64,000 bases of DNA, from NCBI RefSeq assembly GCF_016817355.1, contig NZ_JADOTT010000004.1:248001-312000 (forward strand), written 5' to 3'. Source of the stretch: Maricaulis parjimensis. GTDB lineage: Bacteria; Pseudomonadota; Alphaproteobacteria; Caulobacterales; Maricaulaceae. The notes under the pieces are model-generated. The model made no database searches, was not told the DNA's origin, and was given only the letters and a program-made list of their open reading frames with translations. The translations under genes and the position numbers were made by a program. Within the stretch, counting starts at the first letter, position 1. Every line of letters begins with the position of its first letter. Positions 1-64,000 of the stretch are shown piece by piece.

Positions 1-954
1 CCAGTTGAAGGACGGCGAGCAGTTATAGGCCATCATCTTGCCCGGATAGGCTTTCTGGATGGCTTCAGCGAAGCGCTTGGCCTCTTCCAGGTTCGGCTTG
101 GAGGTTTCCCACCACAGCAGGTCAGCCACTTTGGCATAGGCCAAGCCGCGCTTGATGCAGTGATCAACGCCAACGCCCTGCTTCAGACGGAAGAAGCCTT
201 CCGGCGTACGGCCAGCGTCGAAATCGATGAATTCATGATCGCGCTCATCGATGTCGGAATTGATCAGCGTGGCGGATTCAGCGTCGGTCCGGGCGACGGT
301 GATCGTGGAAACACCCATCACGTCAGCCGCCAGACGGGCTGCTGCCAGATTGCGCTCGTGCGCGGAGGTCGGGATGAGGACCTTGCCGCCCAAATGGCCG
401 CACTTCTTCTCTGCCGCGACCTGGTCTTCGAAGTGAACGCCCGAGGCGCCAGCTTCGATGAAGGCCTTCATGATCTCGAAGCAGTTCAGCGTACCGCCGA
501 AACCGGCTTCAGCGTCGGCCACGATCGGGGCGAACCAGTCACGGGTCGTCTTGCCGCTTTCGGACATTTCGATCTGGTCGGCGCGCTGGAGCGTGCGGTT
601 GATCTTCTTGGCCAGTTCCGGAGCGGAGTTCGCCGGATAGAGCGACTGGTCCGGATACATGGCACCAGCGGTATTGGCGTCGGCGGCAACCTGCCAACCG
701 GACAGGTAGATGGCTTTCAGGCCGGCGCGCACCATCTGCATCGCCTGGTTACCCGACAGGGCACCCAGCGCATTGATGTAGGGCTCGGTCTTCAGCAGGT
801 TCCACAGCTTCACGGCACCCTGTTCAGCGAGCGTGTGCTGGATCTGCACGGAGCCGCGCAGCTGCAGGACATCTTCCGGGGTGTAGGGGCGCTCGATGCC
901 ATCGAAGCGACCAGCCGGGGCGGAGGGAACCAGATCCGTGAATTTCGTCATCAT
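1..954 (-). CDS. aceA: Isocitrate lyase (partial, C-terminus beyond window)
   Basis: Glyoxylate-shunt enzyme that cleaves isocitrate to glyoxylate and succinate, needed for growth on acetate, fatty acids and other C2-yielding substrates. The minus-strand translation begins [16 protein letters not shown] and carries the catalytic KKCGH loop followed by LGGKVLIPT, plus the family stretch [12 protein letters not shown] further on. Two ATG codons stand in tandem (954 and 951), preceded by a GGGAG ribosome site at 957-963. About 318 residues lie in the window; the family is usually near 430, so roughly the last quarter is missing. It is divergent from a RamB/ScfR-type regulator, which fits control by acetate or acyl-CoA status. 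The beta-oxidation genes elsewhere in the window would feed this shunt. Confidence 0.95.
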
Positions 955-1110
955 TTTTCTCCCTGACGGGTTTTTGAACTGACGCGGTATGCGTTGCGTC
1001 GAAACTGTCAAACGGCAGGGATGGTGTCGATACAGCTTTTCCTATAAAGAGGATCAGATGTATGATAATTACATTGTGTAGAAGTAACTCTGTAAATTTT
1101 GGTACAAATC
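955..1110. promoter_or_regulatory. Divergent aceA / regulator promoter region
   Basis: AT-rich 156-bp gap between two divergently transcribed genes. TATAAA (1043-1048) and TATGAT (1061-1066) are possible -10 elements for the plus-strand gene. An imperfect palindrome TTTGGTACAAA at 1098-1108 touches the start codon of the regulator and could be an autoregulatory site. RamB-type regulators are known in actinobacteria to bind TTTG/CAAA-type sites near glyoxylate genes; its use here is inference. Confidence 0.4.
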
Positions 1111-2541
1111 ATGAGTGAGAACCAGGCCCTAGAAAAAATCTTCGCCGGCGCCCGCCTGCGCCGCCTGCGGCGCGAGCGCGGCCTGACCCAGGCCGAAGCC
1201 GCCGAAGCCCTGGGCCTGTCCGCCAGCTATCTCAACCTGCTGGAACGCAATCAGCGCCCGGTCACGGCCCGCGTCCTTCTCTCACTCGCCGACGCTTTCG
1301 ATGTCGATGTGCGCGCCTTTGCCAATGAGAGCGACCGCCAGCTGATCGCCGATCTGCAGGAAGCGGCCGCGGACCCGGTCCTGTCCGGCATGGAAATGGA
1401 CCGGATGGAGCTGTCGGAATTTGCCGACGCCCAGCCGCGTGCGGCCGAAGCCTTTGCCCGCCTCTTCCACGCTTTCCGCGAAGTGAATGCCGCCACGGCG
1501 GACCTGGCCACACGCATGGCCGGCCCTGGCGCGACCTCCGGAGGACCGGGAGCCGTGCTGGAAAGCGTGCGGGACGCGCTGGATGCCCGTCAGAACCATT
1601 TCCCCGAACTGGAAGAGGCCGCAGAAGCCCTGAGTCAGCGGATCGGGCTGAAGCCCCGCAATCGTGATCGCATCCTGTCGGACTATCTGCAGAGCCAGCA
1701 CGGTTTCACCGTGCGTGTCCTGGACGAGGAGATCATGGCCGGCGCACGGCGCCGGCTGGATTTCCACGGACGCCGCCTCCTCCTGTCCGAGGCCCTGGCC
1801 CCTGGCTCACGCGCCTTCCACATGGCGGTGGTCCTCGCGACACTGGAACTGGGTGACACGCTGGATGCACTGACCGAGGCCGCCAAGCTGGAGGCCCCGG
1901 AAGCAAAGAAGCTCTACCGTGTTGGCCTGGCCAATTATTTCGCTGGCGCCGCCCACATGCCCTATGCCGCCTTCCTCAAGCATGCGGAAGAGACGCGCTA
2001 TGACATCATCCGCCTGCAACGGCGTTTCGAGGTTTCCTATGAACAGATCTGCCACCGGCTGACGACATTGCAGCGCCCCGGTGAGCGCGGTCTGCCCTTC
2101 TTCATGATCCGGGTGGATGCGGCGGGCAATGTCTCCAAACGCTTTGGCGGCGGCATCATGCCCTTTGCCCGCGCCGGCGGCGGCTGCCCGAAATGGAATC
2201 TCTATGACGCCCTGCGCACACCGGAACGCATCCTGGCCCAGCGGTTCGAATTGCCGGATGGCGCCTCCATGCTCTCCCTCGCCCGCGGCCAGGTCAGCGC
2301 CGCGCCGGCCGGCCAGCCGCCGGTGATCCACGCCATCGCCCTGGGCTGCGACTGGGAGCATGCCGGGCGCATTGTCCACGCCGACACAATCGCCGAGGCG
2401 GAAGCCGCACCGGTGGGAATTGCTTGCCGCCTCTGCGACCGGGAAAACTGCGCCCAGCGCGCCTTCCCGCCCATGAACCGCAAACTCGTCCTGGACGCCC
2501 ACATGCTGCGCGCCTCCCCCTACGCCTTCAACGAGGATTAG
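1111..2541 (+). CDS. RamB/ScfR-type short-chain fatty acyl transcriptional regulator (XRE HTH)
   Basis: DNA-binding regulator of the family that includes RamB and PrpC-type regulators of acetate and propionate metabolism. Residues about 8-60 form an XRE helix-turn-helix (RLRRERGLTQAEAAEALG). The middle is an IrrE/ImmA-like region in which the zinc HExxH motif is degenerate (RAFHMAVVLATLE), so peptidase activity is unlikely. The C-terminal third carries the family signature GCPKWNLYDAL and a cysteine cluster CRLCDRENCAQRAFPP. The ATG at 1111 was chosen over an upstream in-frame TTG at 1099; no strong ribosome site is visible. Its position back to back with isocitrate lyase suggests that gene is a target. 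Confidence 0.9.
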   Translation: MSENQALEKIFAGARLRRLRRERGLTQAEAAEALGLSASYLNLLERNQRPVTARVLLSLADAFDVDVRAFANESDRQLIADLQEAAADPVLSGMEMDRMELSEFADAQPRAAEAFARLFHAFREVNAATADLATRMAGPGATSGGPGAVLESVRDALDARQNHFPELEEAAEALSQRIGLKPRNRDRILSDYLQSQHGFTVRVLDEEIMAGARRRLDFHGRRLLLSEALAPGSRAFHMAVVLATLELGDTLDALTEAAKLEAPEAKKLYRVGLANYFAGAAHMPYAAFLKHAEETRYDIIRLQRRFEVSYEQICHRLTTLQRPGERGLPFFMIRVDAAGNVSKRFGGGIMPFARAGGGCPKWNLYDALRTPERILAQRFELPDGASMLSLARGQVSAAPAGQPPVIHAIALGCDWEHAGRIVHADTIAEAEAAPVGIACRLCDRENCAQRAFPPMNRKLVLDAHMLRASPYAFNED

Positions 2542-2548
2542 GCACAAA

Positions 2549-2574
2549 AAAGGGCTCCGCAAGCGGAGCCCTTT
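2549..2574. terminator. Bidirectional intrinsic terminator
   Basis: A perfect inverted repeat AGGGCTCCGC/GCGGAGCCCT (2551-2560 and 2563-2572), flanked by A residues on the left and TTT on the right. It lies between convergent genes and can serve both. Confidence 0.85.
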
Positions 2575-2615
2575 CCTGTTCTGACAGAGCGCGCAACCCG
2601 GTGCGCTGCCCTGCC

Positions 2616-3707
2616 CTATTCGGCGTGACCTGCCACAGCCTGGACATAGGCGGTACGGACATCCTGGTGCTTGACCAGGTCGAGTTCCTTGGCGATTTCC
2701 TCGTCCTGCTTGGCCAGGACATCGAGATCCTGGTCGGCATAGTGGAGCACGCCCATATCGGCATAGGCCTTCTGGATCTTCGGACCCCACAGGCCGATAT
2801 CCTTCACCACCGGCACGATGCGCTGGAAGAGGAGTGTGCGGAAGAGCTTGTTCATCTCGGAGTTTTCCGCCCACTCGATGCATTCCTCGACCGGCAGGCC
2901 CATGACTTCATAGACTTCCCGGGCCTGGAAGCGGTCGCGCATGTGATAGCAGGCCTCGACCAGGAATTCCTCGCGCTCATCGCGCTCGGCCTGGGTCAGG
3001 TGCGGATAATAGTCACGCAGGGACAGACGACCGAAGGCCACATGGCGGGCCTCGTCTTCCATCACATAGGCATTGACCATTTTGGCCAGCGGGTTCTGGG
3101 CCAGGTCGCGGATCGTACCGAAAGCGGCCAGAGCCAGACCTTCAATGACGACCTGCATGGCCAGATAGGTGAAGTCCCAGCGGCTATCGCGCAGGGCCTC
3201 ATCGACCAATTGACGCAGCGGTTCGGTCATCGGATAGGCGACGCCGAACTTCTTCATGAGATTCTTGTAGGCCTCGACATGGCGGGCCTCGTCCATCACC
3301 TGGGTGGCTGCGTAGAATTTGGCGTCCAGATCCGGCACCGATTCCACGATTTTGGCAGCACAGATCAAGGCCGCCTGCTCACCCTGCATGAATTGGGAGA
3401 TGTTCCAGGACTGGGCGTGACGGCGGAACTCGATGCGTTCCTTCTTCGTCATCTTGTCCCACATGGGAGAGCCGTGCAGCGCAATACCTTCATCGGGCAG
3501 CTGCATCGGATTCTCGAAATCGAGCTCGAGCGTCCAGTCGATCCGGTTGACCGCATCCCACTGCATGTCCTTGCCCTTTTGGTACAAGTGCATGAGCGTG
3601 GACCGGCCTTCGTCATATTCGAAATCGAAGGTGGCGTCGAATTGCTGCGGGATCGACCAGTGCTTGTCGATGTCCGGCATCGGATAGAGTTCGCGAAGCG
3701 ATGCCAT
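2616..3707 (-). CDS. Ferritin-like di-iron carboxylate protein
   Basis: Predicted four-helix ferritin-like protein with a carboxylate-bridged di-iron site, of the kind found in ribonucleotide reductase R2 and in di-iron oxygenases. The six-ligand pattern is complete: Glu at about 110 (FMQGEQ), DEARHV at 139-144 (Glu140, His143), Glu189 (VVIEG) and EDEARHV at 217-223 (Glu219, His222). Substrate is unknown. The ATG at 3707 (MASLRELYP) is preceded by GGGGAGGAA nine bases away, which is better than extending to 3770. The upstream gap to the LOG gene holds two TGAAC-type palindromes, so this gene probably has its own regulated promoter. It could be a fatty-acid or aromatic N/C-oxygenase; no reductase lies beside it. 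Confidence 0.8.
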   Translation of the reverse strand: MASLRELYPMPDIDKHWSIPQQFDATFDFEYDEGRSTLMHLYQKGKDMQWDAVNRIDWTLELDFENPMQLPDEGIALHGSPMWDKMTKKERIEFRRHAQSWNISQFMQGEQAALICAAKIVESVPDLDAKFYAATQVMDEARHVEAYKNLMKKFGVAYPMTEPLRQLVDEALRDSRWDFTYLAMQVVIEGLALAAFGTIRDLAQNPLAKMVNAYVMEDEARHVAFGRLSLRDYYPHLTQAERDEREEFLVEACYHMRDRFQAREVYEVMGLPVEECIEWAENSEMNKLFRTLLFQRIVPVVKDIGLWGPKIQKAYADMGVLHYADQDLDVLAKQDEEIAKELDLVKHQDVRTAYVQAVAGHAE

Positions 3708-3762
3708 GGCGCTATTCCTCCCCAGGGGCGACCAATCGTTGTCAGGATGAACTTGTTCTTTG

Positions 3763-3777
3763 GTGAACAATGTTCAC
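3763..3777. promoter_or_regulatory. Palindromic operator candidate GTGAAC-N3-GTTCAC
   Basis: Perfect 6-bp arms with a 3-nt spacer (AAT), 56 bp upstream of the di-iron gene start. A second looser copy, GAAC-TT-GTTC, lies next to it at 3749-3758. The 11-bp core is the exact reverse complement of the core at 21009-21018 and its flanks. Confidence 0.6.
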
Positions 3778-3841
3778 ATTCACAACGTGATTCAAAATCG
3801 CTCGCTTGGCAAGGGAAAACCGACAAATGTGATGAATGTAA

Positions 3842-3854
3842 CGAACAGCGTTCG
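3842..3854. promoter_or_regulatory. Palindromic operator candidate CGAAC-AGC-GTTCG
   Basis: Perfect 5-bp arms, 3-nt spacer, in the same gap upstream of the di-iron gene. Its core GAACAGCGTTC is identical to the one in front of the serine hydrolase operon at 9128-9138. Confidence 0.55.
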
Positions 3855-3855
3855 C

Positions 3856-4680
3856 TTAAAGCCGCCCACCGGGACAATGCAGCGCGTGTTCACACAGCTC
3901 ATCCGTGATGTATTTGAAGGCTTCATCGACACTGTCGGTCTTCACCATCAGCTCGACATCCTCCGGACTGATCGTGCCGAACTCGACCATCGCCTCAAAA
4001 TTCATCACCTTGTCCCAGAACTCCCGCCCGAACAGGATGATCGGCAGGCGTTTGCGCATTTTGCGGGTCTGAAGAAGCGTCAGTGCTTCGAACAATTCAT
4101 CCATCGTCCCGAACCCGCCCGGCATCAGCACCAGCGCCTTGGCCAGGTAGAGGAACCAGAATTTGCGCGTGAAGAAATAGTGGAATTCCAGGCTCAAGGC
4201 CCGCGTCACCCAGGGATTATTCCCCACTTCAAACGGCAGGGAAATGCCCAGGCCGACATTCTCGCCCTGCGCTTCGGAGGCCCCGCGATTGGCGGCTTCC
4301 ATGATGCCCGGACCACCGCCCGTGCAGATCACGAAACGCCGGCCGCTTTCATCGCGCAAATCCTTGGACCATTGGGTCAGCCGATTGGCCAGTTCGCGCG
4401 TGGCTTCATAGTATTTGGACATCTCGACACGGCGCTTGGCCGCCTCGACGTCCCCACCCTCTTTCTCACAGGCTGCGAGTGCTTCCTCGGCCTCTTCGCG
4501 CGACAGGATGCGGGCGGATCCGTAAAACAGGATCGTGTCCTGGATGCCGTATTCCTCGAATCGCGTCTGCGGCTCGATATATTCCGCCAGCATGCGCACC
4601 GGGCGCGCTTCCGGGGAATTCATGAAAGCCTCGTCCTTATAGGCCTTCGGCGGGAATTGCTGGGGTGGTTTTTTCGACAT
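3856..4680 (-). CDS. LOG-family protein (TIGR00730-type Rossmann fold)
   Basis: Member of the LOG family, whose characterised members are cytokinin-riboside 5'-monophosphate phosphoribohydrolases and related nucleotide hydrolases. The family signatures are present: GGGPGIMEAANRG near residue 121 and PGGFGTMDELFEAL near residue 187, with the catalytic Glu of the PGGxGTxxE motif. At 274 residues it is longer than the compact (about 190 residue) LOG proteins, with an N-terminal extension, as is common in proteobacterial versions. The start at 4680 (MSKKPPQQF) has only a weak ribosome site. Physiological role is unclear; general nucleotide salvage is the cautious reading. Confidence 0.85.
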   Translation of the reverse strand: MSKKPPQQFPPKAYKDEAFMNSPEARPVRMLAEYIEPQTRFEEYGIQDTILFYGSARILSREEAEEALAACEKEGGDVEAAKRRVEMSKYYEATRELANRLTQWSKDLRDESGRRFVICTGGGPGIMEAANRGASEAQGENVGLGISLPFEVGNNPWVTRALSLEFHYFFTRKFWFLYLAKALVLMPGGFGTMDELFEALTLLQTRKMRKRLPIILFGREFWDKVMNFEAMVEFGTISPEDVELMVKTDSVDEAFKYITDELCEHALHCPGGRL

Positions 4681-4759
4681 GGCTCGACCGGTTGAAATCT
4701 GGACGGCCAGCCACCCTGCGCTCTTTAAGCGCGTGACGCAACAGATTGAGACCTAAGGC

Positions 4760-5695
4760 TTACTCGGCCGCCTCGGGGGCAGGCGCCGCCGTCTCCTGGC
4801 GCGCCTTCCAGCGATCGAGAATCTGCTTCGATGTGGCACGGGATCCATCGGGAGACCAGCCGGGCGGTGCCAGCAGGTACATCAACGCATCCCTGGGGTT
4901 CTTGGCCGTCGCCATGTCTTTCACGATCCCCCACCATTCATGCAGGCTGATCTTGATCGGATTGTAGGTGCCCAGGTTTTTCACGATCCCGTAGCGGCAG
5001 GCCTCCTCGTCCAGCTCCGGCTGGAAGGTGCCGAACATCTTGTCCCAGATGATGAAGACACCGGCATAGTTCCGGTCGAGATAGAGCGGATTGGTGGCGT
5101 GGTGGACGCGGTGGTGCGAAGGCGTGTTCATCACGGCCTCAAACCAGGGCGGCATTTTCCGGATCGCCTCGGTGTGGATCCAGAACTGGTAGATCAGGTT
5201 CAAGGAGCCAACAAAGGCGACCATGGCCGGATGGAAACCGATGAAGATCAGGGTCGAACCCAGCCAGAGGAATTTCAGCGTCAGCGGGCTCAGCCAGGGC
5301 TGCCTCAACGCCGTGGTCAGATTGTAGTGCTGGGAGGAGTGGTGGACGACGTGATCCGCCCAGAACCAGCGCACGGTGTGCGCCCAGCGGTGCGACCAGT
5401 AATACAGGAAATCATCCAGCACGAAGGCCAGGATCCACGCCCACCAGGCAAACCCGATCGTGGTCAGCCGGTGTTCATAGACAAAGACGGCCCACAGGCC
5501 GATCGCGCCGCCGAAGATCACGCCGGACACGGTATTGCCGAACCCCATCATCAGGCTGGCGGCGCTGTCATGCGCCTCGAAGCGCGCCTTGCCGGTCATG
5601 CGCGAGAACAGCATCTCGGCGAACACCGAGAGCACGAAAAAGGGAATGGCGATCCAGACCGGATCGAAATTCTCGACGAAGGCGGGCGCGTCCAT
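4760..5695 (-). CDS. Sterol desaturase / fatty acid hydroxylase superfamily membrane protein
   Basis: Integral membrane di-iron hydroxylase of the sterol desaturase family, which inserts oxygen into or desaturates lipid substrates. The three histidine boxes are visible: HRWAH near residue 103, HHSSQH near 117 and HHRVHH near 195. Several hydrophobic segments (residues about 12-30, 50-70, 82-97, 140-165) anchor it. It starts 3 bp after the stop of the upstream small membrane gene, so the two are cotranscribed. Substrate cannot be read from sequence; sterols, hopanoids, carotenoids or alkyl lipids are possible. A Pro/Ala-rich tail ends the protein. Confidence 0.88.
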   Translation of the reverse strand: MDAPAFVENFDPVWIAIPFFVLSVFAEMLFSRMTGKARFEAHDSAASLMMGFGNTVSGVIFGGAIGLWAVFVYEHRLTTIGFAWWAWILAFVLDDFLYYWSHRWAHTVRWFWADHVVHHSSQHYNLTTALRQPWLSPLTLKFLWLGSTLIFIGFHPAMVAFVGSLNLIYQFWIHTEAIRKMPPWFEAVMNTPSHHRVHHATNPLYLDRNYAGVFIIWDKMFGTFQPELDEEACRYGIVKNLGTYNPIKISLHEWWGIVKDMATAKNPRDALMYLLAPPGWSPDGSRATSKQILDRWKARQETAAPAPEAAE

Positions 5696-5698
5696 ATC

Positions 5699-6112
5699 CT
5701 ACCCCTGCAGGGTTTCCAGCCGGCCGGCCCATTTACGGGCCTGTTCGGGCGTCTCGAAAGCAAGGCGCGCCGGCGCAAAGGTGAAATCATTGAGTTTGAG
5801 AGCAATCTCGCTGCCCTCGGTCGCCACGGATTTGACGATGCCGGGTTCCAGATAGCGGATCACGAAATCGCTGCCCCGGGCCACCAGCATGGCCAGACGC
5901 GGTTGGGTCGCGTCGGAGACCAGGGCACTGCGCCCGTCGGGGGCCATTTCCCCCTCGCCGGCTTCAAACCCGACCGAGTCGGTATCCAGACGCGCGATCG
6001 CGTCATCCAGACTGTCCAGCTTGGCGGGCGTGTAGAGCCCCAGCCAGGCATTGACCGCCACCATGGCGGAAATCCCGACAACAGAGCCCAGCAGGACCCA
6101 GAGAATGAGCAT
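5699..6112 (-). CDS. Small membrane-anchored protein of unknown function
   Basis: Not recognised. The protein of about 137 residues starts with a single hydrophobic segment (MLILWVLLGSVVGISAMVA) followed by a soluble alpha/beta-looking domain. ATG 6112 was preferred because GAGG lies 11 bases upstream; an in-frame TTG at 6142 would add ten residues. It is the first gene of a two-gene unit with the sterol-desaturase-type hydroxylase, 3 bp apart, so an accessory role for that enzyme is possible but unproven. Confidence 0.65.
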   Translation of the reverse strand: MLILWVLLGSVVGISAMVAVNAWLGLYTPAKLDSLDDAIARLDTDSVGFEAGEGEMAPDGRSALVSDATQPRLAMLVARGSDFVIRYLEPGIVKSVATEGSEIALKLNDFTFAPARLAFETPEQARKWAGRLETLQG

Positions 6113-6150
6113 GTTGGTATCCGCCTCAGAAACGACAGCCAAAACAACAA

Positions 6151-6178
6151 CGGGCGAAGGCTAACCTGCCTTCGCCCG
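6151..6178 (-). terminator. Intrinsic terminator of the TonB receptor gene
   Basis: Perfect 10-bp stem CGGGCGAAGG/CCTTCGCCCG with an 8-nt loop. Read on the minus strand it is followed by TTGTTGTTTTGG, a T-rich tail. It stands between the receptor stop and the next minus-strand gene. Confidence 0.85.
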
Positions 6179-6194
6179 CCGTCAATGTCATTTT

Positions 6195-6207
6195 TGAACG
6201 ATGTTCA
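6195..6207. promoter_or_regulatory. Palindromic operator candidate TGAAC-GAT-GTTCA
   Basis: Perfect 5-bp arms, 3-nt spacer, abutting the receptor stop codon and 82 bp upstream of the small membrane gene/hydroxylase unit. A terminator lies between it and that unit, so its effect on the downstream genes is uncertain. Confidence 0.5.
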
Positions 6208-8916
6208 CTAGCCGCGGATGCGGAGCGTCACGCCATAGGTCTGCGGGTCGCCCGGATAGACATTGTAGGACGTACCCAGATAACCGACCGACGGGAAACC
6301 ACCCTTGGTGTAGTCCTCATCGGTGATGTTGCGGCTCCACAGCTGCAGGGCCCAGCTGTCCGTATCGCTGCCGATCGTGACCGACGCGTTGAACAGGGTG
6401 AAGGCATCCTGCATCGCGAACGGACGCGGATCCTGCGAGGTGGTGTGCAGGAATTCGGAGACATAGGTCGCCTCACCGCGCCAGTCGATTTCCCAGCCAT
6501 TGGACAGGGGCATCGTATAGGTGGCGGTCAGGGCGCCGACGAGTTCCGAATTGCCGCGATCACGACCGGTCAGGTCGTTGAACAGCGCGGTCACACCGGC
6601 ATCATTGGTCCGCTCATTGCCCAGTTCGCAGAGGGCGAAGTTCGGATCACCCGCAGCCCACACGCCAACACCGCCGAACCCGTCCGGGCACGGGGCGAAT
6701 TCATAATCGCCATAGGAGCTGTCGAACAGGTAGGTGAAACCACCCGTGAAGAGCAGATTGTCGACCGGCGACCACTGGCCTTCGAATTCGATACCGGACA
6801 CATCAATCGAACCGGCATTTTCAAGCGCGAAGCCATTACCGACGAAATTATTGGTCTGGAAGTCTTCGATGGTCTGGTTGAAATAGGCCACCGCATAGAC
6901 AAAACGATTATCGAAGAGCGTGCCCTTGGCACCGATTTCGAAGCTCTCGGAAATCTCTTCCTCAAACTCGAACACACCGGTAAAGGCCGCATTGGTCGAG
7001 ACGTTGAAACCGCCCGGCTTGAAGCCCGTTGCGTAGGACGCATACAGGTTCAGCTCGTCCGACACGTCATAGGACAGGATGATATTGCCCGAGAAGTTCG
7101 TGTCGTTCCGCGAGGTCGGGAAGTTGCCCGCATTGACCGGCGGGAAGTTCTGGAAGGCCGTGAAGCCCAGCAACGGGTTCAGCGCCGTACCGGCGAAAAT
7201 GGCCGGGAGCGGGCTGGTCGGGTCGATCGGGGACCCGTCCGGATACAGCGTCAGGCCCTGGCCCAGAAGCAGGGTCGGAACCAGATAGGCACAGGCATCA
7301 CCGCCCACGATCGGGAACAGGCCCGGATCACAGGTCGCCGGCGAAACCAGACGCAGGTCCTGGCCCAGATCCACGAAGGAGAAGGCCGAGAGCGGATCCG
7401 GCTGGTCGATGGAGGTCACCATCTCCTTGCTTTCATCCGAGTAACGGCCACCCACGGTCAGGGTGAACTGGTCCGTGAAGTGGAAGTCGAGCTGACCGAA
7501 GACCGACCAGGCTTCGGTGTCGTACTGGTATTGCTCGGAGATCAGGCCATGGCTGGTCGCCACGAAACCTTCAGCCGGGACACCCGGCAGAGCGGCATTG
7601 CCCGACGGCAGCGGCACGAAATTGCCGACACCGGCCGCCGCATTCATGTTCAGGAAGATCTCGAGCAGGCTCACACCACCCGTACCGGCCGGCAGGCCCA
7701 GGCCTGCAACGATCGGTGCGACCGACGGCGCGGACGCGGCGTCGAAGAAGGTGCGGGCATCGGCGCCGTAGGGCGTCGTGTTCGCGAAGTTCAGATCATT
7801 GCGGTAGTAGAAGGCACCGCCCATCCAGTCCATGAAGTTGTCGCCCGTGGAGGTCACGCGGAACTCCTGGGTGAAGCTTTCATAGCTGTTCATGATGTTG
7901 CGAATGCTGACCAGGTCGAGATCGGAGAAGTCCGCGTCGAAATTCTGGTCTTCATCATAGGTGCGGAAAGCCGTGATCGAGGTCAGGGTGAAGGCATCGA
8001 AATCATGGTTGATTTCAGCCGAGATACCCTGGGTCACGAGCTGCGTGTTCAGGTCGCCGTCAATGGCGATACGGTCGCCACCATCCGGATCGGCCGGAAC
8101 CGCGGTACCGCCCAGGCCCACCAGGGCGCCGAGGTCGATCGGGTCGTAATAGCCAAACGGCGCCGCGCAGCAATTCTCATCGATATTGCCATAGTCGGCG
8201 ATGATGCGGACTTCCGTGGCATCGCCCGGATTCCACAGCAGCTGACCGCGCCAGGAGTGACGGGCGCGATTATTGGCCATGCGGCCGTCTTCGATTTCGA
8301 TATAGCCGTCATTCTGGTGCATCGTGCCGTCAAGACGGATCGCCATCGTGTCATTCAGCGGGCCGGTGACGGAGGCGCGCGCCAGACGCATGCCGTAATT
8401 GCCGGCGCTGATCTCACCGACATAGCCGAATTCGAATTCCGGCTCCTGCGTGATCACGGAGACCACGCCGGCCGGCGTATTGCGGCCGAACAGGGTGGAT
8501 TGCGGGCCACGGATCACTTCGACGCGCTCAACCGACAGGAGGTCGTTGATCGCGGAACCGGAGCGCGGACGGTAGACACCGTCGATGAACACGCCGACAG
8601 ACGGTTCCAGACCCGGGTTGAAGCTCGACGTACCAATGCCGCGCAGATTGAATTCCGTATTGGTGGAGGTCGCGAATTCCGAAACGCGCAGCGAGGGGAC
8701 CAGGGTCTGCAGGTCAGCCGCATCGCGGATCTGGGATTGCTCGATCTGTTCGCCCGTTACAGCAGCCACCGATACCGGGGTGTCCTGCAGGGTCTGCTCA
8801 CGCTTCTGCGCCGTCACGGTGATGACGTCGACTTGCGCCATTGCACTGGTGGCCCCGATAAGACCAGCCAGAATTGCGGTCGTACCCAGCACGGCCGCCT
8901 TGTTGAATTTACTCAT
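6208..8916 (-). CDS. TonB-dependent outer-membrane receptor
   Basis: Outer-membrane beta-barrel that imports a ligand using TonB energy. The 902-residue protein has a signal peptide ending at ATSAMAQ, a TonB box (DVITVTAQKRE) just after the cleavage site, a plug domain with LQTLVPSLRV and VERVEVIRGPQSTLFGRN, and a long barrel. ATG 8916 (MSKFNKA) has GGGGAGAAA upstream; the 23-codon extension to 8985 is not needed. Receptors of this style in marine alphaproteobacteria are often linked to catabolic islands rather than to siderophores. Neighbouring lipid and alcohol enzymes support an organic substrate here, but the ligand is unknown. Confidence 0.93.
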   Translation of the reverse strand: MSKFNKAAVLGTTAILAGLIGATSAMAQVDVITVTAQKREQTLQDTPVSVAAVTGEQIEQSQIRDAADLQTLVPSLRVSEFATSTNTEFNLRGIGTSSFNPGLEPSVGVFIDGVYRPRSGSAINDLLSVERVEVIRGPQSTLFGRNTPAGVVSVITQEPEFEFGYVGEISAGNYGMRLARASVTGPLNDTMAIRLDGTMHQNDGYIEIEDGRMANNRARHSWRGQLLWNPGDATEVRIIADYGNIDENCCAAPFGYYDPIDLGALVGLGGTAVPADPDGGDRIAIDGDLNTQLVTQGISAEINHDFDAFTLTSITAFRTYDEDQNFDADFSDLDLVSIRNIMNSYESFTQEFRVTSTGDNFMDWMGGAFYYRNDLNFANTTPYGADARTFFDAASAPSVAPIVAGLGLPAGTGGVSLLEIFLNMNAAAGVGNFVPLPSGNAALPGVPAEGFVATSHGLISEQYQYDTEAWSVFGQLDFHFTDQFTLTVGGRYSDESKEMVTSIDQPDPLSAFSFVDLGQDLRLVSPATCDPGLFPIVGGDACAYLVPTLLLGQGLTLYPDGSPIDPTSPLPAIFAGTALNPLLGFTAFQNFPPVNAGNFPTSRNDTNFSGNIILSYDVSDELNLYASYATGFKPGGFNVSTNAAFTGVFEFEEEISESFEIGAKGTLFDNRFVYAVAYFNQTIEDFQTNNFVGNGFALENAGSIDVSGIEFEGQWSPVDNLLFTGGFTYLFDSSYGDYEFAPCPDGFGGVGVWAAGDPNFALCELGNERTNDAGVTALFNDLTGRDRGNSELVGALTATYTMPLSNGWEIDWRGEATYVSEFLHTTSQDPRPFAMQDAFTLFNASVTIGSDTDSWALQLWSRNITDEDYTKGGFPSVGYLGTSYNVYPGDPQTYGVTLRIRG

Positions 8917-9041
8917 GGATTTCTCCCCTCTAAACGCGGGTTTTTTTTGCCAACCGTTCCGCGTTGGTATCCGATATATGAACACCGCTCGCGGAAATTG
9001 TCAGCCGCTTTATCCCAAATCCCGAAAAAACCCGGCCTATT

Positions 9042-9109
9042 GATGCACGTAATCCTCACACACGGGTAAAGACGCGCCGCGCCAAACACCTCTTTTCAAT
9101 ACGTGCATC
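9042..9109. promoter_or_regulatory. Widely spaced inverted repeat in the receptor/hydrolase divergent promoter
   Basis: Arms GATGCACGTA (9042-9051) and TACGTGCATC (9100-9109) are perfect 10-bp reverse complements separated by 48 bp, in the gap between the TonB receptor and the serine hydrolase operon. They could be two operator half-sites for a looping or dimeric regulator. Confidence 0.5.
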
Positions 9110-9126
9110 TCTGCTAGGCTGCCCGG

Positions 9127-9139
9127 TGAACAGCGTTCA
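9127..9139. promoter_or_regulatory. Palindromic operator candidate TGAAC-AGC-GTTCA
   Basis: Perfect 5-bp arms with a 3-nt spacer, 24 bp upstream of the serine hydrolase start. The position would overlap a promoter or transcript start and fits repression. Confidence 0.6.
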
Positions 9140-9163
9140 AAAAAGCTGTCACTGGGGAGAAAA

Positions 9164-10429
9164 ATGAAGAAAATTATCATGGGGTTGGTCGCCCTTGCCG
9201 TGGCCGTGGGCCTGGCGGGAGCGGGCTGGTTCTACCGGCCCTGGTCGGAATATTCACCCGCCGAGATACAGGCGGCCACGCAACCGGACCGCTTGCCGGA
9301 GACCTTCCGGAACATGGCGGACGTATTTCCCTACAGAGAGATTCATCCCGCCGAATCGGCCCAACCCCTGCCCCGCCGGATTGCGCCTGCGACGGTGAGC
9401 TACAGCTTTGACGGAACCACCCGTCCCGTCGATGACTGGCTCGCGGAATCGCGCTCGACAGGGCTCATGGTCCTGCACAATGGCGAGGTCGTTTACGAGA
9501 ACTACCTGCTGGGCTCGACGCCTGACACACGCCACACATCCTGGTCGGTCGGCAAGAGTTTCGTGGCCACGCTGATCGCCATGGCGATGGAAGACGGCCG
9601 CATCGCCAATCTCGACCAGACCGCCGAAATGTTCGCGCCGCAATATGCCGGCAGTGATTTCGGTGCCACCACGCTGCGCCACCTTTTGATGATGTCGGCC
9701 GGCATGGATTTCGAGGAAGACTATGATGCTCCCGATTCCGATATCCGGCGTCTCTTCCTGGGCGCCAATATCTACGGCCAGAATATCGACACGCTCGTCG
9801 CCGATATCGAACGCAATCGTCCGGCCGGTGAAGACCTTCACTATGTCTCGGCCAATACGCAGGTTCTCTCTGCCGTGGTCCGCGGCGTCTGGAACGCCCC
9901 GCTCGCCACGGTGATGGAACAGGAAATCTGGCAACCGCTGGGCATGACGGGCGACGCCTATTGGAACCAGAACATTCCGGGCGAGAACGGTATGGCGATT
10001 GGCTATTGCTGCCTCAATGCCACGCTGGAAGACTATGCTCGCTTCGGTCAGTTCTACCTGCAGGACGGGGTTTGGAATGGCACGCGGCTGCTGCCGGAGG
10101 GCTGGGTGCAGAGCGCCACTCGCCCGAATGCCGATTTCCAGGAACCCGGCCCTGATGGCGTCTATGACCATCGCGGCTATGGCCTGCATTTCTGGGTGCC
10201 GGAGGGCTATGACCAAGAATACTTCATGGCCGGTGTCTACGGCCAATATGTCTGGGTGGATGAACGCCGCAATATCGTGATCGCCCGCACCGCAGCGGAC
10301 ACGCAATGGGGCGAACGCTTGGCCGAATCCATCGCCGCCATGCGCGCCCTCTCCGCCCATTTCGGAGATCCGATCGAAACCCCTGCCCCGCAGGACAATG
10401 CCGAGGCCCAGGGAGGCGAGAATGAGTAA
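9164..10429 (+). CDS. Serine hydrolase of the beta-lactamase/esterase family (NylB-like)
   Basis: Predicted periplasmic serine hydrolase of the class C beta-lactamase fold, a group that also holds esterases and 6-aminohexanoate-dimer hydrolases. The nucleophile motif SxxK is SVGK near residue 129 and the Tyr region is YVSANTQ near residue 226, resembling the NylB subgroup. An N-terminal hydrophobic segment (residues about 4-22) is a signal or anchor. GGGGAGAAAA precedes the ATG. It overlaps the next gene by 8 bp, so ester cleavage followed by alcohol oxidation is a reasonable pathway guess. Confidence 0.85.
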   Translation: MKKIIMGLVALAVAVGLAGAGWFYRPWSEYSPAEIQAATQPDRLPETFRNMADVFPYREIHPAESAQPLPRRIAPATVSYSFDGTTRPVDDWLAESRSTGLMVLHNGEVVYENYLLGSTPDTRHTSWSVGKSFVATLIAMAMEDGRIANLDQTAEMFAPQYAGSDFGATTLRHLLMMSAGMDFEEDYDAPDSDIRRLFLGANIYGQNIDTLVADIERNRPAGEDLHYVSANTQVLSAVVRGVWNAPLATVMEQEIWQPLGMTGDAYWNQNIPGENGMAIGYCCLNATLEDYARFGQFYLQDGVWNGTRLLPEGWVQSATRPNADFQEPGPDGVYDHRGYGLHFWVPEGYDQEYFMAGVYGQYVWVDERRNIVIARTAADTQWGERLAESIAAMRALSAHFGDPIETPAPQDNAEAQGGENE

Positions 10430-12029
10430 TACCGAGTTTGATTATATCGTCTGTGGCGCCGGGTCGGCCGGCTGTACCGTCGCCGAACGCCTGTCGCGTG
10501 ATCCTTCGGCCAGCGTCCTCGTCCTGGAAGCGGGCGGATCCGACAATAGTCCGATCATCCGCACACCCATGCTGCTGCAATACGCGGTGACCGGCGAACA
10601 GTTCAACTGGGGTTATTGGACCGAGCCGCAAAAGCATCTCAATGACCGCAAACTCCTCTGGCCGCGCGGCAAGACACTGGGCGGGTCCTCTTCGATCAAC
10701 GCCATGCATTACATGCGCGGCGCACCGGAGAATTATGATGAGTGGGAAAGCGCCTATGGCGCGGAAGGCTGGAACTGGAAGTCCGCCCTGCCCGCCTTCA
10801 AGGAAGTCCAGCACCAGACCCGTGGCGAGAGCGAGCTGCACGGAACGGGCGGTCCGCTCTGGGTGCAGGACATCGAAAAGCTGAACCCGCTGACCGAGGA
10901 CTTCTTCAAGGCCGCGGACCAGCTTCAGTACAAACGCAATGACGACTTCAATGGCCCCCAGCAGGAAGGCTTTGGCCCCTACCAGGTCACGCAGCGCGGA
11001 TACAAGCGCTGTTCGGCCGCGGATGCCTTCCTCCGCCCGGCCCTGGAGCGCGAGAACTGCTCCGTCCAGACCGGTGCCATGGTGCGCCGGGTCATCATCG
11101 AGAACGGCCGCGCCACCGGTGTGGAAGTGGAGATCGAGGGCGAGGTCAAAACGCTCAATGCCCGCAAGGAAGTGATCCTGTCAGGCGGCGCGATCAACTC
11201 ACCGCAAACCCTGCTCCTGTCCGGCGTGGGGCCGGCCAATGAGCTGCGCGAGGCCGGTGTCTCTGTCGAGCATGACCTGCCCGGCGTCGGCAAGAATCTG
11301 CAGGACCATCTGGATGTCACGGCCCAGGTCTGGACGAAATCCGCGACCTCGATCGGCAATTCCCTGCGCTCACTGCCCCAGCACATGTATATGGTCGCGC
11401 GTTGGGCGCTGAAGGGCGATGGCCCCTTCACGCACAATCCGGTCCAGGGCGGTGCCTTCATCAAGTCCGCCTATGCGGAGAACGATCTTCCCGACCTGCA
11501 ACTGGTCTTTATTCCGGCCATTTCCAACGCTCACGGCATGGAAAAGGCCCGGGGCCACGGCGTCACGCTCCACGTGTGCCAGCTCTATCCCAGAAGCCGC
11601 GGCGAGATTACCCTCAAGACAACGGATCCCAATGATCACCCGGCGATCCAGCCCAATTATCTTGAGGACGAGTTCGATCTCGATGTTTTGACCGATGGGC
11701 TGGCCAAGGTTCGTGATATCCTCAACGCTCCGGCCTTTGATCATGATCGCCGGGAGGAACGCTTCCCGGGCGCGCATATCACCACCATGGCCGGTCTGCG
11801 GGATGATGTCCGGGCCCGGGCCGAGACGCTCTACCACCCGACCTCGACCTGTGCGATGGGTTCGGGCGAGCTTTCGGTGGTGGACAGCCGCTGCCGGGTG
11901 AAGGGAATTGAAGGCCTGCGGGTCGTGGATGCCTCGGTCATGCCGCGCCTTGTTGGCGGCAATACCAATGCACCAACCATCATGATCGCCACGCGGGCTG
12001 CCGCGATGATCGCTGAAGACAATGCTTAG
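10422..12029 (+). CDS. GMC-family FAD-dependent alcohol dehydrogenase (choline dehydrogenase-like)
   Basis: Flavoprotein that oxidises an alcohol to an aldehyde. The N-terminal FAD fingerprint is DYIVCGAGSAGC (residues about 7-18); the GMC signatures WPRGKTLGGSSSINAMHY and GGAINSPQTLLLSGVG follow. The catalytic region near the C-terminus has YHPTSTCAMG and GGNTNAPTIM. Length of 535 residues is normal. Start ATG 10422 sits inside the end of the hydrolase gene, with GGGAGG upstream. The following aldehyde dehydrogenase gives a two-step alcohol to acid route, as in alkanol and terpenoid alcohol degradation. The natural alcohol is not known. Confidence 0.93.
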   Translation: MSNTEFDYIVCGAGSAGCTVAERLSRDPSASVLVLEAGGSDNSPIIRTPMLLQYAVTGEQFNWGYWTEPQKHLNDRKLLWPRGKTLGGSSSINAMHYMRGAPENYDEWESAYGAEGWNWKSALPAFKEVQHQTRGESELHGTGGPLWVQDIEKLNPLTEDFFKAADQLQYKRNDDFNGPQQEGFGPYQVTQRGYKRCSAADAFLRPALERENCSVQTGAMVRRVIIENGRATGVEVEIEGEVKTLNARKEVILSGGAINSPQTLLLSGVGPANELREAGVSVEHDLPGVGKNLQDHLDVTAQVWTKSATSIGNSLRSLPQHMYMVARWALKGDGPFTHNPVQGGAFIKSAYAENDLPDLQLVFIPAISNAHGMEKARGHGVTLHVCQLYPRSRGEITLKTTDPNDHPAIQPNYLEDEFDLDVLTDGLAKVRDILNAPAFDHDRREERFPGAHITTMAGLRDDVRARAETLYHPTSTCAMGSGELSVVDSRCRVKGIEGLRVVDASVMPRLVGGNTNAPTIMIATRAAAMIAEDNA

Positions 12030-12037
12030 GGAGACGG

Positions 12038-13462
12038 ATGATGAGTGAAGCCGAAGCCAAGCAAATCGAACGCATGAAGCAAATGCTGGAGGCCCAGAAA
12101 GCGGCCTTCAAGGCCGAGCGCCACCGTCCCATCGACAAGCGCAAGGCGGATCTGGACCGCGTCGCCCAGCTGTGCCGGGACAATGCCGAGGCCATCGCAG
12201 AGGCGATCAGCCGGGATTTCGGCAATCGCGCCCGCGAGGAAAGCATCATCGCGGAGATCGCCTTCGTCATTCAGGACGTGGCCCACACCAAGAAGCATCT
12301 GGCCAAATGGATGAAGACGCGCCGCGTCGGCGTGCCCATGACGCTGATGCCGGGCAAGGCGGAGATCCGCCGCGAGCCCAAGGGCGTGGTCGGCATCGTG
12401 GCGCCGTGGAACTATCCCTTCCAGCTGGCCATCGCGCCGCTGGTGGCGGCGCTGGGCGCGGGCTGCCGGGCGATCATCAAACCGTCCGAATACACACCCG
12501 CCACGGCAGAGCTGATGAAGACCCTGCTGGCTTCTGCCTTCGAGGAGGACCATGTCGCCGTCATCACGGGTGGTCCGGCCGTGGGCGAGGCCTTTACCGG
12601 CCTCAAATTCGATCATCTCTTCTATACCGGCTCGACCCAGGTGGGCCGTCTGGTCGCCAAGGCGGCGGCGGAGAATCTGGTCCCTGTCACGCTGGAACTG
12701 GGTGGCAAATCGCCCGCCATCGTCACGCCGGACTATCCGCGCGACAGTGCCGCCAAATCCATCGCCTGGGGCAAGTTCTTCAATGCCGGCCAGACCTGTG
12801 TCGCCCCGGATTATGTGATGACGCCCAAGGGCTCGGAAACCGCGATGGGGGAAGCGATTGTCTCCGCCGTCCAGCACCAATTCCCCGATGCCTCCACCGA
12901 TGACGCCTATACCGCCATCGTCTCGGACCGGCATTATGAGCGGCTCAATGCGATGATTGACGAGGCCCGCAAGGGCGGCGCCACCGTGCTGCAGCCGGAG
13001 CATGATGCCCAAGCCGCCCAGGCCGCCCGCAAGATCCCGCCGACCGTGCTGATCAATCCGCCGGCCGATTCAAAAGTGATGAGTGAGGAAATCTTCGGCC
13101 CGGTCCTGCCGGTGATCGGCTATTCCGAGCTCGACAGCGCCATTGGCTATGTCACCGACCGCGACCATCCGCTGGCGCTCTATGTCTATTCCACGGACAA
13201 GGTCCAGGCCCAGCGCGTGCTGGATGCGACCCAGTCGGGCGGTGCCGGTGTGAATATCAACCTCCTCCACCTCTCCGTCCCCGACCTGCCCTTCGGCGGG
13301 ATCGGTGCGTCGGGCCAGGGCGCCTATCACGGCAAGGACGGGTTCGACACTTTCACCCATGACCGCTCAGTCTTCTCCACCGGCAAATGGCACCCCTCAC
13401 GCCTGCTGGCGCCGCCCTATGGGAAACTGTTCGAGCGGATTTCGAAGAAGCAGCTGAGTTAG
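12038..13462 (+). CDS. Aldehyde dehydrogenase (coniferyl aldehyde dehydrogenase-like)
   Basis: NAD(P)-dependent oxidation of an aldehyde to a carboxylate. The general base Glu is in TLELGGKSP (near residue 223) and the nucleophile Cys in NAGQTCVAPDY (near residue 257); PWNYPFQLAIAP and YTGSTQVGR are cofactor-binding signatures. The C-terminal PFGGIGASGQGAYHG fits the membrane-type/coniferyl aldehyde group. Two tandem ATG codons (12038 and 12041) follow GGGAGACGG; either may be used. It is third in the hydrolase-GMC-ALDH unit, 8 bp after the GMC stop, and likely removes the aldehyde made by it. Confidence 0.92.
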   Translation: MMSEAEAKQIERMKQMLEAQKAAFKAERHRPIDKRKADLDRVAQLCRDNAEAIAEAISRDFGNRAREESIIAEIAFVIQDVAHTKKHLAKWMKTRRVGVPMTLMPGKAEIRREPKGVVGIVAPWNYPFQLAIAPLVAALGAGCRAIIKPSEYTPATAELMKTLLASAFEEDHVAVITGGPAVGEAFTGLKFDHLFYTGSTQVGRLVAKAAAENLVPVTLELGGKSPAIVTPDYPRDSAAKSIAWGKFFNAGQTCVAPDYVMTPKGSETAMGEAIVSAVQHQFPDASTDDAYTAIVSDRHYERLNAMIDEARKGGATVLQPEHDAQAAQAARKIPPTVLINPPADSKVMSEEIFGPVLPVIGYSELDSAIGYVTDRDHPLALYVYSTDKVQAQRVLDATQSGGAGVNINLLHLSVPDLPFGGIGASGQGAYHGKDGFDTFTHDRSVFSTGKWHPSRLLAPPYGKLFERISKKQLS

Positions 13463-13479
13463 GGCAAGCCGCAGGCACC

Positions 13480-13503
13480 CCTTCTCCCCCACAGGGGAGA
13501 AGG
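13480..13503. repeat. Hairpin repeat after the aldehyde dehydrogenase
   Basis: Perfect 10-bp stem CCTTCTCCCC/GGGGAGAAGG with a 4-nt loop, followed by GGCGCGCATGCGCC (a second short hairpin) and GATGAGGGG. This layout is a familiar alphaproteobacterial intergenic repeat. It may stop transcription of the upstream operon, though no T-run follows. Confidence 0.6.
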
Positions 13504-13530
13504 TGGCGCGCATGCGCCGGATGAGGGGCA

Positions 13531-13629
13531 GAGGGACATGTACCTTGGGTACGTGTCCCGGAGAAAACCGCGCAGCGAATGCCTTTGGATACCCCTTCCC
13601 AGGACACGTACCCAAGGTACATGTCCCTC
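13531..13629. repeat. REP-like inverted pair (BIME-like element)
   Basis: Two 28-bp arms, 13531-13558 and 13602-13629, are perfect reverse complements with a 43-bp spacer. Each arm is itself a near-palindrome (GGACATGTACC, TTG, GGTACGTGTCC), so the unit is a pair of hairpins in opposite orientation. This is the organisation of REP sequences mobilised by RAYT (Y1-type) transposases. No transposase gene is in the window, so the copy would be non-autonomous. Confidence 0.7.
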
Positions 13630-13993
13630 GCAGCGCGCCCAACTTATCCCCACCCTCAAAACCTCAGGCACAATACAGGCGACTTCCGGGAAGAGAGGCG
13701 CGAGCTCAGTCCCTTGTGCCCGGAGGTTTGCGGAGCCTGTCCGCGCGAGGGGGTGACATCCCGAGCTCCGGCAGGGCGTCCGGCCCGGTCTGACGGCACT
13801 AAACGCCCGACCTGAGTACCGGCCGGATTGGAAACGGGGGCGAGAGCGTTCGGGAAATCTCCGCGTGCGGGAGGCAAGTGCCTGTCACACACACTTAGAA
13901 AACATGCCGGCAGGCAGTCGCCGGCCTCCCGCACACCTCTCATACCGCCAGGCGGAAACGCCGTGGCGCTGAACGCCGTGAAACACAAATGCA

Positions 13994-14093
13994 TTTTCCC
14001 CGGACTTGTTCCGGGGCCAACCGAAGGCGCCGCACCCTCATCCGATGAAAAGACGGAACACCCTGTCGGCCCCGGGACTGCGCCCGGGGAAAA
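13994..14093. repeat. 100-bp palindromic repeat unit, copy 1
   Basis: Begins TTTTCCCCGG and ends CCGGGGAAAA, perfect 10-bp terminal inverted repeats, with an internal stem CCCCGGA/TCCGGGG at 13998-14016. A second direct copy lies 183 bp downstream with about a dozen differences. Confidence 0.7.
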
Positions 14094-14173
14094 TGAAGTT
14101 CTGAGGCATCCATCCTGGATGACAATCAGACGCTCTTCTTCAGGAGAAAGAGGCCCCATACCCCGCACCCACC

Positions 14174-14276
14174 GCATTTTTTTCGGACTTGTTCCGGGGC
14201 CAACCGAAGGTGCCGCATCCTCATCCGATGAAAAGGCGGCACGCCCCGTCGGCCCCGGGATTTCGCCCGGGGGAAA
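14174..14276. repeat. 100-bp palindromic repeat unit, copy 2
   Basis: Same orientation as copy 1. The left end has changed to TTTTTTTCGG while the right end CCGGGGGAAAA is kept, so the terminal pairing is partly lost and the copy looks older. Confidence 0.7.
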
Positions 14277-14366
14277 AGGAGATGGAAGCCCTCCTGCACA
14301 TCTCCACCCCCGCCCTCAGCCAGCAGCGATATACTCGCACCAGATTCGCAATCGAGGACCTGTCCC

Positions 14367-15125
14367 ATGTCGCTTCCGCTCTCCGGCAAGAAAGCCCTGA
14401 TCACCGGTTCCAGTCATGGTGTCGGTCTGGCGTCGGCGCATCTGTTTGCGGCGCAGGGGGCGGATGTGGTCTTGCATGGCAATGCCAATATGGCGGATGC
14501 GGATGCTGCGGTGCAGGCCATCGGTCCCAAGGCGCTCGGCGCCGTCCAGGCGGACCTCTCCCAGCCCGGGGCGGGGCGAGACCTTTACGAGAAAGCGCTC
14601 CATCTCGCCTCCGGCCAGCTGGACATCATCGTCAATAATGCGGGCATCCACTGGGCCACGCCGCTGGACAGCAGCGATGCGGAGTGGGAGGCGAATTGGG
14701 CGGTGACGCTGCAGGTCAATCTGATGGCCGTGGCGGATATCTGCCGGGCCGCCATTCCGGAAATGGTCGCCTCGGGTGGCGGCTCGATCATCAATATTGC
14801 CAGCCGGGCCGGCTATCGCGGCGAGGACCGCAATCACATGGCCTATGGCGCCTCCAAGGGGGCCCTCCTCTCCCTCACCAAGACGATTGCGCGGCAATGG
14901 GGCAGTGACGGCATTTATGCCTATGCCCTGGCGCCAGGCTGGATCGACACGCGGATGGGACCGCAACATGAGGAAGACCGGGCCCGGGCCAAGGCGGAGA
15001 TCCCGATCGGCGATCTCGCCCAGCCCGAAGAGATCGCCGCCATGTGCGCCTTCCTCGCCTCCGGTGCCTGCCGCAGCGCGACCGGCTCCTGCATCGACAT
15101 CAATGGCGCGAGCTATGTGCGCTAG
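14367..15125 (+). CDS. SDR-family oxidoreductase
   Basis: NAD(P)-dependent short-chain dehydrogenase of 252 residues. The cofactor motif is TGSSHGVG (residues 13-20), followed by NNAG near 90, the catalytic Ser in the IINIASRAG strand and YGASK near 155. GAGGACC precedes the ATG. It stands alone after the repeat region and converges with a membrane-protein gene 12 bp away. Substrate is unknown; the closest general class is 3-oxoacyl-ACP reductase or glucose dehydrogenase-like SDRs. Confidence 0.88.
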   Translation: MSLPLSGKKALITGSSHGVGLASAHLFAAQGADVVLHGNANMADADAAVQAIGPKALGAVQADLSQPGAGRDLYEKALHLASGQLDIIVNNAGIHWATPLDSSDAEWEANWAVTLQVNLMAVADICRAAIPEMVASGGGSIINIASRAGYRGEDRNHMAYGASKGALLSLTKTIARQWGSDGIYAYALAPGWIDTRMGPQHEEDRARAKAEIPIGDLAQPEEIAAMCAFLASGACRSATGSCIDINGASYVR

Positions 15126-15137
15126 CTAGTCCTGTGC

Positions 15138-15518
15138 CTAGTCGTCATCCTGCTGCCCCATCCGGGCAGCCAGGAAATCTCCTGCGACGATGACCAGGAC
15201 AAACGCAATGCTGACGACGAAACGGCCTTGCGTCTCATCGCCCAGCCAGCCCTGAGTTTCGGCAATCCGGCTGCCCAGGGCGGAGATCAGCAGTGCGCCA
15301 CCACCCACCATGGAGGCCCGCACAGCGGCCGTGCCGCGTTTCGAACCCGTACGGCCCCGGATGCGGGCCACGGTCTGCATGAAAAAGGCGGCGAAGGGCA
15401 GGAAGATGATGGCGATCAGGGCCACCGGCCAGCTGGACGGATCAACGACAAGAAGCGCAATGGCACAGGTCAGAATGAGCCCGGCCACCAGGACCACAAC
15501 GCCCGAAAACACTTTCAT
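15138..15518 (-). CDS. Small integral membrane protein, unknown function
   Basis: Not recognised. The 126 residues contain about four hydrophobic helices (roughly 4-25, 30-50, 68-84 and 102-118) with a basic loop (RIRGRTGSKRG) between the second and third and an acidic QQDDD tail. GGGGAG precedes the ATG at a good distance, which supports a real gene. It converges with the SDR gene and shows no link to the serine hydrolase downstream of it on the same strand. Confidence 0.7.
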   Translation of the reverse strand: MKVFSGVVVLVAGLILTCAIALLVVDPSSWPVALIAIIFLPFAAFFMQTVARIRGRTGSKRGTAAVRASMVGGGALLISALGSRIAETQGWLGDETQGRFVVSIAFVLVIVAGDFLAARMGQQDDD

Positions 15519-15611
15519 TCAAGACTCCCCAGCCGCCGCGTCCTGCCGGGTGACAGGATCGATTCCTGTCACCCTTAGCAGCTTCCGTCCGGGAACCGGA
15601 AATGGCGAGCG

Positions 15612-17375
15612 TCAGGGCATGCCGGAGGCCCGTTCCGCCGTTGCGGCCAGGAAGGCCCTCACCCGACCGGCCATCTCGTCATGACCGTGCGCGTCCAGCT
15701 GACTGGCCAGCTTGCCCAGAATGGCATCGCTGGGCAGGTCATGGGCCGCAACGCCGCCGGACAGGAAAGCACTCGTACTGGCATCCGCCGAGATAGCCCA
15801 GTGTGCCTCATCGGCAGCATCGATCAGGGCGACGGCATCGATCTGTGGCCAGCCCGGCGTCTGAGCTGTTTCCAGTTCCAGACGGACAGTGTCAGGACCG
15901 GTGCCACCTGCGAGGGCAAAGCGGACAATCGGTGCCCCGGCCTCAGAGGTCAGCCGCACGGCCGCCCCCGCATCGAGCACCACACCGGAGCTCAACCGCA
16001 CCGACTGCAGCGCGTCGGGGATCTGGGTAAAATGGATGTCGAGATAGCGCGCATCGGCCACGGCCGGAAAGCCCAGCTCCAGCCATTCCGCACCGGCATC
16101 CGCCGTGGCGGGGGCCCAGGCGAGCGATGTCTCTCCGACGCCGCCATCCGGCTCGCCCAGAGCCTGGAAATCCGCAGCGCTGGCAACCGGCGCCCGGCTC
16201 ATGTCCAGCGCATCCCGATAGTCGCGTGCCGCCTCGACACCAACCGTATTGAGCGCCGACAGGAAGTCATCCAGTGGCGTGGGCGGAATGGCCGCGGACT
16301 CAGGACTGCCCAGCTCGGTGATGTAGATCACGCCCAGCAAGAGGCCGACCGAGCCGGACCGTCCGGCCCGCGTATTGTTTTGCACGGATGCGGCAAACAC
16401 GTCCGCTTCCAGATTGTCGATCATCAGCAGGGACAGATAGCCATCCGATGCGCCGGTCGCCGCCCAGGCATAGGACTCATCCCCCAGGCCCACACGCATC
16501 CAGCCCATGGAATTGGTGCCGTCCGAGCCCGGCGCCTCGATCCCGGCCAGCATGATGGCAAGACTGTCGACAGAAAGGAGTTCCTCATGCTCCAGCGCCT
16601 GGCCGAACCGGACCAGATCGCGGGCCGTTGAGAAAATCCCGCTCGCGCCGGGCAGACCGCCTCGGAAACTCGTCGGGTCGACCGGCACGCGGCTGACCAG
16701 GTCGGGCATGTCCAGACCAACGGCCAGAAGCTCCGGATCACCCGGAAGACCATAACTGGTAGCCGCCAGGCCCGCTGGCGTCAGGATGCGATCCTGCAGC
16801 AGGTCGGCATAAGTTTCACCCGTGGCGCGTTCCAGCACCAGGGCCAGGAGCGCATAGCCAGAATTGGAATAGTTATAGAGCTCGCCGACAACGGATTGCG
16901 GCCCGACGGAATTGAGAGCCTCGATCATCGCCTCGGGCGAGTTATCCGCCCCACCCAGCGCTTCGGTATGATCGCGCATCAGGCCGCTGGTGTGTTCCAG
17001 CAAATGCCGGAGAGTGACATCCCCGTATTGCTCTGCATCCAGCTCCGGAATCCAGCGCGCGGCCGGATCCTCCAGCGACAGCTCGCCCCGCTCCATCGCG
17101 CCCAGCACCAGCGTCGCCGTGAAGGCCTTGGTGATGGAGGCAATGTGGAAACGCATGTCCGGCGTATTGGCCCGGCTCTGCTCCACATCAGCATGGCCAT
17201 AGGCCCGGTCGATCAGCGGCCCGTCTGCCGACACGATATGGATGGCACCTTCATACTGGCCGCTCTCGACCAGTTCGGCCATGAAGGTCTCCAATTGCGC
17301 CGGCACCGGCTCCGGCTCGCTGGCGGCAGCCGCCTGCAGGCCCAGAGCCAATCCGAGCATTGTCCCGATCATCAT
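15612..17375 (-). CDS. Exported serine hydrolase (beta-lactamase family) with C-terminal lectin-like domain
   Basis: Secreted class C-type serine hydrolase. After a short signal peptide (to about residue 18), the catalytic domain shows SITK (SxxK) near residue 80 and YSN in NYSNSGY near 168. The third motif, usually KTG or HTG, reads ATGASDGY, so beta-lactamase activity is doubtful and an esterase or peptidase role is likelier. The last 180 residues have a galactose-binding-like look (WLELGFP, PGWPQIDAVALID). The start is a run GTG-ATG-ATG; ATG 17375 was taken because AAGGGGACAG lies just upstream. At 587 residues it is longer than simple family members. Confidence 0.85.
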   Translation of the reverse strand: MMIGTMLGLALGLQAAAASEPEPVPAQLETFMAELVESGQYEGAIHIVSADGPLIDRAYGHADVEQSRANTPDMRFHIASITKAFTATLVLGAMERGELSLEDPAARWIPELDAEQYGDVTLRHLLEHTSGLMRDHTEALGGADNSPEAMIEALNSVGPQSVVGELYNYSNSGYALLALVLERATGETYADLLQDRILTPAGLAATSYGLPGDPELLAVGLDMPDLVSRVPVDPTSFRGGLPGASGIFSTARDLVRFGQALEHEELLSVDSLAIMLAGIEAPGSDGTNSMGWMRVGLGDESYAWAATGASDGYLSLLMIDNLEADVFAASVQNNTRAGRSGSVGLLLGVIYITELGSPESAAIPPTPLDDFLSALNTVGVEAARDYRDALDMSRAPVASAADFQALGEPDGGVGETSLAWAPATADAGAEWLELGFPAVADARYLDIHFTQIPDALQSVRLSSGVVLDAGAAVRLTSEAGAPIVRFALAGGTGPDTVRLELETAQTPGWPQIDAVALIDAADEAHWAISADASTSAFLSGGVAAHDLPSDAILGKLASQLDAHGHDEMAGRVRAFLAATAERASGMP

Positions 17376-17405
17376 CACCTGTCCCCTTCCCTGATAACGG
17401 GAAAG

Positions 17406-17437
17406 GGATGCATCCGGCGATGAAACCGGATGCGTCC
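17406..17437. terminator. Hairpin downstream of the amidohydrolase gene
   Basis: Stem GGATGCATCCGG/CCGGATGCGTCC with one mismatch and an 8-nt loop, located after the amidohydrolase stop and before the serine hydrolase start. On the minus strand it is followed by a pyrimidine-rich stretch, so it may terminate or process the transcript. Confidence 0.5.
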
Positions 17438-17459
17438 GTGGGATTAAATCTTGGACAGG

Positions 17460-19235
17460 CTATTCCGCCGCGACGGCCGCATGTTGACCCGCGCGATACA
17501 GCGTACCCGGACGGGCACCGGTGAGTTGGCCCTTTTCCATCACGACTTCACCGGACACGAGCGTGACGTCATATCCGCGCGCACCCTGCAGGAGACGCTG
17601 ACCGCCGGCGGGCAGGTCCTGCTCCATGTGCGGCGGTTCGGACTGGAGCTGGTCGAGATCAATGACATTGATGTCGGCCTTGAGCCCTTCACGCAGATAG
17701 CCGCGATCCTTCATGCCCAGATAGTCGGCCTGACGGCCGGTCAGCATGTTGACCACGGTGGGCAGGTCCAGCTTGCGGCCGCGTTTGCGGTCGCGAGTCC
17801 AGTGGGTGAGCATGTAGGTCGGCATGGAGGCATCGCACACCGTGCCAACATGGGCACCGCCATCGGACAGGCCGTAAAGCGCTTGGGGGTGCTCCATCAT
17901 CTTGAGCACATTGTCGTAATTGAGCTCGGTGTAATTATAGAGCGGCAGATAGATGAGCTCGTGACCCTCGCGTTCCAGCAGGGTGTCATAGATCATCTCC
18001 ATCAGCGGCACGCCCTTCTCCCGGGCCCGAGCGGCGAGCGAATTTTCCGGCGGCTGTTCATAGTCCGGCGGATCGCCCAGCTGGAAGAATTTCTCCGCCA
18101 CGAACTCGATATGCTCCATCAGGAGATCAGCCAGCGGCGGAACGGACGAGCCTGGTCCGGACAGTTTGTCAGTCTTCTCGGCCAGGACTTTCGCCTTGAA
18201 TTCCGGATCCTTCATCTTCGCGACCCGCTCTTCCAGGGAGAGGTGCGCGATCGTCTTGTAGGTCGGATAGCCCATGAAGGGGTGGAAGGTGCAGTTGAAG
18301 CCCAGGAAGACACCGATGGCGCGCGGCGCGACCTGCATGCGGGCATCCACGCCCTCGGCTTTGAGCTTCTCGGTACGCTCGATCAGTTTAAGCCATTGAT
18401 CCGGCGCGAAATCCCGCTGCATCAGGGAGAAGGAGAAAGGCCGGCCGGACGCCTTGGCGTAGTCGGCGATAATCTCCCATTCCTCGTCGAAATCCTGCTC
18501 GCCCCGCTCCAGATTGAAATCGGAGACAGCCTGAACGACGCCGAAATCGAGCCCGTCAAATGCCTTGGCAATACCGGTGAGTTCCTCGCGCGTGGATTCC
18601 GAGGACGGGGTCCAGTCCCCGTCGGAGGTCTTGTGGACATCGGACCGTCCGGTCGCGAACCCGATCGCACCGGCTTCCAGCGCCTCGCGGGTCAGGCGGC
18701 GCATCTGGGCAATGTCGTCATCATTGGCCGGCTCGGAGAAGACAGCGCGATCACCCATCACATACATGCGCAGCGGATCATGCGGCAGCATGGCCGCGAT
18801 ATCGATCGTGCGCGGGATTTTCGCCAGCGCATCGAGATAGTCGGGGAAGCTTTCCCAGTCCCAGGTCAGGCCTTCATGGAGCGCCGTGCCGGGAATATCC
18901 TCCACGCCTTCCATCAGCTTGATCAGCTTGTCATGGTCGGTCTCGCGGACCGGGGCGAAACCGACGCCGCAATTGCCCATGATGGCCGTGGTGACGCCAT
19001 GATCGATGGAAGGACGCAGCTCGTCATCCCAGCTCGCCTGGCCGTCATAATGCGTGTGAATGTCGATGAAACCCGGCGTGACGATCTTGCCGGTGGCGTC
19101 GATCGTCCGCGCCGCCTCGCCAAGATCCGAACCGATGGCGGCAATGCGCCCGTCCTTGACGGCAATATCCGCGACACGGCCCGGCGCACCGGACCCATCA
19201 TGCAGGATTCCGCCTGTGATTTTCAGATCATACAT
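17460..19235 (-). CDS. Amidohydrolase, N-acyl-D-amino-acid deacylase type (COG3653)
   Basis: Metal-dependent amidohydrolase related to D-aminoacylases, which hydrolyse N-acyl-D-amino acids. The metal motif HTHYDGQ is at about residue 60, and [18 protein letters not shown] and [10 protein letters not shown] are family landmarks; the C-terminal beta-sandwich part has [21 protein letters not shown] stands upstream of the ATG. The 591 residues exceed classic D-aminoacylases (about 480), as seen in the uncharacterised proteobacterial subgroup. The true substrate is open; dipeptides, acyl amino acids and cyclic amides are all candidates. Confidence 0.87.
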
Positions 19236-19288
19236 GGTCTGACCTCCCCGTTCTGGTTGTTATCCCGCACCTCTTTTGGGCGCGTGTT

Positions 19289-20209
19289 TCAGGATGATTT
19301 CACTGTCCGCCAATCGAGCAGCCGGAACAAGCCGACAAGTGCGCTTCCCGCAATCAGGTGCCACAAACTCCACATGCCGGTGATGGCGGCGGCCCCGCCG
19401 AGCCCCTCGAACTGGCTGAGTAGGATGAGCAGGCCAAGACCGGAATTCTGGATCCCGACCTCGAAAGTCAGCGAGCGACGATGCGGTCCATCAAGCCGCA
19501 TCAGCCGGCCGGACAGATTGCCCAGGCCGAAGGCGGCGGCATTATGAATGACGGTGAGCGGGATGATGATGGCGCCGGACAGGACGATGATCGTCCAATT
19601 GGTCGCGGCACCGACCACAATGAGAACGGCTATCCCGATCATGGCGAGCGGCATGAGGACCTGGCGGATCCGCGCCGCCGGCCCGGGAAAGCGCGCCGCC
19701 ACCAGCATGCCGGCCACCAGGGGAATCGCCAGCAGGCCGACCGTCTGCGTGATGAAGGGACCCGGCTGGACATCAAGACGGTCGATTAGGCTTGCGGTCG
19801 GGCCGTAGACCGAGCACCAGACGAAGATCGAGACCGGCGTCAAAACGGCAGAAATGACGCTGGAGATAGCGGTCAAACTCACCGAATAGGCCGTATTTCC
19901 GCGGGAAAACATTGTCAGAAGATTGGAGACATTACCGCCCGGGCAACAGGCGACAACGATCATGCCCAGAGCGATGCTCGCCGGCGGCTGCAACAGGAGA
20001 ATCAGGCCGAGTGTGAGAATCGGCAGGCCCAGAATCTGGGTCAAAACCCCGCCAAGAACCCGACCCGGGGCATTCCGGACGTTCGAAAAATCACTGACAC
20101 GCAAGCCGAGCGCGACGGTGAACATCATGCCGACCAGGATGACCGCCATGGCAAGCCGTGTTTGGTCATCAACTATTACCCTGAGGGAATCGATTTCTTC
20201 CGGGGTCAT
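19289..20209 (-). CDS. Bile acid:sodium symporter (BASS) family transporter
   Basis: Inner-membrane sodium-coupled transporter of the SBF/BASS family, which moves organic anions such as bile acids, pantoate or pyruvate. About nine to ten hydrophobic helices cover the 306 residues, with the conserved CCPGGNVSN turn near residue 88 and GIQNSGLG near 253, both matching the crossover motifs of this fold. ATG 20209 has AGGGCGAGGA upstream. It precedes the amidohydrolase on the same strand by 53 bp, so it might import that enzyme's substrate. Confidence 0.85.
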   Translation of the reverse strand: MTPEEIDSLRVIVDDQTRLAMAVILVGMMFTVALGLRVSDFSNVRNAPGRVLGGVLTQILGLPILTLGLILLLQPPASIALGMIVVACCPGGNVSNLLTMFSRGNTAYSVSLTAISSVISAVLTPVSIFVWCSVYGPTASLIDRLDVQPGPFITQTVGLLAIPLVAGMLVAARFPGPAARIRQVLMPLAMIGIAVLIVVGAATNWTIIVLSGAIIIPLTVIHNAAAFGLGNLSGRLMRLDGPHRRSLTFEVGIQNSGLGLLILLSQFEGLGGAAAITGMWSLWHLIAGSALVGLFRLLDWRTVKSS

Positions 20210-20488
20210 AAATCCTCGCCCTATCAACACGTTATAAATTTTTTTCTTTGAACCATTACGAGCCTAGGTCAGATGCAAATGGTTGTCATTCCAATGAGGG
20301 GCTCGCCAAAACGGTTCGACCATGTATTCTGTCTGGACATTTTTTTATGCGCAGACCCGCCCGATGAGGGCTAGTCTGTTTGAGTAGACCAGATGAGACC
20401 CCGAGGGCCAGGGCCGGGATTTCGTTTGGTTTCGCGTATCAATCCAAAAGGCTACTTGGGCAGTAGCCGTGATTTGGGGGACCTTCGA

Positions 20489-20956
20489 ATGGGTCGGAAA
20501 CGTTTCGATGAAATGTCGTGCGCTATCGCACAAACCCTGAACCAGGTTGGGGACTGGTGGACGCTGCTGATCGTCCGTGACGCCATGAAAGGCGCTCGCC
20601 GTTTTTCAGATTTCCATGAAAGCACGGGAATTGCGAAGAACATCCTGACCGACCGTCTCAACAAGCTTGTCGATAATGGCATCATGGTGCGTGAAGAAGT
20701 CGGCGTCCGCGGCCAGCGTCAGGAATATGTCCTGACCGAGCGCGGCGAAGCTCTCTTCCCGATCCTCATGGCCATGCAGCAATGGGGCGACAAGTGGATC
20801 TATGGCGATGGCGACGTGCCGATCGAGGTCTTCGATAATCGCACCGGAGAAACGCTGGCTCCCATCCAGGTCGCCAATGAAAGCGGCCAGGAAGTCACGC
20901 ACCGCGAACTGGGCTCCCGTGAGCGCAGCTCGGGCTCCATGCGCGAGGCTGGCTAA
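20489..20956 (+). CDS. HxlR-family winged-helix transcriptional regulator
   Basis: Dimeric MarR-like DNA-binding regulator, 155 residues. The HxlR core runs from about residue 12 to 105: the N-terminal CAIAQTLNQVGDWWTLLIVRDA, the recognition-helix region NILTDRLNKL, and the wing YVLTERGEAL. A C-terminal extension follows. ATG 20489 was chosen for its GGGGGA site; upstream in-frame starts would add an untypical basic segment. It is divergent from the BASS gene and lies 112 bp before the beta-helix/diheme pair, both possible targets. The effector is unknown; some HxlR members sense electrophiles. Confidence 0.88.
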   Translation: MGRKRFDEMSCAIAQTLNQVGDWWTLLIVRDAMKGARRFSDFHESTGIAKNILTDRLNKLVDNGIMVREEVGVRGQRQEYVLTERGEALFPILMAMQQWGDKWIYGDGDVPIEVFDNRTGETLAPIQVANESGQEVTHRELGSRERSSGSMREAG

Positions 20957-21006
20957 CCGCCGCCTCACCGCCTGCCCCCGCTTGGCAGACGCTTCCCGAA
21001 TCGACA

Positions 21007-21019
21007 TGAACATTGTTCA
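21007..21019. promoter_or_regulatory. Palindromic operator candidate TGAAC-ATT-GTTCA
   Basis: Perfect 5-bp arms, 3-nt spacer, 49 bp upstream of the beta-helix lipoprotein start. The core GAACATTGTTC is the exact reverse complement of the core at 3765-3775. Confidence 0.6.
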
Positions 21020-21025
21020 CTCCTA

Positions 21026-21054
21026 GTCTGAAGCCCTGTAAAAAGGGCTCAGAC
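21026..21054 (+). promoter_or_regulatory. 5' leader hairpin before the beta-helix gene
   Basis: GTCTG-A-AGCCCT / AGGGCT-CAGAC: an 11-bp stem with one bulged A and a 6-nt loop (GTAAAA). It ends one base before the GGGGAG ribosome site, so its folding could affect translation or protect the transcript. It lacks the T-run of a terminator. Confidence 0.5.
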
Positions 21055-21068
21055 GGGGAGAGTTGATT

Positions 21069-22319
21069 GTGAACACGCACCACGCCATGTGGGCACTGGC
21101 CGGGTTCAGCCTGGCCGGAATGGCCCTCACCGGATGCGGCGGTCCTGCCGAGCGGGACCTCGCCAGCGCCGACCGCGATTACCAGAGCCAGTTGATCGAA
21201 CAACTCATCGACGCGCAGCCGGGCGATGTGATCGAGATTCCCGAAGGCGTGTTCGCCTTCGACCGCTCGCTCAGCCTGACGGTGGACGGCGTGACAATTC
21301 GTGGCCAGGGCGCAGACCGCACCATTCTCTCCTTCCAGGACCAGGCCCAGGGCGCTGAAGGCCTGCTGGTGACCGCCAGCGATTTCACCATTGAGAACCT
21401 CGCGATCGAAGACACGGTCGGCGATGGGCTGAAAGTGAATGAGGGCGAGAACATCATCATCCGCGGCGTGCGTGTGGAATGGACGAATGGTCCGGACACG
21501 AATAACGGCGCCTATGGCATCTACCCGGTGCAGACGACGAATGTGCTGGTCGAGAATTCCATCGCCATCGGTGCTGCCGATGCCGGCATTTATGTGGGCC
21601 AGTCCCGCAATGTTGTGGTCCGCCGGAACCGGGCGGAACGCAATGTCGCCGGTATCGAGATCGAGAACACGATCGGAGCGGACGTCTATGAGAATGTCGC
21701 CACCGAAAACACCGGCGGCATCCTGGTCTTCAACATGCCCAACCTGCCCCAGCCGGGCTATTGGACGCGCGTCTACAACAATCACGTCTTTGCCAACAAT
21801 ACCGGCAATTTCGGCCATGAAGGCACGCCGGTCGCCTCGATCCCGGCCGGATCGGGCATTGTCGTGAACTCCAATGACCAGGTCGAGATTTTCGACAATC
21901 AGATCGCCGACAACCGGACCGCCAACATCATCATCTCCTCGCTCCACTCCACGGGCTATTCCGACTACGCCGTGCAGGAGGATTTCGATCCTTATCCCGA
22001 AGGCATCCATATCCATGGCAATGCCTTCTCCGGCGGTGGCAATAATCCGGACGGTCTGGATCTGCAGGGCCTGAAGCTTGTCGTCGCCGGCCCGCTCGGC
22101 CGAATGCCCGACGTTTTGTGGGACGGGTATTATGACGCGGAGAAAATGGTCGATGGTGAAATGCCGGCCGAACTCCGTATCTGCCTCGACAATGGCGAGG
22201 CCGGACTGGTCAATGCGGACGGCCCAAACAGCTATGCCAATCCGTCCGTGGTGACGGATGAACACCAATGCTCACTGCCGCCCCTGCCCGCCGTGGACCT
22301 GCCGCTCGCGGCTGAATGA
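21069..22319 (+). CDS. Parallel beta-helix repeat lipoprotein (TIGR03805-type)
   Basis: Predicted lipoprotein with a right-handed parallel beta-helix. The signal peptide ends in a lipobox (ALTGC, Cys at about residue 23). Repeats such as ITNVLVENSIAIGAADAGIYVG-like turns with many Asn and Gly follow, then a distinct C-terminal part. GTG 21069 was chosen because GGGGAG is 8 bases upstream; a TTG six bases earlier would be too close. The family is known to occur beside a diheme cytochrome gene, as it does here with an ATGA overlap. Polysaccharide or surface-polymer binding is a guess; enzymatic activity is undefined. Confidence 0.85.
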   Translation: MNTHHAMWALAGFSLAGMALTGCGGPAERDLASADRDYQSQLIEQLIDAQPGDVIEIPEGVFAFDRSLSLTVDGVTIRGQGADRTILSFQDQAQGAEGLLVTASDFTIENLAIEDTVGDGLKVNEGENIIIRGVRVEWTNGPDTNNGAYGIYPVQTTNVLVENSIAIGAADAGIYVGQSRNVVVRRNRAERNVAGIEIENTIGADVYENVATENTGGILVFNMPNLPQPGYWTRVYNNHVFANNTGNFGHEGTPVASIPAGSGIVVNSNDQVEIFDNQIADNRTANIIISSLHSTGYSDYAVQEDFDPYPEGIHIHGNAFSGGGNNPDGLDLQGLKLVVAGPLGRMPDVLWDGYYDAEKMVDGEMPAELRICLDNGEAGLVNADGPNSYANPSVVTDEHQCSLPPLPAVDLPLAAE

Positions 22320-23449
22320 TCATGCGGTTCGGACTGATCGCGCTGTCCCTGTTGCTGGCCGCCTGTGGCGGCCCGCGCACGGCGACACCCAGCTTCATCG
22401 CAGAAGGCAATCCGCCCCTGCTGAGCGATTGGGGCATGATGGTCTCGGACGGAGCAAGCCTGACCCTGTCGGAGGGCGTCCTGCCCTATGACCTCAACAC
22501 GCCGCTCTTCTCCGACTACGCACACAAGCAACGCACGATCTGGATGCCCGAGGGGGTCAGCGCGGAATATCGCGAGGGAGACGTCCTGGACTTTCCGGTC
22601 GGCACGGTGATCACCAAAACCTTCTACTATCCGCGCGGTGAAACGCCGGGCGAAGTTCTGCAAACCACGTCACGGGCGCCGGGGTGGCGACCGGACGGTC
22701 TGGATCTCGCTGACATCCATCTGGTGGAGACCCGGGTTCTTGTTCACCGGGAAACTGGCTGGCTGGCCCTGCCCTATGTCTGGAATGACGCGCAGACGGA
22801 TGCCGAGCTCCGCCGCGCCGGCGATCTGCAGCATTTCACCCTGGTCAGCGAGGATGGCGAGCGCCAGGCCCTGCCCTATGCCGTGCCCAATGCTAATCAG
22901 TGTGCCGGCTGCCATGCCATCAACAACACGACGCGCCAGATCCAGCCGATCGGCCCGGCAGCACGGCATATCAATCGTGACTACGATTATGGTACCGGCA
23001 CGCAGAACCAGCTCATCGCGCTGGTGAATGCCGGCTATCTGGACGGACACCCTGATCTAGCGGACACGCCGCAAGCGGCCGTCTATACGGATCCGGATGC
23101 ACCGCTGAATGACCGGGCCCGCTCCTATCTCGACATCAATTGCGCGCATTGCCACAACCCGGTTGGCCCGGCGGACACATCCGGCCTGCACCTCAATGCC
23201 GACGCGCCGGAGGGCCCCAATCTGGGCCTGTGCAAACTGCCGATTGCGGCGGGGGGCGGAACCGGCGGACGGCGCTTCGGCATTCAGCCGGGACATCCTG
23301 AAGAATCCATCCTGGTCTACCGGCTGGAAATCAATGATCCCGGCTCGATGATGCCGGAGCTGGGACGCAGCGTCCGGCATGAGGAAGGCATCGCCCTGAT
23401 CACTGACTGGATTGCCCGTATGGAGACGCAGTGCGGCAGTGACGGCTAG
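22316..23449 (+). CDS. Diheme c-type cytochrome lipoprotein (SO2930/HNE_0200 family, TIGR03806)
   Basis: Periplasmic lipoprotein that should bind two c-type hemes. It has a lipobox (LLLAAC) and two heme motifs, CAGCH near residue 200 and CAHCH near residue 277, with HPEESILVYRLE before a possible distal ligand region. The start overlaps the stop of the beta-helix gene (ATGA), so translation is coupled. The function of the family is unknown; electron transfer during oxidation of a sugar or lipid substrate has been supposed. The ccm genes near 37-40 kb would supply heme attachment. Confidence 0.88.
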   Translation: MIMRFGLIALSLLLAACGGPRTATPSFIAEGNPPLLSDWGMMVSDGASLTLSEGVLPYDLNTPLFSDYAHKQRTIWMPEGVSAEYREGDVLDFPVGTVITKTFYYPRGETPGEVLQTTSRAPGWRPDGLDLADIHLVETRVLVHRETGWLALPYVWNDAQTDAELRRAGDLQHFTLVSEDGERQALPYAVPNANQCAGCHAINNTTRQIQPIGPAARHINRDYDYGTGTQNQLIALVNAGYLDGHPDLADTPQAAVYTDPDAPLNDRARSYLDINCAHCHNPVGPADTSGLHLNADAPEGPNLGLCKLPIAAGGGTGGRRFGIQPGHPEESILVYRLEINDPGSMMPELGRSVRHEEGIALITDWIARMETQCGSDG

Positions 23450-23581
23450 TCCTCGCCTGTCACGCGAATTTCTCAATTTTCTTCATTGAGCAGGCGAAGT
23501 CTTTGCCGTAGCGTTCCGCCTCCGGACCCAAAACAGAACAACCGGTCCGGACTTCCAAACCACATTTCCAAGGGGGAAATC

Positions 23582-23896
23582 ATGATTGTCACGACAATGG
23601 CGATGGCCATTCTGCTGCAAGGCTCCGCAGCCGATATCCTGGTCGAGAATGCGCTGGAAATCTCGACCAGCGCCGGCTCCTACATCACCTATTTTAATGA
23701 AGACGGTACGTACACGACCACGATTGGCGTGGAAGGCACCTGGTGGCTGGAGGGCTCCGACCTGTGCGTCCAGCGCTCCACGGGCGAAGGCGGCTGCCAG
23801 CCCCTGCAGGAAGGCCTGGGCCTGGGTGACACCTGGGACGCGGAAAACCCGACCATGGGTGTGACCGTCACCTACACGATCGTGCCGCGCGGCTGA
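23582..23896 (+). CDS. Small exported protein, unknown function
   Basis: Not recognised. A 104-residue protein with a short hydrophobic N-terminus (MIVTTMAMAILLQGSAAD) that could be a signal peptide, then a beta-rich acidic part with two cysteines (LCVQRS, GGCQPL). AAGGGGGAAA is placed correctly before ATG 23582. It is a monocistronic gene ending at a strong hairpin shared with the converging gene. Confidence 0.7.
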   Translation: MIVTTMAMAILLQGSAADILVENALEISTSAGSYITYFNEDGTYTTTIGVEGTWWLEGSDLCVQRSTGEGGCQPLQEGLGLGDTWDAENPTMGVTVTYTIVPRG

Positions 23897-23908
23897 TCCG
23901 GATTTCCA

Positions 23909-23932
23909 ACGGGCGGACCGGTGTCCGCCCGT
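23909..23932. terminator. Bidirectional terminator hairpin
   Basis: Perfect 10-bp stem ACGGGCGGAC/GTCCGCCCGT with a CGGT tetraloop, between two convergent stop codons. It touches the stop of the minus-strand gene. No long T-run is present, so strength is uncertain. Confidence 0.65.
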
Positions 23933-24495
23933 CATTCCTCAAAGCGTACAGCCTCGCCCCGATCCACGACGAACCAGTCCGTTCCGGGATAGCGGCGCTC
24001 AATCGTCCAGCGATACCCGTCCGGCCCGTGGCGCGTTCTGACCCGCGCCTCAAACGCCCCGAACGGATCCTCTCCCTCAAACGCTTCGTCATACCCGCCC
24101 GCGACGATTTCAATACGGCGGCGGGTTTGCGACCAGACCTGTCCGTTGGCCGCATACCAATGCTGAACCAGCTCACCGGTTTCAGGGTCCTGCGTCCGTG
24201 TCAGCTCCCCAAAAAAGCGACCTGTCCCGGCTTCACGCCAGACCGTTCGGATGCCTTGCCCATCCAGCACCGGGCGGGTGTCGACAAGAAAGTCGAGCTC
24301 CACACTCTGGCCCGGTCCCCTCATCACCCAATTGGTCACCGCAAAGCGCCCCGTTTCAGGCGTCATGAGGTCAGACAGGTTCCAGGAAACCGGCTCGGAA
24401 AGCTCGGAATCGGTCGTTTGCGCACTGGCTGAGACCGGTGCCAAACAGCAGGCTGCCAGAAGGCAAGCCGCAAAAGCCCGCGAGGATCTATTCAC
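23932..24495 (-). CDS. Exported protein of unknown function
   Basis: Not recognised. A 187-residue protein with a clear signal peptide (FAACLLAACCLAPVSASAQ) and a soluble domain rich in Arg, Trp and Glu (TVWREAGTGRFFGELTR, WTIERRYPGTDWFVV). GTG 24495 lies 8 bp inside the upstream M28 peptidase gene, suggesting coupled translation. The longer reading from 24564 would put a basic tail before the signal peptide, so the GTG start is preferred. Confidence 0.7.
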   Translation of the reverse strand: MNRSSRAFAACLLAACCLAPVSASAQTTDSELSEPVSWNLSDLMTPETGRFAVTNWVMRGPGQSVELDFLVDTRPVLDGQGIRTVWREAGTGRFFGELTRTQDPETGELVQHWYAANGQVWSQTRRRIEIVAGGYDEAFEGEDPFGAFEARVRTRHGPDGYRWTIERRYPGTDWFVVDRGEAVRFEE

Positions 24496-25858
24496 CGAAC
24501 GACCCCGCCGGCCCCGGGAAGACGACCGGGGTTTCCGAACCGTCCAGCGCCACTGCTGACACACCGAAATAGTAATTGTCGATCACCACATTCTCGAGCG
24601 TGAAGCTGTCGACCCGGCCAACAAAACGGCTCCACTGCCATTGCGGCTGGTCCGTCAGGCGCCAGTAGATGCGATAGCCGGCGAGGTTTTCGGCGGCTTC
24701 GCCGCTGGCCGCGGTCCAGCTTAGCGTCGTGGACGGCTGCACCGCCCCCTCGATCGTCACATCAGATGGGAATGGCGGCGCCCCTGCCATCTGCGCCATC
24801 ACGGCGACATTCAGCGAGGTCAGACGCGCCGCATGATCGAAATCGACCCCGTCGAGCGTATCCCCGAAAGGACGGCCGTCCTCGGTGCGCAAATCTTGGT
24901 GCTGGCGATCATAATGCTCATTGGTCTCCATGATCCGCACGCCCGGAATGCCCACGGCATTGAAGGGGCGGTGGTGACCGCCGCGTCCGAACCGGTCGAG
25001 GCGGTAGACCATCATCACATCAAGATTGGGGATGTATTGATCGGCTGTGCGGTCCACGAAACGCGCCAGATTGCGGGACGGGCTGTCGACCTCACCACCC
25101 GTGAAGCGGCGGATGCGCGCCTCTTCCGGCGTTTCCACATCGCGTGTCCCCTCGGAAAACACCCGGGCCGTCGTATTGTTCGTGACGCCATTAATGCCCG
25201 AGATATTCCCGATCATGTCATTATTGAGCACGCCCTTGATGCGCCAGCCCTCTTCCAAGGCATGGGCCGCCACGATCTGGCCGCCGAACAGGCCCTGCTC
25301 TTCCCCGGACAGGCCAGCATAGATGATCGACCCATCGAACTCGTGCTGCGAAAGGACACGCGCGGCCTCTATCACACCGGCCATGCCGGAAGCATTGTCG
25401 TTCGCGCCGGGGCTGTCGGATGTTCCGTCAAGCGGATCCGTGACCCGGCTGTCGATATCGCCCGACATCATGACATAGCGGTTCGGATCGATCCGGCCGC
25501 GCTGAATGGCAATGACGGAGACAACTTCAGTCGGCTCGGGGATGCGGCGCTCACCGGAGATCGTGTCAGAGACATACATGACTTCCAGGCAGCCACCGCA
25601 TTCCGCGGAAATGCGCTCGAATTCGTCAAAGATCCAGCGCCGGGCCGCACCGATGCCGCGCGTGTCACTTTCCGTTTCCGATAGCGTGTGACGCGTGCCG
25701 AATTCCACCAGGGTCCGGATATCCGCTTCGATCCGGTCCGCGGACACCGCTGCCACGTAATCATGCACGGCGAGGACCTCCGATGGCGGAGCCTGGGTCT
25801 GGGCCAGGGCCGGTGCCGACAGACAGGCCAGAAGGGCCGGAGCAAAAAGATGACGCAT
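24488..25858 (-). CDS. Exported M28-family metallopeptidase
   Basis: Secreted aminopeptidase-type M28 protein, 456 residues, with a signal peptide (to about residue 20) and a C-terminal fibronectin-like beta domain (TTLSWTAASGE onward). Zinc-site landmarks: GANDNASG (bridging Asp), GEEQGL (catalytic Glu), LNNDMIGN (Asp) and GRGGHHRPF (His). The first ligand, normally His in a GHxDS motif, is Asp in SGDIDSR. A CGGC pair near residue 93 may form a disulfide. GGGGAG precedes ATG 25858. It is translationally coupled to the small exported protein after it. Confidence 0.87.
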   Translation of the reverse strand: MRHLFAPALLACLSAPALAQTQAPPSEVLAVHDYVAAVSADRIEADIRTLVEFGTRHTLSETESDTRGIGAARRWIFDEFERISAECGGCLEVMYVSDTISGERRIPEPTEVVSVIAIQRGRIDPNRYVMMSGDIDSRVTDPLDGTSDSPGANDNASGMAGVIEAARVLSQHEFDGSIIYAGLSGEEQGLFGGQIVAAHALEEGWRIKGVLNNDMIGNISGINGVTNNTTARVFSEGTRDVETPEEARIRRFTGGEVDSPSRNLARFVDRTADQYIPNLDVMMVYRLDRFGRGGHHRPFNAVGIPGVRIMETNEHYDRQHQDLRTEDGRPFGDTLDGVDFDHAARLTSLNVAVMAQMAGAPPFPSDVTIEGAVQPSTTLSWTAASGEAAENLAGYRIYWRLTDQPQWQWSRFVGRVDSFTLENVVIDNYYFGVSAVALDGSETPVVFPGPAGSFGE

Positions 25859-26028
25859 CACGAGACTCCCCAATTGAGCTAACCGGAGTGTGGGCCGACA
25901 GAGAGCGAGGTCAAGGCGCAGACTGTGCCTGCCTGCGAGGAGTTTTCCCCAACAACCACGTTATGGCGCTTGCTTTTTCGCCGCACACGGGAACACAGTA
26001 ATCCTGCAATTCAACATGGGGGGAGCAT

Positions 26029-26382
26029 ATGGGCTTCGTCGACGCCGTAAAAAGCGGCTTTTCCAACTACGTGAATTTCCAGGGCCGCGCCCGCCGGAGC
26101 GAGTACTGGTTCTGGATCCTGTTCACCTTCCTGCTTGGCGTTGTGGCCGGCATTATTGACGGAATTATCGGCACCTATCTTCTGGGCGGCCTGGCCACGC
26201 TGGCCACCATCCTGCCGAGTATTGCCATGGGTGTCCGCCGCCTGCACGACACAGGCCGGTCTGGTTTCTGGATGTTCATTGCGCTGATCCCGCTGGTCGG
26301 TGCGATCGTGCTGATCATCTTCTATGTCGGCGACAGCGAGTCCGGCTCCAACAAATACGGTCCCAATCCGAAAGGGGCCTAG
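26029..26382 (+). CDS. DUF805 family membrane protein
   Basis: Small inner-membrane protein of the DUF805 (YhaH/YhaI-like) family, function unknown. The 117 residues include the family landmarks FQGRARRSEYWFWILF near residue 17 and RRLHDTGRSGFW near 69, with three to four membrane helices and the conserved tail NKYGPNP. GGGGGGAGC stands directly before the ATG. It ends at a strong terminator shared with the convergent acyl-CoA operon. Confidence 0.9.
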   Translation: MGFVDAVKSGFSNYVNFQGRARRSEYWFWILFTFLLGVVAGIIDGIIGTYLLGGLATLATILPSIAMGVRRLHDTGRSGFWMFIALIPLVGAIVLIIFYVGDSESGSNKYGPNPKGA

Positions 26383-26405
26383 GCGCACCCCGCCAACAAA
26401 AAGAA

Positions 26406-26436
26406 AGGGCGGCCCTGCGGGACCGCCCTATTTTTT
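26406..26436. terminator. Bidirectional intrinsic terminator
   Basis: Stem AGGGCGG-CCC / GGG-(A)-CCGCCCT with a short loop and one bulge, followed by TTTTTT at 26431-26436 and preceded by an A-rich run. It closes the DUF805 gene and the eight-gene minus-strand operon. Confidence 0.85.
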
Positions 26437-26458
26437 GTGTCTGGTTTCCTGATCGGGA

Positions 26459-27433
26459 TCAGGGCACCAGAACGACCTTGCCGATCGCACGACGCCCCGA
26501 CAGCTCGTCAAATGCAGCCAGGAAGTCTTCGAACTTGTAGGTGCCCGCGACGTGCGGCTTGATCTGGCCCTTCTCGAACATGGCGAACATTTCTTCCATG
26601 TTCTTGACGTGCTCGCCCGGCATGGCACCGGCCCAGGCACCCCAGAACACACCCACCACGCTGGCCACTTTCAGAAGCGGCAGATTGAGCGGGAGTTTGG
26701 GAATGTCGCCGGCTGCAAAGCCGATCACCAGATGCTTGCCACCGAAGGCAATGCCGCGGAATGCCGCTTCAGAGTAATCGCCACCGACCGGGTCATAGAT
26801 CACGTCCACACCCTTGCCGCCGGTCAATTCCTTGGTCCGGGCCTTCAGGTCTTCGGTGGAGTAGTTGATGACCTCATCCGCGCCGTGCTCCTTGCAGACG
26901 GCCAGCTTTTCGTCGCTGGAGGCTGCCGCAATGACCTTGGCGCCCATTGCCTTGCCCAGCTCCACCGTGGCCAGGCCGACACCGCCAGCCGCACCCAGCA
27001 CCAGCAGGGTCTGACCCGGCTTGAGTTCGGCCCGCTGTTTGAGTGCGTGATAGGAGGTGCCGTAGACGATGGTGAGACCGGCAGCCGCCTCGAAAGACAT
27101 GCTGTCGGGAAACTTCGTCAGGGCCTCGGCCGGACAGACAGCCTTTTCGGCAAAAGCGCCGGTCGCGCCGCGGAAGATGACTTTGTCACCCACCGCATAG
27201 CCTTCAACGCCCTCGCCCACTTCAGCGATGACACCCGCCCCTTCCGTGCCGGGCACGAAGGGCAGTTCCGGCTTGAACTGGTACTGGCCGCGTACGCACA
27301 GCAGGTCGGGGAAGTTGAGCCCGCCGGCCTTCACATCAATGAGGACATGACCCGGCTTGATTTGCGGGTCCGCGACCTCTTCCACGGTCATGTTCTTTTC
27401 CGGTCCGAATTCCCGGCACAGAAGCGCTTTCAT
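26459..27433 (-). CDS. NADPH:quinone oxidoreductase-like MDR protein
   Basis: Zinc-free medium-chain dehydrogenase/reductase of the quinone oxidoreductase group, 324 residues. The N-terminal GroES-like domain has GLNFPDLLCVRGQYQ and the cofactor domain LGAAGGVGLATVELGKAMGAKV near residue 147. No zinc-binding cysteine cluster is present. GGAGG lies before the ATG. It is the last gene of the 35044-26459 operon, 37 bp after the MFE-type SDR. In an acyl-CoA pathway it may act as an enoyl reductase; this is inference. Confidence 0.9.
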   Translation of the reverse strand: MKALLCREFGPEKNMTVEEVADPQIKPGHVLIDVKAGGLNFPDLLCVRGQYQFKPELPFVPGTEGAGVIAEVGEGVEGYAVGDKVIFRGATGAFAEKAVCPAEALTKFPDSMSFEAAAGLTIVYGTSYHALKQRAELKPGQTLLVLGAAGGVGLATVELGKAMGAKVIAAASSDEKLAVCKEHGADEVINYSTEDLKARTKELTGGKGVDVIYDPVGGDYSEAAFRGIAFGGKHLVIGFAAGDIPKLPLNLPLLKVASVVGVFWGAWAGAMPGEHVKNMEEMFAMFEKGQIKPHVAGTYKFEDFLAAFDELSGRRAIGKVVLVP

Positions 27434-27470
27434 AGGAGACCTCCGTCTCTTTGCTGTCAGGTCCGGGCGA

Positions 27471-28391
27471 TCAGCCCAGTTTCACACCGTGATGGGCCGC
27501 AGCCTTGGTGAGGAATTTGATCGTCTGCTCACCACCCGTGGTGAATTCCTTCTGGGCGGACGGGTCCAGGATCGCGTCGAACTGGGCCGCGACATTTTCC
27601 GGCGTCAGCTCTTCCGGCGGCAGATAGATACCGTCGGTCTCGTAGATCTTGGTCGCAGCGAAGCCACCAGCACCGGCGCAAAGGATGGTGCGCGAGGGAC
27701 CATCCTCGGAAACCAGGAAGACCAGGCCCGTGGCCACGGTTTCCGGCTTCATCAGCTCCAGGGCGGCCGGCGGCAGCAGGCCTTCCGTCATGCGCGTCGC
27801 GGCCGTCGGGGCCAGGCAGTTGACGCGGATGTCGTATTTCTGGCCTTCCAGGTGCAGCGTGTTCATCAGGCCGACCAGGCCCATTTTCGCAGCACCGTAA
27901 TTGGACTGGCCGAAATTGCCGTAAATGCCCGAGGAAGACGAGGTCATGGCGATGCGGCCGTAATTCTGCTCGCGCATGATCTCCCAGACAGCCTTGGTGC
28001 AGACCACCGAGCCCATCAGGTGGACGTCGACGACCATTTCAAAATCGCTGAGTTCCATCTTGGAGAAGGACTTGTCGCGCAGGATGCCGGCATTGTTCAC
28101 CAGCACGTCGATACGGCCCCACTTGTCCATCGCCTGGGCGACCATGTCGGCGACTTCGTCGGCCTTGGTCACATTGGCCTTGTGCGAGATGGCCTCGCCA
28201 CCCGCGGCCCGGATTTCCTCGGCCACATCTTCCGCCGCCGAACCGGAGCCGGCGCCATCGACCGAGCCGCCCAGATCATTGACCACGACCTTGGCACCAC
28301 GGGCTGCCAGCGCCATGGCATGGCAACGCCCCAAACCCAGACCGGCGCCGGTGACAATGGCCACACGGCCGTCATAACGAATTTCACTCAT
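27471..28391 (-). CDS. SDR of the multifunctional beta-oxidation enzyme type (3-hydroxyacyl-CoA dehydrogenase)
   Basis: Short-chain dehydrogenase related to the N-terminal domain of peroxisomal multifunctional enzyme 2, which oxidises 3-hydroxyacyl-CoA. TGAGLGLG (residues 15-22), NDLGG (39-43), NNAG (about 99-102) and the active-site pair SSSSGIYGNFGQSNYGAAK are all present. The 306 residues include a C-terminal extension rich in Glu and Pro (YLPPEELTPENVAAQF) typical of this subgroup. It follows the MaoC hydratase by 28 bp, so hydration and oxidation, fused in eukaryotic MFE2, are separate adjacent genes here. Confidence 0.9.
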   Translation of the reverse strand: MSEIRYDGRVAIVTGAGLGLGRCHAMALAARGAKVVVNDLGGSVDGAGSGSAAEDVAEEIRAAGGEAISHKANVTKADEVADMVAQAMDKWGRIDVLVNNAGILRDKSFSKMELSDFEMVVDVHLMGSVVCTKAVWEIMREQNYGRIAMTSSSSGIYGNFGQSNYGAAKMGLVGLMNTLHLEGQKYDIRVNCLAPTAATRMTEGLLPPAALELMKPETVATGLVFLVSEDGPSRTILCAGAGGFAATKIYETDGIYLPPEELTPENVAAQFDAILDPSAQKEFTTGGEQTIKFLTKAAAHHGVKLG

Positions 28392-28419
28392 GCGGGTGTC
28401 CCCTTCACTCGATTGGTTG

Positions 28420-28878
28420 TCAGCCGACGATCTGAAGCGTCAGCCATTCGGCCATCAGGGCCGGTTTTTCCTCGCCCTCGATCTCCACGGAGACCGCATA
28501 TTTCAGCATCCACTGGCCCGGCTTCCGCTCGGTCGCCTCGGCCAGGGTGAACCGGCCGCGAATCTTCTTCCCGGCCCGCACAGGCTGCAGGAAGCGGATT
28601 TTCTCGAAGCCGTAATTGATGCCCATCTGGATGCCGTCGATGACCAGCGAAGTCCCGCTGGCCAGGGCCGAGAGCATGGAAAGGGTCAGGAAGCCGTGAG
28701 CGATCGTACCGCCGAACGGCGTCATCTTGGCCTTCTCTTCATCGATATGGATGAATTGATGGTCCTCGGTGACATCGGCGAACACATTGATCCGCTCCTG
28801 GTCAATCTCGATCCAGTCGGACACACCGACTTCCTGGCCGACCATGCCGGCCAGGTCCTGTGCCTTCACTACGGCCAT
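28420..28878 (-). CDS. MaoC-family enoyl-CoA hydratase
   Basis: Hot-dog-fold (R)-specific hydratase of the MaoC family, 152 residues. The hydratase motif with its catalytic Asp and His is visible in VTEDHQFIHID and TPFGGTIAHGFLTLSM. Start ATG and the ligase stop share one base (TAATG at 28876-28880), giving coupled translation. With the SDR that follows it performs the second and third beta-oxidation steps. Confidence 0.92.
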   Translation of the reverse strand: MAVVKAQDLAGMVGQEVGVSDWIEIDQERINVFADVTEDHQFIHIDEEKAKMTPFGGTIAHGFLTLSMLSALASGTSLVIDGIQMGINYGFEKIRFLQPVRAGKKIRGRFTLAEATERKPGQWMLKYAVSVEIEGEEKPALMAEWLTLQIVG

Positions 28879-30590
28879 TACGTGCTCTCCTTGTCCGTCA
28901 GAAGCATTTTGCGAAGTCCCGGCTTGTCGATCTTCGACGTTCCGCCCCGCGGCAGCGGTTCGTCCATGCGCCAGATCGTTTCGGGAATCTTGAAAGCCGC
29001 CAGGTGCGGCTTGAGAAAGGCGCGAATGTCCTCATCGGACAGGTTCGCCCCTTCACGCAGGTAAAGGGCTGCACCCACCGTCTCGCCGAGACGTTCGTCC
29101 GGCACGCCGATAACGGCGGCCTCCTGAATGTCGGGGTGTTTGGCCAGAGCGCCCTCCACCTCAAGACAGGAGACATTCTCGCCACCGCGCAGGACCATGT
29201 CCTTGATACGGTCGACGATGAAGAGGAAACCGTCCTCGTCGATATAGCCGACATCGCCCGTGCGGAACCAGCGATCCTCGGTCAGGACATCGGCGGTTGC
29301 TTCAGGCTGGTTGAGATAACAGCGGAACACGGCCGGAGACTGGATCCAGACTTCGCCCGGTTCGCCCACCGGGGTCTCATTGCCCTCAGGGTCCACCGTC
29401 TTGATGAAGGTCACCGCCGGCAGCGGTGCGCCCGCCGAACCCGGTTTGGCCTGGTATTCCGCCAAACCATTATAGGTGCCCAGCGCATTGGTCTCGGTCA
29501 GGCCATAGCCCGAGGCGGACCAGGCTTGCGGAAAGACCTCGTTGATCTTCTTCACATGGGCTTCCGGACGCTTGGCGCCACCGGTCCCCAGGCTCTGCAG
29601 ACTGTCCAGCGTGACGCCTCGGCGCTCCGCTTCCAGCACGATCTCGTGCGACATGGTCGGCACGCCAGTCACATCGGTGATCTTCTCCTTCTGGATCAGA
29701 TCCACGGCAACGGCCGGGTCCCATTTGCGCATCAGCACCATTTTCCGGCCGGAAAAGACCGACAGCATGAAGACGGCGTGCGAACCCGTGCAGTGGAAGA
29801 GCGGCAGGCAGACCAGGATACTGGGCGTGCCATCGGTGAAATCCTGGTCGCCATTGGCCAGACGCAGGGCCGCGCCCAGCAGGGCGAAGGACAGGATGGT
29901 CGTCACCGCCCCGCGCTGGGTCAGGACGGCACCCTTGGGCTTACCGGTCGAACCGGACGTGTAGAAAATCGCGAAATCGCTGTCGGTATCGATTTCGATC
30001 TCCGGCAAGGGCTTGCCGGCACCGGCCGCCATCACGGCTGCCAGCGTATCGTCGACATCCTCGGCTCCGCCGCGCCCATCGATCAGGGTCAGCCCCAGGG
30101 CGTCCTTGTGGGGACGGATACGCTCGATCTGGCGGCCGCCGGCGATCACGATCTTGGCTTCGCAATCCTTGAGCGCGAAGGCCATTTCCTCGCTTGTCCA
30201 CCAGCCATTCATCGGCACGATGACACCACCGGCTGCCAGCACGCCGAGGAAGACGGCCATCCATTCCGGGGAATTGCGCATGGCCAGGGCCACACGCGTT
30301 CCCGGCGTGACGCCATGCTTCTCGATCAGACCATTGGCCACGGCGACGGACTTGCCCGCCAGCTCGTTGAAGGTCCAGCGCTGATCCTCGAACACGACCG
30401 CTTCCGCATCGCCATGCTCCAGGCATTTGGCGAGCAGGAAGCGCAGGTCCGGCGGTGCGTTGACATAGGCAAGCTGTTTGACGCCGAGAACATCCGTCTC
30501 GCCGACATTCAGCACTTCCTCGGCCTGGGTGACCTGTTTGGCGATGGCTTCAAGCTGTGCCCTGGGGGGCGCGGGTTTGCGTTGGGCCAT
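28878..30590 (-). CDS. Acyl-CoA synthetase (AMP-dependent ligase)
   Basis: Activates a carboxylic acid to its CoA thioester through an acyl-adenylate. The P-loop-like motif YTSGSTGKPKGAV is near residue 210, the A5-type motif GYGLTETNALG near 345, GDVGYIDEDGFLFIVDRIKDM near 430 and the C-terminal catalytic Lys region PRGGTSKIDKPG near 550. An unusual N-terminal stretch of about 50 residues precedes the adenylating core. It overlaps the MaoC gene by one base and follows an acyl-CoA dehydrogenase gene by 6 bp, so it most likely primes the substrate for the whole operon. Confidence 0.93.
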   Translation of the reverse strand: MAQRKPAPPRAQLEAIAKQVTQAEEVLNVGETDVLGVKQLAYVNAPPDLRFLLAKCLEHGDAEAVVFEDQRWTFNELAGKSVAVANGLIEKHGVTPGTRVALAMRNSPEWMAVFLGVLAAGGVIVPMNGWWTSEEMAFALKDCEAKIVIAGGRQIERIRPHKDALGLTLIDGRGGAEDVDDTLAAVMAAGAGKPLPEIEIDTDSDFAIFYTSGSTGKPKGAVLTQRGAVTTILSFALLGAALRLANGDQDFTDGTPSILVCLPLFHCTGSHAVFMLSVFSGRKMVLMRKWDPAVAVDLIQKEKITDVTGVPTMSHEIVLEAERRGVTLDSLQSLGTGGAKRPEAHVKKINEVFPQAWSASGYGLTETNALGTYNGLAEYQAKPGSAGAPLPAVTFIKTVDPEGNETPVGEPGEVWIQSPAVFRCYLNQPEATADVLTEDRWFRTGDVGYIDEDGFLFIVDRIKDMVLRGGENVSCLEVEGALAKHPDIQEAAVIGVPDERLGETVGAALYLREGANLSDEDIRAFLKPHLAAFKIPETIWRMDEPLPRGGTSKIDKPGLRKMLLTDKEST

Positions 30591-30596
30591 GAGTCG

Positions 30597-31835
30597 TCAG
30601 CCCTCCAGGGATTCGTTGATGTATTGCTTGAGTTCCTTGCGGCCGATCACCATGCGGTGGACGGCATCGGGACCATCCGCAAAGCGCAGCGTGCGCAGAC
30701 CGGTCCACATGCTGGCCAGCGGCGTATCCTGGGACACGCCGACACCGCCATGCATCTGGATGGCTTCGTCCACGGTATCCAGCGCAACCCGCGGTGCGAT
30801 CACCTTGATCTGGGAAATCCACGGTGCCGCAGCGCGCGGATCGCCCTGATCCATCATCCAGGCGGCTTTCAGGCAGAGCAGACGGGCCTGTTCAATCGCC
30901 ATGCGGCGCTCGGCGATGATGTCGTAATTGGCACCCAGCTTGGCCAGCGGCTTGCCGAAAGCCTCGCGGCTCAGCGAGCGGCGGCACAGGAGTTCCAGGG
31001 CCCGTTCAGCTTGGCCGATGGCGCGCATGCAGTGGTGGATCCGGCCCGGCCCGAGACGACCTTGTGAGATCTCGAAACCCCGGCCACGGCCGAGGATGAG
31101 CGCATCCTTAGGCACGCGCACATTGGTGAAGCGGATATGCATGTGGCCGTGCGGTGCGTCGTCATGGCCGAACACCATCATCGGACGCAGGATCTCGATG
31201 CCAGGCGTCTTGGCATCGACGAGGAATTGCGAGTGGCGGCCATGGCGCGGGGCGTCATCGCCTTCCGTCTTGGCCATCAGAATGTAGACGGCGCAACGCG
31301 GGTCGCCAGCGCCCGAGGACCAGTATTTTTCGCCATTGAGGACCCACTCATCGCCATCGAGCTTGGCATCAAAGGCAATGTTGGTGGCGTCCGAAGAGGC
31401 CACGTCCGGCTCGGTCATCAGATAGGCGGAGCGGATCTGACCTTCCAGCAGCGGCTTGAGGTATTTGGCCTTCTGCTCTTCATTCCCGTAGCGCTCGATG
31501 ACTTCCATATTGCCGGTGTCCGGCGCGGCGCAGTTGAACACTTCCGGAGCCAGCGGGGACCAGCCCATTTCCTCGGCTAGGTAAGCGTACTCCACGGTGG
31601 AGAGACCATAGCCACGAGAGCTGTCAGTGAGCCAGAAATTCCATAGGCCGCGCTCACGGGCCTTGGCTTTCAGGCCTTCCAGGATTTCCGTCTGGCGGGC
31701 GGTGAAGGACCAGCGATCCCCCTCGCGGCCGACTTCGCCATGATATTCGACGTCGGCTTCCATGATCTCGTCCCGCACCATGGCGCGAACCTGATCGATA
31801 AGCGGCTTCACTTTTTCGCTGACACCAAGATCCAT
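30597..31835 (-). CDS. Acyl-CoA dehydrogenase, ACAD10/11-like
   Basis: FAD-dependent acyl-CoA dehydrogenase of 412 residues. FAD/substrate signatures YLMTEPDVASSDATN and the C-terminal QMHGGVGVSQDTPLA are present. The end of the protein reads LRFADGPDAVHRMVIGR, the pattern of the ACAD10/11 group rather than the YEGT pattern of classical enzymes. ATG 31835 follows GGGGAG; a TTG two codons earlier is less likely. It sits between the operon SDR and the acyl-CoA ligase. Branched, methylated or hydroxylated acyl-CoA substrates are plausible for this group. Confidence 0.9.
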   Translation of the reverse strand: MDLGVSEKVKPLIDQVRAMVRDEIMEADVEYHGEVGREGDRWSFTARQTEILEGLKAKARERGLWNFWLTDSSRGYGLSTVEYAYLAEEMGWSPLAPEVFNCAAPDTGNMEVIERYGNEEQKAKYLKPLLEGQIRSAYLMTEPDVASSDATNIAFDAKLDGDEWVLNGEKYWSSGAGDPRCAVYILMAKTEGDDAPRHGRHSQFLVDAKTPGIEILRPMMVFGHDDAPHGHMHIRFTNVRVPKDALILGRGRGFEISQGRLGPGRIHHCMRAIGQAERALELLCRRSLSREAFGKPLAKLGANYDIIAERRMAIEQARLLCLKAAWMMDQGDPRAAAPWISQIKVIAPRVALDTVDEAIQMHGGVGVSQDTPLASMWTGLRTLRFADGPDAVHRMVIGRKELKQYINESLEG

Positions 31836-31891
31836 ATTCAACTCCCCTTATCGTCTCTCTCGTCACTGGTTTCTGTGTGTATTCGGCGTGA

Positions 31892-32686
31892 TCAGACCGG
31901 ACGGCCCCGATCGCCCATCATCATGCGGCGGAATTTCCGCATTCCGCCCAGCCAGCGATCCCGCTGACCGGCCCGGGCCTGTTCGTATCCGGCCACCGTA
32001 TCATGCGGCAGGGCGAGGAAGCGCTTTTCCTCGATCGCCGCGAGCATTTCATTGGCCACGTCGGCGGGCTCCTTGATCCCGTCCGCGCCGGCGATGCCAC
32101 CATCACTCTCGCTATTGCCCAGCATGTCCGTACGAACCGCCTGCGGACAGACGCACACGACCTGCAGGCCGTCATCACCATGGGCGACAGCCAGGCTTTC
32201 GGCGAAAGCCACGGCGGCATGCTTGGTCGCGGTATAGGACGTCGCACCGATCTGGGCGAGCAGACCGGCAGCGGAGGCCACGAGGACGAAGATGCCGCCC
32301 CCGCGTGGCTTCATGCGCGGCCAGACCTGGCGCGCACCATGAACTGCGCCCATCACATTGACCTGGAAACTGTCGAGCCAATCCTTGTCTGACGCGCCTG
32401 CAGCATCCCAGCTGGGTTCATCCGTGCGCAGGATTCCGGCATTGGAGACATAGACGTCGACCGGGCCGAGTTCGGCCTCGACCATGTCCAGGAAGGCCTC
32501 GATATCGGCTTCCTTCGTCACATCCACTGTGGCGCCGACGCCGCCGAAATCCTTGGCAGCCTCTTCCGCACCGTTCAGGTCCGCCAGCGCGATCTTGGCA
32601 CCGCGGTCATGAAAGGCCATCGCCATGGCATAGCCGATGCCGCGAGCCCCGCCGGTAATGGCAACAACTTTTCCCGTATAATCCAT
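31892..32686 (-). CDS. SDR-family NAD(P)-dependent oxidoreductase
   Basis: Classical SDR of 264 residues: TGGARGIG (residues 10-17), ADLNG cofactor loop, SNAG in place of NNAG near 86, and YTATK near 150 as catalytic Tyr-Lys. A C-terminal helix pair follows (EKRFLALPHDTVAGYEQAR). GGGGAGAG lies before ATG 32686. It is third in the operon, after the paired acyl-CoA dehydrogenases. The substrate may be a hydroxyl or keto group on the compound being degraded. Confidence 0.9.
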   Translation of the reverse strand: MDYTGKVVAITGGARGIGYAMAMAFHDRGAKIALADLNGAEEAAKDFGGVGATVDVTKEADIEAFLDMVEAELGPVDVYVSNAGILRTDEPSWDAAGASDKDWLDSFQVNVMGAVHGARQVWPRMKPRGGGIFVLVASAAGLLAQIGATSYTATKHAAVAFAESLAVAHGDDGLQVVCVCPQAVRTDMLGNSESDGGIAGADGIKEPADVANEMLAAIEEKRFLALPHDTVAGYEQARAGQRDRWLGGMRKFRRMMMGDRGRPV

Positions 32687-32709
32687 CGATCTCTCCCCGA
32701 TCTCGTGGA

Positions 32710-33849
32710 TCAATAATTACGCATGCGGGCGAATTTGTCGGCGTGGAAATTGGCGTCTCCGTAGAGCGCCTCAGCCACGCGAACACGCTTCATGAAGAAG
32801 CCGATATCGAACTCGTCCGTCATGCCGATCCCACCATGCATCTGCAGGGCTTCCTGGGTAGCCAGCTGGGCGACCTGCCCCATCTTGGCCTTGGCGGCGC
32901 AGACCAGAAGCGCGGCATGGTCCGGCGCGACGTCCAGCGTCTGCAGGGCCTTGAGCACGATGGACTTGCCCAGTTCGACCTCCGAATAGAGATGCGCCGC
33001 CCGGTGCTGCAGCGCCTGGAAGGTGCCAATAATGGCGCCGAACTGTTTGCGTTCCTTGAGATAGTCCGCCGTCGTTTCCAGGCATTGCTGGGCCGAGCCG
33101 GACATTTCCGCGGACAGGCCTGCACGGCCGGCATCCAGAATGCCCTCCAATGCCTTCAGCCCCCCATCGACCTCACCCAGCACCGCGTCGGCTGTAACCT
33201 CGACATTGTCCAGCGTGATGCGGGCCGAGTTGCGGCTGTCGACCATGTCACTGCGCTCGACGGCGACGCCGGCGGCATCGCGCGGCACGAGGAAGAGCGT
33301 GATCCCTTCGGCCTCGGCTTCGCTGCCGGCGGTGCGCGCCGACACGATCAGCATGTCGGCGACATGACCTTCGGCGACAAAGGTCTTCTTGCCGTTCAGC
33401 TTAAACCCATTGCCCGAGCGTTCTGCCGTAGCAGTGACCTTGGACGGGCTGTGTTTGCCGCTCTCGTCGACCGCAAGGGCCGTGATCGCATCACCAGCCG
33501 CAATCCGCGGCAACCATTCCGACTTCTGGGCATCCGATCCGAACCGGCTGAACGCCGTCGCGCCCATGATGGCGGTGGACAGGAAGGGCGATGCGGTCAG
33601 CGTACGGCCCATTTCCTCAGCAATGACGCCCGCAGCGACATAGCCCATTTCCACCCCGCCGTGCGCTTCCGGCACGAGGACACTGGTCCAGCCCATCTCC
33701 GCCATGGCGGACCAGGTTTTGCGGTCGAAACCGTCTTCAGACTTTTCATCACGCAGTTTGCGCAACTGGCTGACCGGCGCGCTGTCGGTCAGGAATCCCT
33801 TGGCGGCATCCTTGAGCATGCCGGCTTCTTCATTGAGCACCATGGCCAT
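32710..33849 (-). CDS. Acyl-CoA dehydrogenase family protein, likely non-catalytic small subunit
   Basis: Acyl-CoA dehydrogenase fold, 379 residues, second gene of the operon, 28 bp after the large partner. It keeps QMHGGIGMTDEFDIG but its C-terminus reads ALYGDANFHADK, where catalytic homologues have a YEGT-like motif with the base Glu. This fits the heteromeric acyl-CoA dehydrogenases known from actinobacterial steroid side-chain degradation, in which one subunit lacks the catalytic base. Pairing with the upstream gene is inferred from adjacency and this motif. Confidence 0.88.
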   Translation of the reverse strand: MAMVLNEEAGMLKDAAKGFLTDSAPVSQLRKLRDEKSEDGFDRKTWSAMAEMGWTSVLVPEAHGGVEMGYVAAGVIAEEMGRTLTASPFLSTAIMGATAFSRFGSDAQKSEWLPRIAAGDAITALAVDESGKHSPSKVTATAERSGNGFKLNGKKTFVAEGHVADMLIVSARTAGSEAEAEGITLFLVPRDAAGVAVERSDMVDSRNSARITLDNVEVTADAVLGEVDGGLKALEGILDAGRAGLSAEMSGSAQQCLETTADYLKERKQFGAIIGTFQALQHRAAHLYSEVELGKSIVLKALQTLDVAPDHAALLVCAAKAKMGQVAQLATQEALQMHGGIGMTDEFDIGFFMKRVRVAEALYGDANFHADKFARMRNY

Positions 33850-33877
33850 AGGTCAATTCTCCGTTGAGTGGTGCGTC

Positions 33878-35044
33878 TTAGGCAGACGGCAATTGCAGGA
33901 TGCGTTTGGCAATGATGTTGAGCTGGACTTCACTCGTCCCGCCCTCGATCGAATTGCCTTTTGACCGCAGCCAGCCCCGGGCGACGTCTTCCTCGCCACC
34001 CCACTCCAGGCCCTCGGAACCGGAACTGTCCATCATCAGCTCCAGGCGGCGCTTGTTGAATTCGGTGCCATAGTATTTCAGCACGGAAGAATTGGCGCCC
34101 GTGCCCTGCCCGGCTTTCGCCTCGTCGGCCACGCGTTCCATGGTGAACATGAAGGCCATGCCGTCGATCTCGGCCCGGGCCACGTCAGCGCGCAGGAAGG
34201 GATCTGCGAGCTGACTGGCCTCGTTGAGGCCCACCTGCTGGACCGCGACATCGCCCATCGGACGCATGCCGCCGGAGCCCATGCCGCCGATCATCTCGCG
34301 TTCGTGCGTGAGCAGATATTTCGCCACATCCCAGCCGCGATTCAGCTCGCCGACGAGATTGTGCTTCTCGGCGCGGGCATCGTCGAAGAAGGTCTCGCAG
34401 AAGGGCGAGGCCCCGGAGATCAGCTTGATCGGCTTGGTCGTGACGCCAGGCTGATCCATGTCGACGAGGATAAAGGAAATCCCATTGTGCTTGGACGCCT
34501 CGAAATCGGTGCGGACCAGGACGAAGATCCAGTCGGCCTTGTCGGCATAGGAGGTCCAGATCTTCTGGCCATTGACGATGTAATGGTCGCCCTTGTCCTC
34601 GCACTTGGTCATCAGGGAGGCCAGATCAGAACCGGCATTCGGCTCGGAATAGCCCTGCGCCCAGCGGATCTCGCCACGCGCGATCGGCGGCAGGTGTTCC
34701 AGCTTTTGTTCGTGCGTGCCGTATTTCAGAAGAGCCGGGCCGAGCATCCAGATACCGAAAGATTGCAGCGGGACGCGCGCATTGATGCGGCGCATTTCCT
34801 CGCGCAGAATCTTGGCTTCTTCCTTGGACAATCCGCCACCGCCATATTCGGTCGGCCATTCCGGCACCGTCCAGCCTTTTTCGGCCATCCGGTCAAGCCA
34901 CAGTTTTTGCGGTTCGGAAAACTTGAACTTTTTGCCACCCCAGACCGCATCAGCCTCAGACTGCATTGGCTGGCGCATTTCATCGGGACAATTGGCCTCA
35001 AGCCACTCCCGCGCCTCCTGGCGGAATGCTTCAAGATCAGCCAT
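33878..35044 (-). CDS. Acyl-CoA dehydrogenase family protein, likely catalytic large subunit
   Basis: First gene of the eight-gene operon; 388 residues. GYSEPNAGSDLAS and NGQKIWTSYADKADW mark the FAD/substrate domain, and the C-terminal GNSIEGGTSEVQLNIIAKRIL retains a Glu where the catalytic base or a substitute lies. GGGGAGTCGC precedes ATG 35044; the much longer frame upstream is not needed. With the following gene it probably forms an alpha2beta2-type enzyme acting on bulky acyl-CoAs. The long basic frame upstream of the chosen start lacks any domain. Confidence 0.9.
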   Translation of the reverse strand: MADLEAFRQEAREWLEANCPDEMRQPMQSEADAVWGGKKFKFSEPQKLWLDRMAEKGWTVPEWPTEYGGGGLSKEEAKILREEMRRINARVPLQSFGIWMLGPALLKYGTHEQKLEHLPPIARGEIRWAQGYSEPNAGSDLASLMTKCEDKGDHYIVNGQKIWTSYADKADWIFVLVRTDFEASKHNGISFILVDMDQPGVTTKPIKLISGASPFCETFFDDARAEKHNLVGELNRGWDVAKYLLTHEREMIGGMGSGGMRPMGDVAVQQVGLNEASQLADPFLRADVARAEIDGMAFMFTMERVADEAKAGQGTGANSSVLKYYGTEFNKRRLELMMDSSGSEGLEWGGEEDVARGWLRSKGNSIEGGTSEVQLNIIAKRILQLPSA

Positions 35045-35193
35045 GCGACTCCCCTTCCGTCTATTTTTCGAGCATTCGGTATGATGCACTTGCGAAGACG
35101 TTAGCGCCCTTGCAGCAAACCGTCCATGGGGAGATGCGGCGATTTCAGCGGATTTATGGTCGCAGGCTGTCCAGCCCTTCCTGCACAAACGAA

Positions 35194-35221
35194 AAAGCCC
35201 CGGCCGATGGGCCGGGGCTTT
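35194..35221 (-). terminator. Intrinsic terminator of the desaturase gene
   Basis: Perfect 12-bp stem AAAGCCCCGGCC/GGCCGGGGCTTT with a GATG loop. On the minus strand it is followed by TTTTTC, so it ends the desaturase transcript before the acyl-CoA operon promoter. Confidence 0.9.
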
Positions 35222-35248
35222 CAAGTATGCGAAGTCTGATCCGGAAGA

Positions 35249-36157
35249 TCAGGCAAATTGCGGCGCAATTTCCAGATTCTTGGCCAGGCCGAGACGGCGC
35301 AGGACCAGAAGCATGGTGCCATTGTAATCGACGATCCGGTTCCAGATTCCCTTCTTGGGAAGGTGCAGGGCGGAACGCGGGTAATCATGGTGATGATCGT
35401 GCAGAGCCTCACCGCCCGTGAGCAGCGCCAGGACGTAATCAAACCAGAGCGGCGTTTTGAGGTGGCCGAACACGTTCACACCCAGCGTGGTGGCGTGGAA
35501 CTGGATGGCCCGGCCGATGATCACCGAAGCATGGATCAGGGCCGTGAAGATCAGCGAACCGCCGCTCAGCGCCACGATCAGATAGATCACGGCGGGCACG
35601 GCGAGGTGCATGATCAGGGACAGGGAAATGTGGAACTGGTCGGCAAAGCGGACCACCGCATTATCCTTGAGCCACATCGGCATGGGGCGGGCGAGATCCT
35701 TCTCGTCGCGCCACAGGATCCAGCCAACCCAGGCCCAGCGTTTGGACTCGAACGGATTGTGCGGATCACCCGGCTTGTCGGCGAAACGGTGATGCTGGGA
35801 GTGGTAGTTCACCCAGTCCCGCAGCGAGCCCTGCATCGCCAGGATGCAGTTGAACATGATCAACACCTGGGCCGGCCATTTGATCTCACCGGCGCGGTGC
35901 TGCCAGATCCGGTGCAGCGGACCGATGCCCTGATTGCACAGAAAAATGGTGAAGGCGACAACGCCCAGGCAAATCGGGGCATACCACCAGTGCAGGGTCA
36001 GCCCGTTCAGCGCCAGGCCGAGAATCAGCATGGTGGTGAGCAGAGCCACGCCGAGCGCGGGATAGATGAAGGCGGAGAAAGCGCTGGCCCAGTTCAAAGT
36101 CTTCCAAGACTTCAAAATGGCCTCGGAGCGCGCAACGATCCGTCGGTCAAGATTCAT
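35249..36157 (-). CDS. Acyl-CoA desaturase (membrane fatty acid desaturase)
   Basis: Integral membrane di-iron enzyme that introduces a double bond into acyl-CoA, of the stearoyl-CoA/delta-9 type. The three histidine boxes are HRIWQH near residue 86, HSQHH near 123 and HDHHH near 263, and hydrophobic pairs (about 25-75 and 175-220) provide the membrane hairpins. Length of 302 residues is normal. ATG 36157 is preferred over an in-frame GTG at 36166. It has a long upstream gap with possible operator sites, and likely tunes membrane fluidity. Confidence 0.9.
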   Translation of the reverse strand: MNLDRRIVARSEAILKSWKTLNWASAFSAFIYPALGVALLTTMLILGLALNGLTLHWWYAPICLGVVAFTIFLCNQGIGPLHRIWQHRAGEIKWPAQVLIMFNCILAMQGSLRDWVNYHSQHHRFADKPGDPHNPFESKRWAWVGWILWRDEKDLARPMPMWLKDNAVVRFADQFHISLSLIMHLAVPAVIYLIVALSGGSLIFTALIHASVIIGRAIQFHATTLGVNVFGHLKTPLWFDYVLALLTGGEALHDHHHDYPRSALHLPKKGIWNRIVDYNGTMLLVLRRLGLAKNLEIAPQFA

Positions 36158-36512
36158 GGGGTTCACTCGTCAAGAATTCGGTTGTCGGGTCCTGCGACCC
36201 GGCCGCAATGTCCGGTCTCCCGGGCGGTGGGTCAATTATGATTCTGATCCTAGCCGGAGTCGGGTGCAGCAAAGGTTATCGATTCCCTCCCCGGGCTCAT
36301 AAGTGAATACCGTTCAGAATCGGGCTTTTTCGTGGCACGAAATCCGTACAAGGATGAGTAGCTTGCGGTCCATCGGGAGCCGTAGAGCGTGTATCCGCTG
36401 CCCGATTTGCTCGAAAAAACGACGATTTATCGTTTCTCGCGATAGACCCCCGTCCGACATTACGCTTTCGTAAGCATACGCAATGCTCGATTCACGGCCT
36501 GGGGAGGCACCG
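36158..36512. promoter_or_regulatory. Divergent promoter region of the desaturase gene
   Basis: A 355-bp gap without a gene. It holds a degenerate palindrome TGAAT-ACC-GTTCA at 36304-36316, one mismatch from the recurrent TGAAC-N3-GTTCA site, and a small palindrome ACGAT-TT-ATCGT at 36422-36433. Promoters for the desaturase (minus) and a small exported protein (plus) must lie here. Confidence 0.4.
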
Positions 36513-36752
36513 ATGCGCGGCAGCATGTTTGTTCTTGGAGGACTGGCCATGGTCGGGGCGACCTTTGCCCTCACACCGCAGGCCGTTCGTTCGGATGTCG
36601 CCGAACGCACCAATCTTCCCGAAAATGTCTACCTGGAAGCCGAGCGCCAGCTTGGATACTTCATCAACTGGGCCCTGAGTGACGGCGAACGTCCCAAGCG
36701 CAACGAAGAGACGCGCGAGGACGACGACGAACAGGACGGCATCCAGGTCTAG
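36513..36752 (+). CDS. Small exported or membrane-anchored protein
   Basis: Not recognised. The 79-residue protein has an N-terminal hydrophobic stretch (SMFVLGGLAMVGATFAL) followed by an acidic, charged tail ending in a run of Asp and Glu. GGGGAGG lies at the right distance before ATG 36513. Its stop shares the four bases CTAG (36749-36752) with the stop of the convergent ccmI gene. Confidence 0.6.
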   Translation: MRGSMFVLGGLAMVGATFALTPQAVRSDVAERTNLPENVYLEAERQLGYFINWALSDGERPKRNEETREDDDEQDGIQV

Positions 36753-37570
36753 TCGGCCGGCGCTTCCCGCGCTGCAGCCAGACGATCCTCAATCATTGGG
36801 CGATACCCCGCGTCATCTGGCGCATCCTCTAGCAGCGCTTGCCATGCGGCGAGCGCTGCTTCTCTATTTCCGGACTGGTATTGCGCTTCAGCGAGGAAGA
36901 AGCGGGCCCGCACATCCGTCGGGTCCAGATCCAGCGCCCGCGAGAAGGCTTCGCGCGCTGCCGGCGTGACGGTGCCCTGCGCCTCGAACAGATAGGCCTG
37001 CCCCAGGGCGGAAAACAGGAAAGCGCTGTCCGGCACACCATTGATGGCGTTCTCGAAGGCGACAACGGCTTCGCTATAGCGGCCCAGTGTCGTGTAGGCC
37101 TGGCCCAGAACCGCCCAGCCCTGCGGATTGTCCGGATTGGCCATCAGATCAGCTGCCAGCGCATCGATCTCGGCCATCACGGCCTGGATTTCCTGTGGCA
37201 TTTCCGGCTGTGCGGGCGCCTCACGCCCGACCAGAAACGGGCTGCCGATCGCCATATAGATGACGACTGCCAGCATGGATGCGGCCACGCTGGACAGGAT
37301 GAGGGATAGTCGCAAACCTGGCCGGACACTTTCAGCGTCCGGACCGATGGCCTCGGCAGCCGCCTCGCGGCGACGGATCTCGCGCTCCGCGGCCTGGGCC
37401 GCCTCCGGCTCTACCAGACCCAGTTCAAGGTCCCGTTTCAACTCATCCAATTGTCCGGCAAACACGCCGAGCCCCCGGCGTGTCACGTCGGCACTGTCCC
37501 GGCGCATCACCGGCAGGACCAGAGCGAGAACCGCCAGGCTGGCCAGGATCGCAATCAGCACCCAGATCAT
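36749..37570 (-). CDS. ccmI: Cytochrome c maturation protein CcmI
   Basis: Inner-membrane chaperone that presents apocytochrome c to the heme ligation complex. Two N-terminal membrane segments (residues about 2-22 and 92-110) flank a cytoplasmic coil with the typical LDELKRDLELGL; the periplasmic part has TPR repeats (NPQGWAVLGQAYTTLGRY, YLFEAQGTVTPAAREAF). It is last in a ccmF-ccmG-ccmH-ccmI set in which each start overlaps the previous stop by four bases. This is the normal proteobacterial System I order. Confidence 0.93.
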   Translation of the reverse strand: MIWVLIAILASLAVLALVLPVMRRDSADVTRRGLGVFAGQLDELKRDLELGLVEPEAAQAAEREIRRREAAAEAIGPDAESVRPGLRLSLILSSVAASMLAVVIYMAIGSPFLVGREAPAQPEMPQEIQAVMAEIDALAADLMANPDNPQGWAVLGQAYTTLGRYSEAVVAFENAINGVPDSAFLFSALGQAYLFEAQGTVTPAAREAFSRALDLDPTDVRARFFLAEAQYQSGNREAALAAWQALLEDAPDDAGYRPMIEDRLAAAREAPAD

Positions 37571-38037
37571 GACAGCCCCTCTTCCTCGTCCAGCGCCCGA
37601 GCCCGTTCGGAATCAAGGCCGTCATCTTCATCTTCGCCACCCCGCCCATGCTGACTCAGCACGAAAATCACGAGCCCCGCAGCTCCGCCCAAGAAGACCA
37701 GGGCCGGGACCAGCCAAAGGCCCAGCGTATTTGCCTGCAGCGGCGGCATCATCAGGACATAGTCGCCATAGCGCGCCTGGAGATAGTCCAGCACTTCGGC
37801 ATCACTTTCCCCGGCCAGGAGACGCTCGCGTACGACAGCCCGCATATCTTCAGCCAGCGGCGCATTGGAGTCGCGAATGCTTTGGGACTGGCAGACCACG
37901 CAGCGCAATTGGGCGTACAGGGTCAGGGCCCGGGCTTCGAGCGCCGGATCATCCAGCCGCTCGTCTGGTCCCGGCGATGCCAGGGCCAGGCTGGTCAGGG
38001 TGAACAGGGCCAGAAGGGCGCTCAGGAAGGCTTTCAT
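37567..38037 (-). CDS. ccmH: Cytochrome c maturation protein CcmH
   Basis: Thiol-disulfide protein that keeps the apocytochrome heme-binding cysteines reduced. The signature LRCVVCQSQSIRDSNAPLA (redox CxxC) is near residue 45, after a cleavable signal sequence; one membrane helix follows near residue 106 and an acidic tail ends the 156 residues. Overlaps ccmG upstream and ccmI downstream by four bases each. Confidence 0.95.
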   Translation of the reverse strand: MKAFLSALLALFTLTSLALASPGPDERLDDPALEARALTLYAQLRCVVCQSQSIRDSNAPLAEDMRAVVRERLLAGESDAEVLDYLQARYGDYVLMMPPLQANTLGLWLVPALVFLGGAAGLVIFVLSQHGRGGEDEDDGLDSERARALDEEEGLS

Positions 38038-38576
38038 TCTGCGGCCTCCGCCTGAAGATGTTCGACCAGTGGGCGCAGCCTGTCGGTCCAGACCTGTTCT
38101 GTGATCACGCCGACATGGCGGTAACGCACACGTCCAAGATGATCGATGATGAAGGTTTCCGGAGCGCCGGTAATGCCCAGATCAATCGCCGTCCGGCCGG
38201 ACGCGTCATCGCCGACGCGTTGATAGGGATTGCCATTGCGTTCCAGCCAGGCCGAACCGGCGCCGGGCGGGTCTTTCCAGTCGATGCCGTAGATCGGCAC
38301 GACGCCACTGCGGGCGATCTGCATCAGCATGGGATGCTCGACGGCACAAGGCGGGCACCAGGATCCGAACACATTGAGCAGGCTCACCTGCCCCACCAGA
38401 TCCGTATTGGACAGGCCTTCGACATCGCCGGAAATCGCCGGAAGGTCGAAAGCAGGCAATTCGCGGTCAATCAGCTGCGAGGGAATTTCCGACGGGTCTT
38501 CACGCAGACCCATACCGAAATAGACCGCCATTACGGCGAACAGGACCAGCGGCAGAAAGAGTACGAGACGGCTCAT
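38034..38576 (-). CDS. ccmG: Thiol:disulfide interchange protein CcmG/DsbE
   Basis: Membrane-anchored thioredoxin-fold reductant of the cytochrome c maturation pathway. An N-terminal anchor (residues about 4-22) precedes the thioredoxin domain with the redox motif WCPPC near residue 73 and the cis-Pro region TGAPETFIID near 137. Length 180 is typical. Translationally coupled to ccmF and ccmH by four-base overlaps. Confidence 0.95.
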   Translation of the reverse strand: MSRLVLFLPLVLFAVMAVYFGMGLREDPSEIPSQLIDRELPAFDLPAISGDVEGLSNTDLVGQVSLLNVFGSWCPPCAVEHPMLMQIARSGVVPIYGIDWKDPPGAGSAWLERNGNPYQRVGDDASGRTAIDLGITGAPETFIIDHLGRVRYRHVGVITEQVWTDRLRPLVEHLQAEAAE

Positions 38577-40558
38577 GCCTGCACCTCATCAGACCCGGCC
38601 GCAGCCTTGTCCTTGCGCGCAATCAACGCCCGGCGGCCACGGTCGGCAATCGACAGAAAGCCCCCGAGCGCCAGAATGGCCGAGCCGATCCAGAGCCACA
38701 CTGCAAATGGATACACATAGGCGTGAACAGGCCACCCGCGATCCTGAACAGGCTCACCGATGGTGACATAGAGATCACCGGTCAGGCGCGTACGGATCGC
38801 GCTTTCCGTGGTGGACATCTGGCGCACCGGATAATAGCGGCGCTCAGCCACCATCTCGCCCATGGGACGCTGCCCCCGCGCGGCGCTGAACTGCCCCATC
38901 TCGGTGATATAATTGGCCCCGTCCTGGCGCTGCACATCGTCCAGGGTCAGCGTGTAGGCCCCCATCCGCATGGACTGGCCTGGCATGAGGAAGGCGCTGG
39001 CTTCCTGCTTCCACGCACTCACGCCGGTAATCGCGAATATGGTCACCGCCAGCCCGAGATGCGCGACAATCATGCCCCAAATGCCCAGAGGCAGATTGCG
39101 GGCACGGGTCAGGCTGGCTCCAAGGGGCAGATCGAACAGTTTGATACGCTGGGCCAGATCGATCAGCACGCCAATCCCGACCCAGACGGCCAGGCCCGTA
39201 CCAAGCGCCCCTGCAATGCGCACGCGATCTGCAATCCAGAAGGCCAGTACCGCAGCCGCCAGCGCCGCCATCGCTGCCGGCGTCAGGAGACGCAGGATGC
39301 GTTTCAGCTTTCCACGCTTCCAGGCCAGCATGCCTGAAATGGGGACCAGCAAGATCAGAACGCCCATCAGCGGGTTGAAGGTCGCGTTGTAGAAAGGCGC
39401 CCCCACCGTGATCGTCTCATCGGACACGGTCGTGACGAAGAGCGGATAGAAGGTCCCGAAGAAGACCAGGAAACAGGCCGCGCCGATGAAAAGGTTATTG
39501 ACCAGCAGCGTGCTTTCCCGGCTGACGATCGAGAATACGCCTGTCGGCCGCAAATGACCGGCCCGTAGGGCGAACAGGGCCAGCGAACCGCCAATCACGA
39601 CGATCAGAATGGCCAGAATGAAGACACCGCGCGCCGGGTCGACGGCGAAGGCATGCACCGAGGTGATCACGCCTGAACGCACCAGAAACGCGCCCGCCAG
39701 TGAAAGCGAGAAAGTCAGCAGGGCGAGCAGGATCGTCCAGGCCTTCAGCGTGTCGCGCTTTTCCATCACCCGCAGGGAGTGGATGAAGGCTGTCCCCGCC
39801 AACCAGGGCATGAGGGAGGCGTTTTCGACCGGGTCCCAGGCCCACCAGCCGCCCCAGCCCAGCTCGTAATAGGCCCAGCTGGCCCCCAGGGCGATGCCGA
39901 TGGTGAGGAAGGTCCAGGCCGTCAGCGCCCAGGGCCGCACGATCCGCGCCCAGCGGGCATCCACGCGCCCTTCAATGAGCGCGGCAACCGCAAAGGCGAA
40001 CGTAATCGAGAAGCCGACATAGCCCGCATAGAGCATTGGCGGGTGCGAGGCGAGCCCCGGGTCCTGGAGCAGCGGATTGAGATCCTGTCCATTCTCCGGC
40101 GCCGGCCAAAGCCGGGCGAAGGGGTTGGAGGTGAAAATCAGGAAAGCCGTGAAGGCAGACGTCACCAGGGACTGGACGGCGAAGGTCAGCGAGACAAGCC
40201 GCGCCTCCACGGGTTTGGCCGCGAGAGCAAGCGCGGCGGTATAGGCTGTCAGGATTACCGACCAGAGCAGCATGGAGCCTTCATGATTCCCCCAGACACC
40301 GGTCAGCTTGTAGATCAGAGGCTTGTCCGTGTGGGAGTTCTCGGCCACCACGAGGGCCGAGAAATCGGACACCGCGAACAACAAGGTCAGACAGGCAAAG
40401 GCCGCGGCCAGAAGCACGAATTGGGTCAGCGCACCGGCGCGGGCGTATGCGTGAATCACGGGGTCACGGAGCTTCAGCCCCACCAGGGTGAGGACGGACT
40501 GCGCCAGCGCGACAACAAAGGCCAGGATGAGGGCAAACTGCCCGAGTTCTGCAATCAT
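38573..40558 (-). CDS. ccmF: Heme lyase CcmF
   Basis: Large polytopic membrane component of the heme ligation complex that attaches heme to apocytochrome c. The Trp-rich WWD domain GGWWAWDPVENASLMPWL is near residue 237, and the conserved GNHEGSMLLW near residue 90; about 15 membrane helices cover 661 residues. It opens the ccmFGHI operon. CcmE, often just upstream, is not here: a symporter gene ends 60 bp away. Confidence 0.96.
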   Translation of the reverse strand: MIAELGQFALILAFVVALAQSVLTLVGLKLRDPVIHAYARAGALTQFVLLAAAFACLTLLFAVSDFSALVVAENSHTDKPLIYKLTGVWGNHEGSMLLWSVILTAYTAALALAAKPVEARLVSLTFAVQSLVTSAFTAFLIFTSNPFARLWPAPENGQDLNPLLQDPGLASHPPMLYAGYVGFSITFAFAVAALIEGRVDARWARIVRPWALTAWTFLTIGIALGASWAYYELGWGGWWAWDPVENASLMPWLAGTAFIHSLRVMEKRDTLKAWTILLALLTFSLSLAGAFLVRSGVITSVHAFAVDPARGVFILAILIVVIGGSLALFALRAGHLRPTGVFSIVSRESTLLVNNLFIGAACFLVFFGTFYPLFVTTVSDETITVGAPFYNATFNPLMGVLILLVPISGMLAWKRGKLKRILRLLTPAAMAALAAAVLAFWIADRVRIAGALGTGLAVWVGIGVLIDLAQRIKLFDLPLGASLTRARNLPLGIWGMIVAHLGLAVTIFAITGVSAWKQEASAFLMPGQSMRMGAYTLTLDDVQRQDGANYITEMGQFSAARGQRPMGEMVAERRYYPVRQMSTTESAIRTRLTGDLYVTIGEPVQDRGWPVHAYVYPFAVWLWIGSAILALGGFLSIADRGRRALIARKDKAAAGSDEVQA

Positions 40559-40618
40559 GCGGGGGACTTCTTACGGGAAAGCCCGCAGGTCAAGGCGCAC
40601 GGTGTCGCAGGGGTGATG

Positions 40619-42076
40619 TCAGCGCTCTCTTCCACCCAGCCAGAGAACAAACAAGGCCGGAATCCAGGGGACCACCCGTTCAAACGGATCCCCCGGCGCA
40701 TGGGCCCATTGGATCAGGAACATCGACCCCTCCGGGGCCAAAGGCAGGCTGCCGAGGAAATTGAACACCACGGTCAGGCCGAAACCCAGACACATCGCAC
40801 TGCCGACTGCCCAGCCCTTGGGCTCAAAACCCAGGACGCGCATGGCGATGATCGGTCCGAAGGCCGCACCGATGGCCGACCAGGCGAAGAGGACCCGAGC
40901 GAAGATCGTCGAGGGCACGCTCAGTGTCATCCACACCGCGATCGCCGCAATCGACACCATGACAATGCGTGAGACCAGGACTTCCCGCCCCTTGAACCGT
41001 TGCGCCACGCCCAAATCATGCGCCACGGCAGCCGATGCCGAGAGAAGGATGGAATCCACGGTCGACATGACGGCCGACAAAACGGCGGCGATCACCAGGC
41101 CTGCCAGGATCGGCGGGAAGAGCTGGTTGGACAGGGCATAGAAGAGCGACTCGCCATTTGCGCTGCCGCCGACAAGGGCGCGACCGGCAAGGGCCAGCAC
41201 CGTCATCCCGGTGAACACCATGACGGCCCAGATGATGGCAATGGAAAAGCCGCGCATGCGGGCCTGCTCATCCTTCACCGCCATCAAACGCGCCGTCAGT
41301 TGGGGCTGGCCCATCGCATTCACGCCGACCCCCCATACGCCGAGGACGAAACCGAGCAGGACAAAACCGCCATGCCCACCGGTGATGTCGAGATAGCCGT
41401 CCGGCGCAGACTGGCTGAGCGCTTCGGCAATGCCGCTGACCCCACCCGCTGCCAGGAATGCGGCCACAGGCAGGATCACGGCCACCAGCGCCATCAAGGC
41501 GCCCTGCAACATGTCGGTCACGCTGACCGCCCAGAAACCGCCCAGGACCGCATAGACCAGGACCACCGCCGCGCCGATCAGCACGCTTTCCGTCACGCCC
41601 AAGCCGAACTGGGTTTCAAAGGCGGCCGCCGCAGCCCCGAACTGGGCCGCTATATAGAAGATGAAACAAAACAGGATCATCGCCGAGGCAATCGCCGCGA
41701 TGATGCGGCGCGACTGTTTGCCCAGACCGGCAATGATGAAATCCGTCGGCGTGACATGGCCTTGCGTATGGGTTTCCGCGCGCAGCCGCTTGCCGAAGAA
41801 CAGCCAGACCGCGACATAGCCGCCCCAGATACCGGGCACCATCCACAGGGCGGACAAACCATTGGCGTAAACGAAGCCGGAAAAGCCCAGCAATACCCAG
41901 GCCGACGAGGTGGAGGCTGCATAGGACAGGCCCGCGACCCAGGCCCCCAACCCCTGGCTGGCCAGGAGGAAATCCCCCTCGGTCCGGTTGCGTGATGATG
42001 CCCAGATCCCCACACCGACCAGGACGAGCTTGTAGGCCACCAAGGTGACCAGCACGATCCAGTTATCCCCGCTCAT
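40619..42076 (-). CDS. Sodium/solute symporter (PutP-like, SSS family)
   Basis: Sodium-coupled transporter, 485 residues, about 12 to 13 membrane helices. The N-terminal GDFLLASQGLGAWVAGLSYAAS and the core GFWAVSVTDMLQGALM are SSS signatures, best matching the proline symporter branch. The likely ligand-site region ASTSSAW is near residue 57. ATG 42076 has GGGGAGGG upstream. It is divergent from the enoyl-CoA hydratase gene, which does not share an obvious pathway with proline; other amino or organic acids are possible. Confidence 0.85.
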   Translation of the reverse strand: MSGDNWIVLVTLVAYKLVLVGVGIWASSRNRTEGDFLLASQGLGAWVAGLSYAASTSSAWVLLGFSGFVYANGLSALWMVPGIWGGYVAVWLFFGKRLRAETHTQGHVTPTDFIIAGLGKQSRRIIAAIASAMILFCFIFYIAAQFGAAAAAFETQFGLGVTESVLIGAAVVLVYAVLGGFWAVSVTDMLQGALMALVAVILPVAAFLAAGGVSGIAEALSQSAPDGYLDITGGHGGFVLLGFVLGVWGVGVNAMGQPQLTARLMAVKDEQARMRGFSIAIIWAVMVFTGMTVLALAGRALVGGSANGESLFYALSNQLFPPILAGLVIAAVLSAVMSTVDSILLSASAAVAHDLGVAQRFKGREVLVSRIVMVSIAAIAVWMTLSVPSTIFARVLFAWSAIGAAFGPIIAMRVLGFEPKGWAVGSAMCLGFGLTVVFNFLGSLPLAPEGSMFLIQWAHAPGDPFERVVPWIPALFVLWLGGRER

Positions 42077-42193
42077 CAAGCCCTCCCCGGCCCGTTCGCG
42101 CAAAACGCAGCTGGTGCGTTTCCTGCCCAGAGCACGAGGTTTAAGCTGGTTCGCAGCCAATCACCAACCCGCCGACCGACCGATCCAGCCCTC

Positions 42194-42985
42194 ATGACGA
42201 CTTCTGAACCCTTTCTGATCCGGCATGCCGGCGACCGGGCCGAACTGATCCTCAACCGGCCGGAAAAACGCAATGCGATGACCGAGGCCATGTGGGCCCA
42301 GCTGCCCGACCTGCTGGCCAGTCTGGCCGAGCGTTGCCGGGTTCTGGTCGTGCGCGGCGCTGGCGAGCATTTTGCGTCGGGCGCCGACATTTCCGAATTC
42401 GAAGCCATCTATGAGACGCAGGAACGCGGCGAAGCCAATTCGGCCAGCATTGCAGCGGGCCTGGAAGCGCTGGCACGCTTCCCCCACCCCACGATTGCGG
42501 CTGTACGCGGCGCCTGCGTCGGCGGCGGTTGCGGCATTGCCTTGGCCTGCGATCTTCGTTTTGCCGACACGAGCTCCCGCCTGGCCATCACGCCCGCCAA
42601 GATGGGCCTGCTCTATCCGTTCGGCGACACGAAACGCCTGGTGGAGACCGTGGGGCCCGCCATGGCCAAGGACATGCTGTTCTCCGCACGGGTCCTGGCC
42701 GCCGAGGAAGCCCTCGATTGCGGACTGATCGACCGCCTGTTCTCGCCCGATGCCCTGGATGGAGAAATCGAGGCCTACTGCAACCGTCTGCTGGACATGT
42801 CACCACGCTCGGCCACATACACCAAGGCCATGATTGCGCGGATTCTGGACGGCCAAGATCATGATGATGACGACACTCGCGCCTGGTTCGCGAATGCGTT
42901 TTCCAGCGCCGATTTCAAGGAGGGCTACAAGGCCTTTCTGGAAAAGAGAAAACCGGACTTTTCGGGAAGAAAAGCCGACCATTGA
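42194..42985 (+). CDS. Enoyl-CoA hydratase/isomerase family protein
   Basis: Crotonase-fold enzyme of 263 residues. Oxyanion-hole segments [16 protein letters not shown] (near residue 54) and [21 protein letters not shown] (near 105) are intact. The usual catalytic Glu pair is not certain from sequence: the second position lies near [17 protein letters not shown]. Precise reaction (hydratase, isomerase or dehydratase) is not assigned. It is followed 17 bp later by glutaryl-CoA dehydrogenase, so both may share a transcript for lysine/glutarate or dicarboxylate breakdown. Confidence 0.88.
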
Positions 42986-43002
42986 GGGGAAGAGACGAAG
43001 CG

Positions 43003-44223
43003 ATGAGCGACAAGCCCGCACTGAAAGCCAAAGACAAGCCCGACCTGGCCGATTTCAAGTGGGACGATCCGTTCTACCTGGATGACCAGCTGACCGAGGA
43101 AGAACGCCTGGTCCGCGACACGGCCCATGCCTATGCGCAGGAAAACCTGCAGACCCGCGTGATCGAGGCCTTCCGCGAGGAAAAGACCGATCCGGAAATC
43201 TTCCGCGAAATGGGTGAAAGCGGCCTGCTGGGCTGCACCCTGCCGGAAGAGTATGGCGGGGCCGGCCTGGGCTATGTCGCCTATGGCCTGGTCGCCCGCG
43301 AGGTCGAGCGCGTGGATAGCGGCTATCGCTCCATGATGTCGGTTCAATCCTCCCTCGTCATGTATCCGATCTATGCCTATGGCTCCGAAGAACAGCGCCA
43401 GAAATACCTGCCCAAGCTGGCCTCGGGCGAATGGATCGGCTGTTTCGGCCTGACCGAACCGGATGCCGGTTCCGACCCGGCCGGCATGAAGACGCGCGCC
43501 GAGAAAACCGCCACCGGCTACAAGCTGACCGGCTCGAAAATGTGGATCTCCAACTCCCCGATCGCGGATGTCTTCGTGGTCTGGGCCAAGTCGGACGCCC
43601 ATGAGGGCAAGATCCGTGGCTTCGTGCTGGAAAAGGGCATGAAAGGCCTCTCAGCTCCGAAGATCGGTGGCAAGCTCTCCCTGCGCGCCTCGATCACCGG
43701 CGAGATCGTGATGGACGGGGTCGAGGTTGGCGAGGACGCACTCCTGCCGCATGTCTCCGGTCTGAAAGGCCCGTTTGGCTGCCTCAACCGCGCCCGCTAC
43801 GGGATCGCCTGGGGTGCCATGGGGGCCGCCGAGTTCTGCTGGCATGCCGCCCGCCAGTACGGTCTGGACCGCAAGCAGTTCAACAAGCCGCTCGCCCAGA
43901 CCCAGCTCTACCAGAAGAAGCTGGCCGACATGCAGACCGAGATCACGCTCGGCCTCCAGTCTGCCCTGCGCGTGGGACGCTTGATGGACGAGGCCCGTGC
44001 CGCTCCGGAAATGATCTCCCTGATCAAGCGCAATAATTGCGGCAAGGCCCTGGATATCGCCCGGATGTCGCGTGACATGCATGGCGGCAACGGGATTTCC
44101 GAAGAATTCCAGGTCATCCGCCACATGGTCAATCTGGAAACCGTCAACACGTATGAGGGTGCCCACGACGTGCATGCCCTCATCCTGGGCCGTGCCCAGA
44201 CCGGCCTGCAGGCCTTCTTCTAG
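43003..44223 (+). CDS. gcdH: Glutaryl-CoA dehydrogenase
   Basis: FAD enzyme that oxidises and decarboxylates glutaryl-CoA to crotonyl-CoA in lysine, tryptophan and aromatic degradation. Diagnostic segments: [13 protein letters not shown] near residue 110, [18 protein letters not shown] near 150 and [20 protein letters not shown] at the end, where Glu of YEG is the catalytic base. ATG 43003 follows GGGGAAGAG; the TTG at 42982 is inside the previous gene end. The 406-residue length matches the family. Crotonyl-CoA made here could be hydrated by the upstream enzyme. Confidence 0.95.
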
Positions 44224-44240
44224 ACGCCTGAAAAGACAAG

Positions 44241-44265
44241 GTGCCGGGCCGGTATGGCCCGGCAC
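44241..44265 (+). terminator. Hairpin after gcdH
   Basis: Perfect 10-bp GC-rich stem GTGCCGGGCC/GGCCCGGCAC with a GGTAT loop 17 bp after the gcdH stop. No T-run follows, so it may be a weak or Rho-assisted stop. Confidence 0.55.
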
Positions 44266-44349
44266 GATTGCGCGCTTGTTGGCTGGCGTGTCTCCCCGTA
44301 TCAAGACAATCACCGGTTCAGGCGAATCGGGATTGCCGGGGGGGACCAC

Positions 44350-45084
44350 ATGCCAATTCTGTTCGGGGCACACATTCTGGTGGCGCTGCTGTGCGCGGTT
44401 CACGTCGTGAAGACCGGCCGTGCCATGTACTGGTTGATGATACTCTTCATCTTCCCGGGTCTGGGCTCGGCAGTCTATGTGATCGCTGAAATCCTGCCGG
44501 ACGTTTTCGGTTCATCCACCGCACGCAAGGCTGGAACGGCCGCCCGCAAGGCACTCGACCCCGGACGCGAAGCGCGTGAGGCCCTCACCCAGCTGGAGAT
44601 CAGCCGCACGCCGGGCAATCTCATGCGGGCCGCCCATGCCCTGCTGGCCATCGGCAAGATGGGTGATGCCCTGATCCTGGCCGAGGAAGCCGCTTCGGGT
44701 CCGTTCGCGGAAGATTCGGCCATCATGTTCACGCTCGCCCAGGCCCAGTTCGCGAATGAACGCTACGAGGAGGCGCGCCTCCAGCTTGAAGCGATGAAAG
44801 CGGCTCAACCTGACTTGCGCCATCCCGAAGGCCATCTTCTCTATGCCCGCACACTGGAAGCGCTCGGCCGTGTTGAGGACGCGCTGGAAACCTACGAGCA
44901 GGCGGCCAGCTATTATCCCGGACCGGAAGCCCGCGCGCGCTGGGCCATGCTGCTCGAACAGCAAGGCGCAAGGGAATCCGCCCGTTTGCGCTGGCAGGAA
45001 ATCCTGACCGGCGCCAAGCATGCTCCCGGCTTCGTGCGCAAGACTCATCGCAAATGGCTCGACATGGCGCGCTCGCGAAGTTGA
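44350..45084 (+). CDS. Membrane-anchored TPR protein
   Basis: Protein of 244 residues with two N-terminal hydrophobic segments (about 4-20 and 27-48) and a soluble tetratricopeptide region (NLMRAAHALLAIGKMGDALILAEEAA and FANERYEEARLQLEAM are repeat-like). GGGGGGACC precedes ATG 44350. Such proteins usually act as scaffolds; the partner is unknown. The gene is followed by tRNA-Ser. Confidence 0.8.
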   Translation: MPILFGAHILVALLCAVHVVKTGRAMYWLMILFIFPGLGSAVYVIAEILPDVFGSSTARKAGTAARKALDPGREAREALTQLEISRTPGNLMRAAHALLAIGKMGDALILAEEAASGPFAEDSAIMFTLAQAQFANERYEEARLQLEAMKAAQPDLRHPEGHLLYARTLEALGRVEDALETYEQAASYYPGPEARARWAMLLEQQGARESARLRWQEILTGAKHAPGFVRKTHRKWLDMARSRS

Positions 45085-45167
45085 TCGCTGCAAGCTGATG
45101 CAATCCGTTGGTGTTTAGCGGCAAGTCAGACTTGATGCACCCGCGCCGGACGACTAAACCGGCAGGT

Positions 45168-45258
45168 GGAGAGGTGGCCGAGTGGTCGAAGGCGCTCCCC
45201 TGCTAAGGGAGTAGGCGGTGTCCCCGTCTCGTGGGTTCGAATCCCATCCTCTCCGCCA
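45168..45258 (+). tRNA. tRNA-Ser (anticodon GCU)
   Basis: A 91-nt class II tRNA with encoded CCA. The acceptor stem GGAGAGG/CCTCTCC closes at 45168-45174 and 45248-45254, the anticodon loop CTGCTAA has GCT at 45202-45204, a long variable arm is present, and the T-loop reads GGTTCGAATCC. It reads AGC and AGU codons. Confidence 0.97.
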
Positions 45259-45320
45259 GCCCCTTTTAAATCTTCAAGCACAGCATTGTCAGCCGGGCGC
45301 TTGGCGGCCATGGTCACGGC

Positions 45321-47264
45321 ATGATGCGGTTGCGATCTCTCCTTGCCGGGTTGGTCCTGTTCTGTCTGCCGAATCCGGTTCAGGCCCAGACACCGATGGA
45401 TTTTATGTATCGCGGACCGGTTCACTCGGCTGACGACCTGGACGCTATGGCCGAGCGTGGAACACCCGTCCCGCCCGGCCTGCTCAATGCCATGCTGCCC
45501 ATGGACCGGATCGCCCGCTTCGCGCCGGGATCCGATTTACGCCGGACTTTCGACCAGCTCGCCACCGCGCTCGACCCCGTCGCGAACCCGCCCGACGCGC
45601 GCATGCTCTGCCAGTTCGACCAGACGCGGCTTGGCTGTTCCGGTGCGCCGCTGGATGCAGAGGCCCGCCTATTGCACCGCGACGGCTATTTCGACCACCA
45701 CCACGCCTTTCTGCTCAATGTCCGAGCGGTGCTCGAAAATCCGCGGACACAGGCGTCAGACCGGACGAATGCCTTGCACCAGCTCGCCGCTTTCTGGCGC
45801 CTTCACCAAGAAGTCACCGACAGCGCCATGGCGCTCTCCACCGGCGTGCTGGCCGGAAATGTCACCGAAGCGCCAGCCCTGGGCCAACTCCTGCGTCAAC
45901 GCATATCCCTGGACGGCGAGATCCGGGAAACCGGCCGGGTGTCAGCGCGCCTGACCCTGGTGGATCAGCCCATTTCCAGCCCTCTTCCCCTGCCCCGCCC
46001 CGCCGGAGACAGCCGCGCCGATATAGCGGCTGAATTCACCCTGGAGTCGGGGGATACCCCGGATCGCATCCGGGCCCGCCTTAGTGCTGACCTGCCCTTT
46101 ACGCTCCTGCCGGGCAGCGCTGCGTGTGAGCCGGTCTCGGACAGGGAATGCCTTCTGGAGAGTGACGGCTCCAATCTGCCCCTGCGCCTGTCCCTTCGGT
46201 TGGACACACCGGAAGAGCCGCCTGCCGACCTGCCCAATGGCGCCCGGCTCCAGCCCAGTATCCGCGCCTGGAGCGAAATCCAGGATCGCGATAATGCCGC
46301 TTGGCAGTCACAGGCGCCGGATACACTCGCGCTGGATTTCGCCTGGTGCGAAGAAGCCTTCGGCCCGGCACTTCAGCAAGTGACCCGGCAGACCGGATCG
46401 GTCGAGGCAGCCCGTACGGCCCTGGCCAATGCCCTTCGGCCCAACGACCAGCTCGACGGCGAATGGCCCTTGGCCCGGCCCGGCGTGGTCAGCGACGCGC
46501 TGGTTGAGCGCTTCGCCGAAGATTCCAGCCTGCGCACGAGCATTGATGTGATGGGCGTGATCGATCCGATCGTGTACAATCGTGGGATCCTGCCGGAATT
46601 GCAGCGCTGGCCCTTCCAGGGCGGTGTTTTAAGCGCCGGTCAGGAACGTCTCGACATTCTGCTCGCCGCGATCCAGACCGGCGACTGGTACCGGACCTGC
46701 GGGCGCGAGGCCGATTTGCGCGATGCGGAGCTCGAGGAAGCCCGGCAGGCCGCCCTGTCCGCGGCCGAACGCTACCGGACCATTCTCTACACAGCCCAAC
46801 AGATCCAGGCCCATTGGCTGCGGGAGATCGAACGCGATGTCCGGCTGATGGAGGATGAACGCTTCATCCCGGTCGGGAAGGATCATGACTTCGGCAATAA
46901 CTTCGCCAGCTGGACCGCCTCAACTGCCTTCTCAGCCGCCACGCCCGTGCTCAATGACCGCATCCTGCCTCCCCTGCAGCTGCTGCGCCCCAGCCAGATT
47001 GATGTGGCCCGACTGATCTCCACGGAAATGGATCGGGTCAACGTCCTGACCGTCACGCTGCAGGCCGCCGAGCTGGCACAGGATGTCCTGCTCACCTGGC
47101 CGGACATCGAGATCAAGGCAGAGGAAGTCCAGGCCTGGATGCTGGTCGGCGCCCACGCGGAAGTGGGCGCGCGCCGCCTGTTCGATCTGGCTGACCGGAT
47201 CGCGGCCGTTCGCGCTGATCTTGGCGTGGTGGAGCAGGACTACTGCATCTGTTCCCAACGCTGA
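45321..47264 (+). CDS. Large exported protein of unknown function
   Basis: Not recognised. A 647-residue protein with a signal peptide (LLAGLVLFCLPNPVQAQ) and no clear domain. The middle is rich in Leu, Arg and Pro, later parts form amphipathic helices (LEEARQAALSAAERYRTILYTAQQ), and the end carries two cysteines (YCICSQR). A CEPVSDRECLLES stretch suggests extracytoplasmic disulfides. Two tandem ATG codons start the frame; no ribosome site is obvious. It follows tRNA-Ser directly and has no operon partner. Confidence 0.7.
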   Translation: MMRLRSLLAGLVLFCLPNPVQAQTPMDFMYRGPVHSADDLDAMAERGTPVPPGLLNAMLPMDRIARFAPGSDLRRTFDQLATALDPVANPPDARMLCQFDQTRLGCSGAPLDAEARLLHRDGYFDHHHAFLLNVRAVLENPRTQASDRTNALHQLAAFWRLHQEVTDSAMALSTGVLAGNVTEAPALGQLLRQRISLDGEIRETGRVSARLTLVDQPISSPLPLPRPAGDSRADIAAEFTLESGDTPDRIRARLSADLPFTLLPGSAACEPVSDRECLLESDGSNLPLRLSLRLDTPEEPPADLPNGARLQPSIRAWSEIQDRDNAAWQSQAPDTLALDFAWCEEAFGPALQQVTRQTGSVEAARTALANALRPNDQLDGEWPLARPGVVSDALVERFAEDSSLRTSIDVMGVIDPIVYNRGILPELQRWPFQGGVLSAGQERLDILLAAIQTGDWYRTCGREADLRDAELEEARQAALSAAERYRTILYTAQQIQAHWLREIERDVRLMEDERFIPVGKDHDFGNNFASWTASTAFSAATPVLNDRILPPLQLLRPSQIDVARLISTEMDRVNVLTVTLQAAELAQDVLLTWPDIEIKAEEVQAWMLVGAHAEVGARRLFDLADRIAAVRADLGVVEQDYCICSQR

Positions 47265-47303
47265 TCGGGCGAACGGCCAACAGGTCCGTTGACGCCAGGC
47301 TTG

Positions 47304-48023
47304 CTAACCGGCGCTCACCTGCACATCTCGAAGCTTCGGCTTGCGGATGCCCACGAACAGCAACCAGATTGCCGCAACCCATTCAAACAGGGCGCCGGGC
47401 AGGAAGAAGAGCATGACCTGGTCTTCGGCTTCCGGGAACAGGACGACCAGGGCGGCCACCGTGCCGATCACCAGATAGGTGAACATGCCCCAGATTGACA
47501 GCCAGCGAGGGATGAAGCCCGAGCGGTGGAACAGGAAGAAGTAGAGGATTCCACCCACGGCCATCGGCATCAGCAGGAAGTACAAGCCGGACCCGTAGAT
47601 GTCCCGCAACAGCATCATCAGCGAAACGCGCTGGTCATCGGTGAAGCCCGGCGTCAGTTCCGGATGAACAAGCACTGAAAACGTCGCGTATTTGAACAGG
47701 ATGAAGGTTACGCCCAGCGCGCCCTCGATCAGCCGACAGAAAGCGGCCACCAAGGCGCCCGCCTGGTTGACCGACCTGAGCACGCCATACATCGCTGCCG
47801 CCGAGACACAGACGAAGATGTACATCAGCGTTTCGGCCAGAAAGCCCGTGCGGAACAGGAATTCCAGCGGCTCAGTGGCGGCCGAGAGTGTTGTGAAGGC
47901 GCGCAGGGGCGGGATCGGTCCGAAGGTGATGTAGATCCCGGCCGCGCTGTAGATCAGATAGGACAGCCCGGCCAGCCGGGCCATGCGGCCGGCGGACGGG
48001 CTGGGGTGGTATTGGGCAGACAT
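47304..48023 (-). CDS. DUF4386 family membrane protein
   Basis: Integral membrane protein of 239 residues with about six helices. RMARLAGLSYLIYSAAGIY at the N-terminus and the overall helix layout fit the DUF4386 family, whose function is unknown. It ends convergent with the preceding exported protein and lies 99 bp after an AraC-type regulator on the same strand. Confidence 0.8.
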   Translation of the reverse strand: MSAQYHPSPSAGRMARLAGLSYLIYSAAGIYITFGPIPPLRAFTTLSAATEPLEFLFRTGFLAETLMYIFVCVSAAAMYGVLRSVNQAGALVAAFCRLIEGALGVTFILFKYATFSVLVHPELTPGFTDDQRVSLMMLLRDIYGSGLYFLLMPMAVGGILYFFLFHRSGFIPRWLSIWGMFTYLVIGTVAALVVLFPEAEDQVMLFFLPGALFEWVAAIWLLFVGIRKPKLRDVQVSAG

Positions 48024-48122
48024 TGAGTGAGCACCCCTGTCAGGAAGCAGTGAAACAATCCGGTGTCGATCACCGGTGCTTCCTGATGGCTCACGCCCAG
48101 TCCTCCTGTCGTCCGGATGGGG

Positions 48123-49280
48123 CTATTCGGACAGGGTCGGGGCCGGTTTTTCATCCTTGGCCCCCGCGCGGTACTGGCTGGGCGGCATGCCCACATGCTT
48201 GTTGAAGGCCGCATTGAAAGTGGAGCGGGAGTTGAACCCGACCTCCAGCCCGATCTCCAGAATGCTCAGATCGGTCTCGGTCAGAAGACGTCGGGCCTCG
48301 GCCGCGCGATGACTGTTGACGAAGTCGAAGAAATTCATCCCCAAATGCTGGGAGAGCGTTTCGGAGATGTGGTTCTTGGTGACGCCAGTGACATCGGACA
48401 GAACGCGCAGCGACAGATTGCTGTCTGCATAAAGCCTGTCCGTATTGAGGGCCCGCACCAGCTTGCCGGCCGTGCGGGCGAGGCGCTCTTCTGACAGAAT
48501 GGGACGCCGGTCCCGGGTCTTGTTTTCAGGTGAAGCCTCGAAGGGCAGATCCGGTTGATGCAGGCCGAGATAGGCCAGGGCCGCAATCGCAACAGCTTCG
48601 GTGAACGCCAAGCCGATATTGAAAACCGGTATCGAAATACCGGAAAGCCAGAGCAATTGCTTGATGGCGAAAAACAGCCAAGCGGCGGCGAAGACGTAAA
48701 GCAGGGTCCGCAGCCAATCGAGCGAGCGTCTCTCGACATTGGCGAATTGCTGCATCATGGCCCGGCGGTGGCGGGCCTGCAGCCGGAGGGCAAAGACCAG
48801 GTAGAAGGCCGTGAAAGCCAGGAAAATGACCAGCGCTGCGGTGCAGGTGAACAGGGCAATCCTGAAATGGTCCGGGTTTCGCGTGGCCGGATCAACAAGG
48901 GCGAGCTTTTCGGCCGCGCTCAAGCTGGCAAAGGGGAGGCTCGCCAGAACCACAAGGACAGGCGCCAGCAGGGCCAGCCAGTCCAGCCCGCCCAGATGCG
49001 AGCGGTCCGGCGAGATCAGGGAGCGGGTGTAGAAATAGACGGCCGGCCCCAGCAATGTCTTGATCGCCAGGTCGAACCCCACCAGATGCGGCGCGAGTTG
49101 ATAGGCCTCCGACACGATGAGCAGCTGACCCAATATGTGATCGAGCAGCACGATCAGGAGCAGGCAGAAGAAGCCAAGCCGGTCGACGCGCTGACCCGGC
49201 TTGGTCAGCGCGATCGCCAGCGCAAAACCGATGGATCCCGCCGCGATGGCATAGGCAATGGTCAAAAAAGTCCCGGTCAT
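48123..49280 (-). CDS. Membrane-anchored AraC-family regulator (first of a divergent pair)
   Basis: Transcription factor with an N-terminal membrane domain of about six to seven helices (residues 1-240) and a C-terminal AraC DNA-binding domain. The two helix-turn-helices are visible in LSDVTGVTKNHISETLSQHLGMN and ILEIGLEVGFNSRSTFNAAFNKHVGMPPSQYR. ATG 49280 has AAGAGG upstream; the longer frame to 49469 overlaps the divergent regulator. No soluble ligand domain exists, so it probably senses a membrane or periplasmic signal. The neighbouring regulator at 49394 has the same architecture. Confidence 0.87.
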   Translation of the reverse strand: MTGTFLTIAYAIAAGSIGFALAIALTKPGQRVDRLGFFCLLLIVLLDHILGQLLIVSEAYQLAPHLVGFDLAIKTLLGPAVYFYTRSLISPDRSHLGGLDWLALLAPVLVVLASLPFASLSAAEKLALVDPATRNPDHFRIALFTCTAALVIFLAFTAFYLVFALRLQARHRRAMMQQFANVERRSLDWLRTLLYVFAAAWLFFAIKQLLWLSGISIPVFNIGLAFTEAVAIAALAYLGLHQPDLPFEASPENKTRDRRPILSEERLARTAGKLVRALNTDRLYADSNLSLRVLSDVTGVTKNHISETLSQHLGMNFFDFVNSHRAAEARRLLTETDLSILEIGLEVGFNSRSTFNAAFNKHVGMPPSQYRAGAKDEKPAPTLSE

Positions 49281-49393
49281 CGCGCCTCTTCTCCACCGGA
49301 TCGCAGCCGGGTGCAATGCATCATCCCGGCAAGGCGTGCCCCGGCAGCTCCAAACACTTGAGACATCGGGCCGGATGAATACGATCCGGCGGC

Positions 49394-50473
49394 ATGACAT
49401 TGAGCTTTCTCGATCTGACCCAATTGCTGGCGGCCTATCATGCGGCCCTGCTGGCGCTTCACCTGGCACGCCGGCCCCGCCTGGCCGGGCTGACCTTGTT
49501 TTGCGGGGTGTTCGCGGTTCACATGGCCACCAATCTGGGTGTCAGCACGCAGATCATCGGGCCTGAACTGGACATCACCAGCGCCTTTGGCCTGCTCTAC
49601 GGTCCCGCTTTCTACCTTTTTGTACGCGGACTGACGCGGGAGGGCTCGGACTGGTCGGCCCTGACAGGACTGCACGCCCTGCCGGCCATCATCATTGCCG
49701 TCTGGCAGCCGGAACCGCCGATTCCTTACCTGTTCGGCCTGCCCAGCCTCCTCATCTATATCGGCCTCGCCCTGCGGGCCCTGTATCGGCACCGCGCCCT
49801 GCGTGGCCAGTGGCGCTCGGACGATCTGGCCATCTCGCTCGACTGGGTTGTCTATGCGCTGATCGGATTTGCCGGTCTGGCGGGACTGGACATTCTGCGT
49901 GAGGTTATCGGTTTTACCAGCCAGGCCATCGCCGATGATCTGGCCCTGACCGGCGTGATTGCGGGGGTCATCGCCCTGCTGACGGCGATGATGGTCGCCG
50001 CCTGCGCCCATGATGATGCACAGGGTGCCCTGCCCGACCTGCCCATCGCGCCAGCGGATCCGGACACCCCGGGCGAAGACCCCGGCCGCTACGGCGAAGC
50101 CTTCCAACGCATCCAGCACGTCCTGCAGTCCGAGCAGACATGGCGTGAACCGCGCCTGTCAGTCGCCGACCTGGCCAAACGTCTGCAAATCAGTCCGCGC
50201 GAAGTCTCCCGTGCCGTCAATCTCCACACCGAGGAGAGCTTTTCCCGCTTCATCAATCGCTACCGCATCGCGGCGCTGGACACGCTCATGGCGGATCCGG
50301 CCAACCACCATCGGACACTGATGGATATGGCCTTCGATGTCGGTTTCAATTCCAAATCCGCCTTCAACCGGATCTACCGGGAGATGACGGGCCAGACCCC
50401 GACCGACGCCTTTCAGGCGGCCCGAAACAGGAAATCGGTCCCGAAACAGGATCAGGAGCGGCCAGAAACCTGA
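49394..50473 (+). CDS. Membrane-anchored AraC-family regulator (second of a divergent pair)
   Basis: A 359-residue protein with the same plan as its divergent neighbour: six to seven hydrophobic helices to about residue 205, then an AraC domain (LSVADLAKRLQISPREVSRAVN and MDMAFDVGFNSKSAFNRIYREMTGQTPTDAF). The helices share little sequence with the neighbour, so they are diverged, not recent duplicates. Starts 113 bp from it. Candidate targets are the exported protein at 50543 and the DUF4386 gene. Confidence 0.87.
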   Translation: MTLSFLDLTQLLAAYHAALLALHLARRPRLAGLTLFCGVFAVHMATNLGVSTQIIGPELDITSAFGLLYGPAFYLFVRGLTREGSDWSALTGLHALPAIIIAVWQPEPPIPYLFGLPSLLIYIGLALRALYRHRALRGQWRSDDLAISLDWVVYALIGFAGLAGLDILREVIGFTSQAIADDLALTGVIAGVIALLTAMMVAACAHDDAQGALPDLPIAPADPDTPGEDPGRYGEAFQRIQHVLQSEQTWREPRLSVADLAKRLQISPREVSRAVNLHTEESFSRFINRYRIAALDTLMADPANHHRTLMDMAFDVGFNSKSAFNRIYREMTGQTPTDAFQAARNRKSVPKQDQERPET

Positions 50474-50542
50474 ATCGGGACGACGCCGCTCCGATTGTGC
50501 GCTTTCAAGATCGCAGATTGCGAAACCTGAAAGGACATGACC

Positions 50543-51061
50543 ATGCGATCCCAGCTTCTCTCCACCCCGACCCTGGCCTCCCCGATTCTGGCGGCCCTGC
50601 TGCTGGCTGCCGCCTGCGCTCCGGCCCAGGCCGATGATCTCGACCTGCCGGCCGCCATTGAATTCGGAGCCGGACTTGAGGCCCTGACCCCGGCCTTCGA
50701 CACCTTGTGCGAGAGCTATGACGTCCGCACGCTGGATCCGGCCGAGCTGCCGATCGCCGAGACAAGCCATGTCCAGATCGACTGCCAGGGCTTCGATCAT
50801 GCCGGCGCAGAACGCCTCGCCGAATTCGTCTTTGCGGATGATCAGCTGGCCTTTATCTGGGTCCTGACCGAAGCCTCCGAGGAAAGCGGCCACCTGAGCG
50901 CCCTGTCGAACCGGTTCGGCGCGCCGACCCATGACACGGCCGGATTCGTGGCCTGGGCGGACGATCATGTCGCCCTGCGCCGGGACATCCCGGAATTTCT
51001 CTACTATGGCGAAGCCGTGGCCCCGATGTATCGCGGCTGGTTTGACCAGATGGCCGGCTAG
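50543..51061 (+). CDS. Exported protein of unknown function
   Basis: Not recognised. About 172 residues with a signal peptide or lipobox-like N-terminus (LLLAAACAPAQAD) and an acidic soluble domain with paired cysteines (DTLCESY, QIDCQGF). ATG 50543 gives a 7-base gap from AAGGA; ATG 50537 would be too close. It follows the AraC regulator by 69 bp in the same direction and may be under its control. A GC-rich hairpin ends it. Confidence 0.72.
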   Translation: MRSQLLSTPTLASPILAALLLAAACAPAQADDLDLPAAIEFGAGLEALTPAFDTLCESYDVRTLDPAELPIAETSHVQIDCQGFDHAGAERLAEFVFADDQLAFIWVLTEASEESGHLSALSNRFGAPTHDTAGFVAWADDHVALRRDIPEFLYYGEAVAPMYRGWFDQMAG

Positions 51062-51074
51062 AACCGCGTCAATG

Positions 51075-51108
51075 CGCCCCGGGCAAGTCCATGGACAAGC
51101 CCGGGGCG
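51075..51108 (+). terminator. GC-rich nested hairpin
   Basis: Outer stem CGCCCCGGGC/GCCCGGGGCG (51075-51084 and 51099-51108) with an inner palindrome GTCCATGGAC. No T-run; it could be a terminator-like or repeat-type element. Confidence 0.45.
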
Positions 51109-51149
51109 GGACGTCATAGGAACGGGCTCAGTGTTCAAGGAGTCCGGAC

Positions 51150-51491
51150 ATGAGCGAGCTTCCTCCCTGCCCCAAATGCAGCTGCGTCTACACCTATGAG
51201 GATGGCGCCCTGTTGGTGTGCCCGGAATGCGCACATGAATGGTCGGCGGATGCACCACCTGCCGAGGCCGAGACTGGTCCGATCTGGCGAGATTCAAACG
51301 GAACTGAGCTGGCCGATGGCGACACGGTCACCGTGATCAAGGACCTCAAGGTGAAAGGCTCCTCACTCGTGGTGAAGGTCGGCACCAAGGTCCGAAACAT
51401 CCGCCTGATCGAAGGTGATCACGACATCGACTGCCGCATCGACGGGATCGGCTCCATGCAGCTCAAATCGGAATTCGTGAAGAAGGCCTGA
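51150..51491 (+). CDS. PhnA/YjdM-like zinc-ribbon protein
   Basis: Small protein of 113 residues of the PhnA (YjdM) family. The zinc ribbon is formed by CPKC near residue 8 and CPEC near 25; the C-terminal beta domain has the conserved [27 protein letters not shown]. Despite the name, family members are not clearly tied to phosphonate use. AAGGAG lies 8 bases before the ATG. Confidence 0.92.
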
Positions 51492-51494
51492 GCC

Positions 51495-53333
51495 TCACAG
51501 ATAGGCGTCGCAGATTTCCCGCAAGCGCTCCTGGAAACACATGTCCGGACGGATGCCGGTCTCTCGCCAGAAATCAGGCAGTCCGAACCGGTCGGCGATG
51601 GCCCACATGCGCGGGGTCGCCCACAGGGGTGCGAACTCGCTGTAGTGCAGGATGATGCCGATACCAGCCGCCTCGGGGTCGAAGTCTTCCACCAGGCGAA
51701 GGGCGCCGTCGACATCGCCCAGGATGGCGTACATCTGGGCCCGATGGGAAATGTCCAGCCGGTCGCAATTGGTTCCGAACCCGTCTGCTTGTCCGAACCG
51801 GGCATTATTGAAAGCTTGCATGCAGTCGACGATATGTGGCGGCGCTCCCGCCACGCCGCGCGTCCGCGCATCCTCCTCCGGACCGTAAAAGGCCAGTTGC
51901 CGGTCCAGGGTCGCCGAGAAGGCTGAAATTTCGGGCAGCAGAATCCCGGCGTCCGCAAGCGTTGCGGCGGCATCTGCATGCAGGCCCTGCATGGTCTGGG
52001 TGAGACTGAGAATGATGCGGAGCTCGGAATGGGTCGGCCAGCGCGCCCGGGCCTGGTCCAGCAAGTGTGCGGCTTCGGCCAGTCGACCGGTCCGGCGCAA
52101 CAGGACCACACGCCAGAACAGGAGCCGCAAGGCGACCCAGTCGTTGAAGGGAGCGGTATCAAGGAGTGCAGCCTGGTCGACTAGACTGGCCTGGCGGGCC
52201 GCCAGGAGACGCTCGCCCATGGCGATGGCTGTCTCCGGTCCGCCTTCCGCGCGGGCATTGGCCAGCAAATCGGAAATGCGCTGCTCCAGCTCTTCGGCAC
52301 GCGGGTCGGTCCGGCCGAACAAGTGCTGGTCCGGCCGGCTGGCGAGCATGATCGCTTGCAGGGCCATGGCACCGGGATCATCGGGAATGGCGCTCAGCAA
52401 GGTCTCCGAAGCGTTGACCCGATCATAGGGTGACGACGCCACCCGGCTGGTCTCGCAGAGCGCAAAGACCAGGCTAGCCACACTCCGGTTCCGCCGGTTC
52501 GCGGGCAACAGCATGGCTTGCACATCTTCTGCACAGTGCAGTAGGTCCGTGGTGATCAGGATGATGCGACGGGCCAGGCCCTCACTGTCGGTTCCGGTGA
52601 GATCCAACTCAAACCCGTGCTCCGGCACGGTGTCATCCGCGCCAAGAATGCGGACGTTCAACCGGTCTTGCCCGTCTGCCACGTCCAGATCCAGGACATG
52701 GTCGGACGGCTCGCCGCGGCTTACGAAGGCGGAACTTCCGCGGGCTTCGCTCTGCAAATGCCGGTCGAGATCGGGAAACCGTGCCGTGACAGTGTCCGGC
52801 AAGCTGGCGGCCAGGGCTGCGCGATACGGCGCCTCACCGTCCTGCGTGAGCATCCCCGCAAGCCAGGCCAGGGCGAGCCCACCTGCCATGACAAGCCCTG
52901 CAATCAGGCCTGCCGGGAGCCAGGATTTCATCTGAACCGGTTCTGGCTGGGCGGCGTCCTCGATTCCTTGAGGGCCGGTCTGTACGGGCTGAATGAAAGC
53001 ATAACCACGACGCGGCACGGTCCGGATAAAGTGCGGGTCGCGGATCTCTTCGCCCAGGGCCCGGCGAATGTCGCGAATTGCCGTCGTCAGAACCTCATCC
53101 CCGACCACGACACCGTCCCAGACCGTCTCGAGAAGGTCGCTCTTGGACTGCACCTGCGGTGCTGAAGCCATAAGCGTCCAGAGAAGCTTGAACGGGGTGG
53201 GCCGCAAGGCGACAGGCTGTCCATCAAGTGTGACGTTGTGATTGAGGCGGTCGAGCGTCAGTCTGGACGTCGAGAGTATCGCCGCGTCCCGGGCATTTCC
53301 TGTCGGGTTGGAAGCATCCGAAGACTCTGACAC
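51495..53333 (-). CDS. CadC-like membrane regulator with OmpR-type winged helix
   Basis: One-component regulator of 612 residues. The cytoplasmic N-terminus (about 25-115) is an OmpR/PhoB winged helix (RPTPFKLLWTLM, VLTTAIRDIRRALGE, RTVPRRGYAF). A single membrane helix (about 137-157) leads to a large periplasmic part with TPR-like helices. GTG 53333 is the first in-frame start. It is divergent from the RTX beta-helix protein with a 191-bp gap, so control of that gene is likely. Confidence 0.87.
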   Translation of the reverse strand: MSESSDASNPTGNARDAAILSTSRLTLDRLNHNVTLDGQPVALRPTPFKLLWTLMASAPQVQSKSDLLETVWDGVVVGDEVLTTAIRDIRRALGEEIRDPHFIRTVPRRGYAFIQPVQTGPQGIEDAAQPEPVQMKSWLPAGLIAGLVMAGGLALAWLAGMLTQDGEAPYRAALAASLPDTVTARFPDLDRHLQSEARGSSAFVSRGEPSDHVLDLDVADGQDRLNVRILGADDTVPEHGFELDLTGTDSEGLARRIILITTDLLHCAEDVQAMLLPANRRNRSVASLVFALCETSRVASSPYDRVNASETLLSAIPDDPGAMALQAIMLASRPDQHLFGRTDPRAEELEQRISDLLANARAEGGPETAIAMGERLLAARQASLVDQAALLDTAPFNDWVALRLLFWRVVLLRRTGRLAEAAHLLDQARARWPTHSELRIILSLTQTMQGLHADAAATLADAGILLPEISAFSATLDRQLAFYGPEEDARTRGVAGAPPHIVDCMQAFNNARFGQADGFGTNCDRLDISHRAQMYAILGDVDGALRLVEDFDPEAAGIGIILHYSEFAPLWATPRMWAIADRFGLPDFWRETGIRPDMCFQERLREICDAYL

Positions 53334-53524
53334 GGCTCACTCTTTTGGCTCACGGGGTGTGGGTTGCATATCGCATTTTATCTCCCGCCGCGAGCAAGGC
53401 TTCGGCCCAGTTCTCAGAAATTTATCAGAATTCGCTCGGGACGATTAGCTCGCTCCCGGACAGCGTCTGCCCACCTGCCAGGCGCCGGGGAGGTCCGTGT
53501 CGGAGGCGCAAAAGGGAGAGAGCC

Positions 53525-54904
53525 GTGGCAAAGTCCAAACCGATTCAAACCGAATATGTCGACCCGATCATGTCAGCACTGGCTGATGATCAGATAGTTC
53601 TGGAGCAGGGACAGATCATCCTGTTGACCGAAGGCGATCCACCCGGTGGCATCCTCTCGCTGGGAGCAGGCAGCACGATCACCCTGGAAGCCGGCTCATC
53701 CATCGAGGGCGCGCGCAATGGTGATGTTGGCATCCTGGCTCTTGGCCCGGACACAAGCATAGACATTGACGGCGCGATCCGTCTGCTCGGTTCAGGGGCC
53801 GTTGGCGCAGCCGTACGAGACGGACACATCAGCCTGTCGGGCGGGATCGACATGGGCGGTGCCGGTGCCAACGGGCTCGTCCTGAACGCCCCGACCGCCT
53901 CCGCCGATATCGGGTCTGGCGGTTCGATCCACATGAGCGGGGATGGTGCGGCAGCCGTGTTTGCGGTCCGTGCGGGTCCGGTCAGCAATGCCGGCAGCAT
54001 CATGACGACCGGCCAATACGCGACCGGGATCTTTTCCGGTGATGGCGACATCGTGAATTCCGGGACGATCCTGTCCACCGGAGACGGAGCCACGGGTCTT
54101 TATGTTGCCGGGGCGACCCAGCTGACCAATACCGGCCTGATCGCCGCCGAGGGTGAAGCCCTGGACGCCACATTCGGCAATGAAGGCCATGCCGCCGCCG
54201 TGTTCCTCAACTGGGACGGCGCTGTGGTCACCAATTCCGGGACGATCCGTTCGGATCATGACGCCGCCATCATCGTCGACCCCGGCGCCGGCTTGGGCGT
54301 GTTCGGCTACCCAGCCCCGCCGGCTGGCACGACCAATACGATCATCAATGAAAAAGGCGGACTGATCAGCGGCGTCACGGCGATTGAGGGCAGTGACTTT
54401 GTCGAGATCGTCTCGAATGCTGGACGCATCGAAGGCGACATACATCTGGGTGGTGGCAATGACACCTATACCGCAGTCGGCAATGGCCGCATTGACGGCG
54501 TGATCGATGGCGGTGCCGGTGATGATGTGCTGATCGCCGATCACGGCCAGGACACCCTGCTAGGCGGCGATGGCAATGACTGGCTCGATGGTGGCAAGTC
54601 CCGCGACTATCTCGACGGTGGTGCCGGAGATGATGTGATGATCGGCGGCCAGGGCAGCGATACCTTCGTCTTCAGTGGCGGCAATGACATCATCATGGAC
54701 TTCACGGATGCCGATGTGCTCGAGCTGAACGGCTATTCCCTGTCCGATGCGACCGTGGAAACCGATGGCGATACCGTGATCTATCGCTGGTCCGACACGG
54801 ACAGCCTGACCGTGATGGGCGGCGCAGACGCAGAGCCTGCCATGGAGATGGGCGAAGCAGCGTTCGAGCCCGTACCGGCTGTGGACATGATGTGGGTCGC
54901 CTGA
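53525..54904 (+). CDS. RTX-type calcium-binding protein with beta-helix repeats
   Basis: Predicted type I-secreted protein, 459 residues. There is no N-terminal signal peptide. Residues about 20-300 are Gly/Asn-rich repeats (NAGSIMTTGQYATGIFSG, NSGTILSTGDGATGLYV) of parallel beta-helix style, and about 330-410 hold RTX nonapeptide repeats (GGAGDDVLIAD, GGDGNDWLDGG, GGAGDDVMIGG, GGQGSDTF). GTG 53525 has AGGGAGAG upstream. The C-terminal tail PAVDMMWVA may be the secretion signal. No ABC exporter genes are nearby. Confidence 0.87.
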   Translation: MAKSKPIQTEYVDPIMSALADDQIVLEQGQIILLTEGDPPGGILSLGAGSTITLEAGSSIEGARNGDVGILALGPDTSIDIDGAIRLLGSGAVGAAVRDGHISLSGGIDMGGAGANGLVLNAPTASADIGSGGSIHMSGDGAAAVFAVRAGPVSNAGSIMTTGQYATGIFSGDGDIVNSGTILSTGDGATGLYVAGATQLTNTGLIAAEGEALDATFGNEGHAAAVFLNWDGAVVTNSGTIRSDHDAAIIVDPGAGLGVFGYPAPPAGTTNTIINEKGGLISGVTAIEGSDFVEIVSNAGRIEGDIHLGGGNDTYTAVGNGRIDGVIDGGAGDDVLIADHGQDTLLGGDGNDWLDGGKSRDYLDGGAGDDVMIGGQGSDTFVFSGGNDIIMDFTDADVLELNGYSLSDATVETDGDTVIYRWSDTDSLTVMGGADAEPAMEMGEAAFEPVPAVDMMWVA

Positions 54905-54932
54905 TCCGGCCCCGCGGATAATCCCTCCGTCG

Positions 54933-54966
54933 GATGGCGGCCATTCCCAAGCGGGTGGCCGCCATC
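54933..54966 (+). terminator. Hairpin after the RTX gene
   Basis: Perfect 10-bp stem GATGGCGGCC/GGCCGCCATC with a 14-nt loop, 28 bp after the stop. A weak terminator without a T-run. Confidence 0.5.
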
Positions 54967-55059
54967 TGACACTCCGGTTGCACCCGGCCCCGCTTTCGCA
55001 AGACTCCCTTCCAGAAGAATGTTAACCCGTTGGCCATCTTGAACTTCGGGGGAGTTTCC

Positions 55060-57132
55060 ATGTCATCCCATATTCGCCCGGCCCTTGCGGCCGTCGTCCT
55101 GGCCGGACTGGCCGCGTGCAGCGCGCCGTCCACGCCGGATGCTTCGAGCGCGGCCGCCTCGGCCAGCGAGGAAGCCACGCATTTCGTTGTCCTGGTCGGC
55201 GGCACACCGATCGGCGCCATGGACGTCACGCCGGGCGAGGGCGGCTACACGGTCGAATTCGAATACCGCAATAATGGCCGCGGCCCGACCCTGGCCGAAA
55301 CCGTGACGCTGGACGCGGACGGCCTGCCCTCCAGCTGGAGCGTGGAAGGTGCGGAAACCTTCGGCAATCCGGTGGAAGAGAGCTTCGCCATGGTCGACAG
55401 CGAGGCCCGCTGGACCGATTCAACGGGTTCGGATCAGGCCCTGCCTGCCGGACCGGCTTTCTACGTGCCGAACAATGCCAGCCCCTACTGGCTGGCCATT
55501 GCGGCCCGGGCGCTGATGAATTCGGAGGATGGCACCCTGGCTGCCCTGCCCGGTGGCACGCTGAGCATGAGCGAAATCGACCAACTCACCGTCAATGGTG
55601 AGGGTGGTGAGCGCGACGTCACGGTCTACGCCCTCTCCGGCACCAGCACCAACCCGACTTATTTCCTGATGTCCGGCGAGGCCTTTTTCGGCCTGATCAC
55701 GCCGGGCTTTGCAGTTCTGGAAACCGGTTATGAAGGTGAGGATGAGCGCCTGCGCGGCCTGGCCGCCGGGTACGGGGCGCAGCGCTATGCAGACATGCAG
55801 GCCCGTTTCGCCCATGACTATGACGCGCCGGTGCGGATCCGGAATGTGCGGATTTTCGATCCGCAAACCCAGGCACTCGGCGAACCGGTCTCCGTGGTCG
55901 TGAGCGGAGAACGCATCACCGCGATTGATCCGCTGGATATCCCCACCGCAAACGGCGAAGTCGAGATCGACGGTGCCGGCGGCACGCTCCTGCCCGGCAT
56001 GTTCGAAATGCACGGACATATGGGCGAAGGATCGGCCATGCTGAACGTGCTGGCCGGCGTCACCTCCGTTCGGGACATGGGCAATAACAACGAAGTCCTC
56101 GGGGCCCTGATCGACCGGATCGAGGCGGGCGAGATTGCCGGCCCGCGCATCACGCGCTCCGGCTTCATCGAGGGCCGCTCCGAGTTCAATTCCAACAATG
56201 GCATCCTCGTCTCCAGTGAGGCGGAAGCCGTCGCGGCCGTCGACACCTATGCCGATGCCGGCGATTTCTGGCAGATCAAGATCTACAACTCGATGAACCC
56301 GGATTGGGTGCCCGCCATGATCGAACGGGCCCATGAACGGGGCCTGCGCGTCGCCGGTCACGTACCCGCCTTCACCAATGCCGACACGATGATCATGGCC
56401 GGCTATGACGAGATGACCCATATCAACCAGGTCATGCTGGGCTGGGTGCTCGAGGATGGCGAGGATACGCGGACCCTGCTGCGCCTGACCGCCCTGCGCC
56501 GCCTTCCGGCTCTGGATCTGCAATCGGAGGCGGTTCAATCCACGATCCAGGAAATGGCGGATCGCGGTATCGCCATCGACCCGACCTTTGCCATTCACGA
56601 AGCCCTGCTGCTCTCCCGAAATGGCACCGTTTCGCCGGGTGTTGTGGACTATGTCGATCACATGCCGGTCGACTTCCAGCGCCAGGCCCGTTCAGCCTGG
56701 GCGGATATCGCAACGCCGGAGGATGACGAGAATTATCGCGGTGCCTTTGACCAGATCACCGAGACCTTGCGCATGATGCGTGAAGCCGGGATCTTCATCG
56801 TGCCGGGTACGGATTTGGGCGGGTCCTTCAGCTATCACCGCGAACTGGAACTCTATCAATCCATTGGCATGACGGCGCCGGAAATCCTGGCCTGGGCCTC
56901 CCAGGACATGGCGAGTTATCTGGGGGTCGGCGATGAACTGGGCTCGATCGAGCCGGGCAAGCTGGCCGACTTCTTCCTGGTGCCAGGTGACCCGACCGCA
57001 GACCTGCGGGAAATCAAGACGATCTCCCTGGTCGCTTCCAACGGGACTTTCTACTACCCGACAGAAGTCTACCCGGAATTCGGCATCCAGCCCTTCACCG
57101 ACATGCCAGCGGTCGCCGTTCCGGCGGAGTAG
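55060..57132 (+). CDS. Amidohydrolase-family lipoprotein
   Basis: Lipoprotein (lipobox LAAC, Cys near residue 17) with a long N-terminal beta domain of about 240 residues and a C-terminal amidohydrolase domain. The metal motif MHGHMGEG is near residue 327, EIDGAGGTLLPG precedes it, and AGHVP near 438 and THINQVM near 460 supply further His; the active-site Asp may be in GTDLGGSFS. The closing IEPGKLADFFLVPGDP is typical of the superfamily. GGGGGAG precedes ATG 55060. Peptidase/prolidase-like or amide substrates are possible. Confidence 0.87.
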   Translation: MSSHIRPALAAVVLAGLAACSAPSTPDASSAAASASEEATHFVVLVGGTPIGAMDVTPGEGGYTVEFEYRNNGRGPTLAETVTLDADGLPSSWSVEGAETFGNPVEESFAMVDSEARWTDSTGSDQALPAGPAFYVPNNASPYWLAIAARALMNSEDGTLAALPGGTLSMSEIDQLTVNGEGGERDVTVYALSGTSTNPTYFLMSGEAFFGLITPGFAVLETGYEGEDERLRGLAAGYGAQRYADMQARFAHDYDAPVRIRNVRIFDPQTQALGEPVSVVVSGERITAIDPLDIPTANGEVEIDGAGGTLLPGMFEMHGHMGEGSAMLNVLAGVTSVRDMGNNNEVLGALIDRIEAGEIAGPRITRSGFIEGRSEFNSNNGILVSSEAEAVAAVDTYADAGDFWQIKIYNSMNPDWVPAMIERAHERGLRVAGHVPAFTNADTMIMAGYDEMTHINQVMLGWVLEDGEDTRTLLRLTALRRLPALDLQSEAVQSTIQEMADRGIAIDPTFAIHEALLLSRNGTVSPGVVDYVDHMPVDFQRQARSAWADIATPEDDENYRGAFDQITETLRMMREAGIFIVPGTDLGGSFSYHRELELYQSIGMTAPEILAWASQDMASYLGVGDELGSIEPGKLADFFLVPGDPTADLREIKTISLVASNGTFYYPTEVYPEFGIQPFTDMPAVAVPAE

Positions 57133-57168
57133 GACCGGGCCCGTCGCCACACAGAGCAAGGGGAATCC

Positions 57169-58023
57169 ATGGCTGACAGGAAACCGGGAGAGCGCCTTGC
57201 CCTTGTCGTGAACACCTCGTCTGGCCGCTTCGTCCGCGGCGGCGCGGACGAGGTGGCCGACGCTGTACAATCGCACAACCGGATCACAGAAGTCTGGCCG
57301 CTTGACGATTTCAATGCCGACAGGCTGGCAGCAGGCTGGGAGTCCGGCATCGGCGGGATCGCCATTGCCGGCGGCGACGGCACGATCCGGTCCGTCGCAC
57401 AACATGTCTATCGGCACCGGCCGGATTGCCCCCTCCTGCCCTTGCCTTTCGGGACGGCCAATCTCCTGGTCAAACGCGTCTACGGAGACCGCGACCCGAT
57501 CGATCTGCTGGACCACATTTGCGAAGGCCCCATGCGCGAGTTCCGTCCAGGCCTTCTCAACGACTCCGTGTTCCTGGTTGCCGCCGGACTGGGCTTCCCA
57601 TCCACGATTGCCCGGGCCCGAGAGCGCCTGCGCGAGTTCGAGGGCCCGCCACCCCTGCCCTCCTTTTCCAAACGGGTAGCCGCATCGATCCGTCAGGCTT
57701 TCACGCCGGGGATCCGCTACACGACCAATGATGGAAACCGGCGTCATCGGGCCAGCGGTGTTTATGTCGACCTTGCGGATCTCGACGCGCACTCCATGCG
57801 CTACATCGCGGTGCACTGGCGCGAAATGGGCGATATTGCTCGGACCGGCTGGACATTGCTGTCAGACCCCGACCGCCTGCCGACCGGCGAGATCGAAAGG
57901 CTCGAAGCCCTGGCCCGGAAACCCCTGGCCGCGATGATTGATGGCGAGCCTGTCTTCACCGAAAACGCGGTCAAACTGAGCCGAGCTCGAACCCCTCTCC
58001 AGCTGATCCCGGTGTCGTCATGA
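57169..58023 (+). CDS. Diacylglycerol kinase-family lipid kinase
   Basis: Protein of 284 residues with the DAGK catalytic fold; the nucleotide motif GGDGTIRS is near residue 68, PLPFGTANLL near 91. Characterised relatives phosphorylate diacylglycerol, sphingosine or undecaprenol-like lipids. AAGGGGAA precedes the ATG. The last codons overlap the metallophosphoesterase start by four bases (ATGA), pointing to cooperation between a kinase and a phosphatase. Confidence 0.88.
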   Translation: MADRKPGERLALVVNTSSGRFVRGGADEVADAVQSHNRITEVWPLDDFNADRLAAGWESGIGGIAIAGGDGTIRSVAQHVYRHRPDCPLLPLPFGTANLLVKRVYGDRDPIDLLDHICEGPMREFRPGLLNDSVFLVAAGLGFPSTIARARERLREFEGPPPLPSFSKRVAASIRQAFTPGIRYTTNDGNRRHRASGVYVDLADLDAHSMRYIAVHWREMGDIARTGWTLLSDPDRLPTGEIERLEALARKPLAAMIDGEPVFTENAVKLSRARTPLQLIPVSS

Positions 58024-58811
58024 CCCGCATCCTTCACATCGCCGATCTGCATTTCGGCGCCGAACACCCCTCTCTCGTGGCGGCATTCAAGGACACTGCC
58101 CGCACTCTGAAACCTGACCTGATAGTCGCGGCCGGAGATTTCACGCAATCGGGCCGCAAACGCGAGTTCGAACAAGCTGCTGACTTTTTCGCCGCGCTCA
58201 ACGTCCCGGCCATCGGCATGCCCGGTAATCACGACACACCGGTCAGAGCCCTGCACGAGCGCTTCACTCGGCCCTGGCAACGGTTCGAGTCCCGTTTGCG
58301 GCCCCATTTGCAGCCGCGCCATGACAGCGAGCAGGTCCGGATCGAGACCTTGCTGACCGCGCGCCGCGCTCAATGGCGGCCGGACTGGTCTCTCGGTCGC
58401 GTCGCTCTGCCCGCTCTGAAACAGGCGCTAGACCGTCTCAATCCGGCAGGCGAAATGGCTGCCCTGCGTGTCCTGACCTGCCATCACCCTCTTCTGGCGC
58501 CGGGTGGTGCAAGGGGGCGGGCCCGCACGGCACGCGCTGCGCAAGCCGCACGCCTGGCTGCACAATCTTGTGATCTCGTCCTCACCGGCCATTTGCACGA
58601 GACTTTCGCGGAACCCTGCACCATCGACCAGCGCACGTGCTGGTTCGTCGGAGCCGGCACAACCTTTTCCCTGCGAACAAGAGACGAGCCGGCCGCTTTC
58701 AATTGCCTGGACGTCACTCCTGGCATGATCCGGATGGTGCCATGGGAAGCGCGCTCCCTCGCCGAAGGCTTCCAGCCCGCCAAGGCGCGGGACCTGCCCC
58801 TTGGGGGCTGA
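58020..58811 (+). CDS. Calcineurin-like metallophosphoesterase
   Basis: Di-metal phosphoesterase of 263 residues with all five motifs: ADLHFG (residues 8-13), GDFTQSG near 39, GNHDT near 69, CHHPLL near 152 and GHLHE near 196. This order matches CpdA-type phosphodiesterases. Coupling to the lipid-kinase gene suggests phospholipid or lipid-phosphate turnover, although cyclic-nucleotide hydrolysis is also possible. Confidence 0.9.
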   Translation: MTRILHIADLHFGAEHPSLVAAFKDTARTLKPDLIVAAGDFTQSGRKREFEQAADFFAALNVPAIGMPGNHDTPVRALHERFTRPWQRFESRLRPHLQPRHDSEQVRIETLLTARRAQWRPDWSLGRVALPALKQALDRLNPAGEMAALRVLTCHHPLLAPGGARGRARTARAAQAARLAAQSCDLVLTGHLHETFAEPCTIDQRTCWFVGAGTTFSLRTRDEPAAFNCLDVTPGMIRMVPWEARSLAEGFQPAKARDLPLGG

Positions 58812-58926
58812 CGCGACCCAATCAAGTCTGCGGGCTATGCAGATTTGCAAACCCGCCGATCAGCTCTTGGTACTGGCGCATGCTGATGGCGATACCGATC
58901 TGTGCTCCCCGAACAGGAGACACATC

Positions 58927-59067
58927 ATGCGCTGGACCGGTTTGCTATTGTCGATCGCCATTCTGGGCATCACGACCACGCTTTTTCTATCCTTTGCCCC
59001 TGACAGCGGGCATTCTCTCGTTATTCGCGGCGCAGACGGCGTTGTGGAGTCAATGGAGGCGGTCTGA
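58927..59067 (+). CDS. Small membrane protein (46 residues)
   Basis: Not recognised. A short protein with one hydrophobic helix (TGLLLSIAILGITTTLFLSF) and a short polar tail. AGGAG stands 8 bases before ATG 58927, which supports translation. It lies between the metallophosphoesterase and the GNAT genes, all on the plus strand. Confidence 0.5.
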   Translation: MRWTGLLLSIAILGITTTLFLSFAPDSGHSLVIRGADGVVESMEAV

Positions 59068-59091
59068 CAGAAAAGCCGAACCGAATTGGGC

Positions 59092-59394
59092 ATGGATATC
59101 CAGATTTCTCTCGAAGAGACCGGCAGCAAGGGCCGCTATGTCGCCCGCATCGCCGGGCAGCAGGCTGAAGGCGAAATGACCTTCAGCCGCATCAGTCCGA
59201 CGCGGATCATTGTCGACCACACGGGCGTGCCTGACGAACTCCGCGGCATGGGCATAGCCCAGGCCCTCGCCCTGCACGTCGTGGCCGAAGCCCGGGCAAA
59301 TGGATTCATCATTGTTCCGCTCTGCCCCTTCCTCAAGACGCAGGCCGACAAGCATCCCGATTGGGCCGATGTGATCGAGGGCGTGAAAGCCTAG
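59092..59394 (+). CDS. GNAT-type N-acetyltransferase (YjdJ-like)
   Basis: Small acetyltransferase-fold protein of about 100 residues in the COG2388 group. The acetyl-CoA-binding segment is DELRGMGIAQALALHVVAEAR (a variant of the RGxGxA motif), with VPLCPF following. ATG 59092 was chosen over TTG 59086; no clear ribosome site is seen. Its stop shares CTAG (59391-59394) with the stop of the convergent dioxygenase. Confidence 0.85.
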   Translation: MDIQISLEETGSKGRYVARIAGQQAEGEMTFSRISPTRIIVDHTGVPDELRGMGIAQALALHVVAEARANGFIIVPLCPFLKTQADKHPDWADVIEGVKA

Positions 59395-60050
59395 TCTTCC
59401 GCCCACTGACGCAGCAGATTGGACTTGGTCTTCAACAACAGATCCAGTTCCTGCGTTTTTCCGGATTTTTCAAACAGGCTGCGGCAGACCTGGTCGAGGT
59501 CGAACAGGATCTCGCGTTGGTCAGCCCGCCGGACCAGGCTGCGCACCCAGCCGACCACTGCAAGACGCTCCCCCGCAGTCACCTCTGCAACACGATGCAG
59601 GGCTGCAGTGGGATAGATCACGGCCTCACCCGGGGCGAGCTTGATCTCGGTCTCCCCGTCCGTGCCTTCCATGACAAGCTCTCCGCCCTCATAGCTGGTC
59701 GGGTCGGACAGGAAGAGGGTGAAGGAGAGGTCCACACGGCGCCCGCCCATCAGCGCGTCGTCGACATGACGGCCATACTCCATGCCGGCCGTGTAACGGG
59801 AAACCAGCATACGGGTGATCGCCTTAGGCTGGGCAAAACTCTTGAACAGCGGATGACGCTCCAACGCCTTGCGCACCGTCGTACGGATCAGGTCGATCCG
59901 CGGGCCCGCCTCGACCTGTTCATTACGCTTCACCTCACGCGCAGCCCATCCGGCCGTCTTGCGCCCGTCCGCATACTCACTTTCCTCAGCCAAACGGCGC
60001 AACTGGGCCACTTCCTCCGGGGAACAGAGATTTTGCAGACACAACAGCAT
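59391..60050 (-). CDS. PKHD-type Fe(II)/2-oxoglutarate-dependent dioxygenase (PiuC-like)
   Basis: Hydroxylase of the PiuC family, often iron-regulated and found near TonB receptors. The metal triad is seen in YGRHVDDAL (His and Asp, near residues 94-97) and TAALHRVAEV (His, near 158); R in ERLAVVGW contacts 2-oxoglutarate. Length 219 is typical. The first 30 bases upstream carry a Fur-like box. Stops overlap with the GNAT gene on the other strand. Confidence 0.9.
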   Translation of the reverse strand: MLLCLQNLCSPEEVAQLRRLAEESEYADGRKTAGWAAREVKRNEQVEAGPRIDLIRTTVRKALERHPLFKSFAQPKAITRMLVSRYTAGMEYGRHVDDALMGGRRVDLSFTLFLSDPTSYEGGELVMEGTDGETEIKLAPGEAVIYPTAALHRVAEVTAGERLAVVGWVRSLVRRADQREILFDLDQVCRSLFEKSGKTQELDLLLKTKSNLLRQWAED

Positions 60051-60059
60051 GATTTCACC

Positions 60060-60079
60060 TGCGACTAATTGTCATTTAC
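60060..60079. promoter_or_regulatory. Candidate Fur box between piuC-like and lipoprotein genes
   Basis: TGCGACTAATTGTCATTTAC resembles the classic iron-box layout (TGCGAAT-type half, ATT core, TCATT half). It sits 10-29 bp upstream of the dioxygenase start and about 65 bp upstream of the lipoprotein start. Confidence 0.55.
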
Positions 60080-60144
60080 TGAAAATGGGTTTAGGCGGTT
60101 TCCTACGTCCAACACAAGTCATGCCATCGGCAAGGGGAAGTTTC

Positions 60145-61035
60145 ATGGGCATCAAGCGTCGCACGCGTATCTGGACCACTGTCGGCACAGCCGCTCTGGT
60201 GGGCGGACTGGCCGCCTGCAGCGATCCGGCCGGTGAAGTCGGCGAGTCTGGCGCGCACAACCCTGCCACCTCCGAACACGCACAAAACGGCTCCTTCGAG
60301 GCCCCGTCCACGCCGGCCTTCTCCGAAGGTGAAGGCGAGAGCGGCGAAGGCGAAGGCGGCGGTGGCGGCGGTGAATTCGGCATTGACCCCGTCGCGGCTG
60401 AAAACGACCCCGTGGTCTATGGCATCGCCATTGAAGTGATGCGGGCGCACTATCTGGCCGGTATCGACGCCTTTCAGGCGGGTGACCGAACGGCGGGTGC
60501 TGAAATGTTCGCCCACCCGATTTCCGAGATCTACATCGATTTCGAACCGGTTCTGGAAGCGCTGGGCTCACCGCTCTTCGGCGAAACCATGACGGCTGCA
60601 GCTGTGGCGCCCTATAGCGGTGAGAGCGATGAAGAGATCGCCGCAAAGGTCGAAGCCGTGATCACCGCGCTCGACGACGCTGAAGCCTATGCCCCGCAGA
60701 ACGACGCGAGCGCCGGTGCCGTCCAGGCACGCATCCTGGCCGACCTGGTCGAACGCGCCGCCCTGCAATACCGTCTCGTGGCCTCCACACCGGATGCGGG
60801 TGAGGCCTATCTGGATGGATATGGCTTTACCAAGGGCGCCGAACGCTATGCCGACCGCCACATGAACACTATCGCACTGGCCGACCCGACGGCCGCGGCC
60901 GGCTTGGCAAGCGCGATCGCCTTGTTGCAGACCGCTTTCCCGACGCCTCTGCGTCCTGAGACGCTGTCCGCCGATGCCGATATGATCGTGGCGGCATCCG
61001 ATACCCTGAAAGCGGCGCTGCCGGCGCTCGACTGA
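60145..61035 (+). CDS. Lipoprotein of unknown function, possible iron-related
   Basis: Not firmly recognised. A 296-residue lipoprotein (lipobox LAAC) with a low-complexity Glu/Gly linker (residues about 55-78), then an all-helical domain. EMFAHPISEIYIDF near residue 115 recalls, but does not match, the GxHxxE motif of imelysins. AGGGGAAG lies before ATG 60145. Divergence from the dioxygenase with a shared Fur-like box suggests an iron or metal role; this is inference. Confidence 0.75.
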   Translation: MGIKRRTRIWTTVGTAALVGGLAACSDPAGEVGESGAHNPATSEHAQNGSFEAPSTPAFSEGEGESGEGEGGGGGGEFGIDPVAAENDPVVYGIAIEVMRAHYLAGIDAFQAGDRTAGAEMFAHPISEIYIDFEPVLEALGSPLFGETMTAAAVAPYSGESDEEIAAKVEAVITALDDAEAYAPQNDASAGAVQARILADLVERAALQYRLVASTPDAGEAYLDGYGFTKGAERYADRHMNTIALADPTAAAGLASAIALLQTAFPTPLRPETLSADADMIVAASDTLKAALPALD

Positions 61036-61061
61036 TCCGGCCCCGTCATAATTTTGAAACG

Positions 61062-61095
61062 GCCCGGCGTGATGCCAATCACGCCGGGCTTTTTC
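61062..61095 (+). terminator. Strong intrinsic terminator
   Basis: Perfect 12-bp stem GCCCGGCGTGAT/ATCACGCCGGGC with a GCCA loop, followed by TTTTTC. It ends the lipoprotein gene. Confidence 0.93.
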
Positions 61096-61230
61096 TTGCC
61101 CTGATGGCGTTTGCGGCGAAAGAAGAGGTCGGAGCGGGCAAGCCGGTGACCGCACCTCATATTATATGAACTTGTGGTATTCCCTCGCCTGAATGTCCTA
61201 GATTGACCGCCGCACTCACCAGGTATCCGC

Positions 61231-61247
61231 CCCGGCCTTGAGCCGGG
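61231..61247. repeat. Small leader hairpin
   Basis: CCCGGC-CTTGA-GCCGGG, the common alphaproteobacterial intergenic motif, about 25 bp before the ethylene-domain gene. It may lie in the leader of that transcript. An AT-rich stretch near 61158-61169 (CATATTATATGA) is the best candidate promoter for the unit. Confidence 0.4.
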
Positions 61248-61271
61248 ATCGTTGCGGGGGGCAGACGATCC

Positions 61272-61655
61272 ATGGACTATTTCGACATCAATAACTTCAT
61301 GCCCCATGGCATGTGTTATCTCTGGCGCCCCGAGCTTGTCGGCATGCATGTCATCGCCGATCTGGCCATCGCCCTCGCTTATTTTTCCATCCCGATCACG
61401 ATCCTGGTCTTTCTGCGCCGTCTCGACCGGCCGGTGCCCTTTCGCTGGGCATTCATCATGTTCGGAATTTTCATTCTCTTCTGCGGCATCAATCACGTCA
61501 TGAATATCGTCGTGCTCTGGCACCCGCTCTACTATGTCGAAGGGATACTGAAACTGATGACGGCCGCTGCCTCCGTTGCCACCGCAGTCCTCATGCTGCC
61601 GCTTGTGCCGGTCCTGATAGACCGGTTCACCCGCATCCGTGACACGGCGGACTAA
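61272..61655 (+). CDS. Stand-alone ethylene-binding-type (ETR1-like) three-helix membrane domain
   Basis: Protein of 127 residues made of three membrane helices (about 25-48, 58-82, 91-113). It keeps every residue known to matter for copper and ethylene binding in plant ETR1, at the same spacing: Asp30, Tyr37, Ile40, Pro41, Ile68, Cys71 and His75 (ETR1 Asp25, Tyr32, Ile35, Pro36, Ile62, Cys65, His69). ALAYFSIP and CGINH are the clearest landmarks. The N-terminal PHGMCYLW replaces the plant cysteines. There is no kinase part, but a histidine kinase gene starts 6 bp downstream. GGGGGG precedes the ATG. Copper or a small olefin as ligand is inference. Confidence 0.88.
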   Translation: MDYFDINNFMPHGMCYLWRPELVGMHVIADLAIALAYFSIPITILVFLRRLDRPVPFRWAFIMFGIFILFCGINHVMNIVVLWHPLYYVEGILKLMTAAASVATAVLMLPLVPVLIDRFTRIRDTAD

Positions 61656-61661
61656 GGCCCG

Positions 61662-63341
61662 ATGACCCAGCAGGCGCCAGGAAAGGATCCGGAAGTCTCG
61701 CCGCATCAGCGCTATGAGACGCTGACCGGCTTGCTGGATGCCTACCGCACGCCTGTAACCATCATCCTGTTCGGTCTCATCGTGTCACTGGCCCTGTTCT
61801 TCGCGACCCTGGTCAATCAAAGCCGCGCGCAGGAACGCGAATTCCGGGCGGCCGCTGAAGGGCTCAGCCGGGAATTCGAATCCGAACTGAACCACATGGA
61901 AGTTCAATTGAACGCCTATGCCCGTGCCCTGGACGCTGGTCTCAGTGCCGAGGTAGTTCAATCCGTCTTCGCCTCATCCAGTACCGAGGGCTTGCCACAA
62001 CTTGGCCATCTACCATCGCCAAGCGATACCCGACGGCCCCTCACCGGCGTGCAGGATGAGATCGCCCATCAGATTGACCTCACTCTGTCTTCCTCCGCCC
62101 TGCCGCCTGCACCGCCCGGTGAACACAGGCTGATCGCCTTGCCGAATGACGGTGTGTCGAGCCTTCGTATTGCGCTGGTGCGCCACAGACCGGAAAGCCT
62201 GCCATCGCGCATTTACGCTGCGGCTCCCATGGAAGACCTGTTGCCGCCCGACACCAGCCCATCGCCCATCCTGTGGGTCATCGCCAGCATGCCGGGCGAT
62301 GATCCAGTTGTCGTGACCACCGGCGGTTCGGATGCTGTGCCCGAAAACTTGCCGCCTGTGAACGAGCTGCTGCGTTCTGCGCCCTTCCGCGTCGGCTGGA
62401 CCGGGCCAAACGCCTTCGAAGGTTTGGAACTCTCTCTCATTCCGAGGCGTTCTTTCCTCCTGAGCATCGGTCCTCTGCCCTGGCTGGTCCTGGCTTTTTC
62501 CATGTTCGCCACGATGACACTGGGCGCGCTGGCGCTGAAAGATGCCCGCCGCGCTGTGGACATCCGCATCGAGGTGGCGCGCAAGACGATCGAGTTGAAG
62601 GAGAGCCACGCCATTATCGAGGCCAAGAATCATGACCTCGCCCGCTTCGCCTCACATGCCTCCCATGATCTTCAGGCGCCCTTGCGTATTATGCAGGGCA
62701 TGTCAGCCCTGCTCGTGCAACGGCATGCCGAGCTGGACGACCGAAGCCAGGACATGCTGGCGCGGATCAATCGGGGGGCCGAACGCGCCCAGCGCCTGGT
62801 TCAGGACCTGCTGTCCTACACAAAGGCCGATGCCGCCCGGCTCAATCCGGAGACTCTGGCCCCACAGGATCTGACCCAGGAAATCGAGGAATTGCTGGAA
62901 GCCCCGATTCAGGAAAGCGGTGCCAGGCTGGAATGGGATTTCGACGGTCCCGTCCAGGCCGACCGTTTTCTCTTGACCCGAGCCCTCCAGAACCTTGTTT
63001 CAAACGGTCTCAAATACCGGGGCGATGCCATGCCCCATATCCGCATTTCCAGCCGCCAATCAGAACACGGTTGCACGCTCTGCGTGGAGGATAACGGGAT
63101 CGGCATCGAGCCGGAGCATTTCGGCCGTATCTTCGAGGTCTTCGAACGCTTGCACACCGCCGAAAAATACGAGGGCTCGGGCATCGGCCTTGCCCTGTGC
63201 CGCCGCGCCGCGGATTTGCATGGCGGACGGATATGGGTCGAGTCCGAACCGGGACTGGGCAGCCGCTTTTATCTGTTTATCCCGCAAACTGCCGCCGATA
63301 CGCCCGGGGACGCGCAACGCATGGCGTCCAATGATCATTGA
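61662..63341 (+). CDS. Sensor histidine kinase
   Basis: Membrane histidine kinase of 559 residues. Helix 1 (about 32-52) and helix 2 (about 270-292) bracket a periplasmic domain of roughly 215 residues. A coil leads to the dimerisation domain with the phospho-acceptor His in SHASHDLQAPLR (phytochrome/NtrY-like HisKA style), then the ATP domain: LVSNGLKYRG (N box), DNGIGIEP (G1) and YEGSGIGLAL (G2). No receiver domain is fused and no response regulator follows. It is coupled to the ethylene-type domain 6 bp upstream, and the pair may form one receptor. Confidence 0.92.
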   Translation: MTQQAPGKDPEVSPHQRYETLTGLLDAYRTPVTIILFGLIVSLALFFATLVNQSRAQEREFRAAAEGLSREFESELNHMEVQLNAYARALDAGLSAEVVQSVFASSSTEGLPQLGHLPSPSDTRRPLTGVQDEIAHQIDLTLSSSALPPAPPGEHRLIALPNDGVSSLRIALVRHRPESLPSRIYAAAPMEDLLPPDTSPSPILWVIASMPGDDPVVVTTGGSDAVPENLPPVNELLRSAPFRVGWTGPNAFEGLELSLIPRRSFLLSIGPLPWLVLAFSMFATMTLGALALKDARRAVDIRIEVARKTIELKESHAIIEAKNHDLARFASHASHDLQAPLRIMQGMSALLVQRHAELDDRSQDMLARINRGAERAQRLVQDLLSYTKADAARLNPETLAPQDLTQEIEELLEAPIQESGARLEWDFDGPVQADRFLLTRALQNLVSNGLKYRGDAMPHIRISSRQSEHGCTLCVEDNGIGIEPEHFGRIFEVFERLHTAEKYEGSGIGLALCRRAADLHGGRIWVESEPGLGSRFYLFIPQTAADTPGDAQRMASNDH

Positions 63342-63408
63342 GCACACCGGGCGATGACGGCGAGCGCCGCGCCCGTTATACAGGCCGCCCGCTACCCTTG
63401 TGCCCGAC

Positions 63409-64000
63409 ATGTCCGACTATCTGATCGCTGCGCTCTACAAATTCACGCCCCTCAAAGCCGATGCCGATTTGCAGGCGCGCATTCATGATGTCTGCGCCGA
63501 GAACCAAGTCGCCGGCACGCTCTTGCTGGCGCCCGAGGGGCTCAATGGCACGATTGCCGGACCGGAAACGGGCCTGCGCACAGTCCTCGAATTTCTCCGC
63601 GGCCTGCCCGGCTGTAGGGACCTGGAACACAAGGAGAGCCGGTCCGAAGACCAGCCCTTCCTCCGACTGAAGGTCCGGCTCAAGCGGGAAATCGTCACCA
63701 TGGGTGTTCCCGGCATCGATCCGAACGAGACCGTCGGCACCTATGTCGAACCGGAGGACTGGAACGACCTCATCCAGGCGCCGGATGTCGTCACCATCGA
63801 TACGCGCAATGATTATGAAGTGCGCATCGGCCAATTCGCCGGAGCTGTCGATCCGCACACCACGACCTTCCGGGAATTCCCCGACTGGTTCCGGCGCTTC
63901 CGGGAAACGCGTCCCAATGCCCGGATCGCTATGTATTGCACGGGCGGGATTCGGTGCGAGAAGGCCACGGCCTTTGTGAAGCAGGAAGGCATCGAGGATG
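63409..64000 (+). CDS. trhO: tRNA uridine 5-oxyacetate hydroxylase TrhO / rhodanese-like (partial)
   Basis: The first 197 codons of a TrhO (YceA/UPF0176) protein, which hydroxylates U34 in certain tRNAs. The N-terminal ferredoxin-like part has [12 protein letters not shown] near residue 42 and the rhodanese domain [17 protein letters not shown] near 127, with the active-site Cys in [12 protein letters not shown] near 180. The rest (the family is about 310 residues) is beyond the window. ATG 63409 ([12 protein letters not shown]) fits the family start; no clear ribosome site is seen. Confidence 0.92.

Follow-up and report, generated by a model that had tools for sequence, protein, structure and literature searches.

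In the ethylene-receptor family seven residues are required, Cu(I) is held by Cys65 and His69, and ethylene-binding assays have employed domains of 130 residues, according to the available sections of PMC11819568, PMC6682694, PMC6944256, PMC6586836 and PMC7700396. The plant receptors ETR1 and ERS are single polypeptides in which this domain is linked to a GAF domain and a transmitter (available sections of PMC6586836). Bacterial ETR1-type domains are represented by SynEtr1 of Synechocystis and AzoEtr1 of A. brasilense; residues 1-130 of each have served as GST fusions in ethylene-binding assays (PMC11819568 and PMC6682694, as far as their available sections go), those of AzoEtr1 in the yeast Pichia pastoris (PMC11819568). 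As the AzoEtr1 fragment is usable in such assays, the isolated domain is assayable. Both bacterial proteins are described as fused to kinases. How the three-helix domain passes ethylene binding on to the kinase is in large part an open question. Since the described receptors, in the accounts available, have both parts in one chain, the contact between them cannot be taken apart. Separate membrane or membrane-anchored proteins that control a histidine kinase are known from UhpC/UhpB and WalK/YycHI. Their sensor proteins belong to unrelated families, and we know of no system of this type with an ethylene-receptor domain.

Here we analyse a locus of Maricaulis parjimensis in which an ETR1-type domain and a histidine kinase are encoded by two adjacent genes (positions 61272-63341 of a 64-kb stretch of the genome, referred to as the window). 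In the sections of the openly licensed literature available to us, no description was found in which the domain is separate and accompanied by a partner kinase; most subscription papers lie outside that scope.

The separate domain and its partner kinase

The first gene (61272-61655, plus strand) encodes a protein of 127 amino acids, of which residues 22-116 match the Pfam family ETR1_N (PF25487) with 118.1 bits (E 2e-34, cut-off 27), as the original prediction of an ethylene-receptor N-terminal domain had anticipated. There is little beyond this domain. Hydropathy analysis indicates three membrane helices at about residues 20-51, 53-86 and 89-120, and an AlphaFold model of medium confidence (mean pLDDT 73.3) places helices at 23-50, 55-83, 87-108 and 111-123, so that both methods support the three transmembrane helices that characterise ETR1_N. 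An alignment revealed that all seven ETR1 binding residues are retained, i.e. Asp30, Tyr37, Ile40, Pro41, Ile68, Cys71 and His75. The small protein thus shares with Arabidopsis ETR1/ERS the three-helix N-terminal domain, the seven residues and the tie to a histidine-kinase module. We take these seven, with Asp25, Cys65 and His69 of ETR1 among them, to be the full list needed for binding. Alignment with the A. brasilense domain assigns the codon of Asp30 (61359-61361, plus strand) as the counterpart of ETR1 Asp25. Cys71 to His75 (61482-61496, plus strand) bear the predicted Cu(I) ligands, which correspond to Cys65 and His69 of ETR1 (ligand roles from the available sections of PMC11819568 and PMC6586836). 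In helix 3, Lys94 aligns with Lys91, the output lysine of ETR1.

The residue list of the original prediction thus held, whereas the claim of a spacing identical to that of ETR1 was off by one. The distance from Asp30 to Cys71 is 41 residues, compared with 40 from Asp25 to Cys65 in AtETR1 (numbering from the available sections of PMC11819568). The stretch from Ile40 to Ile68 measures 28 residues; this length recurs in 14 of the 15 separate domains that we describe below, whereas 61 of 66 other aligned domains, including that of A. brasilense, have 27.

A search of the genome with the small protein found it as a single copy at 61272-61655. Its closest named relatives are six Maricaulis records, the best being M. 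alexandrii with 90% identity over the best segment. A PDB sequence search gave no match up to E 1, and Foldseek with the model returned nothing at E <= 0.001 (best E 1.4).

The second gene (61662-63341, plus strand; 559 amino acids) begins after a gap of 6 bp, in agreement with the predicted gene positions. Its product is a sensor histidine kinase, as both HisKA (47.4 bits; residues 326-391, 62637-62834, plus strand), the dimerisation and phospho-acceptor domain, and the catalytic domain HATPase_c (95 bits; residues 434-543, 62961-63290, plus strand) exceed their Pfam cut-offs. Hydropathy predicts membrane regions at about residues 23-54 and 264-293 with about 210 residues between them, which bears out the idea of a separate kinase with its own periplasmic domain. 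The pair differs from the plant receptors not only in the separate domain protein and the additional residue between Asp and Cys, but also in a kinase that brings two helices and a periplasmic domain of its own. The first transmembrane region (TM1, about residues 27-54; 61740-61823, plus strand) carries the sequence common to the partner kinases discussed below. The periplasmic domain (61824-62465, plus strand) is fast diverging; in the AlphaFold model of the kinase, which is of medium confidence (mean pLDDT 67.4), its secondary structure is mixed alpha/beta.

With TM1, periplasmic domain, TM2 and transmitter, the kinase has the layout of the CHASE-domain histidine kinases of the cytokinin-receptor type. 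However, its periplasmic domain has no Pfam match, and the partner kinases remain below the cut-offs for CHASE (best 14.3 of 25 bits, L093) and dCache_1 (best 27 of 45 bits, L080), so that an assignment to CHASE or Cache was discarded. PDB sequence searches with the sensor region of the window kinase gave no match, and the A3 query gave three (best E 0.082), none of them credible. The best 50 of 513 Foldseek rows for the kinase model resemble kinase cores or whole kinases. A WalK-YycH model tops the list with a TM-score of 0.28; hence there is no structural evidence for that likeness.

Distribution and relationships of the pair

Among 19 Maricaulis genomes, the same eight, Maricaulis maris DSM 4734 (L007) among them, have both the domain (above cut-off) and the kinase sensor region (299-residue query), and the other 11 have neither. 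In six other Maricaulis the small protein is 83-90% identical to that of the window, with dN/dS values of 0.05-0.11 in six comparisons (dS is near 1 in several), which argues that the small gene is more than a chance reading frame. For the kinase, identity in these six genomes is 45-65%, and the Maricaulis kinase sensor regions are 34-58% identical to that of the window. Upstream lies a genus-conserved gene (60145-61035, plus strand), found in 16 of the 19 genomes, in two of these partially or weakly; downstream is trhO (63409-64000, plus strand; NCBIfam TrhO 244.3 bits), which is cut by the end of the window. These genes form the left and right edges of empty sites in three genomes that lack the pair (G012, G005 and G015), where the upstream gene is directly followed by trhO at distances of 88, 98 and 143 bp. 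Both genes of the pair therefore come or go together. In three further Maricaulis genomes (G001, G003 and G004) the upstream gene is present without TrhO within 1.5 kb. Taken together, it is well supported that the free-standing ETR1-type domain and the separate kinase are a real, conserved unit.

Two side observations were made in the genus. The product of the upstream gene starts like a lipoprotein, contains an acidic stretch rich in glycine and matches no Pfam or NCBIfam family. Four loci (L017, L018, L019 and L020 in G008, G003, G006 and G009) gave sub-cut-off ETR1_N matches of 21-23 bits, which fall on a different multi-helix Maricaulis membrane protein and are probably unrelated.

To place the pair in a wider context, we surveyed Pseudomonadota and plasmids (19 plasmid relatives, two of them used as reference domains). 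Domains are termed fused or other where the open frame extends well past the domain; the output domain of such a frame was checked with Pfam in L082 only, where it is a kinase. A class-wide sample of 385 genomes contains ETR1_N domains in 28, and in three of these, the genome of the window, G172 and G275, a separate domain lies beside a two-helix kinase. The other places are in frames of at least 325 residues, barring three odd cases in G100, G044 and G233. G233 has a second copy besides a frame of 101 residues, in which a stop interrupts the match close to the end of a contig. In a phylum-wide sample (398 genomes, 29 with matches) the only short frame is the window's own, besides a 48-residue fragment. 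In the order of G275 (114 genomes), matches occur in nine genomes, of which six carry separate domains; the kinase sensor region turned up in those six plus one partial match of 18.9 bits. In the window's family (137 genomes), 24 genomes score above the cut-off; eight are Maricaulis, and the other 16 have the domain in open frames of at least 371 residues.

In total, the pair is present at 15 loci in three lineages, i.e. Maricaulis, the second alphaproteobacterial order with six genomes, and G172. Separate genes were found at all 15 loci, and at none of them is the domain fused to a histidine kinase or similar output in one chain. Hydropathy profiles indicate three membrane regions in every small protein and two main ones in every kinase, with a weak extra peak in the kinases of L005 and L077. 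The two reading frames, 6 bp apart in the window, overlap in L005, L079, L080, L094 and L095.

Some single loci deserve mention. G867 has both a long-frame domain (L098:6466-8109) and a separate domain (L093:907-1305). In G044 a divergent ETR1_N-like protein (L081:6296-6739, 47.8 bits) overlaps the frame of a CHASE3 histidine kinase (6424-8175) and is perhaps a second, independent two-gene version. On plasmid p1 of A. brasilense MTCC4038 (L110:4001-4330) the domain lies in a frame of 211 residues, whereas AzoEtr1 is described as a protein of 525 amino acids; the short frame is either a sequencing error or a real break.

It was essential to consider that an ordinary fused kinase might have been split by a frameshift or stop codon. 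Such a case seems to exist in G100: on the minus strand of L078, 18 bases and a stop separate an ETR1_N domain from a kinase half in the same frame, and a receiver-like gene comes next. This locus has the look of a fused receptor that was split recently. However, its kinase half starts without a membrane helix and its domain sits among the other domains in the tree described below, whereas the window kinase has two membrane regions and a periplasmic domain of its own in an arrangement shared by 15 loci in three lineages. The conservation in eight Maricaulis genomes, the paired presence and absence, the empty sites and the recurrence in other lineages exclude a frameshift or split at this locus, the outcome that would have undone the original prediction, and we assign this explanation a negligible probability.

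We compared 81 domains in a tree, of which 15 are separate. The 66 others include the L078 domain with its in-frame stop and that of A. brasilense, whose frame is interrupted 77 residues past the domain; SynEtr1 is not among the rows. All separate domains lie on one side of a branch, apart from A. brasilense and the 65 others, with support values of 100/98 and in 100% of 200 bootstrap trees. The tree is unrooted. For this first tree, based on 129 columns, the program notes an unsettled bootstrap, and the long branches of L096 and L097 meet. When 92 core columns were used without L096 and L097, the split was recovered at 85/65 and in 86% of bootstrap trees. Therefore, part of the first support came from the domain flanks or from the two long branches. 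The domains were excised with a profile built from the separate domains, which is a possible source of bias. The rows come from survey places with a retrieved locus and do not include loci that duplicate a place already represented, the sub-cut-off L017-L020, the weak L045, L046 and L073, the truncated L083, and L047, L074 and L075, which the excising profile missed. A local origin of the Maricaulis domains from the long-frame receptors of the same family is not supported, because those family members that are in the tree fall among the other domains and not with the Maricaulis separate ones.

A common first membrane helix in the partner kinases

When the eight Maricaulis partner kinases are compared, 24 of 45 positions are invariant in the TM1 region (residues 18-62), as opposed to 17 of 206 in the periplasmic part and 9 of 24 in TM2; the corresponding figures are 42 of 66 for HisKA and 46 of 110 for HATPase_c. 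A profile of TM1 for which only the seven non-Maricaulis partners were used recognises all eight Maricaulis partners (E 3e-6 to 2e-3). Among frames of at least 80 residues in the loci compared, it matches nothing but partner kinases up to E 1, and it finds none of 29 other kinase loci of the window's genome with 1.5-kb flanks (out of 31 other HisKA places in that genome). The reverse profile, built from Maricaulis alone, detects four of the seven distant partners, one of them at E 0.06. In profile comparisons between Maricaulis and six of the non-Maricaulis partners (L079 left out), the complete sensor halves reach a probability of 95.8% (E 7e-9), whereas the periplasmic parts alone are barely alignable (hhalign probability 5.7%, L079 again left out). 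For the most part, the common sequence of the partners therefore lies in the membrane.

Of the 385 genomes in the class sample, the window's genome, G172 and G275 are the only ones in which a partner-sensor profile scores above 300 bits; their sequences are in the query by construction. The next best match, at 37.8 bits, covers part of the model, and partial matches of this kind occur in ten genomes; a full-length sensor of the partner type was thus found in none of the sampled genomes outside the three with separate domains. Three of the partial matches were inspected, of which one, L178 (23 bits with the partner-sensor profile), is a clear CHASE kinase whose CHASE domain scores 152 bits, and two have no CHASE match. 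These similarities give a faint hint that the partner kinases may be distantly linked to CHASE-type kinases.

The common TM1 also bears on the possibility that two unrelated genes merely share an operon and that the small protein works with something else. The rapid divergence of the kinase sensor region in Maricaulis would suit such an arrangement. However, paired presence and absence in two groups, empty sites that lack the genes as a unit, and a TM1 sequence held in common by the partners speak against it and render it quite improbable.

Copper ligands, neighbouring genes and a proposed two-subunit receptor

At eight aligned positions, the seven binding residues and the lysine read DYIPICHK in 13 of the 15 separate domains. 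The two exceptions, L096 (7728-8249, minus strand) with EYVPIGHK and L097 (7548-7994) with GIMALSEK, have lost copper-site residues according to the alignment, and both still directly precede a two-helix kinase of the same type. As the pair is kept despite this loss, ligand sensing is not its sole possible role. The two loci argue for a unit whose worth may not rest on the ligand alone, and they are the main fact opposing a pure ethylene reading.

All seven pairs outside Maricaulis are followed by a receiver gene (Pfam Response_reg). In the six loci of G275's order (L080, L093, L094, L095, L096 and L097) the domain gene directly adjoins the kinase gene or overlaps with it, and the order is the same throughout: kinase, single-domain receiver, receiver-plus-kinase gene (Pfam); in L095 the profile detects two receivers. 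The G172 locus (L079) has the domain, kinase and receiver genes in this order. In the window and the seven other Maricaulis loci the receiver profile found nothing.

In three of the 15 pairs a gene of the SCO1/SenC copper-chaperone type lies directly upstream of the domain gene (L080:6788-7351, 139.9 bits; L094:4399-5007, 148.0 bits; L095:6749-7336, 134.7 bits), a hint of dedicated copper delivery. A profile built from these three found no SCO1 in the whole 64-kb window or in the other eleven pair loci; the window, the seven other Maricaulis loci, L079 and L093, in none of which SCO1 was found, all have intact ligands. In the wider locus set, the profile detected two further places, one at a remote position of the 16-kb L078 region, the other in the flank of L141, another kinase of the window's genome. 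None was found beside long-frame domains, most of which were covered with flanks of 1.5 kb. With three of 15 pairs, a copper chaperone as a general partner was dismissed.

These observations raise the question whether the small subunit senses copper, or the copper redox state, and reports this rather than ethylene to the kinase. The SCO1 genes upstream of three pairs and the copper ligands conserved in 13 of 15 domains would fit this explanation, as would the fact that Maricaulis and the term ethylene receptor were not found together in the openly licensed papers available to us. Yet SCO1 accompanies 3/15 pairs only, all seven ethylene-binding residues are kept beyond the copper ligands, and known bacterial relatives bind ethylene (available sections of PMC11819568 and PMC6682694). 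We thus consider copper as the signal possible, but rather unlikely.

The small protein could also serve the kinase chiefly in structure or assembly, with ligand binding secondary or lost. L096 and L097, which keep the pair after the loss of copper-site residues, point in this direction, and so does TM1 as the best-conserved part of the kinase sensor half in Maricaulis. On the other hand, all eight positions are retained in 13 of 15 domains, and an identity of 83-90% with a dN/dS of 0.05-0.11 seems to exceed the needs of a mere scaffold. This explanation appears unlikely.

We favour, with a probability of about 60%, the reading that the two genes encode one receptor, in which a copper-dependent olefin-binding membrane subunit would control its partner kinase via membrane contacts. 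Copper and ethylene binding, the physical interaction of the two proteins and the direction of control are what we infer from the sequences. The 127-residue subunit would reside in the membrane, most likely as a dimer, with Cys71 and His75 holding Cu(I), and would bind ethylene or a similar small olefin like other ETR1-type domains. The kinase is a separate two-helix membrane protein. Ligand binding may alter the contact of the three-helix subunit with the membrane helices of the kinase, TM1 above all, and the altered contact would set kinase activity, with the periplasmic domain probably as a second input. A response regulator would then receive the signal; its gene is adjacent in the distant relatives and presumably lies elsewhere in the genome in Maricaulis.

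In a broader sense, we see an even chance that the pairs constitute a separate lineage of gas receptors. Here, a detachable ethylene-binding subunit would dock on the helices of a kinase that integrates the olefin (or copper) signal with a periplasmic one, and members with a decayed copper site may act as pure membrane co-sensors.

The recurrence of the pair in distant relatives suggests a two-protein version of a receptor that is usually made as one protein. In such a natural version, one could purify the sensor, exchange it and titrate it independently of the kinase, and the natural variants without copper ligands would provide ready-made controls. If the pair is indeed a two-protein version of the receptor, it would suggest that ethylene or copper serves marine alphaproteobacteria as a signal.
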